From a virus: a DNA stretch of 44,145 bases. Each line of letters starts with the position of its first letter. The first letter of the stretch is position 1. The stretch spans positions 1 to 44,145 of the IMG/VR virus record IMGVR_UViG_3300027963_000116, one strand, 5' to 3'. This document shows, piece after piece, positions 1 to 44,145 of this stretch. Position numbers and translations under genes: made by a program. The notes under the pieces are model-generated. The model ran no database searches. It was not told the DNA's origin and saw only the letters and a list, made by a program, of their open reading frames with translations.

Positions 1-69
1 GATGTTGCCGAGTTAGTTGATAACTTTGCCCGCGCTTTGGAAATCAAATTAAAGGATAAGAACACATGA
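1..69 (+). CDS. C-terminal fragment of an upstream gene (5' end outside window)
   Basis: Frame 1 is open from the first base and ends with TGA at 67-69, giving 22 residues that end in ALEIKLKDKNT. The stop overlaps the start of the next gene in an ATGA arrangement, as at most junctions in this arm, which supports a real coding end. Too little remains to assign a function. Confidence 0.6.
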   Translation, partial: DVAELVDNFARALEIKLKDKNT

Positions 70-251
70 CACACGAAGAACTGATTGCTAAGTTGACAGA
101 GATGTTGGAGATTCAAACCAAACTGACTGAGACAACGGTGGATATGCTTAAGCCAGCAGTCGATGCGGCGTATCAAAAAGGCTACGCCGATGCGATGGGG
201 TGGAAGACACAAAACCATCTTGAACACTTACCCCCAAAGGAGAATACATGA
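66..251 (+). CDS. small hypothetical phage protein
   Basis: 61 residues, mostly helical in appearance, with a Leu/Thr-rich first half and a C-terminal part containing AYQKGYADAMGW, a pattern common in small phage early proteins. I recognise no domain, signal peptide or membrane segment. Its ATG overlaps the stop of the preceding fragment, and its own TGA overlaps the ATG of the next gene (ATGA), so it is probably translationally coupled within the early operon. Function unknown. Confidence 0.65.
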   Translation: MTHEELIAKLTEMLEIQTKLTETTVDMLKPAVDAAYQKGYADAMGWKTQNHLEHLPPKENT

Positions 252-463
252 CTAAACGAGAAACCATAGTGGCATTCATTAAAGATATGTTGCGCCCAAG
301 AACGCTAAAAGAAATCATTGACATAGAGATGCGTGATGCAACTATATGCAAGATGCAAGCAGAGAAATCGCTTGAGTACGCAATGAGCGTTGTCGAATAC
401 AACCGTCAGCGCATTCGTAGACTGGAAGAGAAACTTTTAGAGATAGGAGAACAAGATGCTTGA
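248..463 (+). CDS. small hypothetical, helical charged protein
   Basis: 71 residues, rich in Lys, Arg, Glu and Met, with a likely long helix or coiled coil over about residues 35-68 (YNRQRIRRLEEKLLEIGEQ). The start has a good ribosome binding site (AAAGGAG about 5 bases upstream) and overlaps the previous stop. No catalytic motif is visible. It belongs to the run of small genes that opens the replication arm. Function unknown. Confidence 0.65.
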   Translation: MTKRETIVAFIKDMLRPRTLKEIIDIEMRDATICKMQAEKSLEYAMSVVEYNRQRIRRLEEKLLEIGEQDA

Positions 464-560
464 AACAGTTGCATGGGCAGTATTACTAATGTGTTTAGGT
501 GGGATAGTTGTAGTGGTTGTTGGATTAGCCATAGTAATTTTGTGTAGAGAAGATATATGA
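456..560 (+). CDS. 34-residue single-pass membrane protein
   Basis: This ORF starts with ATG at 456 (AGGAGA at 445-450 upstream) and stops at TGA 558-560. The product is 34 residues: a short N-terminus (MLETVAWA), a continuous hydrophobic stretch of about 22 residues rich in Leu, Val, Ile and Gly, then a short polar tail (CREDI). It overlaps the preceding gene by 8 bases and the next by 4 (ATGA), so it fits the operon exactly with no spare bases. The size and topology suit a small inner-membrane peptide. Possible roles (host membrane modulation, superinfection exclusion) are speculation. Confidence 0.6.
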   Translation: MLETVAWAVLLMCLGGIVVVVVGLAIVILCREDI

Positions 561-1069
561 AGCAACTACTGATTGGGTGCGGGTCACTCAAGAACAAGCG
601 CTTGTCTCTTGACGGCACGAAAGAGTGGGAAGACCTGACAACCCTTGACTACAACACTGACCACAGACCTGATGTAGTTTGGAACTTGATGGAGTTTCCT
701 CTGCCGTTCAAAGACAACAGTTTCGATGAGGTGCACGCTTATGAGGTACTAGAGCACACAGGCGCACAGGGGGACTACAAGTTCTTCTTTGATCAGTTCT
801 CTGAGTTCTGGCGAATCCTTAAACCTGATGGTCACATGTTAGTGACATGCCCATCGCGCCACTCAGCATGGGCATGGGGTGACCCAAGTCACACACGCGT
901 GTTACAGCAAGAACATCTGATATTCCTGAGTCAAGCGGAGTACGACAAGCAGATAGGGCAGACAGCCATGTCTGACTTCAGGAGCATATACAAAGCCGAC
1001 TTCAAAACCATATGGGTGCAAGAGGACGAGAACGCTTTGATGTTTATTGTGAAAGCAATTAAGCCATGA
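557..1069 (+). CDS. SAM-dependent methyltransferase-like protein (class I fold)
   Basis: 170 residues. The N-terminus carries a glycine-rich SAM-binding-like motif (LLIGCGSLKNK, residues 4-14), followed by an acidic pair at the end of strand 2 (LTTLDYN), the typical FDEVHAYEVLEH segment (about 56-67), and a strand 5 stretch (GHMLVTCPSR). This order matches methyltransferase domains of the type 11 kind. The protein is short and lacks a recognisable DNA-target module, so its substrate (DNA base, small molecule, protein) cannot be read from sequence. It is coupled by overlap to genes on both sides. Phages use such enzymes for DNA modification or metabolite methylation; either is inference. Confidence 0.75.
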   Translation: MKQLLIGCGSLKNKRLSLDGTKEWEDLTTLDYNTDHRPDVVWNLMEFPLPFKDNSFDEVHAYEVLEHTGAQGDYKFFFDQFSEFWRILKPDGHMLVTCPSRHSAWAWGDPSHTRVLQQEHLIFLSQAEYDKQIGQTAMSDFRSIYKADFKTIWVQEDENALMFIVKAIKP

Positions 1070-1311
1070 AATGCCCCGAGTGTGGAGCATGGACGATAGT
1101 TAAACAAACAACCAAATCACCCACGTTTGGTTACACCAGAAGGAGAGAGTGCGCTAATGAACACAGATTTACAACCCAAGAAGTCATTGTCCCGCAAGAG
1201 GCAATTGATGAAGAACGAAGAAACCATCTCGCTAATAACCAAGAACGATTGGAATCCTTTCGAGCGAGCCGACCCAAAGCTGTTAGAAAAAGCAATGCAA
1301 GAATCTACTAA
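1066..1311 (+). CDS. NrdR-type zinc-ribbon protein
   Basis: 81 residues. Residues 1-40 closely follow the zinc ribbon of the bacterial regulator NrdR: CPEC at 3-6, then RRREC at 25-29, a histidine at 33 and RFTTQE at 34-39. In NrdR the second pair is Cys-Cys; here it is Cys29/His33 (CxxxH). The ATP-cone domain of NrdR is absent, so this is not a nucleotide-sensing repressor but a stand-alone ribbon with a charged tail. A DNA- or RNA-binding role in transcription control is likely but inferred. The start overlaps the methyltransferase stop by 4 bases, and the second half overlaps another ORF in a different frame. Confidence 0.65.
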   Translation: MKCPECGAWTIVKQTTKSPTFGYTRRRECANEHRFTTQEVIVPQEAIDEERRNHLANNQERLESFRASRPKAVRKSNARIY

Positions 1312-1348
1312 ACAAAGACGTCACGAATTCGAGGACGCACCAATTTAA
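1157..1348 (+). CDS. small hypothetical protein overlapping the zinc-ribbon gene
   Basis: 63 residues in frame 2. I chose ATG 1157 over the longer possible start at 1127 because GAAGGAG at 1139-1145 lies 11 bases upstream. The product is basic at the N-terminus (LQPKKSLSRKRQ) and has a plausible ordered C-terminus (WNPFERADPKLLEKAMQEST). It shares 155 bases with the zinc-ribbon gene in another frame. The protein looks more natural than a chance shadow ORF, and it fills the space to the next intergenic gap. No family recognised. Confidence 0.5.
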   Translation: MNTDLQPKKSLSRKRQLMKNEETISLITKNDWNPFERADPKLLEKAMQESTKQRRHEFEDAPI

Positions 1349-1349
1349 G

Positions 1350-1427
1350 GTCGGAGTATTCATGAAAGCAACGCATGCAAGCCTTGTAGATGCGAACATG
1401 TTTTGCTGGTGGTATAGGTCTCCGACA
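1350..1427 (+). ncRNA. candidate structured RNA element with a 7-bp closing stem
   Basis: GTCGGAG (1350-1356) is perfectly complementary to CTCCGAC (1420-1426). Nested inside are AGCAA with TTGCT, and CGCAT with ATGCG, which could stack as one interrupted helix. The outer span resembles a tRNA in length, but there is no T-arm and no 7-base anticodon loop, so I do not call a tRNA. It could be a cis-acting leader structure for the downstream nuclease gene, or a processed small RNA. The evidence is base-pairing by eye only. Confidence 0.35.
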
Positions 1428-1433
1428 CGATAG
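1362..1433 (+). CDS. possible 23-residue leader peptide
   Basis: ATG 1362 is preceded by CGGAG at 1352-1356 with 5 bases between, a proper ribosome binding site. The ORF ends at TAG 1431-1433. The peptide ends in an aromatic-rich tail, with FCWWYRSPTR as its last ten residues. Its coding sequence lies inside a long inverted repeat (1350-1426), and two more inverted repeats follow before the nuclease gene. That arrangement resembles an attenuation or translation-sensing leader. The ORF is short and may be chance; homologues in related phages would decide. Confidence 0.35.
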   Translation: MKATHASLVDANMFCWWYRSPTR

Positions 1434-1448
1434 AGAACTGCCTATACT
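1411..1448 (+). promoter_or_regulatory. inverted repeat competing with the 1350-1426 stem
   Basis: GGTATAGG at 1411-1418 can pair with CCTATAC at 1441-1447 (7 pairs). The loop of this hairpin contains the 3' arm of the outer stem (1420-1426), so the two structures would exclude each other or form a pseudoknot. Mutually exclusive stems downstream of a short ORF are typical of attenuators, but there is no T-tract here. Inferred from sequence complementarity only. Confidence 0.3.
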
Positions 1449-1468
1449 GCCCGCTCTTAGCCACGATC

Positions 1469-1498
1469 GAGGGGGCGTGGAATCTACATCACCCCCTC
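1469..1498 (+). promoter_or_regulatory. GC-rich hairpin just upstream of the VRR-NUC ribosome binding site
   Basis: GAGGGGG (1469-1475) pairs perfectly with CCCCCTC (1492-1498) around a 16-base loop. The 3' arm ends 8 bases before AAGGA (about 1507-1511), the ribosome binding site of the next gene. No T-run follows, so a classical terminator is unlikely. The hairpin may protect the 5' end of a processed mRNA or tune translation. The rest of the 1349-1515 gap holds the leader ORF and the other inverted repeats. Confidence 0.4.
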
Positions 1499-1515
1499 AC
1501 CATTTAAGGAAACAC

Positions 1516-1809
1516 ATGACACCCGAAGCCAAAGTTAAGAAACAAATCAGGAAGATACTAGACACGACACGCGTGTACTACGCGATGCCGATCGGCACGG
1601 GCTATGGGGCGTCAGGTGTACCAGACTTTCTTGCTTGCTGTGAAGGTAAGTTCATTGGCATCGAAGCCAAGGCAGGCAAGGGAAAGACAACAGCACTACA
1701 AGAACACAACCTACAACGCATTAGAGAGAGTGGAGGATTAATAATAGTTGTAAACGAATTAAACATTAACGAACTAGAGGAATTGATATGCGAAATACAA
1801 AAGAAATGA
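1516..1809 (+). CDS. VRR-NUC domain nuclease
   Basis: 97 residues from ATG 1516, chosen over in-frame ATG 1390 because AAGGA sits just upstream and the extra N-terminal residues look random and cover the inverted repeats. The core GASGVPDFLAC (about 34-44), then GKFIGIEAKAGKGKTTALQ, matches the VRR-NUC branch of the PD-(D/E)XK nucleases: catalytic Asp in PDF, then E-A-K, then a Gln in the following helix. Stand-alone VRR-NUC proteins are common in phages and are thought to be structure-specific or Holliday-junction nucleases. It acts in the host cytoplasm, probably in replication or recombination. It overlaps the next gene by 22 bases. Confidence 0.85.
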   Translation: MTPEAKVKKQIRKILDTTRVYYAMPIGTGYGASGVPDFLACCEGKFIGIEAKAGKGKTTALQEHNLQRIRESGGLIIVVNELNINELEELICEIQKK

Positions 1810-2081
1810 CGAAGGGGGTGCTTGACTTCAACGCCAAGATAGACAAACTCAGCGCAGACCAACGCGAACACCTACGCAAAGCCATTGAGGGGTTAGTCGA
1901 GTGCTGTATAGATGGGACACGGCATGCTGTGGTTGTGTTGGGCAAAGACGATGACCCTCGCGCTGAGGTGCTCACCATTAACTGCAATGAGATGGACGCC
2001 GCCTTTATGCTGAGTTGTTTGACAGAGACATTCATGTCGGCTAACTTAGAAGATGCGCCAGCCAAGGAGAGATTTAATTGA
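1788..2081 (+). CDS. hypothetical protein in replication operon
   Basis: 97 residues. The N-terminal half is helical and charged (FNAKIDKLSADQREHLRKAIEGLVEC); the C-terminal half looks like a small alpha/beta fold (HAVVVLGKDDDPRAEVLTINCNEMDAAFML). No known motif, signal or membrane segment is visible. It overlaps the VRR-NUC gene by 22 bases, and its TGA overlaps a TTG start of the next small gene. Function unknown. Confidence 0.65.
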   Translation: MRNTKEMTKGVLDFNAKIDKLSADQREHLRKAIEGLVECCIDGTRHAVVVLGKDDDPRAEVLTINCNEMDAAFMLSCLTETFMSANLEDAPAKERFN

Positions 2082-2254
2082 CAGTCGAAGAAGAAATACA
2101 GATTCTTAATCTGGCAACTAAGTTGGGCTTGTCCTCTATGTACGAAGCCCCACGCGACACTTACTCAAACTGGCGCACTAAGGTGCTGACGTTTGCACAA
2201 CAAATAATGAAAGAGAAGCATGAGCAAACCATTCGATCAGATATTAACCATTGA
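2078..2254 (+). CDS. 58-residue hypothetical protein with TTG start
   Basis: The gap between the previous gene and the polymerase is filled by an ORF starting TTG at 2078, preceded by AAGGAGA (2064-2070) at good spacing, and ending at TGA 2252-2254. The product begins MTVEEEIQILNLATKLGL and contains YEAPRDTYSNWRTKVLTFAQQ, a plausible small helical protein. Its start overlaps the previous stop (TTGA) and its end overlaps the polymerase start by 35 bases. The rare start codon and strong ribosome binding site make it credible. Function unknown. Confidence 0.55.
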   Translation: MTVEEEIQILNLATKLGLSSMYEAPRDTYSNWRTKVLTFAQQIMKEKHEQTIRSDINH

Positions 2255-4187
2255 CTTCGAGACACGTTGGTCTAAGAAAGACTACACACTATCGAAGTTA
2301 ACAACCGAGGAGTACATTCGTGATAAAAAGTTCATTGCGTTCGGCGCTTGTGTCCATGTATACGGAAGCGGAGACGATATTAGATGGATTAGCGGAAGAG
2401 ACTTACCTGAGTTCTTTTCTGGAGTCGACTGGGGACGAACCGCAGTGCTTGCGCACAACGCACAGTTCGATGTATCCATTATGGAGTGGCGATACAACGC
2501 CCGTCCCGCATTCATCTTCGATACGCTATCAATGGCACGCGCTCTACGAGGCGTGGAAGTTGGAAACTCACTTGCAAAGTTGGCGTACGACTTCGGACTA
2601 CCTGCCAAGGGAACGGCTGTTTATTCAACTGATGGAGTTCACGAGTTGGCCCCTGAGACCGAGCGAGAACTCGCTGAGTACTGCAAACATGATGTGTTTC
2701 TGTGCGAGGAAATATTCAAAAGGTTGGTTGATGCCTATCCATCGAAGGAGCTCAGACTAATCGACATGACGTTGAAGATGTACACACGTCCTCGGCTAGA
2801 ACTTGACCCAAAGATGTTACAGATAGCAATAGAAAAGGAGAAAACAGAACGTGAACAACTACTACAACGCCTTAACATTACAGACGCTGACCTCTCTTCC
2901 AATCCAAAGTTTGCCCAACTACTTGAAACCCTCGGCGTTGCGGCACCGACAAAGGTTAGTAAAACCACTGGCAAGCAGACACTTGCGTTGGCGAAGAATG
3001 ACGCGCTCTTTCAGCAACTCCTCAACAGCCCAGTCGAAGAGGTCAGGCTTCTTTGTGAGGCTCGTCTTAAAGTTAAGTCAACAACTGAGCGCACGAGAGC
3101 AACACGCTTCTATGAAATCAGTCAACGAGGAAAGTTACCAGTACCTCTGTCGTATTACGGGGCGCAGACCGGACGTTGGACTGCAAGCAAGGGCTCCGCA
3201 ATCAACATGCAAAACCTCAAGCGAGGTTCATTCTTACGCAAAGCGATTATGGCTCCCGAAGGGTACAGTCTGGTCGTCGGTGACCTCTCACAAATTGAAC
3301 CGCGAGTACTCGCGTGGCTTTCGGATTACACAGAGATGCTTGACATCTTTCGGGCAGGTGGTGACCCTTATGCCGCGTTCGGTGCGCAGATGTTTAACAT
3401 TTCCGGACTTACTAAGGAATCGCACCCTGACCTACGGCAGTCTGCAAAAAGCGCGCTCTTGGGTTGTGGCTACGGGTTGGGCTGGGCGTCGTTTGCGTCG
3501 CAGTTACTTACGGGCTTCCTTGGTGCTCCGCCGGTTAGGTACAACAGGGACTTTGCGAAGCAACTCGGCGTTGATAAGACGTTTGTAAATAGGTTTGTTG
3601 ACTGGCACGACAGCGAGTCCAAACTGCTAGGCATCCCGCACACCTGTACTGTGGAGGAGTTGCTTGACCACGCCGTTGCCGCAAAGAAGATCATCGACAC
3701 CTACCGCTCTACCGCATACCCTGTGGTGGGGTTCTGGAGCATGTGCTCGGAGTTGTTGGAGAGTGCTTTGGTTAAGGGGCATGAGCACACATACAAGTGT
3801 TTGACATTTAAAAAAGGCGCGATAGAATTACCAAACGGCATGTCTTTGCTGTACCCCAATCTGCGTCAAGTCAAGGACGAAGAAGGCAAGACCAACTGGG
3901 TGTATGGCGAGGACGCAACTAAACTGTACGCTGGCAAGATCACGAATAACGTAACACAAGCGTTGGCGCGTATTGTCATGACGGACGGCATGTTAAGGGT
4001 AGCAAAGAAATACCCAATCGTAGGTACTGTGCATGATGAACTGATTGCACTTGTGCCTGACGAAGAAGTAGAACACGCTAAGACTTGGGTCTTGGCGCAA
4101 ATGACTATGGAGCCAAGTTATATGCGAGGCATCCCATTAGACGCTGACGGTGGCGCCCATCGTAGATACGGAGAAGCAAAACAATGA
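2220..4187 (+). CDS. family A DNA polymerase with 3'-5' exonuclease domain
   Basis: 655 residues; the replicative polymerase of the phage. The N-terminal DEDD exonuclease shows TIDFET (residues 10-15), LAHNAQFD (about 77-84) and YCKHDVFLCEE (about 154-164). The polymerase domain shows motif A VVGDLSQIEPRVLAW (about 352-366), motif B RQSAKSALLGCGYG (406-419) and motif C VHDEL (604-608). No 5'-nuclease domain is present, as in T7-like polymerases. At the position equivalent to E. coli Pol I Phe762 the residue is Leu414, a variant reported to slow synthesis and raise fidelity and tied in metagenomic surveys to slower or temperate-like phages. The gene is coupled by ATGA overlap to the metalloprotease. 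Confidence 0.95.
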   Translation: MSKPFDQILTIDFETRWSKKDYTLSKLTTEEYIRDKKFIAFGACVHVYGSGDDIRWISGRDLPEFFSGVDWGRTAVLAHNAQFDVSIMEWRYNARPAFIFDTLSMARALRGVEVGNSLAKLAYDFGLPAKGTAVYSTDGVHELAPETERELAEYCKHDVFLCEEIFKRLVDAYPSKELRLIDMTLKMYTRPRLELDPKMLQIAIEKEKTEREQLLQRLNITDADLSSNPKFAQLLETLGVAAPTKVSKTTGKQTLALAKNDALFQQLLNSPVEEVRLLCEARLKVKSTTERTRATRFYEISQRGKLPVPLSYYGAQTGRWTASKGSAINMQNLKRGSFLRKAIMAPEGYSLVVGDLSQIEPRVLAWLSDYTEMLDIFRAGGDPYAAFGAQMFNISGLTKESHPDLRQSAKSALLGCGYGLGWASFASQLLTGFLGAPPVRYNRDFAKQLGVDKTFVNRFVDWHDSESKLLGIPHTCTVEELLDHAVAAKKIIDTYRSTAYPVVGFWSMCSELLESALVKGHEHTYKCLTFKKGAIELPNGMSLLYPNLRQVKDEEGKTNWVYGEDATKLYAGKITNNVTQALARIVMTDGMLRVAKKYPIVGTVHDELIALVPDEEVEHAKTWVLAQMTMEPSYMRGIPLDADGGAHRRYGEAKQ

Positions 4188-4504
4188 AGATACCAAAAGA
4201 AATTACCATTGGTCGCAAGACCTACACGGTGCAGATGAACGACAACCTCATCAACGGCAGACAGATGGGTCAGATTGACTACAACAATGACGTCATGAAG
4301 ATCGTTACACACGCCACATACAAGCGCGGTAACGGCACTGAGGTGCACATCAAGTTCTCTGATGAAGAGGTAAGCGACACATTCTGGCACGAGTTAACGC
4401 ACGGCATACTGCATGAGATGAGTCACCCGCTACGCGACAACGAGTCGTTCGTTACCAAGTTTGCAAACCATTTATCGCACGCTATCAACACAGCCAAACT
4501 ATGA
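4184..4504 (+). CDS. HExxH zinc metalloprotease-like protein
   Basis: 106 residues. A short N-terminal beta region (ITIGRKTYTVQ...) leads to the zinc-binding helix FWHELTHGILHEM (about 67-79) with the HELTH motif; a downstream acidic segment (DNESFV) may supply the third ligand. The architecture is like small SprT- or ImmA-type metallopeptidases that many phages carry near replication genes. The substrate is unknown. SprT relatives act on DNA-crosslinked proteins and ImmA relatives cleave repressors; both are possible here only by analogy. It overlaps the polymerase stop and the nuclease start by 4 bases each. Confidence 0.75.
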   Translation: MKIPKEITIGRKTYTVQMNDNLINGRQMGQIDYNNDVMKIVTHATYKRGNGTEVHIKFSDEEVSDTFWHELTHGILHEMSHPLRDNESFVTKFANHLSHAINTAKL

Positions 4505-5166
4505 AAAAGTCCGCATGGTCACACTCCTCCCTCAAAGACTTTGAGGGCTGTGCTAGGCGCTATCACGAGGTCAAGGTCTTAAAGAACTACCCGTTCACAC
4601 AGACGGAGGCAACGCGTTACGGCAACCAAGTTCACGAGTCGTTAGAACTCTATGTACGTGATGGGAAACCAATACCGCCTGAGCACTCGCAGTTTCAACC
4701 TATCGTTGATGCGTTGCTAAAAAAAGATGGACGTGTGATTGCTGAGTATGAGATGGCGTTAGACATTGACTTGAACATCGTGGGATGGAAAGACAAGAAT
4801 GTATGGGTGCGTGGCATTGCGGATTTACTAATCATTGATGACGAGAACTTGACTGCGTGGATAGTCGACTACAAAACAGGTAACAACAAATACCCCGACA
4901 GAGAACAGCTAACGCTGATGTCGTTAATGGCGTTTCAACATTTCCCCCATATCCGCAAAGTGAACTCAGCACTATTGTTTCTCGTGAAGAACGACATGGT
5001 GCGTGCGCAGATGATGCGTGAGCAAGCCGAAGCGGAGTGGTGGAAGTACCGAGAGAGATATGCCCGACTTGAGGCATCATTCAGCAACGACGTATGGAAT
5101 CCAAACCAAACACCTCTGTGTGGATGGTGCCCTGTGAAGACATGCGAATTTCACCCCAAGCACTAA
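4501..5166 (+). CDS. PD-(D/E)XK nuclease, RecB/Cas4-like
   Basis: 221 residues. It begins with the family signature SHSSLKDFEGCARRYHEVKVLK (first 6-27, with the Cys and Arg typical of Cas4/AddB-like proteins). GNQVHESLELYV follows, with the catalytic His. The core is VRGIADLLIIDDENLTAWIVDYKTG, giving Asp, Asp and the D-Y-K catalytic triad. The C-terminus holds CGWCPVKTCEFHP, and with Cys near residue 17 it could bind an Fe-S cluster as in Cas4. It probably acts as an exonuclease in recombination or end processing beside the polymerase. Start and stop fit the operon tightly. Confidence 0.85.
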   Translation: MKKSAWSHSSLKDFEGCARRYHEVKVLKNYPFTQTEATRYGNQVHESLELYVRDGKPIPPEHSQFQPIVDALLKKDGRVIAEYEMALDIDLNIVGWKDKNVWVRGIADLLIIDDENLTAWIVDYKTGNNKYPDREQLTLMSLMAFQHFPHIRKVNSALLFLVKNDMVRAQMMREQAEAEWWKYRERYARLEASFSNDVWNPNQTPLCGWCPVKTCEFHPKH

Positions 5167-5175
5167 AGGAACATC

Positions 5176-5436
5176 ATGCCTTATAAAAATCCCGAAGACC
5201 GCCCATCGTACGCAAAGTATGAACAAAAACCGGAGATTATTAAAAAACGTTCAGAACGCAACAAAGCCCGAGCACTGTTAATGAAAGAAGGAAAAGTACA
5301 TAAAGGAGATGGAAAAGATGTCGACCACAAGAAGCCGCTCTCAAAAGGAGGCGCAACTACAAAAAGCAATCTCCGCGTTAAGTCCGCAAGCGCTAACAGG
5401 AGTTTCGCTAGGAAGTCTGACCACAGCATCAAGTAA
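5176..5436 (+). CDS. HNH endonuclease
   Basis: 86 residues with a very basic N-terminus and the HNH core VDHKKPLSKGGATTKSNLRV (about 50-69): the histidine in DHK, GG turn, Asn in KSNLR. The usual CxxC zinc knuckles are missing, so this is a compact HNH form. The start has AAGGAAC just upstream. Lone HNH proteins in phages can be homing-type nicking enzymes, packaging-associated nucleases or host-DNA nucleases; the sequence does not choose. Its last 119 bases are shared with the next gene in another frame. Confidence 0.75.
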   Translation: MPYKNPEDRPSYAKYEQKPEIIKKRSERNKARALLMKEGKVHKGDGKDVDHKKPLSKGGATTKSNLRVKSASANRSFARKSDHSIK

Positions 5437-5695
5437 CCAGATTCACCAAGTAAATCGTTGGCCCGAGGTACAAACAAACTGCATAGAGATTAAGGAGCAT
5501 GAAGCGTTTAAAACACCCGTCGCTACGCTTCTTAATCTCTGGCTAACGCGTTATGGTAATGAATGGATTGACTTAGAAGATATTGAGAAGGACGAGTTCT
5601 TCGCTATTGCTTACAAAAGACTCAAACAAATGGGCGAACTAGAGCAACACTATCTAACCGATAGAGCGCGATACGTATGTAGAAAACCGGAATAA
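5318..5695 (+). CDS. hypothetical protein, paralogue of the next gene
   Basis: 125 residues from ATG 5318, preferred to ATG 5309 because AAAGGAG at 5302-5308 would be too close to 5309. The first part overlaps the HNH gene and is Ser/Gln/Ala-rich, probably disordered. The C-terminal part has a compact motif: LLNLWLTRYGNEWIDLEDI, then FFAIAYKRL. The same pattern recurs in the next gene (LVNLWQAKYGDTWVDVSDL, then FWPEASARL), so the two are ancient duplicates. No known domain recognised. Position among nucleases and helicase suggests a replication accessory or regulator, which is inference. Confidence 0.6.
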   Translation: MSTTRSRSQKEAQLQKAISALSPQALTGVSLGSLTTASSNQIHQVNRWPEVQTNCIEIKEHEAFKTPVATLLNLWLTRYGNEWIDLEDIEKDEFFAIAYKRLKQMGELEQHYLTDRARYVCRKPE

Positions 5696-5710
5696 ATAAA
5701 GGAGAAGCAA

Positions 5711-6034
5711 ATGAAGATGAAAGAACAAGAGTTGATGCACGAAGATTTTCAACGGCAGATGAAGGAGAAATTGTTAGCAATGAAACCCAAAGCGCGTATG
5801 CAGTCAGCACCACAGAAACCAGAATTTAATCCAAACAAACACGAGGCATGGTCAATATCTTTGTCGCAACTTGTTAATTTGTGGCAAGCAAAGTATGGCG
5901 ATACATGGGTGGACGTCTCTGATCTCGATGATGACTTTTGGCCCGAAGCATCTGCGCGTTTGCACCTAAATTACAAGATGGAAACGTACGACAGAGAAAA
6001 CACACCTTGGGCTCGGTTGAGGGAGGACGCGTAA
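5711..6034 (+). CDS. hypothetical protein, paralogue of the preceding gene
   Basis: 107 residues, preceded by AAAGGAG. The N-terminus is Met/Lys/Gln-rich and helical (EQELMHEDFQRQMKEKLLAMK). The conserved part is SISLSQLVNLWQAKYGDTWVDVSDLDDD followed by FWPEASARLHLNYKMETYDRENTPWARL. It aligns with the C-terminal half of the preceding gene: shared NLW-x3-YG-x2-W-[IV]-D and an acidic DLxDxD patch. Its TAA overlaps the helicase ATG by one base, so it is coupled to the helicase and may be a partner. Function unknown. Confidence 0.65.
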   Translation: MKMKEQELMHEDFQRQMKEKLLAMKPKARMQSAPQKPEFNPNKHEAWSISLSQLVNLWQAKYGDTWVDVSDLDDDFWPEASARLHLNYKMETYDRENTPWARLREDA

Positions 6035-7593
6035 TGGAAATCATTGAAGACAAGGCGTTGCTGTTACGCACACGTAACCCACACAAGTTCAACGTCATAC
6101 CCAAGCACAAAGTTGTTGGTGAAGAGAACGGCATCTATGAGATCGCTGTGTACTGGGGACTTGATGAAGTAAGGGTACTAAAAAACCTTGGTGTGAAGAA
6201 CGTACCCTCGCCTATCACTAGGCGCTACACATGGGCAGGACGTTACAAGCCTATGGCGCATCAGATTGAGACGTCTGCTTTCCTGACAATGAATCGCAGA
6301 GCGTTCTGCTTCAATGACCCCGGCACTGGGAAAACTTTATCTGCGCTATGGGCGGCAGACTACCTAATGAATCGTGGTGACGTTCGTCGTGTGCTTATCT
6401 TGTGTCCGCTATCAATCATGCACAGCGCTTGGATGGGAGACATAGGCAACAGCATCATCCATCGTTCAGCAGTTGTGGCGCATCACGCGCAGTCATCACG
6501 TCGCATCGAAATGATTCAGCAAAAGTACGAGATCGTTATCGCCAACTATGACGGCTTGAACTTGATAGCAAATGAGATCAACAACGATGGGCGCTTTGAC
6601 TTAGTGATCGTTGATGAAGCCAACGCATACAAGAACCCAAGCACACGCAGATGGAAAGCCTTAGCGTCAATCATCAAGCCTGAGACATACCTGTGGATGA
6701 TGACGGGCACTCCTGCTTCGCAGTCACCAGTGGATGCGTATGGTCTTGCACGCTTAGTTAATCCAAATGGTGTGCCTAAGTTTCAAACGGCGTGGCGCGA
6801 CAAGGTCATGAACAAAATCACAATGTTTAAGTGGGCACCAAAGCCAGACGCAAGAGAAAAAGTGTTCATGGCACTTCAACCAGCAATACGCTACACAAAA
6901 GCACAATGCCTTGACTTGCCCCCTGTGATCACGGTGACGCGTGAGGTGCCTATGACACCGCAACAAAACAAATACTACCGACTGCTCAAAGAGCAGATGC
7001 TTGCACAAGCGGCGGGTGAAACGATCAGCGCTGTTAACGCGGGTGTGGTGGTGAGTAAGTTGTTGCAGATCAGTTGTGGTGCCGCGTACACAGACGATAG
7101 GGAGGTTGTTGAGTTCGATGCCGCGCCAAGATTGAATGTGCTCTGCGAGATACTGGAGGAGACATCGAGGAAAGTGATTATTTTTGCTTTGTTTCGCTCA
7201 AGCATTGAAACCATCGTCACGCATTTAACCAAGCAAGGCTATGGCGTAGGACAGATACACGGCGACGTGACTGCTACTAAGCGCGGGCAGATCATCAACG
7301 ACTTTCAGACTACCGACAACATACGCGTACTGGTGTTGCAACCACAAGCAACGGCACACGGGATTACCCTAACTGCCGCTGACACAGTTGTGTTTTTCGG
7401 TCCACTGATGAGCGTTGAGCAGTATGTGCAGTGCATAGCACGCGCCGATCGTAAAGGTCAAGATTCCGACAAAGTTACTGTGGTACACATTGAGTCAAGC
7501 CCGATAGAGAAAAAACTATTCAAGGCAATGAACACAAAAGTTAACGACAGTATTCTTTTGACTGACATGTTCGCAGAAGAAATGCGAGGTTAA
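6034..7593 (+). CDS. SNF2-type superfamily 2 helicase/ATPase
   Basis: 519 residues from ATG 6034, which has GGGAGG upstream and overlaps the previous stop; a longer in-frame start at 5938 would run inside the previous gene. Motifs run in order: Walker A DPGTGKT (residues 95-101), motif II as VDEAN (193-197, DEAN in place of DEAH), motif III MTGTP (about 223-227), motif V QPQATAHGITL, and motif VI QCIARADRKGQ (466-476). The arrangement is SNF2/RapA-like. Phage SNF2 proteins are thought to remodel protein-DNA complexes or assist replication forks. A promoter-like sequence follows it, so it probably ends this transcription unit. Confidence 0.88.
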   Translation: MEIIEDKALLLRTRNPHKFNVIPKHKVVGEENGIYEIAVYWGLDEVRVLKNLGVKNVPSPITRRYTWAGRYKPMAHQIETSAFLTMNRRAFCFNDPGTGKTLSALWAADYLMNRGDVRRVLILCPLSIMHSAWMGDIGNSIIHRSAVVAHHAQSSRRIEMIQQKYEIVIANYDGLNLIANEINNDGRFDLVIVDEANAYKNPSTRRWKALASIIKPETYLWMMTGTPASQSPVDAYGLARLVNPNGVPKFQTAWRDKVMNKITMFKWAPKPDAREKVFMALQPAIRYTKAQCLDLPPVITVTREVPMTPQQNKYYRLLKEQMLAQAAGETISAVNAGVVVSKLLQISCGAAYTDDREVVEFDAAPRLNVLCEILEETSRKVIIFALFRSSIETIVTHLTKQGYGVGQIHGDVTATKRGQIINDFQTTDNIRVLVLQPQATAHGITLTAADTVVFFGPLMSVEQYVQCIARADRKGQDSDKVTVVHIESSPIEKKLFKAMNTKVNDSILLTDMFAEEMRG

Positions 7594-7614
7594 AAATATT
7601 TTTAAAGAAAGGAG

Positions 7615-7642
7615 TTGCATTGGACAAAACTGTGTGTATGAT
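7615..7642 (+). promoter_or_regulatory. putative sigma70-type promoter
   Basis: In the 82-base gap after the helicase gene, TTGCAT (7615-7620) and TATGAT (7637-7642) are separated by 16 bases, a fair match to -35 and -10 boxes. An AT-rich palindrome (AAAAATATTTTT, 7592-7603) lies just upstream and could act as an UP-like element or weak terminator. The next gene starts 34 bases downstream after AAAAGGAG. The -10 match is good, the -35 match moderate. It would give the SSB/primase set its own start. Confidence 0.45.
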
Positions 7643-7675
7643 GTCAAACACTAGACAAATAAAAGGAGAAGCAAA

Positions 7676-8128
7676 ATGGTAGATATAGATGATGAAGTCG
7701 AGGCACCGCCCTCGCTCGATGCGGAGGAAATCGCCTCTGTACCGATGGATAAGTTAGCCAAGGTCTATCGCAAGATGGCTACTAAGATTCAGCAGTTGAC
7801 CCGAGAGTACGAGACAGAGGTTGAAGCCATTAAGGCGCAACAAGATGTCGTAAAGATCGCACTCAAAGATCAGATGTTGAAACTTGGTGTGAAGTCTGTA
7901 CGCACAGACCAAGGCACAGTAGTCTTGTCGACAACGACAAACTACAACACACAAGACTGGGACTCGTTCAAAGAGTTCATGAAGCAGTACGACGCGCTTG
8001 ACTTAGTTCAACAACGCATATCGCAACTCAACATGAAACGCTTCTTAGAAGAGAACCCCGGAGTTGTACCCCCCGGCCTTAACTCGATGACCGAGTATGG
8101 CATTTCAGTTCGTAAACCAACCAAGTAG
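7676..8128 (+). CDS. hypothetical protein, helical, Gp157-like in style
   Basis: 150 residues. An acidic N-terminus is followed by a long helix (about 25-65, KLAKVYRKMATKIQQLTREYETEVEAI...), then a beta hairpin (GVKSVRTDQGTVVLSTT) and a helical C-terminus ending in PGLNSMTEYGISVRKPTK. The helix followed by 'LGVKSVxTxxGT' resembles phage Gp157-type and other recombination-adjacent proteins; I treat this as a hint only. It sits directly upstream of the SSB candidate, with AAAAGGAG at its start and 17 bases to the next gene. It may be a partner of ssDNA-binding proteins. Confidence 0.65.
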   Translation: MVDIDDEVEAPPSLDAEEIASVPMDKLAKVYRKMATKIQQLTREYETEVEAIKAQQDVVKIALKDQMLKLGVKSVRTDQGTVVLSTTTNYNTQDWDSFKEFMKQYDALDLVQQRISQLNMKRFLEENPGVVPPGLNSMTEYGISVRKPTK

Positions 8129-8145
8129 TTTTAGGAGAAAAAACA

Positions 8146-9054
8146 ATGAGCAATGTTGCTGTATTTAACCCATCCCAAGTCCCCGCCTTCGCAAAGAATC
8201 GCGGTCAGTTGTCTGCCGTAGCCAAAGCCCTAGCCGGTGGTGGTGCAGGTGCTGGCGGTAAGAACATCTCCATCAAGGGCGGTGTGTTTCGTTTGATCGC
8301 CAGTGGCAAAGAAGTTGCCGCGATTGAAGAACGCTACCTCGACGTGGTGATCGTGAACGCCGCACCTAAAGTAAGCCGTGTGTGGTACGCCAAGTCCTAT
8401 GACGGCGCAAGCAGTTCACCTGACTGCTACTCACAAGATGGTGACAAGCCCGCACCTGATGCAGAGAACCCACAAGCATCTACCTGTGCTGCGTGCGAAA
8501 AGAACGTCGCTGGCTCTGGTCAAGGTAATAGCCGTGCTTGCCGTTACCAACAACGTCTTGCCGTAGTGTTGGCTAATGATATGGACGGAGATGTTCTCCA
8601 GTTGACCGCCCCTGCCACATCTGTGTTTGGTAAGGAAGACGGAGAGAACCGCCCACTTCAGGCGTATGCTCGTTGGTTGACTGCGCAGAACATTGACCCA
8701 AGCGAGGTCATCACCCGTATGCGCTTCGACACCAAGTCTGAGTCACCCAAGTTGTTCTTCAAGACTATGCGTTGGTTGACTGAAGATGAGAACGAGACTT
8801 GCCAAGCCAAAGGCAATACGCCCGAAGCCAAGCGTGCTGTCACCATGACGTTCGCTAAGTCTGCTCCTGCCGTAGCCGCTCCTGTGGAGGAAGAAGCCCC
8901 CGCCCCTGCTCCAAAGGCAAAGAAAAAACCTGATCCAGTGGAGGAAAGCGACGAAGAGCCAGTTGTTCGTAAGGAAGAGAAGAAGCCAAACGCTGTACCC
9001 GCCAAGAAAAGCAACCTAGCCGCTATGGTTGATGATTGGGACGAGAACGAGTAA
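8146..9054 (+). CDS. probable single-stranded DNA-binding protein
   Basis: 302 residues. The N-terminus has a Gly/Ala-rich linker (ALAGGGAGAGGKN, about 28-40) and then a beta-rich core of roughly 190 residues that could be an OB fold. Inside it is a Cys cluster (CYSQ..., then TCAACEKN and ACRY, about residues 93-132) suggesting a zinc site, as in T4 gp32. The C-terminal 70 residues are a Pro/Ala/Glu/Lys linker ending in MVDDWDENE, an acidic tail with an aromatic residue as in phage and bacterial SSBs, where it recruits replication partners. Placement between polymerase and primase-helicase fits. No sequence family is proven by eye. Confidence 0.6.
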   Translation: MSNVAVFNPSQVPAFAKNRGQLSAVAKALAGGGAGAGGKNISIKGGVFRLIASGKEVAAIEERYLDVVIVNAAPKVSRVWYAKSYDGASSSPDCYSQDGDKPAPDAENPQASTCAACEKNVAGSGQGNSRACRYQQRLAVVLANDMDGDVLQLTAPATSVFGKEDGENRPLQAYARWLTAQNIDPSEVITRMRFDTKSESPKLFFKTMRWLTEDENETCQAKGNTPEAKRAVTMTFAKSAPAVAAPVEEEAPAPAPKAKKKPDPVEESDEEPVVRKEEKKPNAVPAKKSNLAAMVDDWDENE

Positions 9055-9332
9055 TGGCTTACTCACCGCAAATCATAGACACCGTTAAGAAAGCGCCTAA
9101 GACTTTGGGAAACCAACTTGGGCGTTGGGCGGTACACCTTGATTTTCCCGTGACTAAGATTGCTAAGGCTACTGGTGCATCGCGCCAGTCAGTCTACAAC
9201 TGGTTCGCGGGGGGTGAGGTCTTCGTGGCGTATCGACCCGTAGTCGAGGCGCTTCTCTCTATACTCAAAACTTCGCCTAATGCTGACGTGGCGTGGAGAT
9301 CAACATGCAAAACCTTCGACCTGAAACCCTGA
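9054..9332 (+). CDS. helix-turn-helix DNA-binding protein
   Basis: 92 residues from ATG 9054, which overlaps the previous TAA; an upstream in-frame start at 9036 would sit inside the SSB gene. Residues about 30-55 read FPVTKIAKATGASRQSVYNWFAGG, a good XRE/Cro-like helix-turn-helix with the recognition helix around SRQSVYNWF. The C-terminus is helical (PVVEALLSILKT). No effector domain is present. It may regulate the phage early-to-late switch or bind the origin. No CI/Cro divergent pair is visible, so it is not evidence of lysogeny by itself. Confidence 0.75.
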   Translation: MAYSPQIIDTVKKAPKTLGNQLGRWAVHLDFPVTKIAKATGASRQSVYNWFAGGEVFVAYRPVVEALLSILKTSPNADVAWRSTCKTFDLKP

Positions 9333-9526
9333 CTGACAATGAGCTATTACGCTACGCGCTACTGGAAAACCCTAAAGGTCTGTCTGAGTCTTGGGGCAAC
9401 GTGTTGCTACAACGCATGGCAGTCTTGATAGATCAGAACGACACGCTTCTCAGCGCACAAAACAAAATGTATGAGAGCGCGTTTGAAGAAGGCTTTGCCG
9501 CTGGCGTAGCAGTAGCCAATCAATAA
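9305..9526 (+). CDS. small hypothetical protein
   Basis: 73 residues from ATG 9305, which has GTGGAG 6 bases upstream; an in-frame GTG at 9293 is possible. It is helical and acidic (LTDNELLRYALLENPKGLSESWGNVLLQRMAVLIDQN...), ending with AFEEGFAAGVAVANQ. The 'EEGFAAG' ending recalls small phage proteins upstream of primases. It overlaps the helix-turn-helix gene by 28 bases and lies 13 bases before the primase-helicase. Function unknown. Confidence 0.6.
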   Translation: MQNLRPETLTDNELLRYALLENPKGLSESWGNVLLQRMAVLIDQNDTLLSAQNKMYESAFEEGFAAGVAVANQ

Positions 9527-9539
9527 CCAAAGGATACAC

Positions 9540-12449
9540 ATGACACCCGCTGATTTTCTAGCGGTGGTTTTGCCGTCCTCTGGCGAAGGCCTATATTGCG
9601 CGGTAGAACTCACAAAAAAGAAGGAACACTTCTATGCAGACAACCTTGCTGACATCGTTGCCAAGGTAGACGCTTGGCATAAACTGAACTACGACTGCTT
9701 CTATGCAGTCTCCACATTCGACGAGAAGCGCGGCACGGTTAACGCCCAGTTCGTTCGATCGTTCTTTGTGGACTTGGACGGCTATGCCAGCAAGAAGGAA
9801 GCGGCTCTAGCGCTGGACGCGTTCTTAGACAAGACTGGGTTTAACAAACTTGGCAACCCTTGGGTAGTGGACTCGGGCGGTGGGCTTCACGTCTACTGGC
9901 CTCTGGCGGATTCCATCCCCGCATCTATTTGGCAACCTCTTGCAGAGAACTTAAAAGAACTGTGCAAGCAAGAAGGGTTCAAGATAGACGAAGGTGTGTC
10001 CGCTGACCTAGCCCGTATCCTACGGGTGCCTGAGACAACTAACTTTAAGAAGAAGTACACGACGCCTCGCCCTGTGCGCATACTGCAAGAGGGCGATGTC
10101 TTTAATCTGGAGGACTTCTCCAAGGTCTTGTATGGCAACCTCGTAGCCCCTGTCATGCCCACACCAAGTGAGCAGATTGAGGGCACACGCCCGAGCCGTA
10201 AGCCTGACGCTAACCAAGTCAAACTGGTGGAGAACAGCATCACGTTGTTTGCCAACATCCGCGCTAAGGGTTGCGGTCAGATTGACGATTACATAGCGAC
10301 AGCCACAGAAGACGGCAAAGAACCTGTGTGGCGTGGCATCCTGTCATGGGCACAGAAGTGTGCAGACGGCATGGAGCATGCGATTGAGTTGAGCAACATG
10401 CACCCATACCCGTTGGAGCGCATGCACCAGAAGCTGTCTGAGATCAAAGGTCCGTATGCCTGTGCCAAGATAGACAGGGAGAATCTAGGGGTTTGTCCTA
10501 AGTGTCCACACTGGGGCAAGATAACCAACCCGCTCATCCTTGGGCGTGAGATTCAAGTCGACAACACCGAGAAGACCATCTTGCTTGAGACGTTCACGCC
10601 TGAGCCAGAATCGATCGACGAGGACTTTAATGAGGACTTTGACGACGAAGGCGTCAAGGACACAGCGCCAACTATCACCCGCCCCGTGCCCCCACGCGGC
10701 TTTAGTTACGGCAAGAATGGTGGCATCTACCGCACGCTTGAGGAGAAGGATGCCGAGGGCAAGAAGATAACTAAAGAAGTACAACTGCTTGGCTACGACT
10801 TGTTTGTGGTTGACTTGCTCAAGCAGGAGAATGACCATTTGATTCACATGGCGGCTGTACGCCCCGAGGGCGTGATAACGCTTAACTTCCCACAGCGATC
10901 AATCGTGAGTAAGGACGAGACTCTCAAGTGGCTGGCTAGTCAGAACATTGTGGCTGGTGGCTTTCATCAAAAGAATCTGTACGACTATGTGCTGGCAAGC
11001 GTAGAGAAGGCCTCGATGGAGAAGAAGGCTATCGTTGTGCCGTTCCAATGCGGCTGGCAAGAGGACATGTCGTTCGTCTACAACAACCGCGTGTTCACCA
11101 AAGACGGACGCGAGACACGTATCCCCATGCCGGGGCTTGAGAACATCAACCGCAACACTAACAGCAAAGGCACACTCGACGAGTGGCGCGAGGTCTGGGA
11201 GGTCTTCAAGTCCAAGAAGATGTACGACACGCTGGCATCTTGTGCTGACTCGTTTGGCTCAACCCTGATGAAGTTCACCGAATACGAGGGCTTCATGTGG
11301 CACATCGGCTCACGCCAATCCGGTACGGGTAAATCCCTAACCCTGAGCGCCAAGGCTGGCGTGTGGGGTCACCCCGTGCGCTACCGCACAGGTAAGAGTA
11401 CGTCCCCCGTAGCCATGATGCAACGCGCTGGCTTACTGAACAGCTTGCCTTTGCTGATTGATGAGATCACCAGCCGGAGCCGTGCAGACATGGAGTGGGC
11501 ACCAACTTTCATCTTCGACTATGCCGAGGGTTTGGGCAAGGAGCGGATGGAGGCTGGCTCTAACAAGGAGCGTATCAACCACAGCGTGTGGGCGGCTACG
11601 GGCACGATGACTTCCAATGTGCAGTTGCTTGACTACATGGCGGGGGCTAGGACTTTCAGTTCCAACGGCGAATTAAACCGCATGCTGGAGTGGAACCCGA
11701 CAGAAGAACTCAAGTGGACGGCAGAAGAACGCGAGAAACTTAAAGGTTTGAAGCAGAACTATGGCGTGGCTGGAGAGGCTTGGGTTCGTTGGCTAGTCAC
11801 TCACCAAGACGTTGCCAAGAGAATGCTGGCTAAGGTTGACGCACGGCTCAAGGAGATGATGGAGTTTGCTGACTTGGAGCGTTACTGGCACGCTGGGTGC
11901 ACAGTTACCGTGGCTGCCGCCATTTTGCTCGGACCGAAGTACGCCAACATTATTGAGTTGCCGATCGAGGGCATCATTGAGTCTTTGAAGAAGGTGGTGG
12001 CTAACGCCCGTGCCAAGTTCAAGAGCAACATCCGTACAGCCGAGGACGTACTCAACGCCTACACCGGCAACAACTACGGCGGCTTCGTCATCATCAAGCG
12101 CAACGAAGAGAAGCGCATCCTTGCCTCATGGGGTAGCGGAGAGACGATCGACAAGTCGATTACGAAGACGAAGGTGCTGGGCAGGGTGGAGCATGATCTC
12201 TTAACTCCGGGGTACATCGAGTACTACATCGAGGAGCAGTTGCTTAAACAGCACTGCGTCAACATGAGTTATGGGTACGACGATTTCTGCGAACAGTTGG
12301 AGCAGTTGTTCACCGTGCACTACGTCAAGAAAGATATGCTGGCGCGTACAAACGGCCCGAGTATGCGGGTCAACGTCATGCACATAAGTTGTAGATCGGA
12401 CATCGTAGATGAAGTTAATTTATCCGTTGGACAACCTAAAGCCGCATGA
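9540..12449 (+). CDS. primase-helicase: archaeo-eukaryotic primase-like N-terminus plus DUF927-type helicase
   Basis: 969 residues. The N-terminal 190 residues carry AEP primase-like motifs: FFVDLDGYA (D78, D80), VDSGGGLHVYWPL (H117) and ADLARILRVPETTNFK (about 153-168). A Cys cluster (CAKIDRENLGVCPKCPHW, about 305-322) may bind zinc. The middle region starting FSYGKNGGIYRTLEEKD resembles DUF927. The C-terminal ATPase has Walker A SGTGKS (594-599) and Walker B LLIDEIT (638-644), then an arginine-rich sensor region (ATGTMTSN). It would synthesise primers and unwind DNA at the fork, working with the family A polymerase and SSB candidate. It overlaps the last plus-strand gene by 41 bases. Confidence 0.85.
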   Translation: MTPADFLAVVLPSSGEGLYCAVELTKKKEHFYADNLADIVAKVDAWHKLNYDCFYAVSTFDEKRGTVNAQFVRSFFVDLDGYASKKEAALALDAFLDKTGFNKLGNPWVVDSGGGLHVYWPLADSIPASIWQPLAENLKELCKQEGFKIDEGVSADLARILRVPETTNFKKKYTTPRPVRILQEGDVFNLEDFSKVLYGNLVAPVMPTPSEQIEGTRPSRKPDANQVKLVENSITLFANIRAKGCGQIDDYIATATEDGKEPVWRGILSWAQKCADGMEHAIELSNMHPYPLERMHQKLSEIKGPYACAKIDRENLGVCPKCPHWGKITNPLILGREIQVDNTEKTILLETFTPEPESIDEDFNEDFDDEGVKDTAPTITRPVPPRGFSYGKNGGIYRTLEEKDAEGKKITKEVQLLGYDLFVVDLLKQENDHLIHMAAVRPEGVITLNFPQRSIVSKDETLKWLASQNIVAGGFHQKNLYDYVLASVEKASMEKKAIVVPFQCGWQEDMSFVYNNRVFTKDGRETRIPMPGLENINRNTNSKGTLDEWREVWEVFKSKKMYDTLASCADSFGSTLMKFTEYEGFMWHIGSRQSGTGKSLTLSAKAGVWGHPVRYRTGKSTSPVAMMQRAGLLNSLPLLIDEITSRSRADMEWAPTFIFDYAEGLGKERMEAGSNKERINHSVWAATGTMTSNVQLLDYMAGARTFSSNGELNRMLEWNPTEELKWTAEEREKLKGLKQNYGVAGEAWVRWLVTHQDVAKRMLAKVDARLKEMMEFADLERYWHAGCTVTVAAAILLGPKYANIIELPIEGIIESLKKVVANARAKFKSNIRTAEDVLNAYTGNNYGGFVIIKRNEEKRILASWGSGETIDKSITKTKVLGRVEHDLLTPGYIEYYIEEQLLKQHCVNMSYGYDDFCEQLEQLFTVHYVKKDMLARTNGPSMRVNVMHISCRSDIVDEVNLSVGQPKAA

Positions 12450-12663
12450 TTGCTTCTTTGTCGCGGGGCTAGACGTAGATGGGATTAGGGAGCGCGGCAT
12501 GTCCGCCGCGCTCCAGTACCGCTACAAGATGAAAGCCACTGTGTGTATCTACGACGGCCTTATCGGGGTGCTATTTCGTCGACTTCCCGGCGGCTTGACG
12601 CGGCTACGGTTATCTTCAACTGACGAACCTCTGACAGACGCTCACGCTTCTCCGCTGGACTAA
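12409..12663 (+). CDS. small hypothetical protein ending the plus-strand arm
   Basis: 84 residues. Residues 1-60 (LKPHDCFFVAGLD...IRERGMSAALQYRYKMKATVCIYDGLIGVLFRRLP) follow a pattern I know from small phage proteins: a FFV strand, a helix with Ala and Tyr, then 'K..TVCI..G..G...RR'. The last 25 residues look random and overlap the C-terminus of the giant minus-strand gene by 104 bases. The gene overlaps the primase-helicase end by 41 bases. No terminator separates the convergent arms. Function unknown; possibly nucleic-acid binding. Confidence 0.6.
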   Translation: MKLIYPLDNLKPHDCFFVAGLDVDGIRERGMSAALQYRYKMKATVCIYDGLIGVLFRRLPGGLTRLRLSSTDEPLTDAHASPLD

Positions 12664-15600
12664 TGTCCATAGCCTGTATGGCTTTCTCAAACTGCGTCAA
12701 CTCTTTCATCTGTGTCGTAAAGTAATCGCCCATCTCCCCCGCCATGTACTCGTTCATGTTTGCTTCCAACAAAGCCATGGCCTCGGCGGCACGTCCTTCA
12801 TTAAACATGTTGTCAACAGTGCGCTGAAGTTTGATAGCGTCCTCGAACCGATCATAGGTAGCGTTAATAATCCCCGCCGCATCATTGGGTTGAAACGCCC
12901 CGCCAATTACAGGTAGTTCAGACAGTCTTGCGGCGGCTTTCTCTGGTGTGTCGCCTTTGGGGATACCAATGCTGACGGCTTGAAGGAACGCTAGTCCCAT
13001 CGTACCGGTATAGCCCTTGACTAACTCCTCCAACATGATAGGAGAAAGACCGCCTGCTTTACCAATCAGTTTGGCGGCTTCAGAAGTGTTAACGCGGAAC
13101 TGTTCTTCTGGCAACAAACCTTTCTCGTGCGCAGACAAAATCTCACGCCCTGTGTAGAACGACTTGCCCAGTCCGTACTCAATCAAAGGCTTAGCCGCCT
13201 GCGGTATGCCATACGACGTGCCTCCGGGAATTGTCTGCAACAAGATTTGCTTAAACGCTTTGACTGCTTCTTCGCCGCCATGTTCGTTCACCATAGAGTT
13301 ATACAACGCTTCTGGTATAGCCTTGAAGATGTAGCCAATCTCAAACGGCACAGGAATACGAATAGGTTCGTCAACTCCGGGGATACGTACAAACCAGTTG
13401 CCATACTTCTGCTCAGGTGTAGCGTTCTTGTAGGCTTCGTCGTCCTGCATCATTGCCGCGTAAGCCAAAGTACTTGCCGCCAACATACCGCCACGTTGCA
13501 ATAACTTCTCTTGTATCTTGAGGCGCTCATTAAATGGCATCTTGCCTGTGAGTGCTTTATACAAGACGTTGAGCGCTTGAATCTGTGCGTTAAAGAACGG
13601 GATTAACGAACCAATAATATGAATACTTGGCTCGGCTCCGCGCTTGTTAAAGTTCATAGACTCCAACGCCATAAGCGTGGCTTCCATCTCAGACAGACCT
13701 TGTGCAATATAACTGTTGTACTGTGCGCGGCGAGTGGTGGCATCTGCCTCCATGTTCAACGCTTCAGCCTTAGCCAACAAGTTCATCCAGCCGGGCTTGC
13801 CGTCGGTTATGTCGCGCAGAATCTTGGTTAAGTCTTCTGATGTGCCAGTAAACACTTGACCGCCAGTAACTCCACGTCGCTCCAACGTCTTCTTGGTGGC
13901 GCTATTAAGTTCTTTCAGCGCTCCCAACACAGGAACAAAGTTAGCGCCAGACAAGATAGGTGCCGCCACGGAGTCACGGAACAACTGCCGCGCCGCGTAC
14001 AGAGGGCTTAGGGTAACGGCTTTACGTAATAATCTTGCGGGCATAGCCAAAAGACGCCATATCGCTGGCATCTGTGTTGGGATACCTGCCATACCTTTGA
14101 CCAACAAATCTCCGGGAATCCCCTCTACACCATCAATGCTGGCGTACATGTCCTTGCCGTCTTTCTTGAACTTAACTACGTTCGGTCCAGAAGTAGCACC
14201 AACAATCTTTGCCATTTGCATGTCAACCAACTCAAACACGGCGTTCTTTGTAGCAAAGTTACGCAAACCCATGTCTGCCAACATGTTGGTGTTCTGCACA
14301 GCGCTGGTCATAAAGTCAAGAATAGGCTTATCACCACCAACTAACTCGTGCAAATATGGTTGCTCGGCAATACTGCCAATACGAATCGGCATTGACTTAC
14401 CAATAATAAGTTCTGCAACGCCATTACGCTCACGATACCAAGGGATGTAGTCGTTCTCTTGCATCAACTCTTTACGAGTGGCTTCAGATATAGCCCCGCT
14501 GTCGGCAACAAACTGCAACATATCACGGTTGTATTCGTTGTACTGTCTACGGGCATCTTCAAAAATGCTTTTGAGTGCTGCGTTCTTATTAACAAACCGT
14601 TCCGCTTTAAGAATGTCCGCTTCGGTTACGTCTTTGTCAAAGTTCAGCGTCTCAAAACCTTTACTCTTAGCGCGAATAGCAGACATGTACGCTGTAAACA
14701 TTCGGTTAACAGCTTCACCATTACCTATATATTTCTTAGCGTCCCGCAAAGTCTCCACTACGCCACGAATACTAGCGCCTTCATTGCTCTCAATGATGTT
14801 TTCTTTTGAGCCGTCCGCACGGGTTTTTTCTATGCGTTTAAGCGCACCATTAGCAACAGCCTGAGAAACAAAATTCATTCGCTGGTCATACATCCGCAAG
14901 TAATACATCATCTGAGCGCCTTGGAGCGGTGCCATGACTTTAGAGATGCGTTCAAACCCAGCAAACCGATCAACAAGTTGTGTCTCTAGCCCAACAAAAC
15001 CACCAGCGGCGGCACGCATTTTTTGAATGCTTGTTTTTTGTTTAGCAACAAATTTGTCAAAGGACACGCTGGCATCACGCGCTTCGTCATTGGCATACTC
15101 AGGCGATACGTATGGGAGTGCTTGATCTTTAAATTCTTGTAACGGCGTATTGCTTTCGTAAATTTCTGACTTAGTAGTTGCTAAGATGTCCTCAGATAGC
15201 GCCACGGCTTCGGCAAATACCGACTGCGCCGCTTTAGCAGGCATGTCAAAAAACTTTGTCATTAACTCAACAAAGCGCGTAAAAATACTCTTGCGTGGTT
15301 TTGTCGACGGTATTTCCACTAACATCTTTTGGAAATCGCGGTCAGAATACAACTCCGACAAAAACTCATCTGCGTTCGTAAGTCCGTAGATTGACTGTCT
15401 GTTACGACCAAGATTCATACTGTGCTGACGATAGTAAGCACGCCCCTGTGGTGTTTCTAACCAAGCAACCACTTGTTTACGTAGTGCCTCTACTTGCTCT
15501 CGTAACTCAGGATTTAATTGCATAGCACGACTTGTAGCCGCGTGTGTTAACTCATGCAACAAAATTTTGTTTGCATTTTTGGCAAATTTTGATGGTGCTC

Positions 15601-18600
15601 GGGTGTAGACAACGTCGTATCTGCTGTTGTACATACCGCCGTAGCGTTGGCGAATGGGGCCGTTAACTGCATACACACGACCGCTACCACCAGCTTCTGG
15701 GGCGGAAGCAAACACTTCACTTAGTTTTTCAAACAGTGCACGTACTTGTGGAGAAGTTGTACGCTCCGCGCCATACTTAGCGGCTTGAGCAAACGTCATT
15801 CCGTGGAACGGGGCAGTCTCATCAAAAGTCGTATCCAGTGCTTTAGCAGATTGCTCTGACGTAAAGTCTTGTGGGTTAATATTTACAGGTTTACGTGCAG
15901 GCATTGCACGGTTGGCAGGTACGGGTGTTGCACGAGGCGCTAAAGTTGCAGGCACACGTTTTGGCTCCGCAAACAAATTGTCCAGCGTGTCAGACAACGA
16001 TTGTGCAATCTCATCTTCAAACAAACCAATGTCTTGGTTAAGCGTTTTTCCTTGCACGCGAGTGCTTGGCTTAGGCGCTTCTTCTGCTTTCTTACCCCGC
16101 GCTTCTTGAGCGGCAAGGTTTGCCAAGCGTTGGTCTTCCCGAGACATCTGTTGATACTCGCGTTCTACTTGTGCTTCTACATCGCCTGTCCTAAACGCTT
16201 TGCGTGCAGACTGTGCCAAAGATGTTTCTGTAGTAGCTGCCGCTTGTTTCTTTTGTGGCTTACCTTCTAAGACGGCTGCCCGTTGGGCTTCCAAAGACTC
16301 AATGTTTTGCAACACGCCTAACTTGGCAAGCGCTTCGTTGCGTTGTTTTGGGCGTGTGTTCTCGTCTTCAGAAAGTTGGCGCAGTGTGTCGCTGTCATTA
16401 GGCAAGTTCTCATACGCGCCTAGTTCAGCAACTAAGTCACCAACTTCTTCGTCAATCTGCTGTAGTTGCAGTTCTTTAATCTCTGCTCTGCGCCGCGCAT
16501 CGTCTGCTTGGTCAGCTTGTTGTCTTGATTGCTTAGCCAACTTATCGAGTTCTTGCTGTTCCAACAACGCTTCTACATCTGTGTAATTCTCTTCAGAAGT
16601 ATCAAGACGTCCAAGCCCAAGCGGTTTAATTTGCGTTTGTAAACGCAACCTAGTGTTGAGCAACTGGTTGATAGCCAACTGGGTTTGGTCAAGGTCCGCC
16701 TCAAGCGCTTTTCTTTCTGGCTTAGTTAGTTTGCCGTCAAGTTGTTTGCGCAGTTCAGTTTGCTTTTTCTCTGCAACAATTAAAGCCGTTTCGGCTTTTG
16801 CTAATTCTTCGCGTTCTTTTTTGTTAAGTTGGCGACGTGTTACAGAAACGCCAAACTCCGCAGTCTGCTTTTTAACTTGTTCTTTGCTGGACTTAATCTT
16901 GTCGTTGGTAGCTTTTTGTTCTTTTTGGATGGCTTCCAGTTGTGCCCGTGCAGCTTTTAAATCGTTACCAAGTTTTTGCTGTGCAAACGGATACTTATAT
17001 GTAACGCCTGCTGTAGCCGTAACTTCCTCGCCACGCAAAGTAGCAAGTTGAGTTTCCAGCGCAACAACTTTCTCAAATATGTTTTGTGTCTTCTTGTCTG
17101 ACACGGCTTGAAGAACTGCGGCGGCGGTGTCGTGTGCCTCTTCCCGCGTCTCCATCATGTCGCTCAAGTCTTTCTCTTGTTCTTGGATTTTCTTCTCCAA
17201 GTCTTCAATGACGGACTTCTTCTCTTCGTAGCGGAACTGCTCGTACGTAGCCAACAACATTCTGTCTTTGCCACTTGGTTGCGCAAGGACATCTTTAACT
17301 TTTTGCTGTACGCGTTCGAGCTCTGCCTTTTGTTTCTCAAGCGTTTCAGCCGCTTTCTTTAAGCCTGCTTGGGCTTTGGCAATCTCCGGGTCAAGAATCT
17401 CTGCCAACGCATCGTCCATGTTTTTGTACGCAGTGTCGTACATTTCCTCCACACGCTGACGATAGGCACTACGCGCTTTATCTGCCTTAACTTCAATCGC
17501 CTTGATCTGCTTCATCAACGGCGTTTCTTTTTTGTTCTTACGTGCCGAGTCTTTAATATGTTCAATAGCCGTTCTAAGCGGAGCCAACTCCCTACGTAAC
17601 TTCTCTGCGCTATCGCGGATGCTTTTGTTTGTATCCTGCATTGTGCGCAACAACTGGTTATCCAGATCGTCTAAACGCTCACCTTGCGCAATTAACTGTT
17701 CGGCTTGTTTTAAATGTTTTTGATACTCAACTAACTTAGTTTCTTGGAAATTGCGCAACAGCTTGCCTATTTGCTTTTTTTCTTTTTCGCTAAAGCCTGC
17801 AAGCGCTTGTGCTTTTTCTGTATCGCTAAGTGGTTTGCTTCCTTTTGTGCGCCCCACGGTTGTTAGATATTTATTAACAAGCGCGGTCTCTTCTGGTGTA
17901 TTGCCTACTTCTGGATACTCGATTGCCGCTTGCGCAAGTTGTTTGTCTGTCCACTTTTTAATGTCTGGGTCAATCCAAAAAAACTTGGTGTCTTTCTTTA
18001 ACAACTCTATGTTTGTTTGGATGCGCCGGATAGTCTCAGCCATCGCCTTACTGCGAGCGGCAACTTTTTGTTCTTTGTCTGCTTTACGCTTAGTTGCAGC
18101 ACGGGCTGCATCCAACGCTTCCCACACCAAACGAATCTTGGGAGAGTTGGCAAAGTTCTTTGGCGACATCCGGATATAACCGATGTCTTCTTCAGTCTCA
18201 GGAAACAAAGACTTCTGCCCTGCTTCTTTTTGCTCTATCGCTGTGGGGGCAAATGCTTTGAGCGCATCTTCAATGTCGCGCTGGTACTCACTCAGCGGTG
18301 CGCGTTCTTCTTCACGGGTAGCCTCTTGCGTTTTGCGACGCTTACCAAACTCGGTATAGCCTTCTTTGCCGGGAACATTACGTACAACACGTTTCTCAGA
18401 GACTGTTTCTTTAGCCCGCACTAACGCAGTGCCGGTGTCTTCCCCACGCATAATGCGCTCAACTTGAGCGTCAACGGCATCCAGCAAATCACGGCTTACT
18501 TGCTTGTCTTTAATATTTTCGGAGGCTTGGTCAAGGACATTTACGCCTTGGCTGTTTACCTCTTTCATGGTGCCGTCTTCAACCGCTGTCTGCACGCGGT

Positions 18601-21400
18601 CGTAGAAGTCCTGCGCTTTTACGCTACCAGCAATAGCATCGCGGGCTTTCTCCAATAACTCACGCATATCCTCAACGCGGTACACATAAGGCTGTCCGTT
18701 TTGCACACCTTCGTAAATGCCACCTTGTGGCAAATCTCCACGAGCTAACACTTTTTCAAGATTGGTTAGTGTGTACTCACTACGACGACGAAGTTCACCG
18801 CCTAATGTTTTGGCTGTCTCACCCTTGGCTTCCGCTACTTTCTTGGCTTCAGTCTCAGGGAACTGTGTCTTGAGGAAAGACTCTTGGCGTGTAGTTTTGC
18901 TGGGTGTTTCCCATAAGTTACGACGTGTGGTATCAAGTTGCTCTTTCAATACAGCAACAGCTTGTGGGTAGGCACCAAACCGATACTCTTCAATCGGACG
19001 CTCATCAAATACACGGCGTTGTTCGTAACGGGCTTGGCGAATTAACTTGTGTGCACGCAGTTGCGCTGGCTCAACCAACACACTCTCCATCGTGTTGCGT
19101 TGGGGTTCTTTCTGAACGCGGTCAATCCACTCGTTCAAGGTGTCATACATTTCAGACGCGGCTTTAATGGCCTCATCTTTTGTTAACGGGACTTTGCCCT
19201 CAGCACGGCGGTGCGTAGCCGCTTCTTTTAGTGCGGCTTGAATGTATTGCGAACGCATACGCGCCGCTTGATTGGTCAAAGACTGCGTCGTTGACGCCGC
19301 CATTTCATCTTTACCAAGTGTTTGACCACGACGTAGTTTGTCAGCAATATCTTCTAGGTTGTTTAGCGCAAAGTTCTGTTGTTGACGCAGTTTAAGAACC
19401 TCTTTAGCGTACGGGCTGCCGCTCTCCGACATGCTGGTCAGGCGATCTATGGCGGCGTTGCCACGCTCAAATGCTTCTTTAGCCGCTAAAGGTGCTTGCT
19501 GTTGCCCAGCCAATCCTGTCCCATAGCCTTTAGGTGCTTTGCCTTTCAGTGCGTTTGCGTAGTCTGTGTCGGCTTGGTCGGCCTCTTGCAACAGTTCTTC
19601 TACGCGTTGACGGATTTGTGGTGCCTTACGCACAGAGTCGGCGGTTGCTTTAACTTCGTTGTTGATCTCAATGGTTGGTTCTTTGCCGCCCATCGCAGAC
19701 GTAAACATGTCGTTGAGGTAGTCAAAGTTTGTCTCGGCAGTAGCGCGATGCTCCTCAACCTGTTGTTCAGAAGCAAGATAGCGCTCCAGTGGGTCAGGCT
19801 TAGGTTGTACTTGCTGGGCTTTGAAGTCTTCTGTACGCTGGGCAAGTTCTGCCTTGGACTCCGCTTGGGCTGCTTTCTCTCGATCACGCAAGTTAAGTCT
19901 TAGCCCATCAAACACAGCTTTCTGGGCTTGGTTGTCCAGTCCGGGCAACACTGGGCGTTGCTGTAACGTCTGCGCCGCCATCGTGGGGTCTTGCATCAGG
20001 TAGTCAACGTAGTCTTTTACATCAAGTTGTCCCATGCTGCGGGCAGCATCAAGCTGTCCTGTGGCGTAGTCTGTTACGCGTGTATCTGGCGCTGGTGCCT
20101 CCGGCACTTCGTTGATGCCCAACGCACCTTTCATCCGCCCACCCGTAGGAGCAGGCGCGGCTTCACGACCACCCTGCATAGTCTGCTCCAGCATGTATTC
20201 CTCTGGAGACAGTTTCTCAACCCGTTGCTGCTCTTGAACTTGTGCCACTAAAGGCTTGACACGTTTGTACTCAGGGGTGTCGGCAAACAATCCCTTGCGT
20301 AGATCGGTCAGTTCATCTCTGCGCTGTTTAAGTTCGTACTCTTGCTCTGGTGTAGCGTCTTTAATCTTTTTGGGTAACGCCTGTAGTTCTTTGACTTTGG
20401 CTAAGCGGTCTTCGTAGTCTTGAGCAAACGTCAGCAAGTAGTCAGGAGACTGGCGTTTAAGGTCTTCGGCTTCTTTCTCAGCCCGTGCTTCCTCAGTACG
20501 TTTCTTAACGGCTGTTTGTTCTTCTTTGCCTTGCTGTGCACCGCGCTCAACGTAACGACCGGCAGGGGCTAAAACACCACCAAGAACAGCGCCCCCAATT
20601 AAAGAGTCCAAATACTCGCTACGAGCTTTCTCATCTGTCAGGTTAAGTCCCGCTTGCATGCGCTCAAAGAACTGTTGACCTGCCTCGGTCAAACCCTCAG
20701 CGCTCATAGCCTTGCCTGTAGCAAGCGCGTAATCTTTGGCTATCTGGGCTGTGCCTTGCTTGGCAATCTCAATAGCGGCTTTCTCTGGGACTTCTTTGCC
20801 AGCAGCCGCAAATATGCCACGAATCCCCGGAGCCATTCTGAATGACACCATATCTAGCGCGGCTTGTGGAAGAGCGGCGGCAGCGGCGTAACCTAAGTTA
20901 GTCTGCCCTAGTTTCTTGCCCTCGTCCATTTGACGAGATAGGTTTGAGCCAGTGAACTGCGTTAGTGATGCTAAGCCAGCAGCACCAATGGCGGGGAGGC
21001 CCGCAGGAGCCAAAACACCAGCGGCAAGCGGAGCCGCCATATAGGGCAGCGAGCCGCCTAGTAATTCTTTGGTTTTTGTAAATGGCGCTTCAAGAAAACT
21101 TTCTTCGGTAGGCTTGAACGTTTTCTTTTTGTATTCTTCTTGTTCTTTGATGTACTTTTCGGCATTAGCCTCATCCATCAAGCCGGTACGTCCTGCCAGC
21201 GCGGCAACGTCGCCTTTTAGTCCGGCTAAACCTGCTTTAGAAGCAGCAATAAATCCGCCTTGGGGTTGTTCTTGAGGTGCGGTTTTAACACCAAAAGCCT
21301 CCGGATACATCTGCTGTGCCCGCAACCACGTATCAGCGGGAGTCTCGCCCTCCCTAATAGTTACGTATCTACCGTCTGGTAAAGGGAGCGCTTGTGGCAT
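12560..21400 (-). CDS. giant 2946-residue virion/ejection-type protein with metallopeptidase motif
   Basis: It starts at ATG 21400 (TAGGA upstream). The N-terminus (LPDGRYVTIREGETPADTW) is a short fold seen at the start of large phage proteins. Residues about 110-300 include Gly/Ala-rich hydrophobic stretches that could insert in membranes. About 1100-1800 is Lys/Glu/Gln-rich and probably coiled coil. HELTH at 1949-1953 marks a zinc metallopeptidase domain. Residues about 2100-2800 (for example FFNAQIQALNVLYKAL, PFEIGYIFKAIPEAL) resemble the C-terminal associated domains of phage polyvalent proteins (LPD38-like, from memory). It is last in the virion arm, like internal ejection proteins. Injection with the genome and host-defence or peptidoglycan roles are inferred. 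Confidence 0.8.
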   Translation of the reverse strand: MPQALPLPDGRYVTIREGETPADTWLRAQQMYPEAFGVKTAPQEQPQGGFIAASKAGLAGLKGDVAALAGRTGLMDEANAEKYIKEQEEYKKKTFKPTEESFLEAPFTKTKELLGGSLPYMAAPLAAGVLAPAGLPAIGAAGLASLTQFTGSNLSRQMDEGKKLGQTNLGYAAAAALPQAALDMVSFRMAPGIRGIFAAAGKEVPEKAAIEIAKQGTAQIAKDYALATGKAMSAEGLTEAGQQFFERMQAGLNLTDEKARSEYLDSLIGGAVLGGVLAPAGRYVERGAQQGKEEQTAVKKRTEEARAEKEAEDLKRQSPDYLLTFAQDYEDRLAKVKELQALPKKIKDATPEQEYELKQRRDELTDLRKGLFADTPEYKRVKPLVAQVQEQQRVEKLSPEEYMLEQTMQGGREAAPAPTGGRMKGALGINEVPEAPAPDTRVTDYATGQLDAARSMGQLDVKDYVDYLMQDPTMAAQTLQQRPVLPGLDNQAQKAVFDGLRLNLRDREKAAQAESKAELAQRTEDFKAQQVQPKPDPLERYLASEQQVEEHRATAETNFDYLNDMFTSAMGGKEPTIEINNEVKATADSVRKAPQIRQRVEELLQEADQADTDYANALKGKAPKGYGTGLAGQQQAPLAAKEAFERGNAAIDRLTSMSESGSPYAKEVLKLRQQQNFALNNLEDIADKLRRGQTLGKDEMAASTTQSLTNQAARMRSQYIQAALKEAATHRRAEGKVPLTKDEAIKAASEMYDTLNEWIDRVQKEPQRNTMESVLVEPAQLRAHKLIRQARYEQRRVFDERPIEEYRFGAYPQAVAVLKEQLDTTRRNLWETPSKTTRQESFLKTQFPETEAKKVAEAKGETAKTLGGELRRRSEYTLTNLEKVLARGDLPQGGIYEGVQNGQPYVYRVEDMRELLEKARDAIAGSVKAQDFYDRVQTAVEDGTMKEVNSQGVNVLDQASENIKDKQVSRDLLDAVDAQVERIMRGEDTGTALVRAKETVSEKRVVRNVPGKEGYTEFGKRRKTQEATREEERAPLSEYQRDIEDALKAFAPTAIEQKEAGQKSLFPETEEDIGYIRMSPKNFANSPKIRLVWEALDAARAATKRKADKEQKVAARSKAMAETIRRIQTNIELLKKDTKFFWIDPDIKKWTDKQLAQAAIEYPEVGNTPEETALVNKYLTTVGRTKGSKPLSDTEKAQALAGFSEKEKKQIGKLLRNFQETKLVEYQKHLKQAEQLIAQGERLDDLDNQLLRTMQDTNKSIRDSAEKLRRELAPLRTAIEHIKDSARKNKKETPLMKQIKAIEVKADKARSAYRQRVEEMYDTAYKNMDDALAEILDPEIAKAQAGLKKAAETLEKQKAELERVQQKVKDVLAQPSGKDRMLLATYEQFRYEEKKSVIEDLEKKIQEQEKDLSDMMETREEAHDTAAAVLQAVSDKKTQNIFEKVVALETQLATLRGEEVTATAGVTYKYPFAQQKLGNDLKAARAQLEAIQKEQKATNDKIKSSKEQVKKQTAEFGVSVTRRQLNKKEREELAKAETALIVAEKKQTELRKQLDGKLTKPERKALEADLDQTQLAINQLLNTRLRLQTQIKPLGLGRLDTSEENYTDVEALLEQQELDKLAKQSRQQADQADDARRRAEIKELQLQQIDEEVGDLVAELGAYENLPNDSDTLRQLSEDENTRPKQRNEALAKLGVLQNIESLEAQRAAVLEGKPQKKQAAATTETSLAQSARKAFRTGDVEAQVEREYQQMSREDQRLANLAAQEARGKKAEEAPKPSTRVQGKTLNQDIGLFEDEIAQSLSDTLDNLFAEPKRVPATLAPRATPVPANRAMPARKPVNINPQDFTSEQSAKALDTTFDETAPFHGMTFAQAAKYGAERTTSPQVRALFEKLSEVFASAPEAGGSGRVYAVNGPIRQRYGGMYNSRYDVVYTRAPSKFAKNANKILLHELTHAATSRAMQLNPELREQVEALRKQVVAWLETPQGRAYYRQHSMNLGRNRQSIYGLTNADEFLSELYSDRDFQKMLVEIPSTKPRKSIFTRFVELMTKFFDMPAKAAQSVFAEAVALSEDILATTKSEIYESNTPLQEFKDQALPYVSPEYANDEARDASVSFDKFVAKQKTSIQKMRAAAGGFVGLETQLVDRFAGFERISKVMAPLQGAQMMYYLRMYDQRMNFVSQAVANGALKRIEKTRADGSKENIIESNEGASIRGVVETLRDAKKYIGNGEAVNRMFTAYMSAIRAKSKGFETLNFDKDVTEADILKAERFVNKNAALKSIFEDARRQYNEYNRDMLQFVADSGAISEATRKELMQENDYIPWYRERNGVAELIIGKSMPIRIGSIAEQPYLHELVGGDKPILDFMTSAVQNTNMLADMGLRNFATKNAVFELVDMQMAKIVGATSGPNVVKFKKDGKDMYASIDGVEGIPGDLLVKGMAGIPTQMPAIWRLLAMPARLLRKAVTLSPLYAARQLFRDSVAAPILSGANFVPVLGALKELNSATKKTLERRGVTGGQVFTGTSEDLTKILRDITDGKPGWMNLLAKAEALNMEADATTRRAQYNSYIAQGLSEMEATLMALESMNFNKRGAEPSIHIIGSLIPFFNAQIQALNVLYKALTGKMPFNERLKIQEKLLQRGGMLAASTLAYAAMMQDDEAYKNATPEQKYGNWFVRIPGVDEPIRIPVPFEIGYIFKAIPEALYNSMVNEHGGEEAVKAFKQILLQTIPGGTSYGIPQAAKPLIEYGLGKSFYTGREILSAHEKGLLPEEQFRVNTSEAAKLIGKAGGLSPIMLEELVKGYTGTMGLAFLQAVSIGIPKGDTPEKAAARLSELPVIGGAFQPNDAAGIINATYDRFEDAIKLQRTVDNMFNEGRAAEAMALLEANMNEYMAGEMGDYFTTQMKELTQFEKAIQAMDISPAEKRERLSEVRQLKITVAASSRREVDEIAPR

Positions 21401-21432
21401 GGTGTATCCTAATTGTGCGGCTTGAGATTAAC

Positions 21433-21458
21433 CCCCGATAAGGCCGAACTTATCGGGG
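21433..21458 (-). terminator. 9-bp perfect hairpin in the gap before the giant gene
   Basis: CCCCGATAA (21433-21441) and TTATCGGGG (21450-21458) form a perfect 9-bp stem with an 8-base loop in the 74-base gap between two minus-strand virion genes. Only a weak GTTAATC tract follows on the minus strand, so complete rho-independent termination is doubtful. It may attenuate transcription into the giant gene or act as an RNA processing or stability element. Nothing else is visible in this gap except the ribosome binding site of the giant gene. Confidence 0.5.
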
Positions 21459-21474
21459 TGTGTGCATTATGCCA

Positions 21475-23196
21475 TTAGGGCAACGCGTCGCTAACATTAA
21501 CCGGTTTTAATCCGCTAACTTGTAGTTGTGCGTCAAATCCCGCAGCAGCTTGTGGGTTATCCCGCTTAAACAACGCTTTTTGTGCGGGAGTCATCCCCAT
21601 GTACTTTATGAGCATTGTGGAGTCCGCTCTAGCATTGGGACCCATGATTTCAGAATAGGCTTTAAGTTTATCTGCATAAGTACTACCGGGCATTTGATTG
21701 ACCATACGTTCGATATAGTTAGGCATACCCGCCACTGATGCTTGCGCCTCTCTGTTTAACTTTGCTATTTTTTCTTGGCTACTGGTTGTCATACCTGTAG
21801 ATTGCAACTGATATGCGCCAGAGGTGTTTACGTTTTGCAACGCAAAGATGCCAGACGTTTTGAGTTTGTCGATGTCCGCGTTTCTGTTCTTGATCGAGTC
21901 GTCATATTTTTGGAAGGCGTCCATATCACCGCGTTTCTCAGCGGCTCTAGCACGTTCCATATCCAACTCCATCTTGGAGTTTTCTTGTGCTGCTTTGCGG
22001 AAGTCTTTGAGTGCAACAGAGTAACTCTTTGCGCCTTTACTAAATCCAGCGGCAAGGTTTTGTAAACCGTTGGGAGAATTACCCGCCGCCGCTTCTAAGC
22101 CGCCTTCAATAAGCGCCATGTAAAAGTCTTGTTCCTTGCCTTCGTTCAGACGACTTTTTTCTTTTTCTATCATCGCAGTGGCTTTTTCGTACAAAGGTCT
22201 AGAAATGTCTTCACGTTCTTTCATAAACGTTTCTTTGATAGGCGCTTCTTCTTTCTTGGGTAAGAATTTATCAATGCCCATCAACTGGTCAGCAAAAGAC
22301 GCTACGGAAGGTAATCCCGCAGGTGGCTGAGTTTTAGTATCTTGCCCAGAACTAGCGGCAGGTGCTGCTGTTGGTAATTTTGTTGCCGGTGGTTTTGCTC
22401 CGGGACCGGTAAGTGTGTTGGGTGGCGCAGCTACAACAGGTTGTGTTACTGGAAGTCCTATAGCCTTATCTACGTCTGCCGCGCTGGCAGTCCCCGCAAT
22501 AGAACTTTGTGGCATTCCTTTTAGTGTGCGATCAAGTTCTGCTTGTTTAAGTATCGCTATTTCTTCTGGAGAAGTTCCAAATAAATTAGTTGCCATACTA
22601 ATACCGGGCAAGTTTCTTATTCCGGCTTTAGCATACTTGTTCAGTTGGCTTAAATACCCACTTAGATTTGCTGCACTTGTGCCTTGCGCAGCGCTTGGCA
22701 CGGTGGCGTTTGCTCGTGCATTACGTTCTTCAAGCAACATTTTTGCGTATGCTTTTGCATCTTCGGGGGACATCTTAGTGATGTCAAACATACTTGCTGA
22801 AGGTACGCTACCAGTCAGACCATTAAAGCGCGGTACATACCCGCCGTCTGCATAACCCACGATACCGCCGTCTGCCATGCCTTGCATGTTCTGGGCGGGG
22901 AGTTGACCGATGCCAATGTTCTCAGGAAGTTGTTGCTGTGCCATTTGTGGTGGCATCTGTTGTTGTGGTGGCATTTGAGGAGCCGCCATCTGTGCAATCT
23001 CTTGGTCAACCACTTTGGGTTGGGGCTGCATCCCTGCAAGTCCGTTCTTAGCAACCTCGGCTTGTTTCTTTTGGTTAGCCACAGACATAGCCAACGAGAC
23101 AATATATGGGTCGTTCTTGTGTAATGCCGCATACTGTTGCAACTCGGGCAACTGCATCCGAGACAACCGGCTTGTGATTTGATTGACGTTAATCAT
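21475..23196 (-). CDS. virion structural protein, Gln/Pro/Met-rich with GIVGYADGG motif
   Basis: 573 residues; AAGGAA precedes the ATG. An N-terminal helical region (QLPELQQYAALHKNDPYIVSLAMSVANQKK) is followed by a Met/Gln/Pro-rich stretch (about 60-105), then MADGGIVGYADGGYVPRF (about 107-124), an Ala/Pro-rich linker (about 255-295) and a helical C-terminal half. The motif and layout match large internal or tail proteins of uncultured aquatic phages as I recall them. It sits 9 bases after a similar Gln-rich gene and just before the giant gene, the place where short-tailed phages encode ejection proteins. The exact role is unproven. Confidence 0.6.
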   Translation of the reverse strand: MINVNQITSRLSRMQLPELQQYAALHKNDPYIVSLAMSVANQKKQAEVAKNGLAGMQPQPKVVDQEIAQMAAPQMPPQQQMPPQMAQQQLPENIGIGQLPAQNMQGMADGGIVGYADGGYVPRFNGLTGSVPSASMFDITKMSPEDAKAYAKMLLEERNARANATVPSAAQGTSAANLSGYLSQLNKYAKAGIRNLPGISMATNLFGTSPEEIAILKQAELDRTLKGMPQSSIAGTASAADVDKAIGLPVTQPVVAAPPNTLTGPGAKPPATKLPTAAPAASSGQDTKTQPPAGLPSVASFADQLMGIDKFLPKKEEAPIKETFMKEREDISRPLYEKATAMIEKEKSRLNEGKEQDFYMALIEGGLEAAAGNSPNGLQNLAAGFSKGAKSYSVALKDFRKAAQENSKMELDMERARAAEKRGDMDAFQKYDDSIKNRNADIDKLKTSGIFALQNVNTSGAYQLQSTGMTTSSQEKIAKLNREAQASVAGMPNYIERMVNQMPGSTYADKLKAYSEIMGPNARADSTMLIKYMGMTPAQKALFKRDNPQAAAGFDAQLQVSGLKPVNVSDALP

Positions 23197-23205
23197 GAGT
23201 GTTCC

Positions 23206-24198
23206 TTACGCCATTTTGTGGATTGCCAACTCAGCCAATCCGGCTGGGCGTTTCTTTTCAAAGTCTTTAGGCAAGCCGCCTTTAGCGCCCCCCATTCGGC
23301 TCAAGCCATACGCACCAGCAGCCGCAGTACCTAGACCCGCCACCTGAGACAACATGCTTGGGTTCGAGTAGACGTTCTGGACGCTTGACTGCATCGGCAA
23401 ACCTGCCAACATGCTCTGCATATAACTTAATTTGTTATACGGGTCTTGTCGTTGTGCCAAGAAATCTTGGTACTGTTGGTTCATTATGTTTTGTTGTTGC
23501 TGTTGTTGCTGCGTACCCAACTGGTTTTGCAACCCAATAGCACCCGTTTGTTGCCCAAACTGGGTTTGTCCCAACTGTCCCAACTGACCAGCCGCCTGAC
23601 CAGCCGCGCCAAATCCAGCCAAACGGTTCTGCAAGTTCTGGTTGTACTGTTGCTGAGCATTAGTAAAAGCATTGTTGTAGCCCTGACCCACAATACTTTG
23701 CAGACCCATGTTGCGGTTGCGCTCGTTCTCAGCCGCCATGATCGCTTCGCGTGAACCACCAAAAGCACCTGCTTGGGTTGCCTTGGCTTGCTGATTTAGA
23801 CCGCTAATATCGTAATTGCGGTTAGCCTCCGCTAACTGGGGAGCCAGCGAATACTGTAGGTATGGGTTCATGTACCCACCAACTTGGTTCTGGAACCCGC
23901 CAGTTGTTGCTTGCCTTGCTACATCTAAACCGCCGAGACCGGCAGCGCCAGATAAAGCCGTGCCTTGCCCAACTTGTTGTGCAACGCCTAAATCCCCAGC
24001 ACCACCAAACGCTTGGTTCTGCAACCCCGTAAACTCGGCTGTGCGCTGTCCGGGATATGTCTGATACGGTTGGGCAGTAAGCGCCTCGGCTTTGCCAAGC
24101 ATATTTTCTACGTACGGCTGTGCATACGCAGAGATTGCATTTTCTGTTTTTACCGTTTGATTAGCTGGTGCTGATTGACCGCCGCCGCCTTTACCCAT
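23206..24198 (-). CDS. Gln/Gly/Asn-rich virion protein
   Basis: 330 residues from the ATG at 24198 (MGKGGGG), which has AAGGAG upstream; a longer start at 24225 lies in the previous gene without a site. The sequence is low complexity: GLGGLDVARQATTGGFQNQVGGYMNPYLQYS, then repeated Gln-rich helices including a run of seven Gln (QLGTQQQQQQQN). The conserved AFGGSREAIMAAEN segment looks functional. Composition is typical of phage internal virion proteins. It overlaps the upstream acetyltransferase-like gene by 8 bases. Function is inferred from context only. Confidence 0.6.
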   Translation of the reverse strand: MGKGGGGQSAPANQTVKTENAISAYAQPYVENMLGKAEALTAQPYQTYPGQRTAEFTGLQNQAFGGAGDLGVAQQVGQGTALSGAAGLGGLDVARQATTGGFQNQVGGYMNPYLQYSLAPQLAEANRNYDISGLNQQAKATQAGAFGGSREAIMAAENERNRNMGLQSIVGQGYNNAFTNAQQQYNQNLQNRLAGFGAAGQAAGQLGQLGQTQFGQQTGAIGLQNQLGTQQQQQQQNIMNQQYQDFLAQRQDPYNKLSYMQSMLAGLPMQSSVQNVYSNPSMLSQVAGLGTAAAGAYGLSRMGGAKGGLPKDFEKKRPAGLAELAIHKMA

Positions 24199-24625
24199 GT
24201 TGTACTCCTTCGACGGGCAACTCAAACGTCACCCATTTGCCGTCATAACCGTCATTTTTAAAAACTTTAGACCAACCACGGCGTGCCGTGGCTTCCAATC
24301 CGTCACAACCCATATCTGCTGCATACGTACGTAGAAGCGCAAGAATCGGGTCAAGCCACTCTTTCATGTTTTCCCCACCGCAAAAAGACATGCAGAGCAA
24401 CTTACGCTTAGGGTAAACCACTATGTTTGTAACAACTGCGGCTTTAATCTTCTCTTCGTCAAACGCTACCCACAAGTCATGGTCGTAGTCAGTTATAGAA
24501 GCGCGTATATCGTCCACCGTATAGCGTCCATGTGTGTGGTATGCGGCTTTTTCTAAATAGCCCTCGACTTTATCCCAGCACGTATCAACGTACTGTTTTG
24601 GGACCATAGACACCTGTATCGTCAT
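24191..24625 (-). CDS. GNAT-fold acetyltransferase-like protein
   Basis: 144 residues. The pattern VDTCWDKVEGYLEKAAYHTHGRYTVDDI (helix), DLWVAFDEEKIKAAVVTNIVVYPKRKLLCM (strands 2-4), WLDPILALLRTYAADMGCDGLEA (helix 3, strand 5) and ARRGWSKVFKNDGYDGKWVTFELPV follows the GNAT fold. The acetyl-CoA P-loop (Q/RxxGxG/A) is not clear, so catalytic activity is uncertain. Such GNAT-like proteins are common among phage virion genes and may acquire a structural role. It is coupled to both neighbours by short overlaps (ATGA at its start). Confidence 0.65.
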   Translation of the reverse strand: MTIQVSMVPKQYVDTCWDKVEGYLEKAAYHTHGRYTVDDIRASITDYDHDLWVAFDEEKIKAAVVTNIVVYPKRKLLCMSFCGGENMKEWLDPILALLRTYAADMGCDGLEATARRGWSKVFKNDGYDGKWVTFELPVEGVQHG

Positions 24626-26055
24626 GCTGGCAACAGCTTAGCCGCGTTGGTGTTCTTGGCTACTTTGTCTTTGGCGGTTGTTTTGCCACGAGCGTTCTGG
24701 ACTCTGTCCAACATCTTGTACAACTGTTTAGCGCCAGCTTCGGTTGAGCCATTACCTAACTCGGAGACGATACGGGCTGGGACTACAAACTCACCATCGG
24801 CAAGGCGTGCGGGTTGCTTGTCACCGATCTGCGCTGGGATGGAGTCAGATACGCCATCACCGGGTCCGCGAAGTAAGCGCCCACCGTCTGAGTAACCGCC
24901 TAGATTAGCAATACCCCCCGCCGCATGATTGATCATGCCTTGATAGCCTTGCATACTTTGGGCTAATCCATTTAAATTTTGAGACGCGGGGCTGTTTGGG
25001 TCTTGTAGTTGTTGCGCATACGACTCACCAGAATCGCCTTTAAATAGGTGCCCTACTTGGGAACCGATGTCGCTAACAGCGTCGCCAAGAAAACCGCCAA
25101 ATCCGTAACTAGGAACTTGCCCGCCCATAGCCATGCGGGTGCCCTGCATACTTGGTTCACCAGACATAGCATTCACTGCGCCGCCACCAGAGGGAGCCAC
25201 CATGTTAGCCAACATATTAGTAGACTGAGGAGCCTGATAAGGCGTAGCAAAAGAAGACGTTGCCGTATTAGCCATTGGGTACATAGTGTTTACACCCATA
25301 GCCGCGTTATTAGACATTTGCTCAACGGGCATACCACCGCCAGCCAAAGCAATGATGCCACCGTTTGCCGCTTGGTATGGGGGGAGCGCTGTGTAAGACG
25401 GATTAAAGTATTGACGCTCGCTGGTGTCTTGTCCCGTAGGTTGGTACTGTGCGCCTATCATATTGCTCGGTGTTTGCTGGTTGTAGTCGTACTTGTAAGG
25501 CCGAATCATCTGTGGCGTCTTATCGGGCTCTGCATTTAGTTTGGGTTGCATTGCATCCATGATGGCAGGCGCTGCCGCCATACCTAACGCTTTATAACCG
25601 CCTAATCCTGCTACAGATGGGTTACTTAAAAAGTCACTAGCCCCAGCACCAACAGCGTCTTGAAACCCCGCCGCCCCACTACCCGCAGGCACAGCACCGC
25701 CAGCCAAACCCCCGACCATACTTGCACCGCCCAATCCACCCAGACCTGCCATAAAGCCTTTGCCTACGTCGCCTGTGCGTGCGGTTTCAACACCGCCAAC
25801 CATAGCGGCTGCTGTATAGGGGTCAATAGCACCGCCAGAGAAATAAGTAATGCCCGCGCCAACAATAGCTGGCAGAAGGTTATCAAGAAACCCTGCTTCG
25901 GGCAAACCTGTTTTGGGGTTGATAGTTAATGATCCCCCCGCTGACATAGCAAGCGCTTGTAGTCCGGCGACTTCTTTGCCAGACATGTGTACTAGTTGGT
26001 CGTCAGGCCCGCGACCATGCGCGGCTAGGTGTTTTGCAGCAACTTCAAGGCTCAT
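24622..26055 (-). CDS. virion protein with tail-protein-like ADGEFVVPARIV motif
   Basis: 477 residues; GAGG lies upstream. The Gly/Ala-rich N-terminal part (about 35-150) contains hydrophobic stretches (LLPAIVGAGITYFSGGAIDPYTAAAMVGG). GGIIALAGGGM appears about residue 225 and GGYSDGGRLLRGPGDGVSDSI near 390. The C-terminus holds ARLADGEFVVPARIVSELGNGSTEAGAKQLYKMLDRV, a segment widespread in phage tail and internal virion proteins. The 'DGEFVVPA' part is also found in tape-measure-like proteins. No enzyme motif is seen. It lies upstream of other ejection-type genes, so a channel or ejected protein is a reasonable inference. Confidence 0.6.
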   Translation of the reverse strand: MSLEVAAKHLAAHGRGPDDQLVHMSGKEVAGLQALAMSAGGSLTINPKTGLPEAGFLDNLLPAIVGAGITYFSGGAIDPYTAAAMVGGVETARTGDVGKGFMAGLGGLGGASMVGGLAGGAVPAGSGAAGFQDAVGAGASDFLSNPSVAGLGGYKALGMAAAPAIMDAMQPKLNAEPDKTPQMIRPYKYDYNQQTPSNMIGAQYQPTGQDTSERQYFNPSYTALPPYQAANGGIIALAGGGMPVEQMSNNAAMGVNTMYPMANTATSSFATPYQAPQSTNMLANMVAPSGGGAVNAMSGEPSMQGTRMAMGGQVPSYGFGGFLGDAVSDIGSQVGHLFKGDSGESYAQQLQDPNSPASQNLNGLAQSMQGYQGMINHAAGGIANLGGYSDGGRLLRGPGDGVSDSIPAQIGDKQPARLADGEFVVPARIVSELGNGSTEAGAKQLYKMLDRVQNARGKTTAKDKVAKNTNAAKLLPA

Positions 26056-26089
26056 ATTTGCCTCATAAAAAGGGGGTTGATCGAGTTTA

Positions 26090-26431
26090 TCATGCCTTAA
26101 TCCTTAATGGGTAACTAGATGCTGCTCCACCAGACGTATCGTAGTAAATATCACCAGAGCGCAAAAGAGCAAAATCAGCCTGTGTTGGAAGACTAATAAC
26201 GTATACGGCTGGCGAAGTTGGATTTGGTTGAGCACAACTTAAAGCTGAGATTACCTCTGCTGGAACAGAACCTTGTGCAGGCTTTCTCTGCGTTGATACC
26301 AATATAGGGCCTGCGTTGTCTAGTTGGTCAAAGTACTGACGCAATATACCTAGCATCGTATCTATATAGAGGCGGTCATACTCAACTGGCGCGGCTGGTA
26401 ATCTTGGGGCTATTACACCTTTTGCTGCCAT
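26090..26431 (-). CDS. small virion-region hypothetical protein
   Basis: 113 residues; TAGGAG before the ATG. A Pro/Ala N-terminus is followed by a helix (DTMLGILRQYFDQLDNAG) and beta-rich C-terminus ending DIYYDTSGGAASSYPLRIKA. No known motif. It begins 3 bases after the large stabilisation-like gene ends, so the two are probably co-translated, and the product may be a neck or tail component. Function unknown. Confidence 0.6.
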   Translation of the reverse strand: MAAKGVIAPRLPAAPVEYDRLYIDTMLGILRQYFDQLDNAGPILVSTQRKPAQGSVPAEVISALSCAQPNPTSPAVYVISLPTQADFALLRSGDIYYDTSGGAASSYPLRIKA

Positions 26432-26433
26432 GC

Positions 26434-28947
26434 TTATCTCCTACCGTCAGGTCTGACGTCAATACGCGGAACGCCTAACTGCCACTGCGTACCAAGGTCT
26501 GATGAAGAAATCTTAAATGCCATTTGTCTACCCCGAACCCGCACATAGACCTGTTGGGTAAATTGCTGGATGTTGTAGGTTGTTGTGCTGACATAGGACT
26601 GAGTGCTATCTACGTCTGGACTGTTTGAGTTGCCGTAGTTTGAGCCGGGGAAAGCACGCGGTCTTACCGTAAAGTTAACGGAGGGCGCTGCTGCACTGGA
26701 GCCATCAAAAGTGATGTCGGGAATAAGTCTCCAAACAAAACCAAAATTATGACCGTCACCAATATCAAAGTCCGACGATTGAACATAGGACTCAATAGCA
26801 ACTGGGGTGCTAGTCTCGTTATTGTCTACGGTAGTCTCATGGTATACAACTGCACCATTGGTGTACACCCCGCCAGAGTTATACCCGATACCCGCCGTAG
26901 GTTCTGCTCTTAGTGGGCTATCTAACCAAGCCGTGCGCGGGCGAACAGTTGTGCCATTAAATGTGCCGTAATACCAAGTGCGCTCTAAATGGTTGTATAT
27001 GACGTAGCGGTCAACTAAACGATTAGGCGAACCCTGTGTGCCCGTGCCGTTTTCACCCGCAGATGTAGTCCCAGTAATAGAGCAGTAGAACCACCATATC
27101 TCGTTGTAGCCCTCGTTTGTGCCAGCAAAAAACTGAAACGCTTCTGTCAGGTTAATGTTGTTATAGATGTACTGACGCAAAGCACAAGGCAGCGTTTCTA
27201 CCCGACCAGAGTACATATAGAACTTGTCCGTGCCCATCCAATAAGTGACGTTATTTACAACAACCATTGCGTTGGGGCTGATGATGGAGATGTTGTCAGC
27301 TAAGAGTTGGCTACCCCACACATACGGCGCACCAAGGTACTGGAACGAATAGATGGCTGAGTCGGTAAGCACCAAAATCTCTTGCCTAGTCTGAATGGCT
27401 GTAATGATTTGAGAACCGTGGCTTAGACGGATACCGCCCGCTTGGTTAGTAATAGCAGGTGTCCATGTGGCTACGCTGTTTTGGTCAGACCAACGAATCT
27501 GCATTGGGTCTTGGGCTACCGTGGCGTACACACCTGTCGGGTCGTTTGTACCAAAAGCAAAAGTAAAACGCGAAGCATCAGACACCAACACAAAGTTAGT
27601 AACGGATGGACAAGTGGGGTCTGGATAAAAAGTAGCTGTTGTAGAACCCGACTTTACAGTGACACCGTATAAAGTTGGCGTTGCAGATGGGTTTGCCCTA
27701 ATAATCTGCGCTCTGTCATATATGTTGGGGCTTAAATTATTAGCCCAGTAATACATAGCCGCACCGCGAGGATTAATAATTAAGTCTTCACCGTAGTTAG
27801 ACTGACTCCACAAGCGCAGTTGAATGCCGATACCAGTGGTAGCAGGAGAACCCCAGCCCGTTGCAGTTGATGGGTATTGAAAGACAGCATCGCCGTTAGT
27901 GTGTGCTGCCGCTGTAGTGTTAAACCCACGGATTACAGGCGAGGCAAATGTAGTTCCCGTTGTTGATGGGTAAGAGATACCCTCAGAACCAATGTAGATT
28001 AATCCACTCGCCGCAAACCCTGACGTAGAAGTTACAGCAACAGCCGCAGTAGAACTACTATTAATTGATGCAGTCAACGCAGTCGTAGCACTAGGTCCAA
28101 CAGAACCGCCCCAACCACCAGCGCCCCAACCTGTACCAAGCGTAAATGTGGTGTAGCCCGTTGTTAGTTGATAGTTACCTATAACAGAGCCACCACCATT
28201 ATTAGTATCACTACCATTGGCGCGAGGAGAGGCCGTACCTGTACCAGAACCTACACCTGTAGCAACAAAAACTACGCCTACTGTGTTTGAAGCTGCGCCA
28301 ATAGCCGTAAAATCTGTTGTTCCAATAGATGCAATTACATACGTAACCCCAATTACAAATCCACCTGCACTTGCACTAGAAGTAATTGTGTATGTGTTGT
28401 TACTTGTAACGGTTTTAACCTGATACTCTCTATTAAGCACCAGAGCTGTAATAGCGCCACCAAGGGTTACAGCGCCAGTAAAACAAACAAAATCTCCCAC
28501 CTGCGCTCCATGTGAGGCGTTAGTAACTATGAGAGTGGTAGAGCCAGATGTTGCGGCAAAAGTGACTGCGCCAGCAGAAGTGGTAACACGCATGGGGGTA
28601 ACGTCGTTATACGCACCGCCCGAAGAGTTCTGTATGTAGTACTTTAAGTCAGTACCAACGCCAAGTAAGTTGTAGCCTGTTAAATTAATCCAGTTCCACA
28701 GCCCCTTAACAATACCCCAAAACGATGCGCTAGTAGGTGTAGCGGCTGTCGATGTACCGCCTGATGAGAACGTAGCTGTAGGAACCGTAGTGAAATAAGA
28801 CCCGCTATCGACTTGCCAGCCACCAATCTTCTCAGGGTAGCCAGAGCGGAAACGAATCTTGTCGCCGTCAAAATAGCCACCCTCGTTTGAGAGAGTAGTA
28901 CCTTCGCGGTTAACGCCCGGTCTGAATGCAAGTTTTTGGAGAGGCAT
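26434..28947 (-). CDS. large tail/stabilisation (nozzle-like) protein
   Basis: 837 residues. It begins PLQKLAFRPGVNREGTTLSNEGGYFDGDKIRFRSGYPEKIGGW, a start common to large beta-rich proteins of short-tailed aquatic phages which I would compare with P22 gp10-type or T7 gp12-type tail nozzles. The protein is Thr/Ser/Gly/Asn-rich and beta throughout. A segment at about 375-640 (IQLRLWSQSNYGEDLIINPRGAAMYYW, MQIRWSDQNSVATWTP, QEILVLTDSAIYSFQYLG, YMYSGRVETLPCALRQYI) reads like a beta propeller. An inserted Ser/Thr/Gly-rich stretch (about 110-330) looks like a fibre-like decoration. Assignment to the nozzle is inference. Confidence 0.65.
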   Translation of the reverse strand: MPLQKLAFRPGVNREGTTLSNEGGYFDGDKIRFRSGYPEKIGGWQVDSGSYFTTVPTATFSSGGTSTAATPTSASFWGIVKGLWNWINLTGYNLLGVGTDLKYYIQNSSGGAYNDVTPMRVTTSAGAVTFAATSGSTTLIVTNASHGAQVGDFVCFTGAVTLGGAITALVLNREYQVKTVTSNNTYTITSSASAGGFVIGVTYVIASIGTTDFTAIGAASNTVGVVFVATGVGSGTGTASPRANGSDTNNGGGSVIGNYQLTTGYTTFTLGTGWGAGGWGGSVGPSATTALTASINSSSTAAVAVTSTSGFAASGLIYIGSEGISYPSTTGTTFASPVIRGFNTTAAAHTNGDAVFQYPSTATGWGSPATTGIGIQLRLWSQSNYGEDLIINPRGAAMYYWANNLSPNIYDRAQIIRANPSATPTLYGVTVKSGSTTATFYPDPTCPSVTNFVLVSDASRFTFAFGTNDPTGVYATVAQDPMQIRWSDQNSVATWTPAITNQAGGIRLSHGSQIITAIQTRQEILVLTDSAIYSFQYLGAPYVWGSQLLADNISIISPNAMVVVNNVTYWMGTDKFYMYSGRVETLPCALRQYIYNNINLTEAFQFFAGTNEGYNEIWWFYCSITGTTSAGENGTGTQGSPNRLVDRYVIYNHLERTWYYGTFNGTTVRPRTAWLDSPLRAEPTAGIGYNSGGVYTNGAVVYHETTVDNNETSTPVAIESYVQSSDFDIGDGHNFGFVWRLIPDITFDGSSAAAPSVNFTVRPRAFPGSNYGNSNSPDVDSTQSYVSTTTYNIQQFTQQVYVRVRGRQMAFKISSSDLGTQWQLGVPRIDVRPDGRR

Positions 28948-28950
28948 TTT

Positions 28951-29292
28951 TTATCCCACGTTTCTTTCAAAATGCGGGCAATCTACCAGAGATTTAAAGT
29001 TGCCGCCCCAACGGTTTTTAGGGTGCAAGGTTTCCCAGTAAGCGCCCAATGGCGCAAGAATGCCCTTGTCCCATATTATCTGCCCATCTTTGAAAAAATT
29101 TAAGTCTATTGCACAGCGTTTTAGGTGGATAGAGTTAAGCGTTTTGGAGCGTCCTGTTTTAACGTAAATGGCTTGTTGCTCAGGTGTACGGGCAAGTTCA
29201 CCTCCCGTTACTACAAAGCCTTGTTCGGTTGAATATTGAATTAGCTTGCAGGCGTCTAGTAAAAACGCAGCTTGTTCTTGGCTTAGACTCAT
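28951..29292 (-). CDS. M15-family peptidase endolysin (VanY/L-Ala-D-Glu type)
   Basis: 113 residues. Conserved features run in order: helical start, TGGELARTPEQQAIYVKTGRSKT (about 29-51), SIHLKRCAIDLNFF with the S-x-H-x6-D zinc motif (about 54-67), GAYWETLHPKNRWGGNF and CPHFE with the last zinc ligand (His, about 107). This fits small M15C L-alanyl-D-glutamate or D-Ala endopeptidases that phages use as endolysins to cut peptidoglycan peptides. No signal peptide is visible, so export needs a holin; a three-TM holin gene lies immediately upstream and its TGA overlaps this ATG. Confidence 0.85.
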   Translation of the reverse strand: MSLSQEQAAFLLDACKLIQYSTEQGFVVTGGELARTPEQQAIYVKTGRSKTLNSIHLKRCAIDLNFFKDGQIIWDKGILAPLGAYWETLHPKNRWGGNFKSLVDCPHFERNVG

Positions 29293-29801
29293 TTTTTACC
29301 CCTCATTTCTGCCAGTTTCTCAATGGTTCTGCCGCCAAAGTACGCACCCATGATGAGCATACCCCACTGACCTAGTAAATTAACATAGGCTTCATTAGCG
29401 TTTAAACCAAAGGCTGACATCATGCTAAACAGGAAGTAGCCTATGAAAATAGCTATAAGACTCATTGGGCGAATGTTCTTGGACAGCCAAGAGTCGGAAG
29501 CCATATCAGCATCCCATCTTTGGGATACGTTGTTTTCCTCGTTGGCTTGAGCCGCCAACAGTGCTTTAAGTTCTTCTTGCTCAAGCCGTGCTTTCTCAAT
29601 GCCCAACTCAAGCAAGCGCTCTTCGTGGTCAAACTGAAGTTGGCGCAACTTGGCGACTTCAACGTCAGAGGGATTGTCAGAAATCTTTACGCCAAGCGTT
29701 TGCTCAACAACCTCTTTACCCTTTGCTTGAATTGCAGAAGACAAAAGTCCCAGACCATTCTGAGCCAATGTACCAAGCAGTGATGCAACGATAGGTATCA
29801 T
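29289..29801 (-). CDS. three-TM holin (GTA-type holin)
   Basis: 170 residues. There is an N-terminal hydrophobic segment (PIVASLLGTLAQNGLGLLSSAIQA), then a charged helical middle (about 45-90, ERLLELGIEKARLEQEELKALL), then two more hydrophobic segments (MSLIAIFIGYFLFSMMSAFGL and YVNLLGQWGMLIMGAYFG). The layout and the RWDADMASDSWLSKNIRP segment before the membrane pair match the three-TM holin family known from gene transfer agents and many phages. It would permeabilise the inner membrane for the adjacent endolysin. Start is supported by AAAGGAACAG upstream and by overlap with the spanin-like ORF. Confidence 0.8.
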   Translation of the reverse strand: MIPIVASLLGTLAQNGLGLLSSAIQAKGKEVVEQTLGVKISDNPSDVEVAKLRQLQFDHEERLLELGIEKARLEQEELKALLAAQANEENNVSQRWDADMASDSWLSKNIRPMSLIAIFIGYFLFSMMSAFGLNANEAYVNLLGQWGMLIMGAYFGGRTIEKLAEMRGKK

Positions 29802-29965
29802 TTCTGTTCCTTTAGTTCGCGTTTAAGTTTACGAAGTTCTTTCATCTCTTGTTTTAACTGTGCCCGCATGTATAGGGTTTCTACGTATGCCATCGAGGTA
29901 ACGCCCACAACAATACATATTGCTACTCCTATCAAAATCCACCAGACAAGTTTCGTATTTCCCAC
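29798..29965 (-). CDS. spanin-like 55-residue membrane/coiled-coil protein
   Basis: This ORF starts with GTG at 29965 and ends at 29798, overlapping the upstream gene by 34 bases and the holin start by 3. The product is 55 residues: VWWILIGVAICIVVGVTSMAYVE (one N-terminal TM), then a basic helix MRAQLKQEMKELRKLKRELKEQK suited to a coiled coil. That is the layout of an inner-membrane spanin subunit, though far shorter than classic Rz. No separate lipoprotein partner with a lipobox was found. The position in the lysis cassette supports a role in outer-membrane disruption. Alternatively it is a second holin regulator. Confidence 0.5.
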   Translation of the reverse strand: MGNTKLVWWILIGVAICIVVGVTSMAYVETLYMRAQLKQEMKELRKLKRELKEQK

Positions 29966-30651
29966 ATGAGCCACCCAAAGATTAAAGATATGAATGCCAC
30001 GGCAATCACCCCACTTGTTAATTCAATGACCCGAATCTCGTCTTGCTCTTGTTTCCACCTTGCCAGCCTAGTCCTGCGTATCGTCTCAGACCTTGCCCAT
30101 GCTTGTTCTTGTTCTATTTTGGCGTGCATCTTGAGGAACCTGCTATACAAATCTTTCAACTCAGGCGGGGCATAGACCATTGCCTCTCTGGTCTGCTCCA
30201 TCAACTTCTCCATCTGCAACTCAATCAATGCACGCTCAATCGCCTTTTGACTGGTGTTCTGCGTTGGGTCGTAGTTGGTCTTACTTGTCTCTTCTAACTC
30301 AATGTAGTAGTTATTGATTGATTGCTGTGTGTCAAAGAGAACTCCGAGGTTTGCCCCAATCTCGCTGATAAGTTTGAGTTCAAGTTCCTCGTAGGACTGT
30401 TGCTGTTTGGTTGCTGGCTTGGCTTTCGCTTTCGCTTTCGCCACAGGCTTTGCTTCGGCGGCTGGTTTACTAACAAATAAACCAATGAACCAATCAAAAA
30501 TTCCTTTGATTGCCTTGACATCTCCGATGACCTGCTCTGCCGTCTTCTTTGCGCCCTCAAGCTCCATGCGGCCTTCATGCAGGAGAGCGCACCCTTGCTT
30601 GATGAAGCCAACGGCAGTCTGAGCCGCCAAGAGGAGAGTGAACGGGTCCAC
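29932..30651 (-). CDS. virion/lysis-region protein with C-terminal membrane segment
   Basis: 239 residues from GTG 30651; an overlapping frame from ATG 30653 is low-quality coding. N-terminal hydrophobic helix (FTLLLAAQTAVGFIKQGCALL), then helices and an Ala/Lys/Pro linker (about 62-85), a charged helical middle, and a C-terminal membrane segment (VIAVAFISLIFGWLMWEIR). The start follows the tail-collar gene stop by 3 bases, with no clear ribosome binding site, so translation may depend on reinitiation. I do not recognise the family. Possible roles are membrane anchoring during DNA entry or lysis regulation; both are guesses. Confidence 0.6.
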   Translation of the reverse strand: MDPFTLLLAAQTAVGFIKQGCALLHEGRMELEGAKKTAEQVIGDVKAIKGIFDWFIGLFVSKPAAEAKPVAKAKAKAKPATKQQQSYEELELKLISEIGANLGVLFDTQQSINNYYIELEETSKTNYDPTQNTSQKAIERALIELQMEKLMEQTREAMVYAPPELKDLYSRFLKMHAKIEQEQAWARSETIRRTRLARWKQEQDEIRVIELTSGVIAVAFISLIFGWLMWEIRNLSGGF

Positions 30652-30654
30652 ATT

Positions 30655-31623
30655 TTAGGCAGTGCGGTTCCACATATATACAGAGATATAGGGCGAGATT
30701 GTGGCTGCGGCTGTACCAGAACCTGTGCCGTCCGTTGTGCCAGACACGCTGTGGGTGTGGTTCATATTTACGCTTGCGCCGCTTGTTGTGTAAGCATTAT
30801 TGTTACGTGCATCAAAGGCGTTAGCTGCACCAGAACCCCAGTTGTTAGCCGAGCCGTATGTGTGGGTGTGGCTCAAGTCAGTCGCGCCTGTGGTCGCGCT
30901 GAATGTGTGGCTGTGACTTGGTAAGTTAGCGGTAATTAGTGTTGTTGTTGCCGCACCACCTGTTGTGCCAGCAGGGTAAGTAGCATCTTGGCTAATTAGC
31001 ATCCGACCAGAACCAAACGCTACCCACGTACCAAAGCCAAACAATGTATTAGGGTTAGTACTAAGCGTACCCAAATAGATAGACCCAACAGGATATGCCG
31101 CTTGAAGTCCTGTCGTTACAAAAGCAGTTGTGGCAATCTGTGTTGTGTTTGTTCCGGGCGATGCAGTCGGCGCAACGGGTACTCCTGTCAGCGTTGGGCT
31201 TGGGAACGTAGCGCCCGTCATGTAGTTAGTAGCCGTAATAATATCTGTACCGTTACATACAAGAACTATCTTGGCTGCGGCTGGGACTGATATGCCCGTC
31301 TGCCCACTGACTTTGACCGTGACTGCGCCAGTTGAGTTGTTATAGATGAAGTACAGCTTCTTGTTGGCTGGCACAATTAAGTTAGTACTTGCTCCGCCTG
31401 TACCCGTCAGTTCTATGAACATGTTACGCGCTACACCAGTTGCGCCATTCGGGATAGTGATTGTGGTATCTGTGCCAGTAACAACGGCTTGAGTTGTGTA
31501 ACCTGATATGGCCTGTTCAATCAAAGTGCCGAGGTTGGTGTTGGTCGTTGACCCCCAGTTACCAGCTTGTTCGCCAGCGCCCATGAGTTCAATGGCTAGG
31601 TTGGTTGAATAGGTACTTGACAT
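30655..31623 (-). CDS. tail fibre/collar protein with C-terminal His-rich collar domain
   Basis: 322 residues; AAAGGA upstream. The N-terminal domain (TNLAIELMGAGEQAGNWGSTTNTNLGTLIEQAISGY) is common in phage fibre proteins. The middle is beta-rich (TTITIPNGATGVARNMFIELTGTGG). The C-terminal part carries VGSIYLGTLSTNPNTLFGFGTW, a loop of LPSHSHTFSATT, LSHTHTYG and MNHTHSVSG, and ends with PYISVYMWNRTA. This matches the phage tail-collar/short-fibre C-terminus (gp12/gp37-like), where paired His residues can bind metal along the trimer axis. Likely receptor binding. It ends the fibre block before the lysis genes. Confidence 0.8.
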   Translation of the reverse strand: MSSTYSTNLAIELMGAGEQAGNWGSTTNTNLGTLIEQAISGYTTQAVVTGTDTTITIPNGATGVARNMFIELTGTGGASTNLIVPANKKLYFIYNNSTGAVTVKVSGQTGISVPAAAKIVLVCNGTDIITATNYMTGATFPSPTLTGVPVAPTASPGTNTTQIATTAFVTTGLQAAYPVGSIYLGTLSTNPNTLFGFGTWVAFGSGRMLISQDATYPAGTTGGAATTTLITANLPSHSHTFSATTGATDLSHTHTYGSANNWGSGAANAFDARNNNAYTTSGASVNMNHTHSVSGTTDGTGSGTAAATISPYISVYMWNRTA

Positions 31624-31644
31624 AGGTGTTTTCCTTTAGATGGA

Positions 31645-31812
31645 TTATGCCGTTGGTTCGTCAGCAGGCTCTGGTGTATTGCCTTCAGCCACCCACTTTA
31701 AATAGGCTTGGTAGTCTGTGTTATCTGGGTTCATGGGTATAAAGGCGTTGTCGGATAAACGAATTACAGAAATTATTTGATTTAAGTCAATATCTTTGTT
31801 TAATTTATACAT
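31645..31812 (-). CDS. 55-residue tail-fibre accessory protein, copy 1
   Basis: The ORF starts at ATG 31812 with GGAG upstream and stops at 31645, filling the gap between two fibre genes. The product is 55 residues: [12 protein letters not shown], then [36 protein letters not shown] near copy of the same length lies at 32855-33022 (shared DNAFIP...[10 protein letters not shown]...GNTPEPA). The pattern of short phage proteins just after each fibre gene suggests a fibre-assembly chaperone or a fibre tip subunit. No enzyme motif. Function is inferred from position. Confidence 0.65.
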
Positions 31813-31814
31813 TT

Positions 31815-32855
31815 TTATAACTCCGCAGTTACTGTAATTGGAACTTGTAACAAAAACGCATCAGCTGCTGATACATTAGTCAGCATTTGTAATCTCATGC
31901 TTGTATTATCAAAAGTTGATATATCTTGAAATGAACTACCACTAATACCACTTACTCCACCTGGAGTTCCTTGCGCTGAAGTTGGTGTTGTTCTCATAGC
32001 CACAATAAAATTTTGTGATACCCCCCAATATGATCCAACAGTAGAATAAACCCTTCTATCTACTTGAAATTTTTGATAGTACCTCTGACACAAAGCCAAT
32101 TCAGTTCCATAAGGTCTGTAATCAAACGATGTTGCGGTACTGCCTTTTTCTAGTTGTACGCCTGTGATGTAGAAGGTTGCGCCATTTGTAGTTATTGGTG
32201 TAGCGCATCCTGTTGGTGTAAATTGTGTTGAGCCGTTTGTCCAAGAGCCATTTGTCGCACTTCCATAGGTAGAACCAGTACCTAAATTAAAGTTTACATA
32301 TAAACCAATTCCGTTTGTTGTCAGCCATGTGCCACTTTGGTCACCAGCAATAGTTATAGTTTTTTGTTCCCAAGTATTTGCAGATGAGATTGTGTATGTA
32401 AATCCATAAGCACGAACTTCAGCACCATTGTTTAATGCGCCTCCATAAGTGCCTGTAACGCTAGAACGAACCCAAAATGAAATGGTAAATGAACTAGCAG
32501 TTGACAAACCTAAATTTAAATCTGCTACGTTGTATCCTTCAATAACTTGTTGTATTGCAAAAAAATCATTTGTACCAATGGTTACGTTAGCAGATGCGCC
32601 AACAGTTACACCAAGATAGTTGCGATAACCCGTTGGTGGCGTTATAGAGCCAGCATTTTGTTGAACAGTATATTTACTTGCTTGGCTTAAACGACATTTC
32701 CATCGGTCAAGAGAATAGGTTTGGTCAGTAGGTGTAAACGAAGCCCCCGCATTACGCTGGTCAATCACCATCGCACCATTGATGATGCGGTTCTTAAACC
32801 CTGTGTACTGGGCGTTAGTACCCAGCAGACCTTGGTCAACTTGCGTTAAAGCCAT
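31815..32855 (-). CDS. tail fibre/adhesin, copy 1 of duplicated pair
   Basis: 346 residues. It opens with a short anchor, then [35 protein letters not shown], a module found at the start of many phage fibre proteins. The middle is a jelly-roll-like beta domain ([25 protein letters not shown]-type strands, [24 protein letters not shown]) resembling carbohydrate-binding folds. [39 protein letters not shown] precedes a variable C-terminus ending ITVTAEL. It shares the anchor, central fold and GVQLE motif with the gene at 33032-34114. The DNA at 32743-32792 is nearly identical to 34011-34060. Host-receptor binding is likely. Confidence 0.75.
32743..32792 (-). repeat. 50-bp near-identical repeat in fibre anchor module, copy 1
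   Basis: Matches 34011-34060 at 48 of 50 bases, encoding the [16 protein letters not shown] part of both fibre anchors. Flanking DNA is much more divergent, so the repeat may serve as a recombination point for swapping fibre C-termini. Confidence 0.8.
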
Positions 32856-33022
32856 TATTGGTTCTCCTCTGCGGGTTCTGGTGTGTTGCCAGCCTCAAGC
32901 CAGCGAAGGTAGGCTTGGTAGTCGGTGTTGTCTTCCACAAACGGAATAAATGCGTTATCAGTCAGACGTTGTACATGACGTTGCTCTGGAGCCGACCAAT
33001 GTGGGTTGACTAATTTGTACAT
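32855..33022 (-). CDS. 55-residue tail-fibre accessory protein, copy 2
   Basis: The ORF starts at ATG 33022 with AAGGAA upstream and stops at 32855, overlapping the following fibre start by one base (TAATG). The product is 55 residues: MYKLVNPHWSAPEQRHVQRL, then [33 protein letters not shown]. It is a clear paralogue of the gene at 31645-31812, same length and same conserved core, with a different N-terminal third. Each copy follows one fibre gene, so fibre and accessory gene were duplicated as a unit. Likely fibre assembly or tip protein. Confidence 0.65.
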   Translation of the reverse strand: MYKLVNPHWSAPEQRHVQRLTDNAFIPFVEDNTDYQAYLRWLEAGNTPEPAEENQ

Positions 33023-33031
33023 ATTTGTTCC

Positions 33032-34114
33032 TTACAGTTCAGCCGTTACAAGGTAGTGATAACTACTTCCACCATAACCAGATTGGTTTGCAGTTACGCC
33101 AAATCCGTTTGCTGAAGATTGACCAACAGTCCCACTAATATTGTTTGTATCTTGCACAGCATATGTTGTAAAAGTAACTTTAGCCGCTGTTCCAGCGACA
33201 TCATAAAAAGAAATTGTTGGAGTGGTTCTCATTTGTTGTTTAAATTGGGTGCTTTGATAAATTTCGCCAGTACCGTTCACACCAGCACATCCTGTTCTTC
33301 CAATAATGCCATTAAAACTTATGTTAGAACCGGGCGCTGTCCCATATGGATACGTGGTCTGGCAATAGCGTTCACACAAATATTTTTCTAACCCAAACGG
33401 GCAGTACTCAAATGGGGATGCTGTTGTCCCTGCTTCTAGTTGCACACCTGTGAAATACATTGTTGCGCCATTGGTTGAAACAAAATCGACCCCTCCAGTT
33501 GGCCCCCAATAATCACCAGCCGCCCATGCACCAGCAGTATTTCTATATGAACTTACCGCCCCAAGACAAAACCGAACAACCAACCCTGTGCCATTTGTTG
33601 TTAACCATGTTCCAGATGTGTCACCAGCAATAGTTATTGTTTTATATTCAAAGGTATTTGCAGAATTGATAGTAAAACTAAATGGGTAGGAACGATTTTG
33701 AGCAGAATTAGTAACACAACCGCCCATTGTTCCAGTAAGACTTGAACGAACCCAAAACGATAAAGTAACTGCTGAAGCGCCAGCCGCACCCCAACTTAAA
33801 TCGTATGTATTTAGCCCTTCAACTTGTTGTTGCCATCCAAAGCGGTCAGAACCAGTTAAAGAATATGCAGACAATGAGGTTAAAAGCGTAGAGTTTTTAA
33901 AACCAGTAGCGGTAGTTGTTGATTGTTGTATGCTAAATTTACTTCCAGCAGTTAAAACTGATTGCCACCTATCAAGTTGATATGAACCATCAGAAGTAAC
34001 AGTAACACTAGCCCCCGCATTACGCTGGTCAATCACCATAGCGCCATTGATGATGCGGTTGCGGAAGGTTACGTTGTTTGAGCCGCTCTGTGCGATGTTT
34101 ACTGCTAGTGTCAT
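33032..34114 (-). CDS. tail fibre/adhesin, copy 2 of duplicated pair
   Basis: 360 residues; TAGGATA upstream. N-terminus [39 protein letters not shown] is the same anchor as the gene at 31815-32855. The central beta domain is also shared ([44 protein letters not shown]) and so is GATMYFTGVQLEAGTTASPFEYCPFGLEKYLCERY. The C-terminus diverges (QTTYPYGTAPGSN..., ending HYLVTAEL), consistent with different receptor specificity. Followed 9 bases later by the 55-residue partner gene. Receptor binding inferred. Confidence 0.75.
   Translation of the reverse strand: MTLAVNIAQSGSNNVTFRNRIINGAMVIDQRNAGASVTVTSDGSYQLDRWQSVLTAGSKFSIQQSTTTATGFKNSTLLTSLSAYSLTGSDRFGWQQQVEGLNTYDLSWGAAGASAVTLSFWVRSSLTGTMGGCVTNSAQNRSYPFSFTINSANTFEYKTITIAGDTSGTWLTTNGTGLVVRFCLGAVSSYRNTAGAWAAGDYWGPTGGVDFVSTNGATMYFTGVQLEAGTTASPFEYCPFGLEKYLCERYCQTTYPYGTAPGSNISFNGIIGRTGCAGVNGTGEIYQSTQFKQQMRTTPTISFYDVAGTAAKVTFTTYAVQDTNNISGTVGQSSANGFGVTANQSGYGGSSYHYLVTAEL
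34011..34060 (-). repeat. 50-bp near-identical repeat in fibre anchor module, copy 2
   Basis: Second copy of the repeat at 32743-32792 (48 of 50 bases identical), encoding the conserved anchor of the duplicate fibre. The third-position identity is higher than in the surrounding fibre sequence. Confidence 0.8.
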
Positions 34115-34117
34115 GTT

Positions 34118-35200
34118 TTATCCTACTAAATAGCCGCCAAACCAAGTCCAAGTAGAGTCGCCACCATATGCAGTTACTGTGGCTCCAGAATTATTTCTAA
34201 CAGTTACCAAATCTCCAGAAGCCAAATTTGCTATAGCCGTTAATCGCACTTCCGCATAACTACCATATCCGTTATAGTTTGCTTGATAAATCATGCGCCC
34301 ACTGCTTGCTTGAGCAGTACCATTAACTGCTAATACTGCTTCCATGTATGAACTTCCACTAGTTAAACCCGTCCAAAGCACGCAAAAAGTAAATGTATAA
34401 ACACCTGCTACTGGCGCTGTAAATGTTCCCGTAGAAGTACTGTAGTTACTGCCAATATTAAAATTTGTTACCGCTGTTGTAGTATTAAAAATAACAATTC
34501 CGCCTTGGGCAACGCTTGCGTTGGAGCCAACATACGCCCTAAATGCTGGGCGAAGCGGTGTTAAAGGGTAACCAGCGGAAGTAAGATTAAGCGCAGTAGT
34601 GCCGTTGTTGGTTTGTAATGTCAATGCAGTAGCCGCAGGACTTGTAATCGTAGGCACAGTCTCTGTACCCGTAACCACCAAATTACCGCTAATAGTCCCG
34701 CCTGTTGTCGGTATAGCATTCAACACCGAACTTACATAGAAGCTAATTGTGGTGATGGTGTCACCTGCTGTTGCCGCGTTAGTCAAGACTACCGTTGTGC
34801 CTGTTGTGGCTGTGTAGTCTGATGTTGGTAAATAGACACCGTTTCTGTATACGTCTACATAACCCACTGTGTAAGAAGGTATGGTGAATGATGTCTGTCC
34901 TGCCGTGGCAGTTGTGTTCGTTACGGTTCTGTAGGCTGTAGTCGTTACTCCGCTGGCTGGGATGCCAAGGTATCTTACGCTAATGTTGCTTGTACCGCTT
35001 GGTGGCGCGGCTGAGAAGGTCAGGGTTGTGCCTGATACAGAATAGGTTGATGGGTCTTGGAGTACACCAGTAACGGCAACGATGATTGAAGACGTATTGG
35101 CAGGAGCCACCGTCATGGTGTACGCTGTTTGTGAGCCTGTCCCGCTGAACGTGTCAGTCAGGAAGGCTGCTGAGATTGGGGCGTTGCCTATGTAACTCAC
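34118..35200 (-). CDS. tail fibre protein with C-terminal C1q-like domain
   Basis: 360 residues from GTG 35200, which overlaps the upstream TGA (GTGA) and has GGAG before it. The N-terminal part (MSYIGNAPISAAFLTDTFSGTGSQTAYTMTVAPANTSSIIVAVTGVLQDP) is the beta module common in phage fibres, followed by a second related module near 90-150. The C-terminal 130 residues (PAFRAYVGSN..., TGTFTAPVAGVYTFTFC, ending WTWFGGYLVG) match the C1q/TNF-like jelly roll, which trimerises and binds ligands. Near-identical C-terminal style occurs at 36332-37405. Host recognition is likely. Confidence 0.75.
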   Translation of the reverse strand: MSYIGNAPISAAFLTDTFSGTGSQTAYTMTVAPANTSSIIVAVTGVLQDPSTYSVSGTTLTFSAAPPSGTSNISVRYLGIPASGVTTTAYRTVTNTTATAGQTSFTIPSYTVGYVDVYRNGVYLPTSDYTATTGTTVVLTNAATAGDTITTISFYVSSVLNAIPTTGGTISGNLVVTGTETVPTITSPAATALTLQTNNGTTALNLTSAGYPLTPLRPAFRAYVGSNASVAQGGIVIFNTTTAVTNFNIGSNYSTSTGTFTAPVAGVYTFTFCVLWTGLTSGSSYMEAVLAVNGTAQASSGRMIYQANYNGYGSYAEVRLTAIANLASGDLVTVRNNSGATVTAYGGDSTWTWFGGYLVG

Positions 35201-35487
35201 TTGGGATACTCCTGTTTCACCGCATCAATAGCGGCTTTCCATGCGTCATAGCCGCCGTGGTAGAGCAGGTCAAACTGGTCAGCAAATGATGGATAGGCTT
35301 GCTGGCGCTTACGTTGATAGTCTTTAGCGTCATAGTCTGCTTGAAGACGGACAATTTCTGCATCAATTTCTGCATCTGTCGGGCGTTCTTGGCTATTAGT
35401 TTCAAACCAATCAACAGAACCGCCTTCTTTAATACCAAATCCACAAGTTGGGCGTAAAGAATGTATAGCATTAAATTTGTCCGTCAT
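35197..35487 (-). CDS. fibre-associated small protein with FADQFDLLYHGG motif
   Basis: 96 residues, GGAGA upstream. A short N-terminus is followed by a helical acidic region (PTDAEIDAEIVRLQADYDAKDYQRKRQQAYP) and SFADQFDLLYHGGYDAWKAAIDAVKQEYPK. The 'YPS..DQ.D.L.HGG' end is typical of small phage tail proteins in fibre operons, often compared with fibre-assembly factors. Start and stop overlap the neighbouring fibre genes by 4 bases each, so it is co-translated with them. Role inferred from context. Confidence 0.7.
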   Translation of the reverse strand: MTDKFNAIHSLRPTCGFGIKEGGSVDWFETNSQERPTDAEIDAEIVRLQADYDAKDYQRKRQQAYPSFADQFDLLYHGGYDAWKAAIDAVKQEYPK

Positions 35488-36068
35488 GCCGCAATCTCCA
35501 TCAAAATAACAGTACTTGAACTTGTATAACTATTATCAGCGCCTCTTCTGTTGTAATACATTGTCCTTGGTGAATTAGGTAACGCCATTAATTTATAGGT
35601 TGTTGCGCTTGTTGTTGCTGGTGAATCAAGATACATAAAGTTAGCAGTAAAAGCATCTGTAGAACCTTGGTTCATTAAAGGAATAAAAGTAGCATTAGTA
35701 GAACTTGCGCCTGTACCAGCGGCTATTGCAGTTGAATTTCTATAAAGCTGCACACCTATATCTGCCGCCGCATCCGAACTACAGCACCCTAAATTTACAC
35801 AAACTAAAATTTTACTAGTGGCACTTGTTGGGGTAATTGCAGTGTTTAAATAAACAATATAGTCCCCCCTAGGAAATATGGCTTGCGTTGTATCCCAAGT
35901 TTGCACCACTTGCAAAATAGACCCCGTAGGCAAAGCCGCCCTAGCCAAAGCAGTCGCATTGCTCAAGTTAATAGCCGAAGGCGTACCTAAGTTTGGTGTA
36001 GTAAGCGCTGGCGATGTCAGGCTTAGTGGGGCGTTTAACCCGTTTTGTCCAATCGTACTAATAGGCAT
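35484..36068 (-). CDS. tail fibre-like protein
   Basis: 194 residues. The N-terminus (PLSLTSPALTTPNLGTPSAINLSNATALARAALPTGSILQVVQTW) is a linker plus beta module frequent in phage fibre tips, where TTPNLGTPSA is a recurrent element. The rest is beta-rich (ATSKILVCVNLGCCSSDAAADIGVQLYRNST), ending TVILMEIAA. It is compact and resembles a small fibre-tip lectin-like or C1q-related fold. Linked to its neighbours by overlaps. Receptor binding is inferred. Confidence 0.65.
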   Translation of the reverse strand: MPISTIGQNGLNAPLSLTSPALTTPNLGTPSAINLSNATALARAALPTGSILQVVQTWDTTQAIFPRGDYIVYLNTAITPTSATSKILVCVNLGCCSSDAAADIGVQLYRNSTAIAAGTGASSTNATFIPLMNQGSTDAFTANFMYLDSPATTSATTYKLMALPNSPRTMYYNRRGADNSYTSSSTVILMEIAA

Positions 36069-36328
36069 TATCTGTTCTCCAGCGCTTCCAACTCTGCTTG
36101 ACGTTCTGCGGCTGACTTGATTGGTGCGGCTAAGACAATGTCGTCTTTAGTTCCTGTTATGGGTTGACCAGCAGCCAACAAACGCTGAACTTCTGAGGCT
36201 ACAATTTCTTCAATAGCAATACGGCATCGGTTATGGACTACGTTATCTATCCATTCTTGGGCATCCATTGCGACTACATGGATTGCTTTGTCTTCAGCAG
36301 CAGAAAGTGTGATTGTGTATGTTGCCAT
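36068..36328 (-). CDS. small hypothetical protein in fibre cluster
   Basis: 86 residues; TAGGATAAATC precedes the ATG. TYTITLSAAEDKAIHVVAMDAQEWIDNVVHNRCRIAIEEIVASEVQ suggests a short strand followed by two helices with a DAQEWI.N..HNRC core I have seen in other phage structural clusters. The C-terminus (KSAAERQAELEALENR) is a charged helix. No enzyme motif. Probably a small virion or fibre-assembly protein. Function unknown. Confidence 0.6.
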   Translation of the reverse strand: MATYTITLSAAEDKAIHVVAMDAQEWIDNVVHNRCRIAIEEIVASEVQRLLAAGQPITGTKDDIVLAAPIKSAAERQAELEALENR

Positions 36329-36331
36329 GAT

Positions 36332-37405
36332 TTATCCTAGTAAATAACCACCAAATTTTGTTTGTGAGGCAGATATATGAATGCTTCCTGTTTCTACGTA
36401 TAAATTAACGTAATCTCCAGCGCTTAATGACATTGTTATTGTTGAATTTCCAATGGTGTTATAACCTGTTAAAGTCAGTTGCCATTCAGTTGCAACAGAT
36501 TGTTGCGCACCATTTTTATTAAAATTTAGTTTATAAGTGGCGGAAGTTCCACCTGTGTTGTATGTTGCTGTTACATAAAACAAATAGATTCCAGCCACAG
36601 GAGCGGTAAATCTTCCGTTAGAAGTTGTGTAGTTAGTCCCAATATCAAAATCTTTGGTATCAAAAATTAAATTATTTCCACCGGTTGTGTTTGTGCCGCC
36701 GCTACCTGTTGCTCTAAAGGCAGGTTGATATGGTGTTATTACCCGACCGCTAGAGTCGATACGCATACGCTCTGAGTTGTTAGTGCCAAATACCATTGGG
36801 TATGCACCTGTACCAAGCAATGTTGCCCCGTAAGCGGCACTTAATATTTGGTTACCAGCACTATTGTCTAAGCCAACATAAAAGTTTTGACCTGTGTTGC
36901 TAAAAATTTGATAAGCCGCATTTGTTCCAGTTGTAGAAGAAATGCGTTGATTTGCAGTAGTTCCTTGCACATCTAACTTATAACTTGGCGAAGTAGTACC
37001 AATCCCCACATTCTGACTTGTGTCCACCGTAACCGCAGTCGTATTGCCCGAACCAGTCTGTAGCGTTAGGCTTGAGTTACCGCTGGCTATGTTGGTAATG
37101 TTTCCCAAGGCGGTTGTGTTTACCGTACCCTGACCCGGTGCAATTACCTGAGTTATTGGGCTTGTGTAGTACACATAAATGTTGTTAGTCCCGCTCAACG
37201 GAGCAGAAGTGAACGTGATGGTGTTGCTACTGACTGTGTATGCTGAACTGGGGTTCTGGGCTACGTTGTCAATCGTGACTTGGACTTGGGCCACAGATGC
37301 GACTGGGCGAGACAGCGTAAATGCCGTGGTTGACCCGTTACCGCTGAAGAAGTCAACGGCTGGGGTGAACGCCTGTTGTGTGGGGGAGTTACCGATTGAT
37401 GCCAT
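36332..37405 (-). CDS. tail fibre protein with C-terminal C1q-like domain
   Basis: 357 residues. The N-terminal module (SIGNSPTQQAFTPAVDFFSGNGSTTAFTLSRPVASVAQVQVTIDNVAQNP) is related to that of the gene at 34118-35200. A central linker contains NVGIGTTSPSYKLDVQGTTANQRIS, a fibre element usually placed before a trimeric tip domain. The C-terminus (PAFRATGSGGTN..., NGRFTAPVAGIYLFYVTATYN, ending KFGGYLLG) is C1q-like, paralogous to the 34118-35200 C-terminus. It overlaps no gene but begins one base after the previous stop. Receptor binding is likely. Confidence 0.75.
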   Translation of the reverse strand: MASIGNSPTQQAFTPAVDFFSGNGSTTAFTLSRPVASVAQVQVTIDNVAQNPSSAYTVSSNTITFTSAPLSGTNNIYVYYTSPITQVIAPGQGTVNTTALGNITNIASGNSSLTLQTGSGNTTAVTVDTSQNVGIGTTSPSYKLDVQGTTANQRISSTTGTNAAYQIFSNTGQNFYVGLDNSAGNQILSAAYGATLLGTGAYPMVFGTNNSERMRIDSSGRVITPYQPAFRATGSGGTNTTGGNNLIFDTKDFDIGTNYTTSNGRFTAPVAGIYLFYVTATYNTGGTSATYKLNFNKNGAQQSVATEWQLTLTGYNTIGNSTITMSLSAGDYVNLYVETGSIHISASQTKFGGYLLG

Positions 37406-37729
37406 TTAGACCGCCGTCAATCCAGATACCCAAGCATCGGCTGATGTAGCCGCGCTTGCTACTACTACCAAAGCATCACTTGCTTGCAAAATAAGCCTGT
37501 TACCTTGGATTACCTCTAGTGACCCGCCAACCGCTACGGTGGCTGTCTCTACCACATAGTAGTTAACTGCTGAACGGGTAATGTAGACATCACAAGTAAT
37601 GGGTGAAGTAGAAGTGTTAGACACCACAAGGCTGGCTATAGCCAATGTGCCAGAAGCGACTGTTGTAACGGTTGAACCGCCAGTGCTTATGTTCTTTACT
37701 CCATACGATACGTTGGTGTAGGTTGCCAT
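37406..37729 (-). CDS. small beta-rich virion/fibre-associated protein
   Basis: 107 residues. The sequence is alternating beta strands (IASLVVSNTSTSPITCDVYITRSAVNYYVVETATVAVGGSLEVIQGNRLILQASDALVVVASAA), consistent with a small beta sandwich. I recall similar proteins in structural clusters of aquatic phages. No catalytic residue pattern. Probably a tail decoration or fibre-attachment protein, by inference from position. Confidence that it is a gene is good, function low. Confidence 0.6.
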   Translation of the reverse strand: MATYTNVSYGVKNISTGGSTVTTVASGTLAIASLVVSNTSTSPITCDVYITRSAVNYYVVETATVAVGGSLEVIQGNRLILQASDALVVVASAATSADAWVSGLTAV

Positions 37730-37732
37730 TTC

Positions 37733-38110
37733 TTATCCCATCATAAAAGCTAAGTAGTACGCTTGGTCAAGGATGTTCTGCGTACCGGGGGTGTTAGTTA
37801 CTGAATACTCAGCAGGGTAAGCTACAAAGACATCTTTCGTGCCCGCACTAAAATTAAGTGCTGAAGGCTGTGTAGCTGAACTGTTTGATAACACCGTTGT
37901 GCGGGCTAGGGTTGTCCCTGATGAGGTGTAAGTGCCAATACCTACTTCCCACTCAGACCCACTTTGGCTTGCAATCGTATAGTACGTGGTGTTTGCATTC
38001 CCAATGATGGCAAAAGACTGAAACCCAGTTGATGCGCCAAGCAGAGTCACTGTTCCCGTACCAGCCGTTGTGGTAGTTTCTTTTACCCTGTTCGCAAGTA
38101 CAAAAGCCAT
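37733..38110 (-). CDS. beta-rich fibre module protein
   Basis: 125 residues; AAAGGATTTAC before the [50 protein letters not shown]...[18 protein letters not shown] is a common phage fibre module, usually found inside longer fibres as a repeated unit; here it stands alone. The C-terminus ends in [13 protein letters not shown]. Likely a fibre or attachment subunit next to the other fibre genes. Function inferred from family style and context. Confidence 0.65.
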
Positions 38111-38119
38111 GTAAATCCT

Positions 38120-38929
38120 TTAAGGCGTGTTAACTAAAACCCAATTGGATGTTTCCGAATTATCCACCAAAGCCCAGTTAGAAGTTTCAGAATTATCCAC
38201 TAATATCCAATAAATAGCGACCACAGTACCCACTGAGCCTACAGCCTGTACACCAGTCAACGCAAAAGATTTAGCAACACCAACTGTTCCTACCGCGCCA
38301 ACAGCTTGAACGCCTGTTATGGCAAACGTTTTTCCGGGGACTACCGTACCCACTGCCCCAGAAGCAACCACGCCTGTTAGAGCAATAGTGATAGACGGCT
38401 CTACTGTTCCAACTGAACCAATCGCCTCGTCACCGCTAGTCGCATCAGACTCGTTGTAGATGACCGTACCAACCGCGCCAGAAGCCACAACCCCAGCCAG
38501 AGCAATTGTGATACTAGGAACGACCGTGCCTACTGCGCCGTCCGCTTGAACACCTGTTAGCGCAAATATCTTATTTGGGGTGAGCGTACCTGTAGTACCG
38601 TTAGCGTGAACACCCGCTATTAATGGGAAATTGGTTTCGTCTACAGAGCCAACGTCTGCGTTAGATAAAACACCAGTTAAAGCTACTGCTTGACTTTGCG
38701 TAACAGAGCCAACACTGCCAGTTGCGGATACACCCGTAATGGCAACAGTGATTTCTACTGTTACAGACCCAACAGCACCCGTTGCCTCAACCCCTGTAAG
38801 CGCTATTGTGATATTGGGAACAACCGTTCCAACCGCACCAGTCGCAGCTACGCCCGTCAGGGCAACAACAACTGTGTTTTCCCCTAATGACGCAAACGGG
38901 GCTTGTGCATATGCGGAGATACCAAACAT
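38120..38929 (-). CDS. fibre-like protein built of eleven exact 20-residue repeats
   Basis: 269 residues. After a 22-residue N-terminus (MFGISAYAQAPFASLGENT), residues 23-242 are eleven consecutive 20-residue units with no insertion or deletion. The consensus is A-[LI]-T-G-V-x-A-x-G-[AS]-V-G-[TS]-V. The periodicity suggests a beta-solenoid or extended fibre stalk with Gly-Val turns. The C-terminus holds two copies of LVDNSETSNW. No enzymatic motif. Repeats in phage proteins often form long stalks for receptor contact. DNA repeats (660 bp) are imperfect at nucleotide level, so no recent slippage is apparent. Confidence 0.7.
   Translation of the reverse strand: MFGISAYAQAPFASLGENTVVVALTGVAATGAVGTVVPNITIALTGVEATGAVGSVTVEITVAITGVSATGSVGSVTQSQAVALTGVLSNADVGSVDETNFPLIAGVHANGTTGTLTPNKIFALTGVQADGAVGTVVPSITIALAGVVASGAVGTVIYNESDATSGDEAIGSVGTVEPSITIALTGVVASGAVGTVVPGKTFAITGVQAVGAVGTVGVAKSFALTGVQAVGSVGTVVAIYWILVDNSETSNWALVDNSETSNWVLVNTP
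38204..38863 (-). repeat. eleven tandem 60-bp (20-codon) repeats
   Basis: In-frame tandem units coding for residues 23-242 of the protein at 38120-38929. All units are exactly 60 bp; sequence divergence between units is moderate, with units 4, 5, 7 and 8 the most changed. Confidence 0.85.
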
Positions 38930-38954
38930 GGTCTACGGCTTACGCCGCCTCCGC

Positions 38955-39431
38955 TTAGGTTGTTGCCAGACGCAGTAACGCGGTTGATGTGGTGTTGGCT
39001 GGCATCGTTAAAGTGAACGTGCCCGCAGTAATGGTCTGACTACCAAAGGTATGAACAGAGACCGCTTTATTACTCTGCGAAGAGTTATAAATTAACACCG
39101 CGTCAAAGGCTGTGGCTAAAGTCACCGAGGTGTATACAAGCGAAGCTGAAGGCGTAAAGAACGCCACGCCCGCTGTAGATGATGCGTTAGTCGCTGTAGG
39201 AGGAGTTGCAGCCGTGACCGCTATACCACCTGCGGTGTACCCAGTACCAGAGACTTCTCCAGTTGCCGAATATGCCGTAGTAGATGCGTTGTAAGTAGCA
39301 GATGCCAAATACAAAGCGGCTTTAAAAGAGTCGGTTGCGCTCGTTCCACGGGTTGGTGCAGTACCAAAATTATGAGTCGCAGTCATTAACTCGCCCATGA
39401 ACGAGGTTGTCATTGATTGGGTATTAGCCAT
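38955..39431 (-). CDS. beta-rich structural protein, paralogue of 39636-40058
   Basis: 158 residues; AAAGGAAATATC before the ATG. The sequence contains FKAALYLASATYNASTTAYSATGEVSGTGYTAGGIAVTAA and ends with TITAGTFTLTMPANTTSTALLRLATT. The same plan occurs in the gene at 39636-40058 (FYLALYTNSATLNEDTTAYTATGEASGGNYVAGG and a matching end), so the two are duplicates. Proteins of this style occur in phage head or tail fibre clusters. Function unproven; decoration or fibre base is inference. Confidence 0.65.
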   Translation of the reverse strand: MANTQSMTTSFMGELMTATHNFGTAPTRGTSATDSFKAALYLASATYNASTTAYSATGEVSGTGYTAGGIAVTAATPPTATNASSTAGVAFFTPSASLVYTSVTLATAFDAVLIYNSSQSNKAVSVHTFGSQTITAGTFTLTMPANTTSTALLRLATT

Positions 39432-39441
39432 GATATTTCCT

Positions 39442-39636
39442 TTATGCTAAAGAAGCTGTTTCGCCACCAGCAAAAGTGGGCATTTTTTTCAAGGTCACAT
39501 GTGCAGAACGATGAACAAGTTCACCCTCTAGCCAGTACTCCACCCATGTGGTGAGTTCGTTGTCGTTGTCCACGGTTCCTTCTCGCTTTTCAAGCAAAGA
39601 ATCGTCCATGTCGCCTTTAGTGGTTGTTACTAACAT
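39442..39636 (-). CDS. small hypothetical between paralogous structural genes
   Basis: 64 residues; AAGGATTTC before the ATG, start overlapping the upstream stop (TAATG). The sequence is acidic in the middle (DDSLLEKREGTVDNDNELTTWVEYWLEGELVHRSAHVTLKK) and reads like a small beta domain. No known motif. It sits between the two duplicated beta-rich genes, so it may be part of the same structure. Function unknown. Confidence 0.6.
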   Translation of the reverse strand: MLVTTTKGDMDDSLLEKREGTVDNDNELTTWVEYWLEGELVHRSAHVTLKKMPTFAGGETASLA

Positions 39637-40058
39637 TATGAAATCCTTATGATTGCTGATGTATTAGTGACTGCTGGGAATTGTACGGTAAATGTGGCTG
39701 TAGAGGTCTTATCTGCGCCAAAATCTAAGACACAAACCGCTGGATTTCCGCCACCGCTTAGATAGATTAACGCACCCCGTGCAGTTATTGCACCTGTCCA
39801 TGATGTGTTGTTAAACGAAATAAACGCTGTGTCTCCATTACCCACCGTTGGGACTTGGGCTATCGTCAATAAATTACCGCCCGCTACATAGTTGCCACCA
39901 GACGCTTCGCCCGTAGCAGTGTATGCAGTTGTATCTTCATTGAGAGTGGCTGAGTTGGTATACAACGCCAAATAAAAACTACCAGACGTAAAGTTAAACG
40001 TGCCATTCATCAAGCCCGTCTTAAACGTATTGCAGGTAAAGTTGCCTGTAAACGCCAT
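39636..40058 (-). CDS. beta-rich structural protein, paralogue of 38955-39431
   Basis: 140 residues. Conserved stretch FYLALYTNSATLNEDTTAYTATGEASGGNYVAGGNLLTIAQ, then WTGAITARGALIYLSGGGNPAVCVLDFGADKTSTATFTVQFPAVTNTSAIIRIS. It aligns with the downstream paralogue over the TAY-[ST]-ATGE-[AV]-SG core and the final beta strands. Coupled to neighbouring genes by overlaps at both ends. Likely a virion decoration or fibre-related protein; role inferred. Confidence 0.65.
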   Translation of the reverse strand: MAFTGNFTCNTFKTGLMNGTFNFTSGSFYLALYTNSATLNEDTTAYTATGEASGGNYVAGGNLLTIAQVPTVGNGDTAFISFNNTSWTGAITARGALIYLSGGGNPAVCVLDFGADKTSTATFTVQFPAVTNTSAIIRIS

Positions 40059-40801
40059 TATTGGACTCCATTATTCTGCGGTAGCGGAGCCACGCGAGCC
40101 TGACCACTGCGGTACGCATCACTGCGCTCCAGACCATCTCCAAGACGTTTAGCTAGTGCTAGTGCTTCCTTGTACTTGGCATCATAGAAAGCCATGATGT
40201 CCGGTTCGCCCTTCATGTAGGTGTACGCTTCAACTAATGCACCATAAAGAAGAACAGTATCAAAGTTATCACCCAACCATGTAGTTAAGGCTGTGGTGAT
40301 TGACTCAGGATAGTAGTAATAATGCAGTTCTACATAATAAGATGCGTCTGGCGTTGGGCCAAGAATTAGTGACAACTCGTTTGTAATAGTCACTCCGTTT
40401 ATTCTTGGACCAAACAAGGCGTAGTATTTTGGCTCACCCGTGCTGTTAGGAGTTGGATACGCCTGACGTATAAAGTTAACGTCTTTGTTCAATAAGTATT
40501 CAAACGTACCTGTATCTAAATTGATAGGGCTACCAGTAGCCCCCGTCACCAACGCTAGAGAATACACAGATAAGAAATCATCAGGAAGAGAAACGTATTT
40601 GTTGTTGGCTGTGATGGCTGAATATTGGTTCTTGCGAATGGATGGAAACTGTACCGTGTTGTAAATGCGTTGTTCAGCCTGCGTAATAAAACGATTTATT
40701 TGCGTTGTTGAAGACACAACCGTGCTGTCCGCCAAAGTGGTAGACGGAAAGTTGTTCTCCGTATAGGTCTGAATTGCCGTTACTAACTCGGAATAGTTCA
40801 T
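40058..40801 (-). CDS. head-tail adaptor-like (gp4/SU10-type) protein
   Basis: 247 residues. NYSELVTAIQTYTENNFPSTTLADSTVVSSTTQINRFITQAEQRIYNTVQFPSIRKNQYSAITANNKYVSLPDDFLSVYSLALV is typical of phage neck adaptors: helical start with QAE.RIY, then 'LPDDFL'. A later segment has PEPKYYALFGPRINGV-like strands, EL.LILGP-type strands, and a helical end (YDAKYKEALALAKRLGDGLERSD). This organisation matches adaptor proteins that dock to the portal in short-tailed phages. It starts 3 bases into the previous gene's end. Assignment is by pattern, no structure. Confidence 0.7.
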   Translation of the reverse strand: MNYSELVTAIQTYTENNFPSTTLADSTVVSSTTQINRFITQAEQRIYNTVQFPSIRKNQYSAITANNKYVSLPDDFLSVYSLALVTGATGSPINLDTGTFEYLLNKDVNFIRQAYPTPNSTGEPKYYALFGPRINGVTITNELSLILGPTPDASYYVELHYYYYPESITTALTTWLGDNFDTVLLYGALVEAYTYMKGEPDIMAFYDAKYKEALALAKRLGDGLERSDAYRSGQARVAPLPQNNGVQ

Positions 40802-41058
40802 CCCATTTTCCCGCTAATCTTGCGCCCTTTGGTTGCAGCGCCGTATCCACGCATCACGCCAACACCGTATGGGTTAACTGGAGCATAGTTGCCTTTGCTG
40901 ATACCGCTAATAGACGGATTCATCTCTGTCATGCACTGAGCACCAGTCTCTGTAGGTAGTCCTGCTTTAAGTGCTTTACCAGACATGTCGTGTGGCTGGG
41001 CATAAACGCTGGCGTCACCAACTTCTTTACCCATCATTTTTTTGCTGAATGTAGCCAT
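40798..41058 (-). CDS. small Gly/Met/Lys-rich virion-region protein
   Basis: 86 residues. MATFSKKMMGKEVGDASVYAQPHDMSGK, then NPYGVGVMRGYGAATKGRKISGKMG at the C-terminus, basic and probably flexible. Similar short basic proteins recur across this region. Its stop overlaps the adaptor start by 4 bases. The style is known to me from structural clusters of aquatic phages; no function is established. Possibly a packaged or DNA-binding protein, inference only. Confidence 0.6.
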   Translation of the reverse strand: MATFSKKMMGKEVGDASVYAQPHDMSGKALKAGLPTETGAQCMTEMNPSISGISKGNYAPVNPYGVGVMRGYGAATKGRKISGKMG

Positions 41059-41243
41059 TACTTGCTCCCCTGATTTGTTGCACGGGACATGTTACGTCCT
41101 TGACGCATTCTGTCTTCAGAGGTGGGGCCGCCCTTTTTGAGCTTAGTCATTGGCTTGCCGGGGTGTAGTTTTTTCTCGTGCTTGTGCACTGCACCAGCAA
41201 TCATTTTCTTGTCCTGCTTTAAGTCTTTCTTGTCCATTTTCAA
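41058..41243 (-). CDS. small Lys-rich basic protein
   Basis: 61 residues with about a quarter lysine (MKMDKKDLKQDKKMIAGAVHKHEKKLHPGKPMTKLKKGGPTSEDRMRQGRNMSRATNQ). No hydrophobic core; likely disordered and DNA- or RNA-binding. It starts 4 bases before the zinc-ribbon gene's end region and overlaps the next gene by one base. Function unknown; DNA condensation or packaging is speculation. Confidence 0.6.
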   Translation of the reverse strand: MKMDKKDLKQDKKMIAGAVHKHEKKLHPGKPMTKLKKGGPTSEDRMRQGRNMSRATNQGSK

Positions 41244-41246
41244 CTC

Positions 41247-41636
41247 CTAAGTTGTTGCTATCGTAACTGTACCCAATTGCACCAATAAAGCCAAGTTATT
41301 TGGCGTTAAAGCTGCGTCAAAACTGCTTGATCCACCAACAGGATTCCAGCCCCATTGAAAAATTCTGCTACCACCACCAGACTCGCCGTCTGCTAACAAA
41401 CCAGATACTTGGTAACTCACATCAGGACGCGGGTCACGCACACCTTGCGGGTCACTAACTGGGTACATACCCAACGACAACTGCGGTTGATCTGGGTCCC
41501 AACAAGCGGGGCAAACCAACAGGTTGTACGTTTTTGTCTTGATTACTTCCTTGCGTAACACAGTCAGCTTAAATCTAAACCCACATCGGTCACACTCAGC
41601 AATCGAATTCTTGCCGGATGAAAACCTATTGCCCAT
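41247..41636 (-). CDS. zinc-ribbon virion-region protein
   Basis: 129 residues. Residues 1-45 form a zinc ribbon: CDRCGFRFKL (Cys15, Cys18) and LVCPACWDPDQPQLSLGMYP (Cys, Cys). The remainder is beta-rich (VSYQVSGLLADGESGGGSRIFQWGWNPVGG) and ends NNLALLVQLGTVTIATT. This pattern of CDRCGFR...CPxCW is common in phage connector regions. It may be a structural or regulatory neck protein. It is coupled to the gp4-like gene upstream by overlap of one base. Confidence 0.65.
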   Translation of the reverse strand: MGNRFSSGKNSIAECDRCGFRFKLTVLRKEVIKTKTYNLLVCPACWDPDQPQLSLGMYPVSDPQGVRDPRPDVSYQVSGLLADGESGGGSRIFQWGWNPVGGSSSFDAALTPNNLALLVQLGTVTIATT

Positions 41637-42574
41637 TAGATAAACATCTGACGGGGAACAAGACGGATCGCTGCGCGTTCCTGATCTTCATCCGCTGCCG
41701 TCATCCATGCCTCGTCGTACTGCGCCTTCAAAACCTGCAATCTCTCCATACCACCCGGCACTTTAAGCGCCAAATAGTAAGCCAAACCTGCTGTCAAGCA
41801 GTTAACAAATCTAAACGGTACGTCCATGACGTTAACGCCCCCGCCAGCATCTTGCACGCGACGCATGCGCCAGTAAACAAACTGATATGTCTGGGAGCCG
41901 TCTGGCGTAGGCCAAACGGTAATGCTTTGCTTTTGAACCAAAACAATCGGGGCACTGGCAGTGTGGGCTGCGGCAGTCGTGCCATCTTGCCCGCGTGTGC
42001 AGTTCAAAAGGTAGGCTGGTGTGGCACCGTCTGCCACAGAATATTCGTTGTACCCAATCAACTCACTACCTATCTGAATAAAGCCCGCATTGGGAACACT
42101 CACTAAACTTGTGATTGGGATAGATGTAGCTGTGGCAGTGATTGTCGAAGACAAGGTGCCTGTTAAAACCGAAGACTGCCCCGTCAAACGCTGAATCCAC
42201 ACTTGGATTGGACGGCCTTGGGTTAACTTATTTGGGATCGTAGCGTAAGTAGAAACACTAATACGCGTAATCGTCAAGTCCGCTTGGTTGCTTGGGCTGT
42301 TTGCTTGCGTGCGAATCACATGCTCAAGAATGTCTGCCGTATCGTTTGGCAGTGCGTAGGTGGGTTGCCCTTGGGTCAGGGTAATGACGTCTTGTTCAAA
42401 CGTCCACATGTTGACGCCACGATTAGCCCAGTCTGCAAACAACAAGTTCAAAGACCGACGGGCGGTTCTTAAATCATAGCCCGTACGCATCTCCGAACCC
42501 ACGCGCTCAAACGCCTCCTCCACTATTTCAGAGAGGTCAAGGTTGAACGACGCGTTTCCGGAGGTATATGCCAT
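41636..42574 (-). CDS. tail/neck adaptor-like protein (GYDLRTARRSLN type)
   Basis: 312 residues. NLDLSEIVEEAFERVGSEMRTGYDLRTARRSLNLLFADWANRGVNMWTFEQD is a signature of phage neck/tail tubular proteins in short-tailed phages. The middle (LSSTITATATSIPITSLVSVPNAGFIQIGSELIGYNEYS) is an inserted beta domain. The end (QTYQFVYWRMRRVQDAGGGVNVMDVPFRFVNCLTAGLAYYLALKV) is helical and probably contacts the portal. Likely first in the adaptor pair with the 40058-40801 gene. Role by family style, not proven. Confidence 0.7.
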   Translation of the reverse strand: MAYTSGNASFNLDLSEIVEEAFERVGSEMRTGYDLRTARRSLNLLFADWANRGVNMWTFEQDVITLTQGQPTYALPNDTADILEHVIRTQANSPSNQADLTITRISVSTYATIPNKLTQGRPIQVWIQRLTGQSSVLTGTLSSTITATATSIPITSLVSVPNAGFIQIGSELIGYNEYSVADGATPAYLLNCTRGQDGTTAAAHTASAPIVLVQKQSITVWPTPDGSQTYQFVYWRMRRVQDAGGGVNVMDVPFRFVNCLTAGLAYYLALKVPGGMERLQVLKAQYDEAWMTAADEDQERAAIRLVPRQMFI

Positions 42575-42807
42575 TATCTAAATCCTGCTGTTTTCTTTGC
42601 TATACCTTTAGGCTGGGCTACGAATTGCTTCCCGGCTTTTTTGCCAGCACGCTTTGCACGGGTTGTTGCCGCATACTCCGCAGAACTCAAAGACTTAATT
42701 GCCGCCTCGGGCAAGTAACGCTCACCCGTTTTTGACGATGGCTTTCCCGACTTAGTGCGCCACTTCTGGTCGCCCCAGTTTTTAAGGGATTGCTGTGGCG
42801 CTTTCAA
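42574..42807 (-). CDS. small basic protein, DUF5872-like
   Basis: 77 residues. WGDQKWRTKSGKPSSKTGERYLPEAAIKSLSSAEYAATTRAKRAGKKAGKQFVAQPKGIAKKTAGFR matches a compact basic domain I know as DUF5872 from aquatic phages and large viruses (identification from memory). The pattern WR-T-KSGK...GERYLP...YAATTRAK-K is very conserved there. No enzymatic motif. A DNA-binding or packaged role is possible. Start and stop overlap neighbours by 1 and 4 bases. Confidence 0.65.
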   Translation of the reverse strand: MKAPQQSLKNWGDQKWRTKSGKPSSKTGERYLPEAAIKSLSSAEYAATTRAKRAGKKAGKQFVAQPKGIAKKTAGFR

Positions 42808-43091
42808 TCTTTGTAGCCCCCACCTGCGGCCTTATAGCGTTTAGCCATTACCTGCGCTTTTCTCGCGCTCCATTGCCCTGCACCGGTGCCTACGATTGCC
42901 GCAGCTTTGACGCTGTTAAAAATCCGTTTGCGTAAACCGGGCTTGGTGTAGTTACCAGCCTCATTTACCTTGGACTTGGTCTTGCCACCTTCAGCGTACT
43001 GCACGAAGTCGGTGTCGTCCTTTCGGGCAGTCTTCTTGCCTTTGGGCATTTTGCTGGGGGCTACTGCCCCCATTCCACGGCTGGGCATCAT
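42804..43091 (-). CDS. small basic virion-region protein with KSKVNEAGNYTKPG motif
   Basis: 95 residues. Lys-rich start (SKMPKGKKTARKDD), then VQYAEGGKTKSKVNEAGNYTKPGLRKRIFNSVKAAA and a C-terminus GQWSARKAQVMAKRYKAAGGGYKD. The 'NEAGNYTKPG..R' and 'QWSARKAQ..AK.YK' motifs are frequent in aquatic phage structural regions. Basic and partly disordered. It is 4 bases from the KGG-rich gene. Function unknown; a DNA-associated virion role is inference. Confidence 0.65.
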   Translation of the reverse strand: MMPSRGMGAVAPSKMPKGKKTARKDDTDFVQYAEGGKTKSKVNEAGNYTKPGLRKRIFNSVKAAAIVGTGAGQWSARKAQVMAKRYKAAGGGYKD

Positions 43092-43095
43092 AGGT

Positions 43096-43428
43096 TTAGC
43101 AGGCTCTGCCGCCCTTGTTCATAGAAATCATCTTGCCTTTGGTTTTACCCTTGATCTCAATGCCACCACCTTTTGCCATGCCGCCTTTTGCCATTTTCTT
43201 CATTGGCATTTCTGATTTTTTACCTGCTGCCATTGCTTTTTTCTTGGCAATCATTTCCATGAAAGGGTTTGCTTTAGCCATATCACCACCTCTTTTAAAA
43301 GTTTTGCCTTTATCGGCGTTGTTGAACTCTTTGCCCACGGACTGTGGAACTCCGACTTTCTTGGCAAATGATGGGTTGTTAGCCACCGCAGCCATGAAAT
43401 TGTGTTGTTTCTTACTCGTGCTTGGCAT
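43096..43428 (-). CDS. small basic virion-region protein (SKKQHNFM type)
   Basis: 110 residues. MPSTSKKQHNFMAAVANNPSFAKKVGVPQSVGKEFNNADKGKTF is a recurrent phage motif, followed by a Lys/Met/Gly-rich tail (PMKKMAKGGMAKGGGIEIKGKTKGK). The first 17 bases overlap the holin-like gene upstream. No known activity. Probably one of the set of packaged or assembly proteins. Function unknown. Confidence 0.65.
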   Translation of the reverse strand: MPSTSKKQHNFMAAVANNPSFAKKVGVPQSVGKEFNNADKGKTFKRGGDMAKANPFMEMIAKKKAMAAGKKSEMPMKKMAKGGMAKGGGIEIKGKTKGKMISMNKGGRAC

Positions 43429-43600
43429 ACTTAGCCACCAAGTTTTTAACTGTTTCGGTTTCCCAAATACGCAAAATTAACCACACAATGGTCAATATTC
43501 CACCAATGAGTCCTACGAGTGGAGTTACCCAGCCCATGAAACCACCAAGCCCAACAACCACAGCCGCGCCGTCAGTCATTGTTTTTACGTCGTTGTTCAT
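43412..43600 (-). CDS. class II holin-like two-TM protein
   Basis: 62 residues; AAAGGATTT before the ATG. Two hydrophobic stretches (AAVVVGLGGFMGWVTPLVGLIGGILTIVWLILRIW) separated by a short turn, and a charged C-terminus (ETETVKNLVAKYAKHE). The size, the start DGAAVVV..., and the RIWETETVK end are like T7-type class II holins. It lies far from the endolysin, so it may be a second holin, or a membrane protein with another role. Stop overlaps the following gene by 17 bases. Confidence 0.65.
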   Translation of the reverse strand: MNNDVKTMTDGAAVVVGLGGFMGWVTPLVGLIGGILTIVWLILRIWETETVKNLVAKYAKHE

Positions 43601-43609
43601 ATAAATCCT

Positions 43610-43864
43610 TTAACATTTCCAAGCCCGTAGGCTTTTGTTAATCCTAGAGTTAGGATCTTTTGCTGTCTTGGGTGAAGTTAACTTCTTTTTCATCCCTTCC
43701 ATGCGGGCACAAAAAGAATCTTTACGACTGCCACCCTCTGGCTGCGGAGCCTTTAGTCCGGGTTTACCCGGATTGGCTTTGTTGTAGGAAGCCCTGCCCT
43801 TGGCGTTCAAGCCACCTTTCTCGGACTTGCCTTCTTTGCGTTGCCATGCTGGTGATTTAGCCAT
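43610..43864 (-). CDS. small basic protein, DUF6321-like
   Basis: 84 residues. SPAWQRKEGKSEKGGLNAKGRASYNKANPGKPGLKAPQPEGGSRKDSFCARMEGMKKKLTSPKTAKDPNSRINKSLRAWKC is a well-conserved phage domain that I know as DUF6321 (identification from memory). Key features are the KEGK..KGGLN...G..SY motif, LKAPQPEGG and the C-terminal Cys with conserved Cys in SFCARM. The ATG overlaps the previous gene by 8 bases. Molecular role is unknown; basic composition suggests nucleic-acid contact. Confidence 0.7.
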   Translation of the reverse strand: MAKSPAWQRKEGKSEKGGLNAKGRASYNKANPGKPGLKAPQPEGGSRKDSFCARMEGMKKKLTSPKTAKDPNSRINKSLRAWKC

Positions 43865-44145
43865 TTACAACTTTCAAACGTGACTCTCGAATATTCTCGA
43901 GCAATGGTATAACAACATTCTCTCGGAAGTTATTAGTGAACGATTCGCTACCAATATGTGGGAGGCTGATGTCTACGTCGATATGGACTGTAAAGCCCAT
44001 GTCTGTTGCTCTGTCGCAAAACAAATAGTCCTCGCCAACATACTGGTCATCTCTAATATCAAAGTCAAACAACGAATACATTCTCTCGCCTGTAGCCTTG
44101 TTCTTGTATGACCACTCAGGATGTGCTTCACCCATCTTCTCGATG
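43857..44145 (-). CDS. C-terminal part of glycosyltransferase-like protein (5' end outside window)
   Basis: The frame is open from the window's right edge; an internal ATG at 44135 gives 92 residues, but codons I-E-K continue upstream, so the true start is probably outside. YVGEDYLFCDRATDMGFTVHIDVDISLPHIGSESF is the conserved C-terminal part of GT-A/GT2-like phage proteins: GED, CDRA, then a strand and HIG. Such enzymes may glycosylate phage DNA or virion proteins. The sugar and target are not visible. Confidence in the fold is moderate because the N-terminal nucleotide-sugar domain is missing. Confidence 0.65.
   Translation of the reverse strand, partial: IEKMGEAHPEWSYKNKATGERMYSLFDFDIRDDQYVGEDYLFCDRATDMGFTVHIDVDISLPHIGSESFTNNFRENVVIPLLENIRESRLKVVNG

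What the first reader, a model, noticed from the sequence alone, without database searches (positions are those of the whole stretch)
1349..1515. Leader ORF inside competing inverted repeats before the VRR-NUC gene: possible attenuator or new structured RNA
Seen directly: a 23-codon ORF with a good ribosome binding site and an aromatic-rich end (FCWWYRSPTR). It lies inside a 7-bp stem (1350-1356 with 1420-1426). A second stem (1411-1418 with 1441-1447) would exclude the first, and a third GC-rich hairpin (1469-1475 with 1492-1498) sits next to the downstream ribosome binding site. This is the only sizeable gap in the plus arm. Ribosome position on the short ORF could decide which stem forms; that part is inference.
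Basis: partly seen in the sequence, partly recalled or inferred. Interest (0 to 1): 0.62.

Follow-up and report, generated by a model that had tools for sequence, protein, structure and literature searches.

The report
New pseudoknotted RNA class in phages
The gap before a phage DNA-junction-cutting enzyme gene does not hold a tiny leader gene but an undescribed, intricately knotted RNA of about 150 letters, found in over a hundred uncultured, mostly aquatic phage sequences and matching no known RNA family; what it does is still open.

Summary
The stems are real, but the attenuator reading is wrong. Window 1349-1500 is one copy of an undescribed structured RNA. In 66 divergent sequences 92% of pair cells form standard pairs (67% shuffled; 39-48% slid), and 37 of 45 pairs show two-sided changes. 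The two stems called mutually exclusive share no base and are both conserved. The 23-codon ORF is not conserved. Over 100 IMG/VR contigs carry the RNA, one copy per record. It matches no Rfam family and none of 50,697 named phage records. In 53 of 59 non-redundant pattern-found cases a VRR-NUC (Holliday-junction-resolvase-fold) gene lies downstream within 3 kb. But the RNA also occurs at a convergent operon end, beside RusA, upstream of a promoter-like site, and in one Rhodoferax MAG contig, and related phages lack it between the same two genes. That points to a discrete accessory RNA module rather than a simple leader. Confidence: conserved structured RNA about 0.97; autonomous RNA about 0.5; cis-regulator about 0.3. 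Function is untested.

The parts
1349..1500 (+). whole structured RNA element (model match 1339-1503)
   Evidence: covariance models R1/R2 built on 34 homologues; 66 divergent homologues, E 1e-48 to 6e-6. The window itself is in the training set
1350..1356 (+). P1 5' strand (GUCGGAG), begins just after the stop codon of the upstream ORF
   Evidence: pairs 1420-1426; all 8 model pairs have two-sided changes
1420..1426 (+). P1 3' strand (CUCCGAC), lies inside the loop of P3, so P1 and P3 cross
   Evidence: alignment-free test p<=0.05 in 47 of 63 sequences
1368..1377 (+). P2 5' strand (pairs 1368-1371 and 1374-1377)
   Evidence: pairs 1397-1406; 86-92% of cells paired in 66 sequences
1397..1406 (+). 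P2 3' strand
   Evidence: strongest unsupervised covariation signal, alignment columns 44-68
1381..1393 (+). conserved apical loop GCCUnGUAGAUG of P2; holds the 5' strand of helix C
   Evidence: 91-100% conserved at most positions; GUAGAU itself was part of the search pattern for most loci
1385..1391 (+).
   Evidence: pairs 1482-1488; U-A/A-U/G-U swaps in the outer pair; G-C to A-U double change in 14 contigs and in protein-found L074/L080
1482..1488 (+). C 3' strand (AUCUACA)
   Evidence: as above
1408..1418 (+). P3 5' strand
   Evidence: pairs 1441-1451; 11 of 11 pairs with two-sided changes, 95% of cells paired on the alignment fitted to it, 63% on the one not fitted
1441..1451 (+). P3 3' strand
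   Evidence: as above
1461..1465 (+). A 5' strand (CCACG)
   Evidence: pairs 1476-1480; 98% paired on an alignment not fitted to it, with two-sided changes
1476..1480 (+). A 3' strand (CGUGG)
1469..1475 (+). B 5' strand (GAGGGGG); crosses A
   Evidence: pairs 1492-1498; 97% paired on an alignment not fitted to it, with two-sided changes
1492..1498 (+). B 3' strand (CCCCCUC), 3' end of the RNA core
1362..1433 (+).
   Evidence: not conserved
1516..1809 (+). neighbouring VRR-NUC/Hjc-type nuclease gene (Holliday-junction resolvase fold), linked to the RNA but not required by it
   Evidence: PHROG_93 E 6e-15, Foldseek to VRR_NUC 4qbo/4qbn TM 0.72-0.75; linkage

Best explanation
Shown: the gap encodes a member of an undescribed class of conserved, multi-pseudoknotted phage RNA of about 150 nt. 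A P2 hairpin loop (CUnGUAGAU) kisses the linker of an H-type pseudoknot (A x B), and most members add a second pseudoknot (P1 x P3). The + strand is the RNA. Inferred: it is transcribed as part of the early replication/recombination operon, folds on its own, and works as a discrete accessory RNA module (trans-acting, possibly protein-bound) rather than as an attenuator or simple leader of the next gene. Further inference: the nearly invariant core (GCCU-GUAGAUG, CGA, AAUCUAC) is the site that contacts a partner, most plausibly a phage or host nucleic-acid enzyme. The confidence given is for the autonomous-module step; that it is a conserved structured RNA I hold at about 0.97.
For: Structure: 45 pairs in 66 sequences, 91.8% of cells paired vs 67.3 +/- 0.6 shuffled, covariation score 0.576 vs 0.155, 0/500 shuffles, slides 39-48%. 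Cross-check on an alignment fitted to other helices: 87.0% vs 68.2 +/- 0.5. G-U exceeds A-C (P2 23:3, P3 47:16, A 5:1), which favours the + strand as the RNA. Helix C compensatory variant in 14 contigs. Module nature: clean presence/absence between the same two genes (L104 vs L107, L088 vs L091), one significant copy per carrying record, other genes inserted between RNA and VRR-NUC in L007, L029 and others. Not tied to a downstream gene: L179/L205 convergent lysin gene, stop codon at helix B; L242 beside divergent RusA; conserved TTGACA-16-TATnAT promoter-like site between RNA and VRR-NUC start in the L177/L282 group; Rhodoferax MAG contig between MerR and VIT/VWA genes. SD sequestration not supported.
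Against: 53 of 59 non-redundant elements have VRR-NUC downstream on the same strand within 3 kb, 40 of them directly, and element presence needs only 4 changes on the VRR-NUC tree against 7 on the polA tree; both fit a cis role or a dedicated partnership. No promoter or terminator of its own was found (a sigma-70 consensus scan only). No transcript data. The promoter in the L177 group is a consensus match, not shown to work.
Confidence: 0.5

Rival explanations
1. Cis-regulatory leader of the recombination operon: the pseudoknot fold binds a metabolite or, more specifically, the junction-binding resolvase encoded downstream, and this sets translation of VRR-NUC (autogenous control).
For: Directional linkage to VRR-NUC in 53/59 cases, usually 19-34 nt from the RNA's 3' end to the next start codon; co-inheritance with one VRR-NUC subfamily; resolvase fold of the neighbour; of ten records that carry the RNA but no VRR-NUC, seven encode RusA and the other three are short fragments.
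Against: 40 of 74 VRR-NUC-bearing polA-found loci show no element in the DNA held (some truncated), and a close VRR-NUC relative in the same gene context lacks it (L091); L179 has no co-directional downstream gene; the pyrimidine linker shows no cognate pairing with the Shine-Dalgarno (11.12 vs 11.05 +/- 0.25 shuffled); no terminator. Short spacing may only reflect compact genomes.
Confidence: 0.3
2. mRNA-processing element: a self-cleaving ribozyme, or an RNase-resistant or RNase-cut structure that sets operon mRNA ends or stability.
For: Highly conserved unpaired residues in a pseudoknot fold; sits right after an upstream stop codon and before a start codon.
Against: No Rfam ribozyme match; no obvious cleavage site; at about 150 nt it is larger than the 50-80 nt that PMC10085705 expected of self-cleaving ribozymes.
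Confidence: 0.12
3. DNA-level element (replication origin or recombination site) whose inverted repeats only look like RNA structure.
For: Lies in the replication/recombination region; single copy.
Against: G-U/A-C asymmetry points to the + strand RNA; crossing helices with G-U pairs are unexpected for a DNA site; absent from many close relatives.
Confidence: 0.04
4. Leader-peptide attenuator.
For: An ORF with a ribosome-binding-site-like sequence exists in the window clade.
Against: ORF not conserved; stems share no bases and both are conserved; no terminator at the site.
Confidence: 0.01

Closest known systems
Pseudoknotted riboswitches (e.g. preQ1, SAM-II)
   Same: H-type pseudoknot with conserved core near a start codon
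   Different: two crossed pseudoknot systems plus a kissing helix, no Rfam match, present with no co-directional gene downstream (L179), no pairing with the SD
Self-cleaving ribozymes with pseudoknots (HDV-like, pistol, twister)
   Same: compact pseudoknot core with invariant residues, occurrence in phages
   Different: helix order differs from those I recall for HDV and pistol; no Rfam match; cleavage untested
ToxI-type RNA antitoxins and Racr RNA anti-CRISPRs (PMC10651486)
   Same: short accessory RNA modules of phages and bacteria
   Different: not repeated; GUAGAU precedes AUCUAC by about 100 nt, the reverse order and spacing of a Cas12a repeat (from memory); no toxin gene identified next to it
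Candidate structured RNAs from metagenomes (PMC2864571, PMC10085705, PMC8040213)
   Same: kind of discovery: conserved RNA in uncultured sequences
   Different: no Rfam match; not found in the papers searched, though most subscription papers and all supplements were out of reach

Membership tests
Leader-peptide attenuator | conserved leader ORF | tested here: not met
   ORF only in the window clade; shortened or absent elsewhere (L003 18 codons, L008 group 8 codons, sequences)
Leader-peptide attenuator | mutually exclusive hairpins | tested here: not met
   no shared bases; both helices conserved in the same RNAs
Leader-peptide attenuator | intrinsic terminator before the gene | tested here: not met
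   no + strand terminator-like site at 1349-1515
Riboswitch / cis leader | lies in the 5' leader of a co-directional gene in all members | tested here: not met
   L179/L205: next gene convergent; the rule holds for most other members
Riboswitch / cis leader | recognisable expression platform (SD or terminator control) | tested here: not met
   for SD pairing with the linker; for terminator. Other platforms not tested
Riboswitch / cis leader | ligand binding | not testable with these tools
   needs in-line probing
Any Rfam 15 family | match above gathering score | tested here: not met
   (window and ten loci); weak-threshold scans gave only chance-level matches
tRNA / tmRNA | ARAGORN model | tested here: not met
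Self-cleaving ribozyme | self-cleavage | not testable with these tools
   needs in vitro transcription
Conserved structured RNA (general) | covariation in helices the alignment was not fitted to | tested here: met
   and the helix C variant
VRR-NUC nuclease (neighbour) | VRR-NUC/Hjc fold | tested here: met
   (Pfam VRR_NUC and Hjc only below cut-off for the window protein)

The most novel reading that the evidence does not exclude
The RNA is a dedicated partner or mimic for junction-resolving enzymes: a folded RNA, carried by phages with VRR-NUC/Hjc or RusA resolvases, that imitates a branched nucleic acid to control a resolvase (its own or the host's), that is, an RNA regulator or inhibitor of Holliday-junction resolution. 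No such RNA is known to me.
Probability: 0.15. Interest if true: 0.93.

Novelty: categorically new. Interest (0 to 1): 0.8.

Why it matters
A widespread RNA class with crossing helices and a nearly invariant core has gone unseen because it occurs almost only in uncultured phages and is absent from Rfam and from 50,697 named phage records. Such conservation in compact phage genomes implies strong selection. It offers a directly testable RNA (about 150 nt, two covariance models, over 100 sequences) and may reveal a ligand sensor, an RNA partner of recombination enzymes, an RNA counter-defence, or a ribozyme.

Tried and rejected
Leader-peptide attenuator: ORF not conserved. SD sequestration by the conserved UCC linker: cognate pairing no better than shuffled. 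Known RNA families: Rfam at gathering and weak thresholds, tRNA/tmRNA. Named phages: window 500-3000 and a concatenation of 18 variants, no match. Bacterial hosts: only the Rhodoferax MAG among 301 family and 399 phylum genomes; the second genome-contig hit (L271) was judged chance because it lacks the stems. Control patterns with other helix C pairs: GTGGAT/ATCCAC hit only what looks like a coding region and no RNA model match, GTAGAC/GTCTAC nothing, so the inner pairs look sequence-constrained, within the pattern tested. Cas12a-repeat mimicry: strand order and spacing wrong (considered from memory). The polA-tree comparison is weak support for an RNA/VRR-NUC unit, because neighbouring genes are inherited together. 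Literature searches found no description.

Full report
What was checked. The gap at 1349-1515 of a 44 kb uncultured phage contig (the window is a virus record) lies between a small ORF ending at 1348 and a 97-codon nuclease gene at 1516. Read alone the RNA folds only mildly better than shuffles (z about -2.1 for 1346-1515; -1.7 for 1350-1498), so I turned to relatives.

Relatives. The nuclease protein found 80 IMG/VR loci and polA found more. Upstream of most nuclease genes sat the same core, GCAAGCCTwGTAGATG ... CCrCGA..GAGGGGGCGyGGAATCTAC..CCCCCTC, in otherwise diverged gaps. With model R2, 76 of the 81 sources (window and 80 nuclease-found loci) carry it, one of them cut off. A minority of pattern hits are plain chance matches in coding sequence.

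Structure. An alignment of 34 sequences gave six helices, with the best unsupervised covariation in P2 and A. Models R1 (P1, P2, A) and R2 (P2, P3, B) were built so that each could test helices that the other had been fitted to. All 66 chosen sequences match both. On the R2 alignment 91.8% of cells pair (67.3 shuffled), and the unfitted helices P1, A and C pair at 69, about 98 and 99%. On the R1 alignment 87.0% pair, and the unfitted P3, B and C pair at 63, 97 and 99%. Slides fall to 39-52%. Shuffle counts do not correct for relatedness, so I rely also on the slides, on the alignment-free test (P1 p<=0.05 in 47 of 63 sequences, P3 in 54 of 63) and on the helix C variants.

Ascertainment. Most loci were found with GTAGAT and AATCTAC fixed, so invariance of C is partly built in. 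But L074 and L080, found by protein, carry AATAGAT/ATCTATT; a search for that double change found 14 contigs, all of which match the RNA model; and the outer pair swaps U-A, A-U and G-U. C is therefore supported by compensatory change at two of its seven pairs.

Strand. G-U exceeds A-C in P2, P3 and A, as expected if the + strand is the RNA; P1 counts are blurred by misalignment.

Variants. The L021/L165/L027/L243 group shows no clear P1 and L024 lacks P1 and P3. P2, A, B and C are the common core. Nearly invariant positions are G1381-U1384, G1386-G1392, A1466, A1481 and A1482-C1487 among others. A plain fold also closes the apical loop with G1381-C1393 and C1382-G1392 in the window.

P1 and P3 share no base and are conserved together, so they form a pseudoknot rather than a switch. 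The ORF is broken or absent in relatives. No terminator-like site lies on the + strand there.

Context. Of 59 non-redundant pattern-found elements with VRR-NUC found or at least 1.5 kb held downstream, 53 have a VRR-NUC gene downstream on the same strand within 3 kb, 40 of them within 150 nt, none upstream. The neighbour has the VRR-NUC/Hjc resolvase fold (compare PMC4103454, whose abstract states that stand-alone VRR-Nuc structures resemble Holliday-junction resolvases). Exceptions matter: L179 and relatives end an operon against a convergent M15 peptidase gene; L242 lies beside divergent RusA; L216 has a RecA-dependent-nuclease-family gene nearby; a Rhodoferax MAG contig has it between MerR and VIT/VWA genes. 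Of ten records without VRR-NUC seven carry RusA, but RusA is common in phages, so this is only suggestive. In the L177/L282 group a TTGACA-16 nt-TATnAT site lies between the RNA and the VRR-NUC start.

Gain and loss. Records carry one significant copy or none (25 of 40; G034 has one further marginal hit). L104/L107 and L088/L091 show the element present or absent between the same genes. On the VRR-NUC tree presence needs 4 changes, on the polA tree 7, against about 24 shuffled; linked inheritance could produce this.

Function. I commit to an autonomous accessory RNA module (about 0.5) over a cis leader (about 0.3) because of the exceptions above and because no expression platform was found: pairing of the linker with the Shine-Dalgarno is no better than shuffled. 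The partner is unknown. All mechanism steps are inference.

Novelty. No Rfam family, no named phage, and no paper found. The paper library is partial, so a description in a subscription journal or supplement cannot be excluded.

Noticed in passing
window 1066-1311 and 1208-1348: Two overlapping same-strand ORFs: an NrdR-like Zn-ribbon protein and a small ORF ending in ...DPKLLEKAMQESTKQRRHEFEDAPI whose relatives seem to precede the RNA in L063 and VRR-NUC in L111.
   Followed up: partly
L007 3872-4398 (and L154): A gene resembling an HNH/AP2-type homing endonuclease lies between the RNA and VRR-NUC in the window's close relative; judged by eye, not by a family search.
   Followed up: no
L176, L177, L182, L211, L225, L261, L272-L282, between the RNA and the VRR-NUC start: Conserved TTGACA-16-TGnTATnAT promoter-like site with a dyad directly at the VRR-NUC start and no Shine-Dalgarno: possibly a leaderless mRNA.
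   Followed up: partly
L270 3211-3374 (Rhodoferax MAG contig JARXAU010000016.1): The only copy seen outside viral contigs, between MerR and VIT/VWA genes; could be bacterial, a prophage remnant or a binning error.
   Followed up: partly
window 12560-21400, minus strand: A 2946-codon ORF, very large for a 44 kb phage contig; not examined.
   Followed up: no
L021, L165, L027, L243 and L024: Subgroup without a clear P1 x P3 pseudoknot, and L024 without P1 and P3: natural minimal forms useful for bench work.
   Followed up: partly
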